DNA from: Saccoglossus kowalevskii
Lineage: Eukaryota > Hemichordata > Enteropneusta > Harrimaniidae
Reading direction: 5' to 3'
DNA length: 26,043 nucleotides
Assembly: GCF_000003605.2 (NCBI RefSeq)
Contig: NW_003126886.1
Location: forward strand, 36,167 to 62,209
Shown here: positions 1 through 26,043 of the stretch, piece by piece
How the letters are laid out: each line of letters opens with the position of its first letter
Position numbering within the stretch: position 1 is the first letter of the stretch
The notes under the pieces: generated by a model
Database searches by the model: none
What the model was told of the DNA's origin: nothing
Seen by the model: the letters and a program-made list of their open reading frames with translations, nothing else
Made by a program: the position numbers and the translations under genes

Positions 1-620
1 ACTTTACTTTACTATTTTCGCCACACATTAGTATAGCATGTCATTTTACGTTGTGATTTAATTCTTTTAGAAACGATAGGTCACAGTCACTAAAAACTGA
101 AAGAGGACACAATGACAATGACTTATTTTTGATCAAGATCTATCACCAAACTTATTATATTTCATTCAAATATACCAACAGAACATTAATAAAAAATACA
201 TAATAATATTGCACCAACATTTTTGCGATAATTATTGTAATAGGTTATATTGTAATATTATTAAAAAAAATGTATTTCTATTATGAGGTTACCGTGAGAA
301 TACTAGGAAGTATACATGAGGACATTATAGTGAGTGAATAGACCGTTGTGTAGCTAGGGGAAATGAGATCCTGAACTACTTGTGTGCATACATTTAATAC
401 ACATCTTTTCTTTGCTTAACCGTTTCACCACCAGACTTTCTCGCCCAAATGTTTCTGAACTTTTTTCTTATACATGTATTCTTCAATATTTCTGGAAATG
501 AACCCTAATTTTGGAGTCAACACACAAAATTTGAGTAAATTTTTAGTTTTTACTCCAAAAATTTGGCTATTTTTGTGCCAATCTTCTGAAGAAAAGTGCA
601 GACTAATAACAGAACTATTT
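1..620. other. AT-rich non-coding sequence
   Basis: No exon with credible coding similarity is seen on either strand apart from the possible repeat arm at 280-336. Readings are short and stop-rich. Confidence 0.6.
280..336 (+). repeat. Possible solo arm related to the 12199-12343 fold-back element
   Basis: The words attatgaggt, atac and gaagtat occur in the same order and spacing as in the reverse complement of 12292-12343, with many substitutions between them. Relationship tentative. Confidence 0.35.
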
Positions 621-1415
621 TAGCTCCGCTGTCGACTTTGTCGAGCGAAGCTTATCATATGAGTGATCGTCCGTCGCCGTCGTGTCAATGTTTTACTTTT
701 TCGACTTCTTCTTGAAAACTACTAGCCTGAATGCTTTGAAACTTGGTGTATATGTACCTCAGGTAGACCTCTCTTAGGTTTGTTCATTTCATTTGGTGAA
801 TATTTTTGGAATTTTTTATAAAAAGTGACATTTTCGACTTCTTGTTAAAAACTGCAAGTCCAATTGCTTTGATATTACATATATAGGTACTACATGTGGT
901 CCTCTCTCAGATTTGTTCATTTTGTAATAATATCTTTAATTCTCTAATTTTGGTGAATATTTTTGTCATTTTTGGTAAAAAGTGATATTTTCGACTTCTT
1001 GTTAAAAACCGCAAGTCCAATTGCTTTGATATTACATATATAGGTACTACATGTGGACCTCTCTCAGATTTGTTTATTTTGCAATGATATCTTCAATTCT
1101 CTAATTTTGATGAATATTTTTGTCATTTTTGGTAAAAAGTGATATTTTCGACTTCTTGTTAAAAACTGCAAGTCCAATTGCTTTTATATTACATATATAG
1201 GTACTACATGTGGACCTCTCTCAGATTAATTTCGTGGTGATATTTTCAATTATCTAAGTTTGATGATTATTTTTGTCATTGTTGGTGAAAAATGATATTT
1301 TTGACTTCTTGTTGAAAACAGCAAGTCCCATTGCTTTGATACTATACATATTGTTCATTTTCTAATGATATCTTCTGTTCTTTAATTGGAATGTGCGTTG
1401 CTAACAGCGGAGCTA
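621..1415 (+). mobile_element. Interspersed element with 12-bp terminal inverted repeats and internal 157-bp repeats (copy 1)
   Basis: The element starts with TAGCTCCGCTGT (621-632) and ends with the exact reverse complement ACAGCGGAGCTA (1404-1415). A characteristic head follows (gagcgaagcttatcatatgagtgatcgtccgtcgccgtcgt). The interior is a tandem array marked by gacttcttgtt at 836, 993, 1150 and 1303 (spacing 157, 157, 153), each with aaaactgcaagtccaattgc and acctctctcagatttgtt. There is no long ORF. Two more copies occur in this window, so it is a repeat family. It looks like a non-autonomous DNA transposon, but the transposase family cannot be assigned and no clear target-site duplication was found. 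Confidence 0.75.
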
Positions 1416-3434
1416 TCTCAGCCGACAGGCTGCTTGTTTAGAGTTGTGATAAAAAGACTGGTGATGAAAAGTTTAAAAAATAACAGCCTGAAATGAAAAC
1501 GGAAAACATTTTCCACTTTGCGTTCATTGATTGGATTCTATGTCCATAATGCAATATAGCATTTGTGTCTTTGATATAAACAGTGGAATGTGTTTGAATG
1601 TAATATCTATCATATTGAATGTGATAGTGACATAGTTTACTCATATAATAAAATTTGAATGTTCAAATATGTGCTGATAATTTTTGGAACGATTGCAGGA
1701 GCAGCTTTTCATGGAACAGTAAATGCTTTTTTTTAGTGCTTGATAATAATAATAAATGTGATATATCTAGTGAATATATTGAGCAGTCGGAAATAAATAA
1801 AAAGCCAGGTAATCTGAGTATTGACTCTGTCTGTGTGTAATCACTGAACACAGTAATATATGCTTTTACTGTGGATGACAAAATTACATTACAATCAATA
1901 CACATGTACACTGTAATAGATGGATGGCAAGATACAATCCGTTCTCTGTAATTGAGTATAGAATTAGTATTGATGAGGTTTCTATGGTTATATGGAATGG
2001 ATACTGTTGTTAGGGACTCGCATAGTCAGACAAACTGTCTTGTAGGATGATGAGGGTGTGTTGTCACTGGAACAGCTACATGTAATTACACTTTGTGTGC
2101 TTACATCCACTTTTATGAATTCATGTGTGAATAGGTTTCATAAGTTTACGTTATGTTTCTATGAATACGATGTTTAAAACACAATATTAGTGAATTACAC
2201 ATAGTACACTAGAATTTGGTGTAAACAATGTGTTTTACATGCATTGTATACATGTACATCAAATACAACTCAATTAAATGTTTATAATTTTGTATTCACT
2301 GGTTTAAATTTTATGGGATTTGATGTTGCAAGTGATTATTCATTTAGCTACATGTATCATCAAAATAAACAAAGTATAAATCAAGAAAATATTTGTGACT
2401 TTTTTAGTATTTTCTTGAAGTTTAAAGGATTACGCCCTACATGTATCTTGTCAGCCCTGTACTTTTACCTTGACATGACCACGTAAGAGTTAAAAACATT
2501 AGTATTCTTTATTGATTAATAGAATAGAATAGAATAGAATAGAATAGATAGATAAATAGAATAGAATAGAATAGAATAGATAGAATAAATAGAATAGATA
2601 GAATAGAATAGAATAGATAGAATAGAAAAGAATAGGAGCTTGTCAAAATTGAAATACGGAAGTCTTTGAGTTATATATCTCTACTTATATTTATTGCTCA
2701 TCTATACATCTGTATATATGTTAAATACTAGATTTAGATATAGAGCTATAAAAATTGTCATAAAATAGATAATTTATTAGTAAGCTCTAGGCTGGTTTAG
2801 TAGAGCTGTGCTCTTTACATAAATTATATAACTATTGGCTTGATGTCAAACATGTACAGACATGTGCGTTCTCTTACAATAAACTTTCAATAGTCGCCAG
2901 TGGCAGATTAGATTTGGCGACAACAAATTAAGTCACTTTCGTCATCAATACCTAAGACTAAACCATAAATTATTCTGAGAAATGTTCATCATTTAAAAAC
3001 ATGTCATCACCAACAAAAAGGTGTTTAACATCAGGAATGTATTACAGCAGAACGCCATGGTCTCGTCCCAACGTTCGTGGAGTATGGAAGTTACATTGTA
3101 TTTTCATTAGTTATGAAGTGTACCATGTGGTTGTATTTTCATGAGCAAACTGAATACACTGCCTCTCAAGTATAAAATAAAAATAAATATACCGGTAGAT
3201 TGATTCTAAGAAACAAACCATTTTTGTTCAGAAAATTGGTACTATGGAAAATATAAAATTATAAAAATGAACGAAATTACAAGAGATTTATTGCTATCAC
3301 GCAATGTAATTTAAATTAGGTAATGCTGGTTTCAGGCCCTGTTATTATTTTACTATGGATTCATCCAGCCCAGTTCATTGTAGTTTGATTTTATTTCTCT
3401 GTTTTGGGGCATTTTTTTTTTTGTACATCTTTTT
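1416..3434. other. Non-coding sequence between element copies
   Basis: Apart from the AGAAT microsatellite, only short low-complexity readings of 61-82 codons occur. They contain no domain motifs and are rich in Tyr, Ser and Ile codons, as chance AT-rich ORFs are. Nothing else is supported. Confidence 0.6.
2519..2635 (+). repeat. (AGAAT)n microsatellite
   Basis: A run of AGAAT pentamers broken by AGATAG and AAATAG variants, directly visible. Confidence 0.97.
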
Positions 3435-4020
3435 TGCCCTGCTGTCATCAAAGATGATCGAGCAGAGCTTATGGGTTGACCACACCTGTCGCCGTACGTC
3501 ATCAACTTTGCTTATCATATGAGTGATTGTCCGTCGTCGTCCACGCCAACTTTTTACTTTTTCGACTTCTTCTTGAAAACTGCAAGCCTTATTGCTATAA
3601 TACTTGGTGTCCCTTGGGCAGATCTCTCTTAGATTTGTTCATTTCGTGATGATATCTTCAATTCTCTAATTTTGCTGAATATTTTTTTCATTTTTGGTAA
3701 AAAATGATATTTTGGACCTTTTGCTGAAAGTGAAAACCGCATCTCCGATGTCTTTGATATTATATTTATTGGTACTATAGGTAGACCTCTCTCAGATTTG
3801 TTCATTTCATGATGATATCTTCAATTCTTTTTTTTTTGATGAATAATTTTGTCATTTTTGGTAAAAATTGACTTTTGACTTCTTGTTTAAAATAGCAAGT
3901 CTGATTGCTTTGATACTAAACATACCGGTACACATGTTAGGTAGACCTCTAAGTTTTGTTCATTTTGTAATAATATCTTCAGTTCTTTAATTGAAATGTG
4001 CATTGCTAACAGTGGAGCTA
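3435..4020 (+). mobile_element. Second, more diverged copy of the same inverted-repeat element
   Basis: The copy shares the head words gcagagctt, cttatcatatgagtgattgtccgtcgtcg and tttttcgacttcttcttgaaaactgcaag. It contains two to three internal units (gacctctctcagatttgttcattt, tgatgatatcttcaattct) and ends ACAGTGGAGCTA (4009-4020), one base different from copy 1. Its left terminus is eroded (tgccctgctgt). It is shorter than copy 1 because it has fewer internal 157-bp units. Confidence 0.7.
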
Positions 4021-4832
4021 CAATGTATCTCAGTCTACTTTTCTTTGCCTTGCTATTCATACCACACCTATCTTGGATGGTCCTCTGTCAGTGTTTATTA
4101 CATTTTTGAATTTTTGCACATGTATAATGCATGGACTCCAGTAGACAACTGTATCAGTTGGAAGCTAGGCTTTCTTAGTACACATGCCAATGTTTTCCAG
4201 AAATGCTCAAGTTCAGGTCAAGGTTATTTCAAGGTTTTTACGTTTTGTTGCTTTTATATGAACAGTAAGGTGGGGTGGGACTAAAATACCTTCCTAAAAT
4301 CTTCAAGTCAGGGTCATCACAAGGCCTCAGGTCAGGGTCATCACAAGGTCACATGTTGATTGCATGTGTGTTGGGGTCAGGAGGTTACTCCTTCATCAAG
4401 ATCTTTCAAGGAAAGGTCAACGTCATCTCGCATGTCACTTTGTCATATTGTCTAAATTTGTCATTCTCAATTCAGTCACATGTAACAAATAATGCAAATA
4501 TATATTCTGGTAATAGTGACAACAACTTAATGTTTCATCTTCAATTTCCTGTACCCCCACATCATCAATTATACATATCAATGCATTACATACACAAATA
4601 CATTTCCTCTTATGGGATATGCCCTTACAGTGACCATGGTTACAATTACTAAACTGTCATAGATTCCACTTCTCCTATCCACCTAGTAACTGCCACTGCC
4701 CTCTGTACTTGTCAATTACAGTGGATCTCTACAAAATGCAAGGTTGCTTGTCTTACAAACTACTAAGAATATGAAACTCATTTAGGCAGATTAGTCTGCA
4801 AAATTTTGATAGTTGTTTTGAAAGCAAACTTA
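4021..4832. other. Non-coding stretch with AGGTCA-like words
   Basis: Readings of 97 and 125 codons overlap here. The first starts inside the right end of the repeat element and the second spans a direct repeat, so both look accidental. Confidence 0.55.
4303..4350 (+). repeat. 24-bp direct tandem duplication
   Basis: Two adjacent copies of tca(a/g)gtcagggtcatcacaagg. This lies in a short stretch rich in AGGTCA-like words with no convincing gene. Confidence 0.8.
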
Positions 4833-5216
4833 GCTAGCTTTTATGTGATCAAAATAAAGAATGCCGAACTACGTAAATGTCTAAGTAGGTTCCGTCTGAG
4901 CAATCATAAACTAAAAATTGAAACAGGGATTTACACCAAACCAAAAACCGAAATATGAAATAGAATCTGCGAACTGTGTTCAAATAATAAAGTAAAAGAT
5001 GAGTACCATTTCATGATTGAATGCCCCTTTTATGAAAAATCGCGGAAAGCATTATTTGAAGAGACTACTAAGCACATTATAAATTTCATGAATATGAGTG
5101 ACTACAACAAATTTTTAAAATTAATGGGTGATACAAACCTGAATGTACAAATACCAGTTGCCCAATTTATCAAAAATAACACGAACCTTAGACAGCAACA
5201 TCTTCTGGCAAATTAA
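4833..5216 (+). pseudogene. Decayed C-terminal end of a non-LTR retrotransposon reverse transcriptase
   Basis: Reading codons from 4833 gives ...KNAELRKCLSRFRLSNHKL, then KIETGIYTKPKTEI, an in-frame TGA at 4956-4958, then NRICELCSNNKVKDEYHFMI and ECPFYEKSRKALF, ending with a stop at 5214. The L..FR.S.H.L.IE.GRY pattern and the C-x2-C-x9-H-x4-C zinc motif followed by P(F/Y)Y are typical of the ORF2 C-terminus of many invertebrate LINEs (Jockey/CR1-like groups). No endonuclease or polymerase core precedes it, so this is a 5'-truncated dead copy. The exact clade cannot be given. The open reading from 5013 is only the part after the broken codon. Confidence 0.8.
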
Positions 5217-5520
5217 CATAAATACTTTTCTCCTTTAATAAGTTTTTTTTTTTTTTTCTCATTTCCATCTTTCATTGATTTACTGTTTATTGCTTTTTTT
5301 ATTATTATTATTTCATCTATTTTTTTCCCAATATTATTACCAACATTTATTAATAGTTTTTTTTGTAATTGTAGTCTGTTGATTTATTTTTTAAACCATT
5401 GTTGTGCTTTAGACAGTAATTCTTGTAAAATTTGTATGTTTTATATATGTGTTTTAGCAGTTAGTATAACCATTTTAATTCCTTCTGAGGAATTTTAAGT
5501 GTTTCAATAAACCTATTTTT
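5217..5520 (+). mobile_element. 3' untranslated tail of the LINE fragment with stem-loop and poly(A) signal
   Basis: The T-rich region after the stop contains a perfect 6-bp stem AATTCC / GGAATT (5477-5494, loop ttctga) followed 11 bases later by AATAAA (5506-5511). A stem-loop shortly before the tail is usual for LINE RNA recognised by its own reverse transcriptase. The end near 5520 is approximate; no long A tail or target duplication was identified. Confidence 0.6.
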
Positions 5521-7778
5521 TAGCTAAATGTAGTACTGTAGTTTACAATAAGCAGAAGCATCTTATCTGAAACCTGAAAACTCATGATGTTATAATATGG
5601 GTTTAAGTCTGAATACGAGGACTTTCTTAGGATGTAAAGTCTTATCATGGGGGTAGGCTCCCCCAGGCGTGTCAGAGTATGAAAGTTTTATCCGACTTGA
5701 AATCGGCAGCCCCAAACCATCTATAAATATTCATTTGGAGGGAGTAGTGTTCAGTTGAATGTCCTGCATGAATTTCATTCTGATGATATGATAAAATACC
5801 TCTATTTTCAAATGGAATAAACTATAAAGACTTGAATTATTACACCATGAATATAGCTACAGTACTGGTATACTGTGAGTCATTGAATTTTCACTGTTGG
5901 AATGTTTTGCAATCTGAGGATATTATTGCATTCATGATGTCACTGACACTTAGTGTTGGAAGACTTCACTGAAATGTTTACTGCTAAAATAATTTGCAAT
6001 TTTCACTGACCCGTGAATTTCAAGCAATTTACATTTAATATGTACAAGTCGTTGACGTTTCAGAATTTGTTATTTGTTTTCGTAAATTTGCATTTTAAAA
6101 TTATGGCAAGGGGGAGCTAAATTCGAGAGTTGAATGACAATCAGTTTACGAATATTCATGATCTAACTTTTATATCGTTCAAAACGCAATGACCATTGAA
6201 CATATAGTTCCAGGTAGATCAAGTGACAGTGTATGTTTCTCAACACTCGAAGGTTCCAGTTTGAACCCTGCTATTGTTACAGTAAGATTTCCTCAGTATC
6301 GTTACTACTAGACTTGTTTCAAGGTACATGTAGTTCCACAATTTAAAAACTGTCACATGATCTCAGAGTTGAAATGATCCTGTTTGGAAAAACATTTATT
6401 ATCTGTAGTGAACCATTCTGATTGGCCGAACAGTTTTCGGTAGATTTTACTGGCTACTTATACTCAAAACTGGCATGGGAATAGAAACTATATTATTATT
6501 CCTTGTACATGTATTTATTCAACCTGAGTTAATGAATAATCATTGCTCTCATTTGTCTTGATGAGATGTTGTTAATTTACGTGTTATTTATGACAAGCAC
6601 ATGTACATGTTTAAGTCAGGTATGTTTTATCTTAATTATAAGTTGATGTGTGGTATTCACACTTGTACATTAATCTTGTAATGCTATAAGGGGATGGTGT
6701 ATCTGGTGTAAAGATGATATCTTGAGGTTTTAGTTGCCTGAATATGCGTCAAGAGTGTGTTTTTATTTAATATGCAAACTATGGTTAAATACATGATGAC
6801 CACAATTCTCCATGTTTAGAAAAAATACTCCAAAATATTACAACAATAAACAATAACAATAAACAATAACAATACACAAGTAGAGGCAAATCTTTCTGTC
6901 AACTTAAATTGAAATAGCATGTAATGAAAAACATTATTTTATATTTTAGGTTAAATATAGAATCGTTAGAAAAATTTTGCAAACAAAGCCTTAAAAAAAT
7001 TATTGTTGTAGACTGGCTCGCTCATGAACTATGAAGTTTTGTGAATCCTCAAAGTGTGATTGGGTGTAGGACGTTAATTGATACTTTTACATTATTTTGA
7101 TCGAGATGACTTTACATATATCAAAGTTGCAGCTAAAAAGGAACTACATATACATGAATAAACCATGCAAATTACAGTGATACAAGTATGTAGATGTCTC
7201 TATAATCACTGTATGCTAACTCTAGGGTTAATTGTTATTTTACCACAGTTGCGAGTAGAACGTTTTTGGTGCAGATTTTGACCAGTTCACTTGCTATTGC
7301 TTGTGTGTATATGTATATGTTGCAAAACTGATCAAAATCATGCGATATCCTCGCCGCTGAGAATGGATATTCCTTAATTATAAAAACGTGTCACGCCTGT
7401 AAATGCATGATAGTTATTTCATAAGGAGTATTTTTAATTTGTTTATTTGATTTTCTTAGGCCTTGTTAAAAATAATATTTCTGGTATAATTATTTTGTTT
7501 TATTTATGCAAAAATATTCAACAACCCAAAAATTTTGCAGGTTTTTAATCAATTCGCCAACAGAGGGCGATGTTCAGTGGTTAAATAAGTGGGGGGAAAA
7601 AATTGCCTCGCATCCTAACCATAAGCATTTTTTAGTCTTGAAACAGGACTTGTGTTTTACGTTCCATTTGTACATGTGTGCAATTATTTTTCAGTCATGT
7701 CCACACCATTAGTCCAAATGTAAGTCATAATGGGTTTTGTTTCCGTTGATCTTTGATCTACTGGTAACCGATTTCATT
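5521..7778. other. Non-coding AT-rich stretch
   Basis: No exon or RNA gene recognised. A small GC-rich palindrome TGGGGGTAGGCTCCCCCA lies at 5648-5665, and a CTCF-like word ccaacagagggcga at 7557-7570. Confidence 0.55.
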
Positions 7779-7842
7779 AAAACTTGTTTTCGACAATTGA
7801 CCTTCTGATTACTGGTGGGCATTTATTTTTTTTCACAATTAT
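7779..7842 (+). repeat. 64-bp direct repeat, left copy (partner 8036-8099)
   Basis: The segment starting aaaacttgttttcgacaatt and ending ttttcacaattat is repeated at 8036-8099 with only a few substitutions and identical length, 257 bp apart. The left copy is outside the inverted-repeat element and the right copy is inside it. Confidence 0.9.
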
Positions 7843-7888
7843 TCTGAATTTGGTACAAATACATAAAAAGGTGAACTGGTTCAGTCTG

Positions 7889-8181
7889 TATCATATCTAA
7901 TACTGTAAAATACTTTATTTTCACTGGAATGACTTCTCAGGTGTAAAATATAGGCACACACGTGATAATAAAATAAGTGCGATATTTACTATATGGGGGG
8001 GCGCCATCTTAAATGCAGCATAAAACTTAGTTTTAAAAACTTGTTTTTGACAAGTGACCTTCTGATTACTGGTGGTCATTTATTTTTTTTCACAATTATA
8101 GCAAATATATAGCTGTTCGGTAAAAATAGCAAAAATTAATTCCAAGTGAAAATAAAGTATTTTACAGTATATCATATGATA
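7889..8181. mobile_element. MITE-like element with ~30-40-bp terminal inverted repeats
   Basis: The sequence atactgtaaaatactttatt (from 7900, continuing ttcactggaat to 7930) is matched in reverse complement at 8139-8170 with a single-base gap. A weaker extension, TATCATAT at 7889-7896 and ATATGATA at 8174-8181, lies outside it. The core ends as TA-CTGTAAAATAC..., compatible with a Tc1/mariner-type TA target, which is inference. There is no coding capacity. Confidence 0.75.
8036..8099 (+). repeat. 64-bp direct repeat, right copy (partner 7779-7842)
   Basis: The same 64 bp, with shared words accttctgattactggtgg and catttattttttttcacaat, lying between the arms of the MITE-like element. Confidence 0.9.
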
Positions 8182-9026
8182 TTTTCTGACATACCATTAT
8201 ACTAACAAATGTCAATTGATACATTTAATAGGTCATTGCTTCTTTCTGTAATTGCATGAAATTGTTTTTTTTTCACAAAAACATTGTACTCCACCATTTT
8301 CTTTGGAATGTCTGGTATTTAGCTCATAAAAATCAATTTGAAAACAGGACTGTGCCATTTTAAATAACTTGTTTTTAGGTCTCAGTTAAAACCTAAATGA
8401 TTCTGTGTTCATTGACTCTATGTAAATATGCCATATAATGTAACACATGATGTAAGACAGTCTAGAACTGTGCCATTAGTTGTCTTTGTAAGCACGTAAT
8501 GAAACTCAAATCATGGCTGCATACACACACAGTTCAAAGTGTTTTGCCTTATAACATTTGTAGTTAGGAGAATGACATCTAGTCAAAAGAGGTTTTTGAT
8601 ATTCTCATCAAAACTATTACCATAGGCTGACTAGAACTTGCCCTAAAACGAGATTCCTATGGAAGTTGGGCTACCTTCTATGTTTAAGTAAAGACAAAAT
8701 GAAAAGTGAATGCATTAAATATTCACTGGGTTTTATTTTTTGTTGATAAATAAAATCTGCTAAACTGAAATCATGTAAACATGTAAAATAACAACACAAT
8801 TTTGTGAACTTAAAAACCAAGTTTTTTAACTTTTGAATCATTTCATCAGTTCCTTGTTTGTAACCCTTATTGTTCAGGTTTCTTATTTCTGATTATGCAT
8901 GTGTCAGTTTTAAATGTGCAAATCACAATTTTTTTAATTTATTTCTTTAGTCAATTACAAAGTACAATTTTAAAAACATTCAATTTGAAATGCAATTAAA
9001 AACATGTTTCTTGTGCCTAATCATTG
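8182..9026. other. Non-coding AT-rich stretch
   Basis: I see no gene, repeat or motif I can support here. Confidence 0.55.
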
Positions 9027-11807
9027 ATATATGAATGGGTTATTTAGATACTTATGTATGGGTTCAGTGCTCTATAATTAGGGTACATGTATATATGGGT
9101 TCATTTCCCATATTACTTAGGTACATGTATGTATGGGATTAGTGCTCTATTAGGTATGTATGGGTTTCATTCCTCTATGATTTGGGTATATATGGGTTCA
9201 GTGCTTTATTATTGGGGTATGTATGGGTTCAGTGCTTTATTATTTGGGTATATATGGGCTCAGTGTGCTATTATTTGGGTATATATGGGTTCAGTGTGCT
9301 ATTATTTGAGTATGTATTGGTTCAGTGCTCTGTTATTTGGATATACATATGGGTTCAGTGTTCTATTATTTGGGTATGTATGGGTTCAGTGCTCTGTTAT
9401 TTGGGTATATATGGGTTCAGTGTTCTATTATTCGAGTATGTATTGGTTCAGTGTTCTATTATTCGAGTATGTATTGGTTCAGTGTTCTATTATTCGAGTA
9501 TGTATTGGTTCAGTGCTCTGTTATTTGGGTATGTATGGGTTCATTGCTCTGTTATTTGGGTATATATTTGTTCAGTGCTCTGTTATTTGGGTATGTATGG
9601 GTTCAGTGCTCTGTTATTTGGGTATATATTTGTTCAGTGCTCTGTTATTTGGGTATGTATGGGTTCAGTGCTCTATTATTCGAGTATGTATTGGTTCAGT
9701 GCTCTGTTATTTGGGTATGTATGGGTTCAGTGCTCTATTATTTGAGTATGTATTGGTTTAGTTCTCTGTTATTTGGGTATGTATGGGTTCAGTGCTCTGT
9801 TATTTGGGTATATATTTGTTCAGTGCTCTATTATTTGGGTATGTACATGTATGGGTTCAGTGCTCTGTTATTCGAGTATGTATGGGTTCAGTGTTCTATT
9901 ATTTGGGTATATATGAGTTCAGTGTTCTATTATTTGAGTATGTATTGGTTCAGTGCTCTGTTATTTGGGTATATATGGGTTCAGTGTTCTATTATTTGGG
10001 TATATATGAGTTCAGTGTTCTATTATTAGAGTATGTATTGGTTCAGTGCTCTGTTATTCGAGTATGTATGGGTTCAGTGTTCTATTATTTGGGTATATAT
10101 GAGTTCAGTGTTCTATTATTTGAGTATGTATTGGTTCAGTGCTCTGTTATTTGGGTGTATATATGGGTTCAGTGTTCTATTATTTGGGTATATATGGGTT
10201 CAGTGTTCTATCATTTGGGTATATATGAGTTTACTGTTCTATTATTTGGGTATGTATTGGTTCAGTGCTCTATTATTTGGGTATGTATTGGTTCAGTGCT
10301 CTGTTATTTGGGTATATATGGGTTCAGCGTTCTATTATTTGGGTATATATGGGTTCAGTGTTCTATTATTTGAGTATGTATTGGTTCAGTGCTCTGTTAT
10401 TTGGGTATGTATGGGTTCAGTGCTCTATTATTCGAGTATGTATTGGTTCAGTGCTCTGTTATTTGGGTATGTATGGGATGGGTTCAGTGCTCTGTTATTT
10501 GGGTATGTATGGGTTCAGTGTTCTATTATTTGAGTATGTATGGGTTCAGTGTTCTATTATTTGAGTATGTATTGGTTTAGTGCTCTGTTATTTGGGNNNN
10601 NNNNNNNNNNNNNNNNNNNNNNNNNNNNNNNNNNNNNNNNNNNNNNNNNNNNNNNNNNNNNNNNNNNNNNNNNNNNNNNNNNNNNNNNNNNNNNNNNNNN
10701 NNNNNNNNNNNNNNNNNNNNNNNNNNNNNNNNNNNNNNNNNNNNNNNNNNNNNNNNNNNNNNNNNNNNNNNNNNNNNNNNNNNNNNNNNNNNNNNNNNNN
10801 NNNNNNNNNNNNNNNNNNNNNNNNNNNNNNNNNNNNNNNNNNNNNNNNNNNNNNNNNNNNNNNNNNNNNNNNNNNNNNNNNNNNNNNNNNNNNNNNNNNN
10901 NNNNNNNNNNNNNNNNNNNNNNNNNNNNNNNNNNNNNNNNNNNNNNNNNNNNNNNNNNNNNNNNNNNNNNNNNNNNNNNNNNNNNNNNNNNNNNNNNNNN
11001 NNNNNNNNNNNNNNNNNNNNNNNNNNNNNNNNNNNNNNNNNNNNNNNNNNNNNNNNNNNNNNNNNNNNNNNNNNNNNNNNNNNNNNNNNNNNNNNNNNNN
11101 NNNNNNNNNNNNNNNNNNNNNNNNNNNNNNNNNNNNNNNNNNNNNNNNNNNNNNNNNNNNNNNNNNNNNNNNNNNNNNNNNNNNNNNNNNNNNNNNNNNN
11201 NNNNNNNNNNNNNNNNNNNNNNNNNNNNNNNNNNNNNNNNNNNNNNNNNNNNNNNNNNNNNNNNNNNNNNNNNNNNATTTGGGTATGTATGGGTTCAGTG
11301 CTCTATTATTTGAGTATGTATGGGTTCAGTGCTCTGTTATTCGAGTATGTATGGGTTCAGTGCTCTGTTATTCGAGTATGTATTGGTTCAGTGCTCTGTT
11401 ATTTGGGTATGTATTGGTTCAGTGCTCTGTTATTTGGGTATGTATGGGTTCAGTGCTCTATTATTCGAGTATGTATTGGTTCAGTGTTCTATTATTCGAG
11501 TATGTATTGGTTCAATGCTCTGTTATTTGGGTATGTATGGGTTCAGTGCTCTATTATTTGAGTATGTATGGGTTCAGTGCTCTATTATTTGAGTATGTAT
11601 TGGTTCAGTGCTCTGTTATTTGGGTATGTATGGGTTCAGTGCTCTGTTATTTGGGTATGTATGGGTTCAGTGCTCTATTATTTGAGTATGTATGGGTTCA
11701 GTGCTCTGTTATTCGAGTATGTATGGGTTCAGTGCTCTGTTATTCGAGTATGTATTGGTTCAGTGCTCTGTTATTTGGGTATGTATTGGTTCAGTGCTCT
11801 GTTATTT
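9027..11807 (+). repeat. Large 31-bp minisatellite, interrupted by an assembly gap
   Basis: Head-to-tail units of 31 bp, starting for example gtatgtatgggttcagtgct and continuing ctgttatttgg, with recurrent variants (tatatat for tatgtat, ttgg or tttg for tggg, gttct for gctct, attcgag for atttggg). Units are degenerate at the left border (9027-9190) and stop abruptly at tgttatttttcac on the right. About 67 units are visible and roughly 90 would fit if the gap is repeat. Because 31 is not divisible by 3 and the unit has no stop in any + frame, very long overlapping open readings appear in all three frames. They are by-products of the repeat, not genes. Confidence 0.97.
10597..11276. other. Assembly gap (680 N)
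   Basis: A continuous run of N inside the 31-bp minisatellite. The true repeat length here is unknown, and an exon hidden in it cannot be ruled out. Confidence 1.
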
Positions 11808-12529
11808 TTCACTCTAAATAATTATGCAGTTTTGCATTTAGCACAGTCCTTTGCTAATGTTAGGAAAGAAAATATTCTTCTTACACATTCATCAATATTT
11901 CTGCTGTGAGATTTTCATTACATATTAGATATTATTATACATCTGTCACCATAACGCCATAAGTTATAGCATGCTCTAATTTTGCAGTATTTTACAGGAT
12001 ATTTTCATTCTACCATATTAAGATACGCGAATTTCAAATATGATATGATTATGCACATTAGTGACCTCTAATAATAAAACAAATATGGCTGCGACCAAGA
12101 GTTTGGCCGGACTCCTCACAAAAAAGTTCGCTGATTCTTTTCTAAACATTTTGGATTTCGACATTCCCATGACGTATCATTGGAAAGAAAAGATGTATAA
12201 TAATAAGGTTATTATGAGGATACTGCAAAGTATGCACTCAGACAGTACATTGTCACATCGACCTCCGTTGCGCATCAGTCGATACTCCCGCTGTACTGTC
12301 ATTGTGCATACTTCGAGGTATCGTCATAATGACCTCATAATATGACCTGAGGAAACAACACTACTTGTTGTGTAAGTAACTGTCTATATATGTGAGAATG
12401 ATGGGTATAAGCTTCATGGTCCCAGGACTGCAAATGTATTATACAATATATCTACAATGTATTATAAACCATAAATATTAATTTATCATAATTAATATAC
12501 ATCTATTTTATTTCTATCGTTATTCACAG
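11808..12529. other. Stretch between the 31-bp array and chimaerin exon A
   Basis: Contains the fold-back element (12199-12343). The rest is AT-rich sequence ending in the polypyrimidine tract of the exon A acceptor. It is probably intronic, because the first chimaerin coding exon is not found here. Confidence 0.6.
12199..12343. mobile_element. Fold-back (long inverted-repeat) element
   Basis: The left arm (12199-12249, with attatgaggatactgcaaag and ending gacagtaca) and the right arm (12292-12343, beginning tgtactgtc) are imperfect reverse complements over about 50 bp, with a 42-bp loop that itself contains ATCGAC / GTCGAT. The stretch upstream (12061-12198) is less AT-rich and stays open to 12342, reading through the arms; that open reading resembles no protein I know. 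A related single arm may exist at 280-336. Confidence 0.7.
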
Positions 12530-12617
12530 TGTATCAGTTGCAGCTTCAAGCTCCCCAGTCTAAAAGAATAATTTCAGAATGTTCAACAGATAATAAACCA
12601 GATCATTATGGCAGAGA
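12530..12617 (+). CDS. CHN: Chimaerin exon A: conserved N-terminal segment before SH2
   Basis: This 88-nt exon is preceded by a ttattcacag acceptor and followed by a gtaagt donor. It starts with the last two bases (tg) of a split codon, presumably Leu, then reads YQLQLQAPQSKRI followed by ISECSTDNKPDHYGR, and ends with the first two bases (ga) of a Glu codon completed by exon B. The match to the vertebrate long isoform segment YLYQLQQEAP..(K/R)RI......ENRPKYYGRE is clear in both spacing and identity. The stretch packs against the catalytic half in the autoinhibited long isoform (established for beta2-chimaerin), so its presence shows that an SH2-containing long form is encoded. The preceding exon, expected to encode a (P)P.WKSYL-like segment, was searched for upstream and not found, so it is either outside the window or inside the assembly gap. 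Confidence 0.93.
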
Positions 12618-14186
12618 GTAAGTACAATCATTAATCATGTCTATTATTGTCTTTCTATGCTTTTGAGCTTTTTGACTTTTTATTTAAAGTATGTTTGTGT
12701 TTTGCCTATTTATTTTTTTGGGGCGTTTTGTTTTTGCACAATATTCCCAAGCTTATAAACATGATTTTAAATTACTATCACATTTGCTGAAAGCGTCTAC
12801 AGTCAAATGTGTTTTGATGTCATTATGGTGGATTTCCTGCTAATGCACTTACAGGAAAAACAGGACTATTTTTAAAGACTTTTGTAGGTGAGCATACTAA
12901 CATGTAATGACAAATGATATATTCTACATAAAATAAAATTTGTTCACACATGTCAAAAATGCATGAGTAATATGCTACACTGTACCTTAAGTGATTATGT
13001 ACGTCAATATGTACGATGATTTCTCTATCATTGTTGACAAATAAGAAATAGATTTCCTGATAGTTATACCCTGTTATGTAACAGATGAGTTGCATTTATT
13101 ACATCACTATATACAGACTTAATACTGAGTACTAGGAGTGATGCCTTAAGTACTGCATTTTCTGACTTTATGTGATAATTTAAGATGACTCCTTAAATAT
13201 ATAGTCTACTGTCTGTAGTCTATTAATTCATGAATATAAAAATAATTGTCTATTTTCTGAGAGTGTAAATAAATAGTATACAAATGGTATTTTTTGTCTA
13301 GTGTTAATAGAATGGTCGATTCAATTAATTGTGATTCAGGTTTTCTGGGATGAAAATAGACACTGACAGAGACATAGCATTTACTATGGTATGATTTACC
13401 ATCAGTAATTTTAGTGAAAATTGTTTGCACACAGCAACAGTGTTGTTTTAAGATGAAGCTTTGTAGAAAGTACGTAAATCTACCGGAAAATAACACTGAC
13501 ATTCAAGTTACACCCAAGATGGTCATTCAAAAACTAGGTACTCTTGTTTTTCACCAAAAATATATACATGTAATTCAAGTTCATTGTCAGAATAATTTTG
13601 ATGCAATCAGAAATTCACAATTACAAAACTGAATTTTGTTGGAGAAAAGCTTGTACTGATACAGGGTCAAACAGTTATCAAATCAAAAGACGTGAATTCA
13701 AATATTGTTTCACTCCTACATGTAGCATTTATGATAGCGATTACTTTCAACCTTTCAACAACATGGCACCAAATTTATTAATGCTAAGCAATGTAATTCT
13801 ATTCGCGTTGACTAATCAAATGTTACAATCTATATCTTTGTTATTAAAGCACTATTTTTTTCTTTCTTTTGTGTTGAAATTTTCGGCTGGTACAATGTAT
13901 CACTGGAAATGTAACATAACAAAGTAACATGAAAGGATGGTAATTTTTGCATTGCATTTTTTTTATTGGATTAGCTTGATGAATAACAACAAAGTTAGAT
14001 CTCAAATGAAAGGATACATTTAATAATTATTTTTTTTAAATGAATTTGGTACACAAATAAATAGAGACCCTGAATTAACAGGAGCAGTACATGGTTTTGA
14101 TATAATAACATAACAGATTACATTATTTTATTTTATGCAATTATTTGAGATGAAAGCCTAGTCATAGTCTATGTGATTTAATAATT

Positions 14187-14200
14187 GGGGGGGGGGGGGG
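14187..14200 (+). repeat. Poly-G tract (14 G)
   Basis: Fourteen consecutive G in an AT-rich intron; the length may be unreliable in assembly. Confidence 0.95.
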
Positions 14201-14627
14201 ATACAAGGATATTGGGATTATAGTACTATATCAAATTATTTCATTATTAGCGTGATTCATCTTTGTGTGTCTTATCGTAATTGAAGTCAATTTCACGGAT
14301 GCTGCACAATCAATCTGTGTCTAGCATCAGGTGTTCAGGTTGAATTGAGATATTATAAAATGATAGTTTTATTCAAGTATTATCAGATTTACACTCTAGG
14401 GATTCTGTCAGAGAGGAATCAGTCATGGTTATTATCGTCTAAACAATACCTATTGCAATGTGATCAAGCATGTATGCATAATTCAAATTGTGTGAATTAC
14501 TTATTTCTTGTTTCTACAAAGGGATAGATTCTTACCAATAATACATGTATTTATTACTGAATGCTAAAAACATGTTTGGTTGGCCTTGACTGTGGACAAT
14601 CTAGGGGTATTGATATGTGTTGTGTAG

Positions 14628-15597
14628 TGTTGTTATATTGGTTTCTATTGCCCGACCTGTTTTCGATTGTCTTTGGAGCAAGGACTCCTCCATTGTGATA
14701 TGGTTGCAGTGTTGTTATATTGGTTTCTATTGCCCGACCTGTTTTTGGTTGTCTTTGGAGCAAGGACTCCTCCATTGTGATATGGTTGTAGTGTTGTTAT
14801 ATTGGTTTCTATTGCCCGACCTGTTTTCGATTGTCTTTGAAGCAAGGACTCCCCAATTGTGATACGGTTGTAGTGTTGTTATATTGGTTTCTATTGCCCA
14901 ACCTGTTTTCGATTGTCTTTGAAGCAAGGACTCCCCAATTGTGATACGGTTGTAGTGTTGTTATATTGGTTTCTATTGCCCAACCTGTTTTCGATTGTCT
15001 TTGAAGCAAGGACTCCCCAATTGTGATACGGTTGTAGTGTTGTTATATTGGTTTCTATTGCCCGACCTGTTTTCGATTGTCTTTGGAGCAAGAACTCCCC
15101 AATAGTGATACGGTTGTAGTGTTGTTATATTGGTTTCTATTGCCTGACCTGTTTTCGATTGTCTTTGGAGCAAGAACTCCCCAATTGTGATACGGTTGTA
15201 GTGTTGTTATATTGGTTTCTATTGCCCGACCTGTTTTCGATTGTCTTTGGAGCAAGAACTCCCCAATAGTGATACGGTTGTAGTGTTGTTATATTGGTTT
15301 CTATTGCCCGACCTGTTTTCGATTGTCTTTGGAGCAAGAACTCCCCAATTGTGATACGGTTGTAGTGTTGTTATATTGGTTTCTATTGCCCGACCTGTTT
15401 TCGGTTGTCTTTGAAGCAGGGACTCCTCCATTGTGATATGGTTGTAGTGTTGTTATATTGGTTTCTATTGCCCGACCTGTTTTCGATTGTCTTTGAAGCA
15501 GGGACTCCCCAATTGTGATACGGTTGTAGTGTTGTTATATTGGTTTCTATTGCCCGACCTGTTTTCGGTTGTCTTTGAAGCAAGGACTCCTCCATTG
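14628..15597 (+). repeat. 82-bp minisatellite in the large intron
   Basis: About 12 tandem units, each starting tgttgttatattggtttcta and containing cccgacctgtttt, ttgtctttg(g/a)agca and actcc(t/c)c. Period 82 is confirmed by the first two unit starts at 14628 and 14710. Unit sub-types differ at aaggactcctccatt, aaggactccccaatt and aagaactccccaat(t/a), and neighbours tend to be alike, as expected from local unit duplication. Open readings of ~66 codons on the - strand at 82-bp steps are repeat artefacts. Confidence 0.97.
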
Positions 15598-16405
15598 CAT
15601 ACTGGTCTTGAACCACAATTTTTAAAGAAAAATGGAAACAAGGTGACAAACCTTGCATTCAAAGCATTAAAATAAAAATTTGGATTAAAATTTTAGGTGA
15701 GTAATCTGCGGGGAAGTGGGTAATGAATTTGTAGAGAAATTACTTGCATAGTGAACTGTAGAATACAAATGTCACTGTTCCAGGTGTGCACGCGGTGGAA
15801 AGCAGCAAATAAGAAGTGGTTTATGACTAACTAATTACTTTATCTCATCTGATCTTGTATAAATTTCAAGTGCTTTACTTTAAGGAGGCTGTTTAACAAG
15901 ATTTGTTTTCTGTTTTTAGATATATTAAAGATTATTGCTTAGATGAATCACTGTTTTAACTTACCGCTAGGTTATACTGTAAACCATGTCATATGGCATG
16001 TATAAAGACTATAAGTGTACCTTCAAAATGGCTGACTTTTTGCATGACATTTACCTCAGTTATCCAATCGTGATAGGAAAATCCTTTTTTTTAATGCCCA
16101 AACAATTTGAAAATGTGATATCCACCAAAACAATCATGTGAAAGAGAGTCCTTTTACATAGGTCCAATTGTTATGTTTGTTTGTAGTTGCAGTGATTCTT
16201 GAAAAGAAGACTTGCCTCTCTTTCATGAGAAATTTTTTAAATATACAAGAAATGTTGAATAAATTTGATTATCTATAATTTATGTGAAGCCATATTGTAT
16301 TGATTTTCAGCCATTTGAGTCAGAGTGACATACTTGTATCATAAAATGATTAGTGTGTCGTGAATAAAAATATCACACCTAGGTCACCCCAAACATCTTG
16401 CCCTA

Positions 16406-16511
16406 CCAGTCTTACATGTAGTGAAATCACCAGATCTCAACAGCATTAGACTTATTACCAGTTTTACATGTAGTGAAATCACCAGATCTTAACAGAATTA
16501 GACTTATTACC
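16406..16511 (+). repeat. 52-bp direct tandem duplication
   Basis: Two adjacent copies of (t/c)ttacatgtagtgaaatcacc..agatct.aacag.attagacttattacc, offset 52 bp. Confidence 0.9.
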
Positions 16512-18140
16512 TAGTTTTTATTCTAATTAGCTGAGATTCTTTGGCAACATCCCCAAGCTGTTGTTTCCATGGAAACATTGTATTTGCAGATTGTTAGGTA
16601 CAATATAATGTAGCACAATGTTGTCATTTTCATATAGTATCTGGAAGTTACCTTGGATCATTGAGTATTTGACAATTACCTCATTAGAAAATACATGTGC
16701 AAATTCCATATAAGGCATGATGATATCTTGTTGATAAATTTGCAGATGTATTACAGAGTGAAGTTTTACAGCTTTTCACTACCTCGTCCTGTCGTCACAG
16801 CTGAATTATAGCAATCAGATCAGGACCAGAAAGATGTATAATAACAGTCAGGTTATAAGAAGGAAACTGTAGATATAGACAGCCAGCAGAAGGTAGAAAA
16901 GTGCTTTCTATGGGGAGTTTTGGCCAAAAAATGATTTTTAATTTTGGCATAGCCCTTGTCATGAAATCTTACTATATCAGGACTTGATCTAGCATAGATG
17001 CCTGCATGTAACAACAAATGCGGAAAATACAAATTTGTTAAGCACTTATCTACCTGGCTGGCTGTCTAATAGTAGTACTACAGTGTAGGTCATATTGTGT
17101 TGGGAATACTTGGTACTAATCTATTAGTGATATGCAGGTGTTGTACATGTTATCCTATTATCTTTTTCTATTACAAGTAAACATTATGAAACAACAGACT
17201 TGAATTAATAAAGGTGGTTTTCACACTACCATGTACATTAATAGAACATTTCCTCTTCACTGCGAGACAAAGCGTTATTGCATGAAATCAACATAAAAAC
17301 GGGTCAAACAAAGGTCCTAGCATCATAGTGGCATTAGAACTTAACATTTAATAACTATTATATTCATTTCATGATGTTTCAGTTTCAATGAAGTAAGGGT
17401 TTCTCAATGCCATATTTCCTTCTGAAAGATCAGCAGTTTAATATTGAGCTATGGACAAACAAAAGAAATACAAGTGCAAAATCTAATCATCTAATTTTTG
17501 CGGCAAACATTTGATCATGCAACTCGCAAGATCTTGCAGTGGTTTAGACATAGGGTTAAAAATGTTACTGCATTTTGTGGATGGCAGTGAGTGCATGTAA
17601 ATATGACAATAACCAATAACAAAGCCATCAATATAAAATGCTGACATGTCATTAATCATTGGTCACAGCAGTGTCTGCATTATATGGTCAGATATTGTTA
17701 AATTGATAGCTTCTATCTGAGCAGTCATTTACTGCTATTAAAAGACATAAATGAAAATAAATCAAAAAAGATATTCTCTTGCATTATTATATTGAATTTC
17801 TTGCATATTGAGATTGATTTAGGAGTAATTTTTCATAATTCTTAGTTTAAATAATTTAGGAAGTTTGGTACAATTTTGATTTGATCATTATTACATTTAT
17901 ACACATTTCTTTGTCATCTACAAGTACTGTAATGGATACACTTACATAAAGAGGTGAGTCTATGGTCAAAATAAGTTGTCTTTTAATAATCCAGCATACA
18001 GTAAATGCAATTCTTGGTTTATATATGCTTCTCTTAGAGTTGTGTTTCTGATAGGGGATATATGCTCTATAAATATTGTTCTTGGTGCAAAAATCATTTA
18101 ACTAAAAATAATGTATAGCATGTTGTGCATTATGTATTTT

Positions 18141-18310
18141 TAGCTCCACTGTCGACTTTGTCTAGAAGAGCTTAATTATCATATGAGTTATTATCCGTTA
18201 TTGTCCGCATCAACTTTTTACTTTTTTGACTTCTGCTTGAAAACAACAAGGCTGATTGCTTTGATACTTGGTGTATTAAGTACCTTGGGTAGACCTACCT
18301 TAGATTTGTC
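18141..18310 (+). mobile_element. Third copy of the inverted-repeat element, 5' part only
   Basis: It begins TAGCTCCACTGT, the exact reverse complement of the right end of copy 2, followed by gtcgactttgtc, agagctt, atcatatgagtt, actttttgacttc-like words and ttgctttgatacttggtgta..ggtagacct. The match stops at ttagatttgtcc, where a C-rich minisatellite begins. No right terminus is seen. Confidence 0.7.
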
Positions 18311-18540
18311 CACACACCCCAACTGCCCATAGACCCCAACCCTGATTGCCCACACGCCCCAACTGCCCATAGACCCCAACCCCAATTGTCCACACACCCC
18401 AACTGCTCATAGATCCCAACCCCAATTGTCCACACACCCCAACTGCCCATAGATCCCAACCCCAATTGTCCACACACCCCTATTGCCCACACACCCAGGT
18501 TGCCCACACGCCCCAAATGCCCACACGCCCCAATCGCCCA
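18311..18540 (+). repeat. C-rich ~40-bp minisatellite (G-rich on the - strand)
   Basis: Tandem units of about 40 bp built from two ~20-bp halves, one like attgtccacacaccccaact and one like gcccatagaccccaacccca (ttgtccacac at 18386 and 18426). Later units degrade to 15-18-bp ttgcccacacgcccca words. There is strong strand asymmetry: the - strand has many runs of GGG and GGGG. The continuous reading on the - strand here is repeat-derived and not a gene. Confidence 0.9.
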
Positions 18541-20052
18541 CTAATAATATAAGTATCATGCTCCAATTGCTCAAAAACTTATCAATGCTATTGAATTAAG
18601 GATATATTAGATTTGGTTTGAACCTGCAATAATAGTATATTATTTGTGTAACATGTTTAAATGATCACCATGTGTTTGAGTTCCAGTTAGTGTATGTGTG
18701 TAACAGGGGGTGGGGGGTGGGTTGAATAGTCTTTTCCCCCCTATATCTAACATCAAAATCCCACTCACTATTAAAGGTGTATGTATCGATGACTCATACA
18801 CCAAGTATAACTTAGTATTCTCATTGCTTCCTTGAGATCTTCTCTTTTGTCTTGTAATACTTGACTGGTTTTCTATTAACCGTAGTCATTAGTTGACTAC
18901 AAAGATGGATGACTCATCAAATCAACGACACCGTGGTTACCATGGTGATTATTTACTTCAAATAAAGGATTTTTTTTCTTTGTCATGTTTCATCAGTGCA
19001 ATATTAAAGTAAGGTGACAATGTTATGTTAAATTGCACCCTCAAGTGGTGAGTACAGATTAGTGAGTGCACAAACATTGACATCACCACTGCATTATGGG
19101 TAAATTTGAATGTTTCTCCAAGTAATAAATCAATAAATATATTGCATACACCTATATTTGAATCTACGAAGATCAGATCAGTGTTTGTGGTCATGTGGAT
19201 GTAGGTGAATATTTAAACCATTTTAATTTTGCAACAGACAATAATAAAGTATAGATCCAGGTTCATGGGCACTTGAAATTTTTTTTTTTCCAGACAGTCT
19301 TGGCCATAGACTGATAAAAAATTTTGCAGCTTTGTGAATAGTGGAACATACTCATAGAACAATTTTAAAATTTTAACATTCTCTTATTATTAGCAGATAT
19401 TATAGCAGTGAAGATTTAAACTTTCTCAGATTATGAATTATTTAACATTTATTTCTAGCAGTGTACACAATATTATTAAGTTTAACAAACAATTTCACAA
19501 ATTTTGTTAGTTTTACGATATACTGATTTGTGAAATGTAAAATTATTTGTCAAAATAAGGTATTCAGATCACTTATATTAGCTGTGTTTGAAATCATAAG
19601 GTGTTGTACATACAGTTATAGTGGAATATCGGTTCATTCCATAAAATATTTATATTGTTAAATTGACTGCCATTAAAGTTAATCATCCTGTCATGTTCTC
19701 ATGAATTTTTTCTGTAATAATTTGAGTTATTTTTGTTTGCCTGAAGCAAGATATGAAATTAGTGTGAAAACTCACACCTGCACAATGCATGGTGGACTAA
19801 TGAACTAAATTACATTGACTACTTTCTCATACACTTACATACAACTACATTTATCCAAGGTGACTATCCAATATATAGCCTTGAGGTCCTTATGTAGTTT
19901 ATTAATCTTATAAATGTAATTGAAATTATGTTGTATACATGTTGTTAACACTGATGAATTCAAAAATCTGGGGTGAAGCAACGGTTTATGAATAAATTCT
20001 GTAGGGAAAAAAAAGGTCAAGATAGGATGTTACTTGTGTGTTTTGTATGATG

Positions 20053-20066
20053 GTTACCATGGAAAC
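20053..20066 (+). promoter_or_regulatory. Candidate X-box (RFX-type) motif
   Basis: GTTACCATGGAAAC fits the GTNRCC-AT-RGNAAC X-box pattern. It is intronic, about 580 bp before exon B. Motif match only, with no evidence of use. Confidence 0.25.
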
Positions 20067-20109
20067 TCATCTGATGATTTCTCCATGAGGAACTTGTTTT
20101 ATTGGCTGT

Positions 20110-20131
20110 CTGAGTGAGTGAGTGAGTGAGT
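20110..20131 (+). repeat. (GAGT)n microsatellite
   Basis: Five to six GAGT units followed by gcgccctcgtgg. Confidence 0.95.
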
Positions 20132-20646
20132 GCGCCCTCGTGGGGTCATATCAAAAAATTCCACTCATTAATAGAATGAAACCTTTTCAGTTGAACTCTG
20201 ACCTCAGTTTGTTGAAAGGAGTTTGTACATATGACCATTTGGAATAGGCAATTCATGGATGAAGTGCTGTTCTGTGCGTAGTCCTCTGGTTCTTATTCTG
20301 GTTCTGTTTAGTTCTGTTTTTATTTGTCGTTTTTCTTGTCTCTATAGATAATTTCTCATACATGTTTTAACTGTACATACATCAGTCACTAAATCCGTTG
20401 ATGGTGTTGATCATTTTCGTCAAACTCAACTCGCCAAATATTTCTGTAATTGTTTTCTAAATTCAATATTAATTTCAATTTATCATGATTATATATTGCC
20501 TAAAATTTGTAATCAACTATTTAAATTATTAATTAGTATCTCTTTGGAAGCAACTTAATACTTCAACAATTTTTTGTAAGGTTATGAAATTTGGCATAAA
20601 TTGGTAGTGAAAGATGGGGTAAATAACTGTTTGTTTATGTTTACAG

Positions 20647-20763
20647 ATGCCATGGTATGATATCAAGAGAGGAAGCCGACAGATTATTGGCCAAATTTGG
20701 TGATGGCAGTTACCTCGTTCGGGAAAGTCAAAGATCTCCGGGAAGCTATACACTTAGTTTAAG
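20647..20763 (+). CDS. CHN: Chimaerin exon B: N-terminal half of SH2 domain
   Basis: This 117-nt exon lies between a tttacag acceptor and a gtaagt donor. It begins with the base that completes Glu, then encodes [18 protein letters not shown] and [20 protein letters not shown], and ends with ag, completed to Arg by exon C. It holds helix alphaA ([10 protein letters not shown]) and strand betaB with the signature YLVRES. The Arg in that motif is the phosphotyrosine-coordinating residue of SH2 domains, so phospholigand binding looks intact. The following ...PGSYTLSLR is the betaC strand. The exon sits after an 8.0-kb intron that contains the 82-bp and 40-bp minisatellites. Phases 2 in and 2 out match its neighbours. 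Confidence is high because the sequence is nearly colinear with remembered CHN1/CHN2. Confidence 0.97.
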
Positions 20764-21710
20764 GTAAGTCATTACAAATAAAAGTGTATATAGACTCTTT
20801 AGACCCAATAAGCAGTTCAAACATAGGTGTATATAGACTCAATATGCCATAATAATTACCTCTATATTCACTGAATGAATTAAGCCAAGGTGTATATACA
20901 TGCCATAGACCATAATAGATTACCTACAGCTTATATTAGCTAAGATATCCATTTAATAAGCAAAATATGTATTTCTTAGGCTTGATTTATTCACATTTTT
21001 CTGTTGGTTTAAATTTAGATTCTATCAATTCACGAATCAGATGTATAAAAACTGCACATAGCTATATCATAGTGTTTTATTGCAATAATGATAATTTTCT
21101 TTATTGAAATTATATAACTTTACAATAATAAAATGCAGTCAAATCCTAGTGACAAACTGAGGCATGTTGTTGTAGTCGTATCATATTTACTGAAGAATTT
21201 GAAATATACACATGTGGTGGTGATTTGTTACTGGAATACGTGGGTGACAATGTAAATATATACATCACTATTTTGCTATATTGTTCATATTATGAAGAGA
21301 TTTACAGTAATTTTAATTTTAAAAGGGTAAGCTACCAATCCCAGGGATTGCACCATGGAATCATGGGAAATAATTGTTCATATAATTAAACTTTTATTTT
21401 CTAATGTGATATATACTCAGTATTGTAATTTCTTTCATTGAATTTAGATGAGTTATATTTCAAATACACATGTAGAGAGAAGAGTATTTGAACTGAATTT
21501 GACTTTCATTAATTTATTCCAGCAGAAAATCTAGACAAATAAATAAATACAAAATATTAGTTTCTCCATACCCTGGGAGTTTTGTTCGTAAATTGCAGCT
21601 TATGTGCCTTTAATTGGCTTAATACATGACCTCTGAAGGTTACACATTCTGGTATATGTATTTTCCGTGAATGTTTTTGAATTATTTAACCATTTAATAA
21701 CTACCACTTG

Positions 21711-21785
21711 TATGCAAATTACCAACTACGTGTATGTAAATTAACTACTAATTGTATGTAAATCAACTACCTCGTTATGCAAATT
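21711..21785 (+). repeat. Left, diverged part of the 22-bp octamer-bearing minisatellite
   Basis: Four units spaced 22, 22 and 21 bp, each with tatg(c/t)aaat(t/c) (21711, 21733, 21755, 21776). They are separated from the regular array by an inserted inverted-repeat element. Confidence 0.8.
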
Positions 21786-21811
21786 CAATATCACTAATAT
21801 ACAAAAAGGTG

Positions 21812-22159
21812 ATTTTCCGTACAATTGCGAGATCTCACGAGATGCATGAAAAACGCACGTCGAATGTCTGCCACAAAAATCAAATGATTTGATTTTGAAC
21901 TAGAATTTTTCTATTTCGTAGCTGGCCGATTTTCGACAGAAAAATATTGCTTCCGAATACCCTCACTTAATCGAAATTGCCTATCTTCAAATGTGGACAG
22001 CACATTATTAAGCATGGAAATGTCCCCCAAAATACTTTCACGTTTGACGAATCTCATGCGATGTTTGACAGCACTACGTACGATACTATGTCCTTTGTTT
22101 GTCCTGTTTTTACGTTTGATTTCACGCATAACGTGTGATTCTCGCAGTGAATGGAAAAT
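21812..22159. mobile_element. Inverted-repeat element inserted within the 22-bp array
   Basis: The left end, attttccgtacaattgcgag (continuing to 21832), is matched in imperfect reverse complement by the right end, tctcgcagtgaatggaaaat (22140-22159), giving a 348-bp element. Its base composition is less AT-rich than the surroundings. A - strand open reading (22159 down to 21911) includes MREIKRKNRTNKGHSIV and ends ENRPATK. I do not recognise it, and it may be chance or a captured fragment. A GGT flanks both ends, too short to call a target duplication. Confidence 0.6.
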
Positions 22160-22169
22160 GGTCTAATAA

Positions 22170-22385
22170 CTACTACTCATGTGCAAATCAAATGATACTC
22201 ATGCAAATTAAATAATACTCATATGCAAATTAAATAATACTCATATGCAAATTAAATAATACTCATATGCAAATTAAATAATACTCATATGCAAATTAAA
22301 TAATACTCATATGCAAATTAAATAATACTTATATGCAAATTAAATAATACTCGTATGCAAATTAAATAATACTTATATGCAAATC
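22170..22385 (+). repeat. 22-bp minisatellite carrying POU/octamer ATGCAAAT sites
   Basis: Exact ATGCAAAT occurs at 22201, 22223, 22245, 22267, 22289, 22311, 22333, 22355 and 22377, with a GTGCAAAT variant at 22180: nine perfect octamers at a strict 22-bp step, joined by taaataatactcat. ATGCAAAT is the classical octamer bound by POU-domain factors (established). Regulatory use here is inference. Confidence 0.95.
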
Positions 22386-23158
22386 AGCCACCATTTTTTG
22401 GACAAGAGTCTTGGGATAACATTTAATTACTGTACACTCTCTAGTATCTACTTAGCAACATTTGAAAAGTTCATCATGAATGAACACGAATTGTAGAAAA
22501 TGTGGTTCAAAATTATAGGGGTTATTAAAGTTTATTTCTGTTTAAGACTTTTTGTAAGATGTATATATGAGATGAATGTTTTATGCAGTGTGCACAGTCT
22601 TAAAATAGATGCTGTGTATCTTGTAACACTCTTATCATGTTTCATTTCTAATTTCTGTTTATGAGAATCTAAATTACATTAAGCAACATAATCTGACAAA
22701 CCTATGTGGAATTAAGGATAAACTGTATTTGTTGTAATCCCTGTAACTTATAAAGAATGTCTACAGAAACACTTTGTGTACCTGAAACACTGTAAACCAC
22801 ATTTATAAAGTCAATTATTTAGATGCATAATTGAGATTATTTCTAATTTTGCTAAATTGCCAATGGTCTAACTGCTTATTTAGGAAATACAAAGTAGCTA
22901 AATTTGCTACATTTTGTTACGTAGCTGTTACCCAAAAGTTACTTAAAATAAGTGTTTTACAGTAATCTTTGAAAAATGGTCACCATAGTAGAGCTTGCTG
23001 CTAGAAGAAATGTTTCCATGTATACCTCTATTTATTCACACTTTGTTGTTTATCAGATGTAAAGTCGATTCTTGACTGCGAGTTGGTAATAACTACCAAC
23101 ATGTACCACCATTAGGTTATTTTGTCTAGCTCTCCTTACTTGTATCTCTCATTTACAG

Positions 23159-23249
23159 GTTTAGAAGTTTAAACTATTCCACGATGGAAGTCACTACGTA
23201 CGCACTAAATTATTTGCTACTATACATAATTTGGTATCAGACTGGTTGA
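23159..23249 (+). pseudogene. Degenerate tandem copy of the 5' part of exon C (pseudo-exon)
   Basis: These 91 nt align to the first 104 nt of exon C (23284-23387) with one 13-nt deletion near the start and roughly four-fifths identity over the remaining ~70 nt; examples are tttaaactattc, cactacgt, actatacat and ttggtatcaga. The copy is preceded by its own pyrimidine-rich tract and a tttacag acceptor (ending 23158), as in the real exon, so the duplication unit was about 125 bp and included the splice acceptor. The 13-nt deletion shifts the frame, which then reads to a TGA at the end of the copy, and no donor follows. Inclusion would therefore truncate the protein in SH2. It is a dead duplicate lying directly before the functional acceptor. 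Confidence 0.85.
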
Positions 23250-23283
23250 CTTGTCTCTCTCTCTCATTTTTACAATTTCACAG

Positions 23284-23557
23284 GTTTGGAGGCGTAACTA
23301 AGAATTTTAAACTATTCTATGATGGGAAACACTACGTGGGCGATAAACGATTTGATACTATACATGATTTGGTATCAGATGGGTTGATAACCATGCATAT
23401 GGAATCTAAAGCGGCTGATTATATTGCGGTTATGGTATCAGAACCAATATATGAACACCATTCCAAGTATACAACGCTAGATGGAAGGAAAAGAAAACAA
23501 AGCGTAAAGAAAGAAGTGAAGATTTATGATGAGTTCAATAAAGCTAACATAACAGTG
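23284..23557 (+). CDS. CHN: Chimaerin exon C: C-terminal half of SH2 domain and start of linker
   Basis: This 274-nt exon is entered through a pyrimidine-rich ...tttcacag acceptor and left through gtaagt. The first base completes Arg, then 91 codons follow: [59 protein letters not shown], and a basic tract [13 protein letters not shown] ending NKANITV. The GKH.VG.KRF..IHDLV..GLIT segment is the second half of SH2 and matches the vertebrate proteins closely. The PIYEH.......TL segment is the start of the SH2-C1 linker. The lysine/arginine-rich stretch is more basic than I recall for the vertebrate linker. An apparent upstream Met at 23231 is an intron-derived reading and not a real start. A frameshifted tandem copy of the first ~100 nt lies just upstream. 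Confidence 0.97.
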
Positions 23558-23559
23558 GT

Positions 23560-24300
23560 AAGTACGACAATGAATCAATGAGTGAGCAAATAAACCACCT
23601 GAATGAATGAATGAATGAACAAGTGAATAAAGGATTTGACAAGTGAATAAATAATTAAACAAATGAATATATGACTAGTCAAGTGAGTGAAAGAATTAGT
23701 CAATGAATGAATGAGTGAAGTAATTGGTCAATGAAAGAATTAGTCAATGAGTGAAGTGATTGGTCAATGAAAGAATTAGGCAATGAATGAACGAGTGAAA
23801 TAATTGGTCAATGACTGAATGAGTAAAATAATTGATCAATGAATGAATGAGTTAAAGAATTAGTCATGAATGAAAGAGTGAAAGAATTGTTCAATGACTG
23901 AATGAGTGAAATAATTGGTCAATGAATGAGTGAAAGGATTGGTCAATGAATGAATTATCAGACATGCTTAGTCAGATGAGTGAAATATGCAAATGAACAA
24001 GTGGATGATAATTAGATAAATGAATTGATTGAACAGCTGAATGAATGATTGAACATTAGATTATTGATTATACAAATGAACAAGTTAGTGAATAATTAGA
24101 CAATGGAATAATAGAATAAATAATTTGATGAATGAAAGATCAGATAAATGGACAAGTGAATGAAAATTTTGAAAACATGACTTAACAAATGAAAAAGTGA
24201 ATAAATGATTGGACAAATGGACAATGTATAAATATGAAATAAATGCAAAAATCAATGAATGGAGTAAATGAAAAAATGAATTAATGGGTCACCAAATTAA
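23560..24300 (+). repeat. Degenerate (TGAA)n-derived repeat filling the intron between exons C and D
   Basis: Almost the whole intron is built of tgaa, tgag and caa tetramer words (gaatgaatgaatgaatgaac; gaaagaattagtcaatgaat; ataattggtcaatgaatgag), with longer local periods, grading into an A-rich remnant before the acceptor. Confidence 0.85.
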
Positions 24301-24352
24301 TTAATGTATGGACTTTTGGTGATATTTTACATTCTTTTATTCATTATTATAG

Positions 24353-24436
24353 AAAGATGCTCCAACTAAACCAGAACATATTGAAGAAATAGAAGAAATA
24401 GTTCCCTCGTCTTATGAAAAACCACATAAATTTAAG
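24353..24436 (+). CDS. CHN: Chimaerin exon D: linker and first zinc ligand of C1 domain
   Basis: This 84-nt exon, exactly 28 codons with phase 0 at both ends, follows a ttattatag acceptor. It encodes KDAPTKPEHIEEIEEIVP followed by SSYEKPHKFK. The end corresponds to the vertebrate YEK.HNFK. The His in PHKF is the first zinc ligand of the C1 consensus H-x12-C-x2-C-x13-C, and the spacing to the Cys in exon E is exactly 12. The linker is acidic (EHIEEIEEIV). The donor is AAG|GTATTT, weak at +5 (T instead of G). The last ~27 nt of this exon and its donor are the first unit of a tandem array that fills the start of the next intron. Confidence 0.93.
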
Positions 24437-24835
24437 GTATTTATTGCTATAGCTTCAAAATAATGTCCTCATTGCATGAGAAAGCACACAAATTTAAGGT
24501 ATTAATTGCTATAGCTTAAACATAATGCCTTTGTCTTATGAAAAACCACATAAATTTAAAGTATTTATTGCTATAGCTTCAAAATAATGTCCTCATTGCA
24601 TGAGAAACCACATCAATTTAAGGTATTTATTGCTATAGCTTAAAAATAATGTCCTCAATGCATGAGAAAGCACACAAATTTAAGGTATTTATTGCTATAG
24701 CTTCAAAATAATGTTCTCATCGCATGAGAAACCACGTAAAATTAAGGTATTTATTGCTAAAGCTTTAAAATAATCTTTGTTTTATGAAAAACCACATAAA
24801 TTTAAGGTATTCATTGTTATAACTTAAAAATAATA
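24410..24835 (+). repeat. ~62-bp tandem array grown from the exon D 3' end and splice donor
   Basis: The junction word ttaagg(t) recurs at 24432, 24494, 24555 (as ttaaag), 24618, 24680, 24742 and 24802, giving seven copies spaced 60-63 bp. The first is the true exon D end. Units carry the exon-like part (..tatgaaaaaccacataaattt or a variant with gcatgagaaagcacac) followed by GTATTTATTGCTATAGCTT from the intron start. Two sub-types roughly alternate, suggesting an older dimer. In-frame reading past the real donor meets a TAA at 24461-24463, so use of any later donor copy would give a premature stop. Confidence 0.9.
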
Positions 24836-25190
24836 CTCTTGTTGGATTAGGTTAAATTGTGTGTCTGCCTTAATGTATTATCCAACTTAATACTTTTCTA
24901 CTTATTTTGTGAACAGTGCCACCAGTGTTTAACTGCAACTTTTGCTCTTTTTTATATAACCAGTATCTTTCATATAAAATACCTTTTTTGTCATATACAT
25001 GAATATAAAAACTACATTACTAAGCTGGTTGGCACATATCATTTTTAGTTCAATGATCTTAGATCCACTGAGCTATGCCGATGATGATGTGTCTATCATC
25101 AGGATAGATAGATAGATGGTTGTCTGTCTGGATTTCAGGAAAAATGGTTGGATGTGGGTAACTTCTAAAAAAAAAAAAAACGCTGAAGTG
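24836..25190 (+). other. Middle of the intron between exons D and E
   Basis: Non-repetitive AT-rich sequence with a short gatagatagatag tract near 25104 and a 14-A run at 25167-25180. No exon seen. Confidence 0.6.
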
Positions 25191-25370
25191 TTGATTTGAC
25201 TTGATTATTGTTGTTTTGACTTGATTATTGTTGATTTGACTTGATTATTGTTGTTTTGACTTGATTATTGTTGATTTGACTTGATTATTGTTGATTTGAC
25301 TTGATTATTGTTGATTTGACTTGATTATTGTTGATTTGACTTGATTATTGTTGATTTGACTTGATTATTG
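25191..25370 (+). repeat. 20-bp minisatellite in the intron between exons D and E
   Basis: Nine full units of ttgatttgacttgattattg, two with ttgttttgac instead. They follow a 14-A run (25167-25180). Confidence 0.97.
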
Positions 25371-25582
25371 TTGTTTGCTAAATTAGCTACCAATAAATAT
25401 ACAAATGCTCAAATGACTTCTTCTATGACACTATTTTGTCTATATTTTTGATAGTCATGATAGCCAGAAATTAGTTTCTGTAAAAATGCAATAATTCAAT
25501 GAACTTTTGGTACATTATCCTTTCTTTATTGACTTCTTGTTGACAAACACGTTCTTTATTTATTTTTCTTATTTATTTGTAG

Positions 25583-25667
25583 GTTCATAATTTTGTTGGT
25601 CCAAACTGGTGTGAATATTGCGGTAATTTCATGTGGGGACTCATTGCACAGGGTGTCAAATGTTCAG
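25583..25667 (+). CDS. CHN: Chimaerin exon E: first half of C1 (diacylglycerol/phorbol-ester) domain
   Basis: This 85-nt exon follows a tttgtag acceptor and ends at CAG|GTGAGA. It encodes [16 protein letters not shown] then [12 protein letters not shown], plus one base (g) of a split codon, which is Asp in vertebrates. With the His in exon D this gives H-x12-C-x2-C-x13-C, the first four zinc ligands of a typical C1 domain. The GP.WC and GLIAQG residues are the two loops that form the diacylglycerol-binding groove, so ligand binding is expected. The remaining C-x2-C...H..C...C ligands must come from an exon beyond position 26043. The exon end chosen here is the only one giving canonical C1 spacing. 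The exon's 3' part and donor are repeated at least seven more times downstream, so alternative 3' ends are possible. Confidence 0.95.
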
Positions 25668-26043
25668 GTGAGAGATATTTCATGTGGGGACTCATAGCAC
25701 AGGGTGTCAAATGCTCAGGTGAGATATTTTATGTGGGGACTCATAGCACAGGGTGTCAAATGCTCAGGTGAGATATTTCATGTGGGGACTCATAGCACAG
25801 GATGTCAAATGTTCAGGTGAGATATTTCATGTGGGGACTCATTGCACAGGGGTCCAATGTTCAGGTGAGATATTTCATGTGGGGACTCATAGCACAGGGG
25901 TCCAATGTTCAGGTGAGATATTTCATGTGGGGACTCATAGCACAGGATGTCAAATGTTCAGGTGAGATATTTCATGTGGGGACTCATTGCACAGGGGTCC
26001 AATGTTCAGGTGAGATATTTCATGTGGGGACTCATAGCACAAG
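25629..26043 (+). repeat. 48-51-bp tandem array grown from the exon E 3' end and splice donor (continues past the window)
   Basis: The CAG|GTGAGA donor is present at 25668, 25719, 25768, 25817, 25865, 25913, 25962 and 26010, spaced 51, 49, 49, 48, 48, 49 and 48 bp. Each unit repeats coding sequence for [13 protein letters not shown] (tttcatgtggggactcat..gcacag) plus the gtgagatatttc intron start. Some units have aggggtcc in place of agggtgtca. The array starts within exon E and runs off the right edge. The first added unit is a multiple of three and stop-free; reading further in that frame meets TGA at 25769-25771. Confidence 0.93.

Follow-up and report, generated by a model that had tools for sequence, protein, structure and literature searches.

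The last 418 bases of the window (the whole stretch of DNA analysed here, 26,043 bp, contig C1941, positions 36167–62209) form a minisatellite in which the end of a C1-domain exon is repeated together with its splice donor and the first bases of the following intron. It is very probably a boundary-spanning minisatellite of the 'mirage' type, in which the first donor would be used and the further copies would leave with the intron.

The C1-exon array and the gene that carries it

The array is located at 25626–26043 on the + strand, contains eight full units plus 27 bp of a ninth one (26017–26043) and reaches the end of the window. The full units start at positions 25626, 25677, 25726, 25775, 25824, 25872, 25920 and 25969 and are, in this order, 51, 49, 49, 49, 48, 48, 49 and 48 bp long. 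Each comprises 41–42 nt of exon end and 7–9 nt of intron; the exon part measures 42 nt in five of the eight units and 41 nt in the other three, which have lost one exon base. TRF yielded a period of 49 bp with 8.5 copies, 94% match and a score of 716, as well as a three-unit period of 145 bp, and the substitutions and indels by which the units differ show the same three-unit pattern. The first copy runs on uninterrupted from the exon, while the later copies have drifted and all retain the donor, CAG|GTGAGA, which is unchanged in each of the eight full units. The exon parts end at 25667, 25718, 25767, 25816, 25864, 25912, 25961 and 26009; the donor coordinates given in the first-pass annotation mark the G that opens each GT. 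In the whole window, CAGGTGAGA was found eight times on the + strand, always inside the array, and never on the − strand, and the motif CAGGTRAG was found on neither strand beyond the copies of the array. Unit mapping, TRF and motif count thus bear out the earlier claim of at least eight tandem copies of exon end plus donor at intervals of 48–51 bp.

The array extends to the last base before a run of N at contig positions 62,210–94,716 (32.5 kb). Since the ninth unit enters this run, the array is open-ended and the eight full copies are the minimum visible. The next-to-last base of the window departs from the unit, which may reflect drift, the edge of the array or an error at the contig end. 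A DNA search of the genome (572 Mb, 4830 contigs) with the array as query returned a single location.

Three exons of a chimaerin-like gene lie on the + strand, and those for SH2 and C1 occur in the expected order. The first one (23284–23557, donor GTG|GTAAGT; phmmer and exon model) encodes the second part of an SH2 domain and the linker that follows. It matched N-chimerin (3cxl, E 1.4e-25) and beta2-chimaerin (1xa6, E 1.2e-23) and no other PDB chains at E values up to 1; in a Pfam search of this partial exon, the SH2 family was not reported. The linker exon KDAPTKPEHIEEIEEIVPSSYEKPHKFK (24353–24436) is defined by reading frame and splice signals and has a phase-0 donor, AAG|GTATTT. The third exon, carrying the first half of the C1 domain (25583–25667), has a phase-1 donor, CAG|GTGAGA, and is based on phmmer, exon model and C1 profile. 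The best PDB matches of its open reading frame are again 3cxl (E 7.5e-12) and 1xa6 (E 8.6e-12), over residues 1–28. When the exons are joined, the protein matches Pfam C1_1 with 35.4 bits (cut-off 26.5) from residue 117 and profile position 1. The profile thereby starts with HKFK, the last four residues of the linker exon, so that the two donor-side arrays described here both sit on exon ends inside one C1 domain. Unit mapping, the chimaerin matches from phmmer and the C1 profile support the view of the first-pass annotation that the repeated unit consists of exon end plus donor and belongs to a C1 exon.

A genome search with the joined exons gave ten matches, of which five are on C1941; the five elsewhere are limited to the C1 part with a small number of preceding residues, and the locus on C1941 is the sole chimaerin-like exon set among the ten. 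The Pfam C1_1 search of the genome gave at least 14 places. In six of 14 the match ends at profile position 32, in all six cases with a phase-1 G|GTRAG donor. Support for an exon end at 25667 thus comes from five further exons in addition to the sequence itself, and the shared splice position indicates that the C1 donor is old. At four of these five other exons (loci of about 3.1 kb each) a boundary array is absent, which shows that the intron does not need one. The second half of the C1 domain and the RhoGAP domain lie outside the window, and none of the 23 RhoGAP matches in the genome falls on C1941; the missing exons may be hidden in the downstream 32.5 kb run of N. The window yielded no matches when scanned with Rfam and for tRNAs, and Pfam searches of six other open reading frames of the window yielded no family above cut-off.

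Copied boundaries at the neighbouring exons and other repeats of the window

The first-pass annotation described an array of one exon only. This restriction does not hold, as the linker exon just upstream and two further genes show the same anatomy. The array of the linker exon (24409–24834, + strand), identified by TRF and unit mapping, lies on the donor side and contains seven copies of 62 bp. Five of the six donor-to-donor distances measure 62 bp and the other one 60 bp, with a higher-order period of 124 bp. The unit consists of the last ~28 nt of the exon, ending in TATGAAAAACCACATAAATTTAAG, and ~34 nt of intron. AAG|GT is retained in six of the seven copies, the remaining one reading AAA|GT. 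The mean pairwise identity of six copies is 82% in the exon part and 87% in the intron part; since both parts vary alike, there is no sign of selection holding the copied exon parts.

At the SH2 exon, the acceptor side is affected. A decayed extra copy of the exon start, including the acceptor (tttacag|GTTTAGAAG), is present at 23152–23249 (+ strand), 125 bp upstream of the start of the SH2 exon (acceptor to acceptor). Positions 23163–23249 match 23301–23387 with 82% over 87 nt, a 13-nt gap disrupts the frame and the protein match is 61%. Each of the three visible chimaerin exons has one copied boundary. When the 15 merged arrays of the window were rotated against the three donors, at least two donor-edge matches, i.e. 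array edges within the last 60 nt of an exon, occurred in 64 of 26,043 rotations; the choice of this test followed inspection of the data, and its outcome serves as a guide only. Based on this result and on the motif counts in the window, chance was rejected as the source of the boundary arrays.

Tandem arrays cover 23.5% of the window, compared to 3.0% of 105 kb of kinase loci. A 31-bp array of ~64 copies at 9127–11807 is split into two parts by a 680-base run of N (10597–11276). At 14623–15597, an 82-bp unit is repeated 11.9 times with 96% match, and on the − strand 77-codon open frames run in step with this unit. Adjoining open frames at 4767–5216 resemble the end of a retroelement protein by eye, with nothing above cut-off in Pfam. 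A 157-bp minisatellite of 3.6 copies (792–1351) is perhaps a member of a dispersed repeat family; by eye, its reverse complement resembles array units at L012 and L021 (C3691) and at L074 (C342).

Boundary arrays in other genes and other animals

Besides chimaerin, a boundary array was found at one of the 14 C1 places, in another C1 protein gene on contig C9 (L031, L032). There, an exon ending in LSRRMGKQGYQCR with the donor GAG|GTAAGA is followed by 55.5 copies of 33 bp (1831 bp), and the unit comprises the last 26 nt of the exon and 7 nt of intron. Both ends of this array are assembled, and the next run of N follows after ~1 kb of other sequence.

The array on C669 was reached via a genome-wide search for three CAGGTRAG motifs spaced by 20–50. 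The exon end ATCAGACTGTCCTTACAG|GTAAGCATG is followed by 15.5 copies of 43 bp, and the intron of 767 bp, which is free of N, holds the array and other intron sequence up to the next exon at L091:844. On C669, a boundary array is therefore seen complete, with an exon on either side. Joined together, the two upstream exons match Pfam Dynein_C with 29.3 bits (cut-off 25.7) at profile positions 26–88; the second of them alone reaches 18.3 bits and stays below the cut-off. The downstream exon matches with 38.8 bits at positions 100–148. The order of these Dynein_C exons fits a dynein heavy chain gene; a PDB search gave no match supporting dynein. Donor-side boundary arrays were hence observed in two introns of chimaerin, in the C9 gene and in the putative dynein heavy chain gene, and the acceptor side is represented by the one decayed copy only.

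How common such arrays are was addressed by a homology scan of 69 matches, comprising the 14 C1 places, 29 of 30 kinase loci (L050 was excluded) and 26 matches in 20 small kinase loci; the latter had only ~300–550 bp of flanking sequence, and the scan took 55 of 143 kinase matches. Words from the exon edge recurred outside the match in three of the 69 (chimaerin, C9 and L033); mid-match words, used as a control, did so in chimaerin and in two matches of L082. Clear boundary arrays are rare in this sample, with two among the 69 matches including chimaerin, or one among 68 without it. L033 (C3233, 999–1528) has two 265 bp copies, 98% identical, that reach into the 3' end of a kinase match; this end is only a possible splice boundary, and L033 was not counted as a boundary array. 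L023 was rejected with its array sitting within an intron, as was L078, where the array begins ~40 bp into the intron. At L086 (C217:53100–53700), an 18-bp array rich in CAGGTGAG-like motifs is open for 185 codons in one frame and could be either a coding repeat or a boundary array.

The triple-donor pattern gave 3186 matches in the genome, compared to 64 for the backward pattern, the latter being the complete set and lying on 15 contigs. A 50-fold enrichment was not accepted from these numbers, as the listed matches come from a few long arrays; on contigs C1–C1113, the matches listed fall on seven contigs and those of the backward control on two. An exon beside the array was proven on one of the seven (C669). 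No provable exon was found at the array edges of C131, C998 and C217, the array of C808 starts at a run of N, and the sequence read on C195 and C1113 stops short of the 5' array edges. Since the matches stem from few long arrays and an exon is proven on one contig in seven, we claim recurrence of boundary arrays and not a measured excess. A pattern of CAGGTAAG only gave 2215 matches on at least 14 contigs, compared to 248 matches in the control. Further CAGGTAAG arrays were observed on C1192, C998, C2790, C2797 and C2921, with a spacing of 52 bp common to the last four; on C1192, the pattern is repeated at intervals of 3.7 and 3.9 kb.

The first-pass annotation regarded an array that repeats the boundary itself as unusual. 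The type is already published as 'mirages' in amphioxus (PMC3087553, PMC3902484) and as boundary repeats in human genes (PMC2812944). Mirages are minisatellite-like tandem duplications of exon-intron boundaries, with units of 10–72 bp in Adh3 and of 150–160 bp in the globin genes BflGb6 and BflGb9; the BflGb6 mirage has six units in one haplotype and three in another, Adh3 is somatically unstable, and the data suggest that regular splicing is unaffected (PMC3087553). Further mirages occur in PGBD5 (60 and 108 bp) and troponin C (TnC) (PMC3902484). The arrays described here resemble these mirages in that the unit spans the boundary and measures tens of bp, most copies carry splice signals, donor and acceptor sides are affected and the copies are alike, as under concerted evolution (PMC3087553, PMC3902484). 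The assignment to mirages is based on a tandem unit that contains the boundary of a real exon (homology and splice signals), on splice signals kept in all eight full C1 units and in six of seven linker copies, and on occurrence in several genes on the donor side, with the acceptor side added via the single decayed copy.

Unlike in amphioxus mirages, two neighbouring introns of one gene are affected here, and the G + C content of the genome is 35.8% over 188 kb of sampled loci (29–34% in the window). Amphioxus (Branchiostoma) has a G + C content of ~41%, and the genome with the boundary arrays is therefore probably not amphioxus. A literature search, with most subscription journals outside its coverage, found no mirages under that name beyond amphioxus among the papers listed. 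Taken together, two neighbouring introns and at least two further genes in a genome that is probably not amphioxus suggest that mirages extend beyond the range described for them. The recurrence and the probable new host group are of some evolutionary interest, while the kind itself is known.

In humans, the minisatellite of IFI6 (6-16), with a unit length of reportedly 12 bp, is likewise a tandem repeat with donor sites at an exon end. It provides several donors, of which two downstream ones are reported to be used (PMC4526556, citing Turri et al. 1995). In contrast to these reported downstream repeats, the downstream donors of chimaerin are mostly frame-breaking or stopped according to frame analysis. 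Human segmental-duplication genes also have minisatellites at exon-intron boundaries; internal tandem repeats at these positions are associated with 27 intron modifications and altered splicing (PMC2812944). Variation in the human repeats changes structure and splicing of recent paralogues, whereas the chimaerin array belongs to a single-place gene. Minisatellite-like repeats together with exon duplications occur in earthworm metallothionein genes, where they are not described as spanning a boundary (PMC12783039).

Predicted donor use and alternative explanations

Frame analysis was used to predict what each donor would do. Donor 1 (exon end 25667) gives the C1 domain. Donor 2 (25718) adds 51 nt in frame, corresponding to 17 extra residues inside C1, in which a second copy of the 13-residue exon-end peptide comes after GERY; from the zinc-ligand positions of C1 domains, we take this insertion to fall between zinc-binding cysteines. 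Donor 3 shifts the frame and donors 4–8 read into a stop, leaving donors 1 and 2 as the only ones in frame without a stop. The battery of strong donors described by the first-pass annotation was confirmed: all eight are identical, with a U1 pairing of −11.1 kcal/mol each, compared to −11.6 kcal/mol for the full consensus. Given this equal strength, competition among the donors is possible. Boundary minisatellites offer a naturally occurring set of identical donors that compete in an almost unchanging context, on which the choice made in exon definition could be measured.

Judged from sequence features, donor 1 is most likely used, paired with the acceptor of its own exon, and the other copies are removed as intron. 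Such an array would arise through head-to-tail duplication of a segment with the C1 exon end, the donor and the first intron bases, followed by an increase in copies, presumably via slippage or unequal exchange. The pyrimidine-rich acceptor before 25583 would let exon definition pick the first donor, and the later copies would be spliced away as part of the intron. Growth in the direction of the intron would be tolerated, as it leaves an intact exon with one donor upstream in every case; no benefit for the gene need be assumed, and the effect of the array is most likely neutral. Inside an exon, a unit of 43, 49 or 62 bp would cause a frameshift, unlike one of 33, 48 or 51 bp. A wider reading, which we offer tentatively and rate as somewhat short of probable, is that an animal genome outside amphioxus repeatedly makes minisatellites of exon end plus donor, in what is perhaps the only growth direction that spares the exon. 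The copies would then be spare donors and a nearby store of frame-breaking variants that could be converted into the exon.

It is unlikely that the array is instead a working set of alternative donors of the IFI6 type, in which downstream donors are used, longer or NMD-targeted messages are made and array length tunes chimaerin output. The eight identical strong donors and the open, in-frame product of donor 2 speak for this, but that product inserts 17 residues into C1, donors 3–8 lead to a frameshift or a stop, and all six linker-array copies that were read on reach a stop in the copied intron. Amphioxus arrays, moreover, are reported to leave regular splicing intact (PMC3087553). Least probable of all is that the copies act as recursive or nested splice sites, with stepwise removal of the array, or give birth to an intron or exon when a copy becomes a new exon. 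Every unit has an AG and a GT, boundary minisatellites have been proposed as a route to new introns, with intron birth suggested for amphioxus globins (PMC3087553), and new introns from boundary repeats are described in human duplicated genes (PMC2812944). Yet the pyrimidine content before each CAG|GT of the array is 41–47%, compared to 71–82% before the acceptors of the three exons, which makes recursive splicing unlikely, and three of the eight units are short of one exon base.

Two further readings question the locus itself and are both very improbable. The slightly less improbable one takes it as a decayed chimaerin fragment, whose array is without consequence for any message. The lack of RhoGAP matches on C1941 (0 of 23) and the decayed SH2 exon start point in this direction; against it stand three open exons with good splice signals and strong chimaerin similarity, the uniqueness of the set among the ten genome matches and the 32.5 kb run of N downstream. 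An assembly artefact, i.e. a single boundary falsely expanded or copies stacked at the contig end, would agree with the end of the array at a run of N and with a second such run inside another array of the window, but substitutions and indels distinguish the units in a three-unit pattern, and complete arrays are present in two other genes. An assembly error would more probably have collapsed the array, leaving too few copies, than expanded it.
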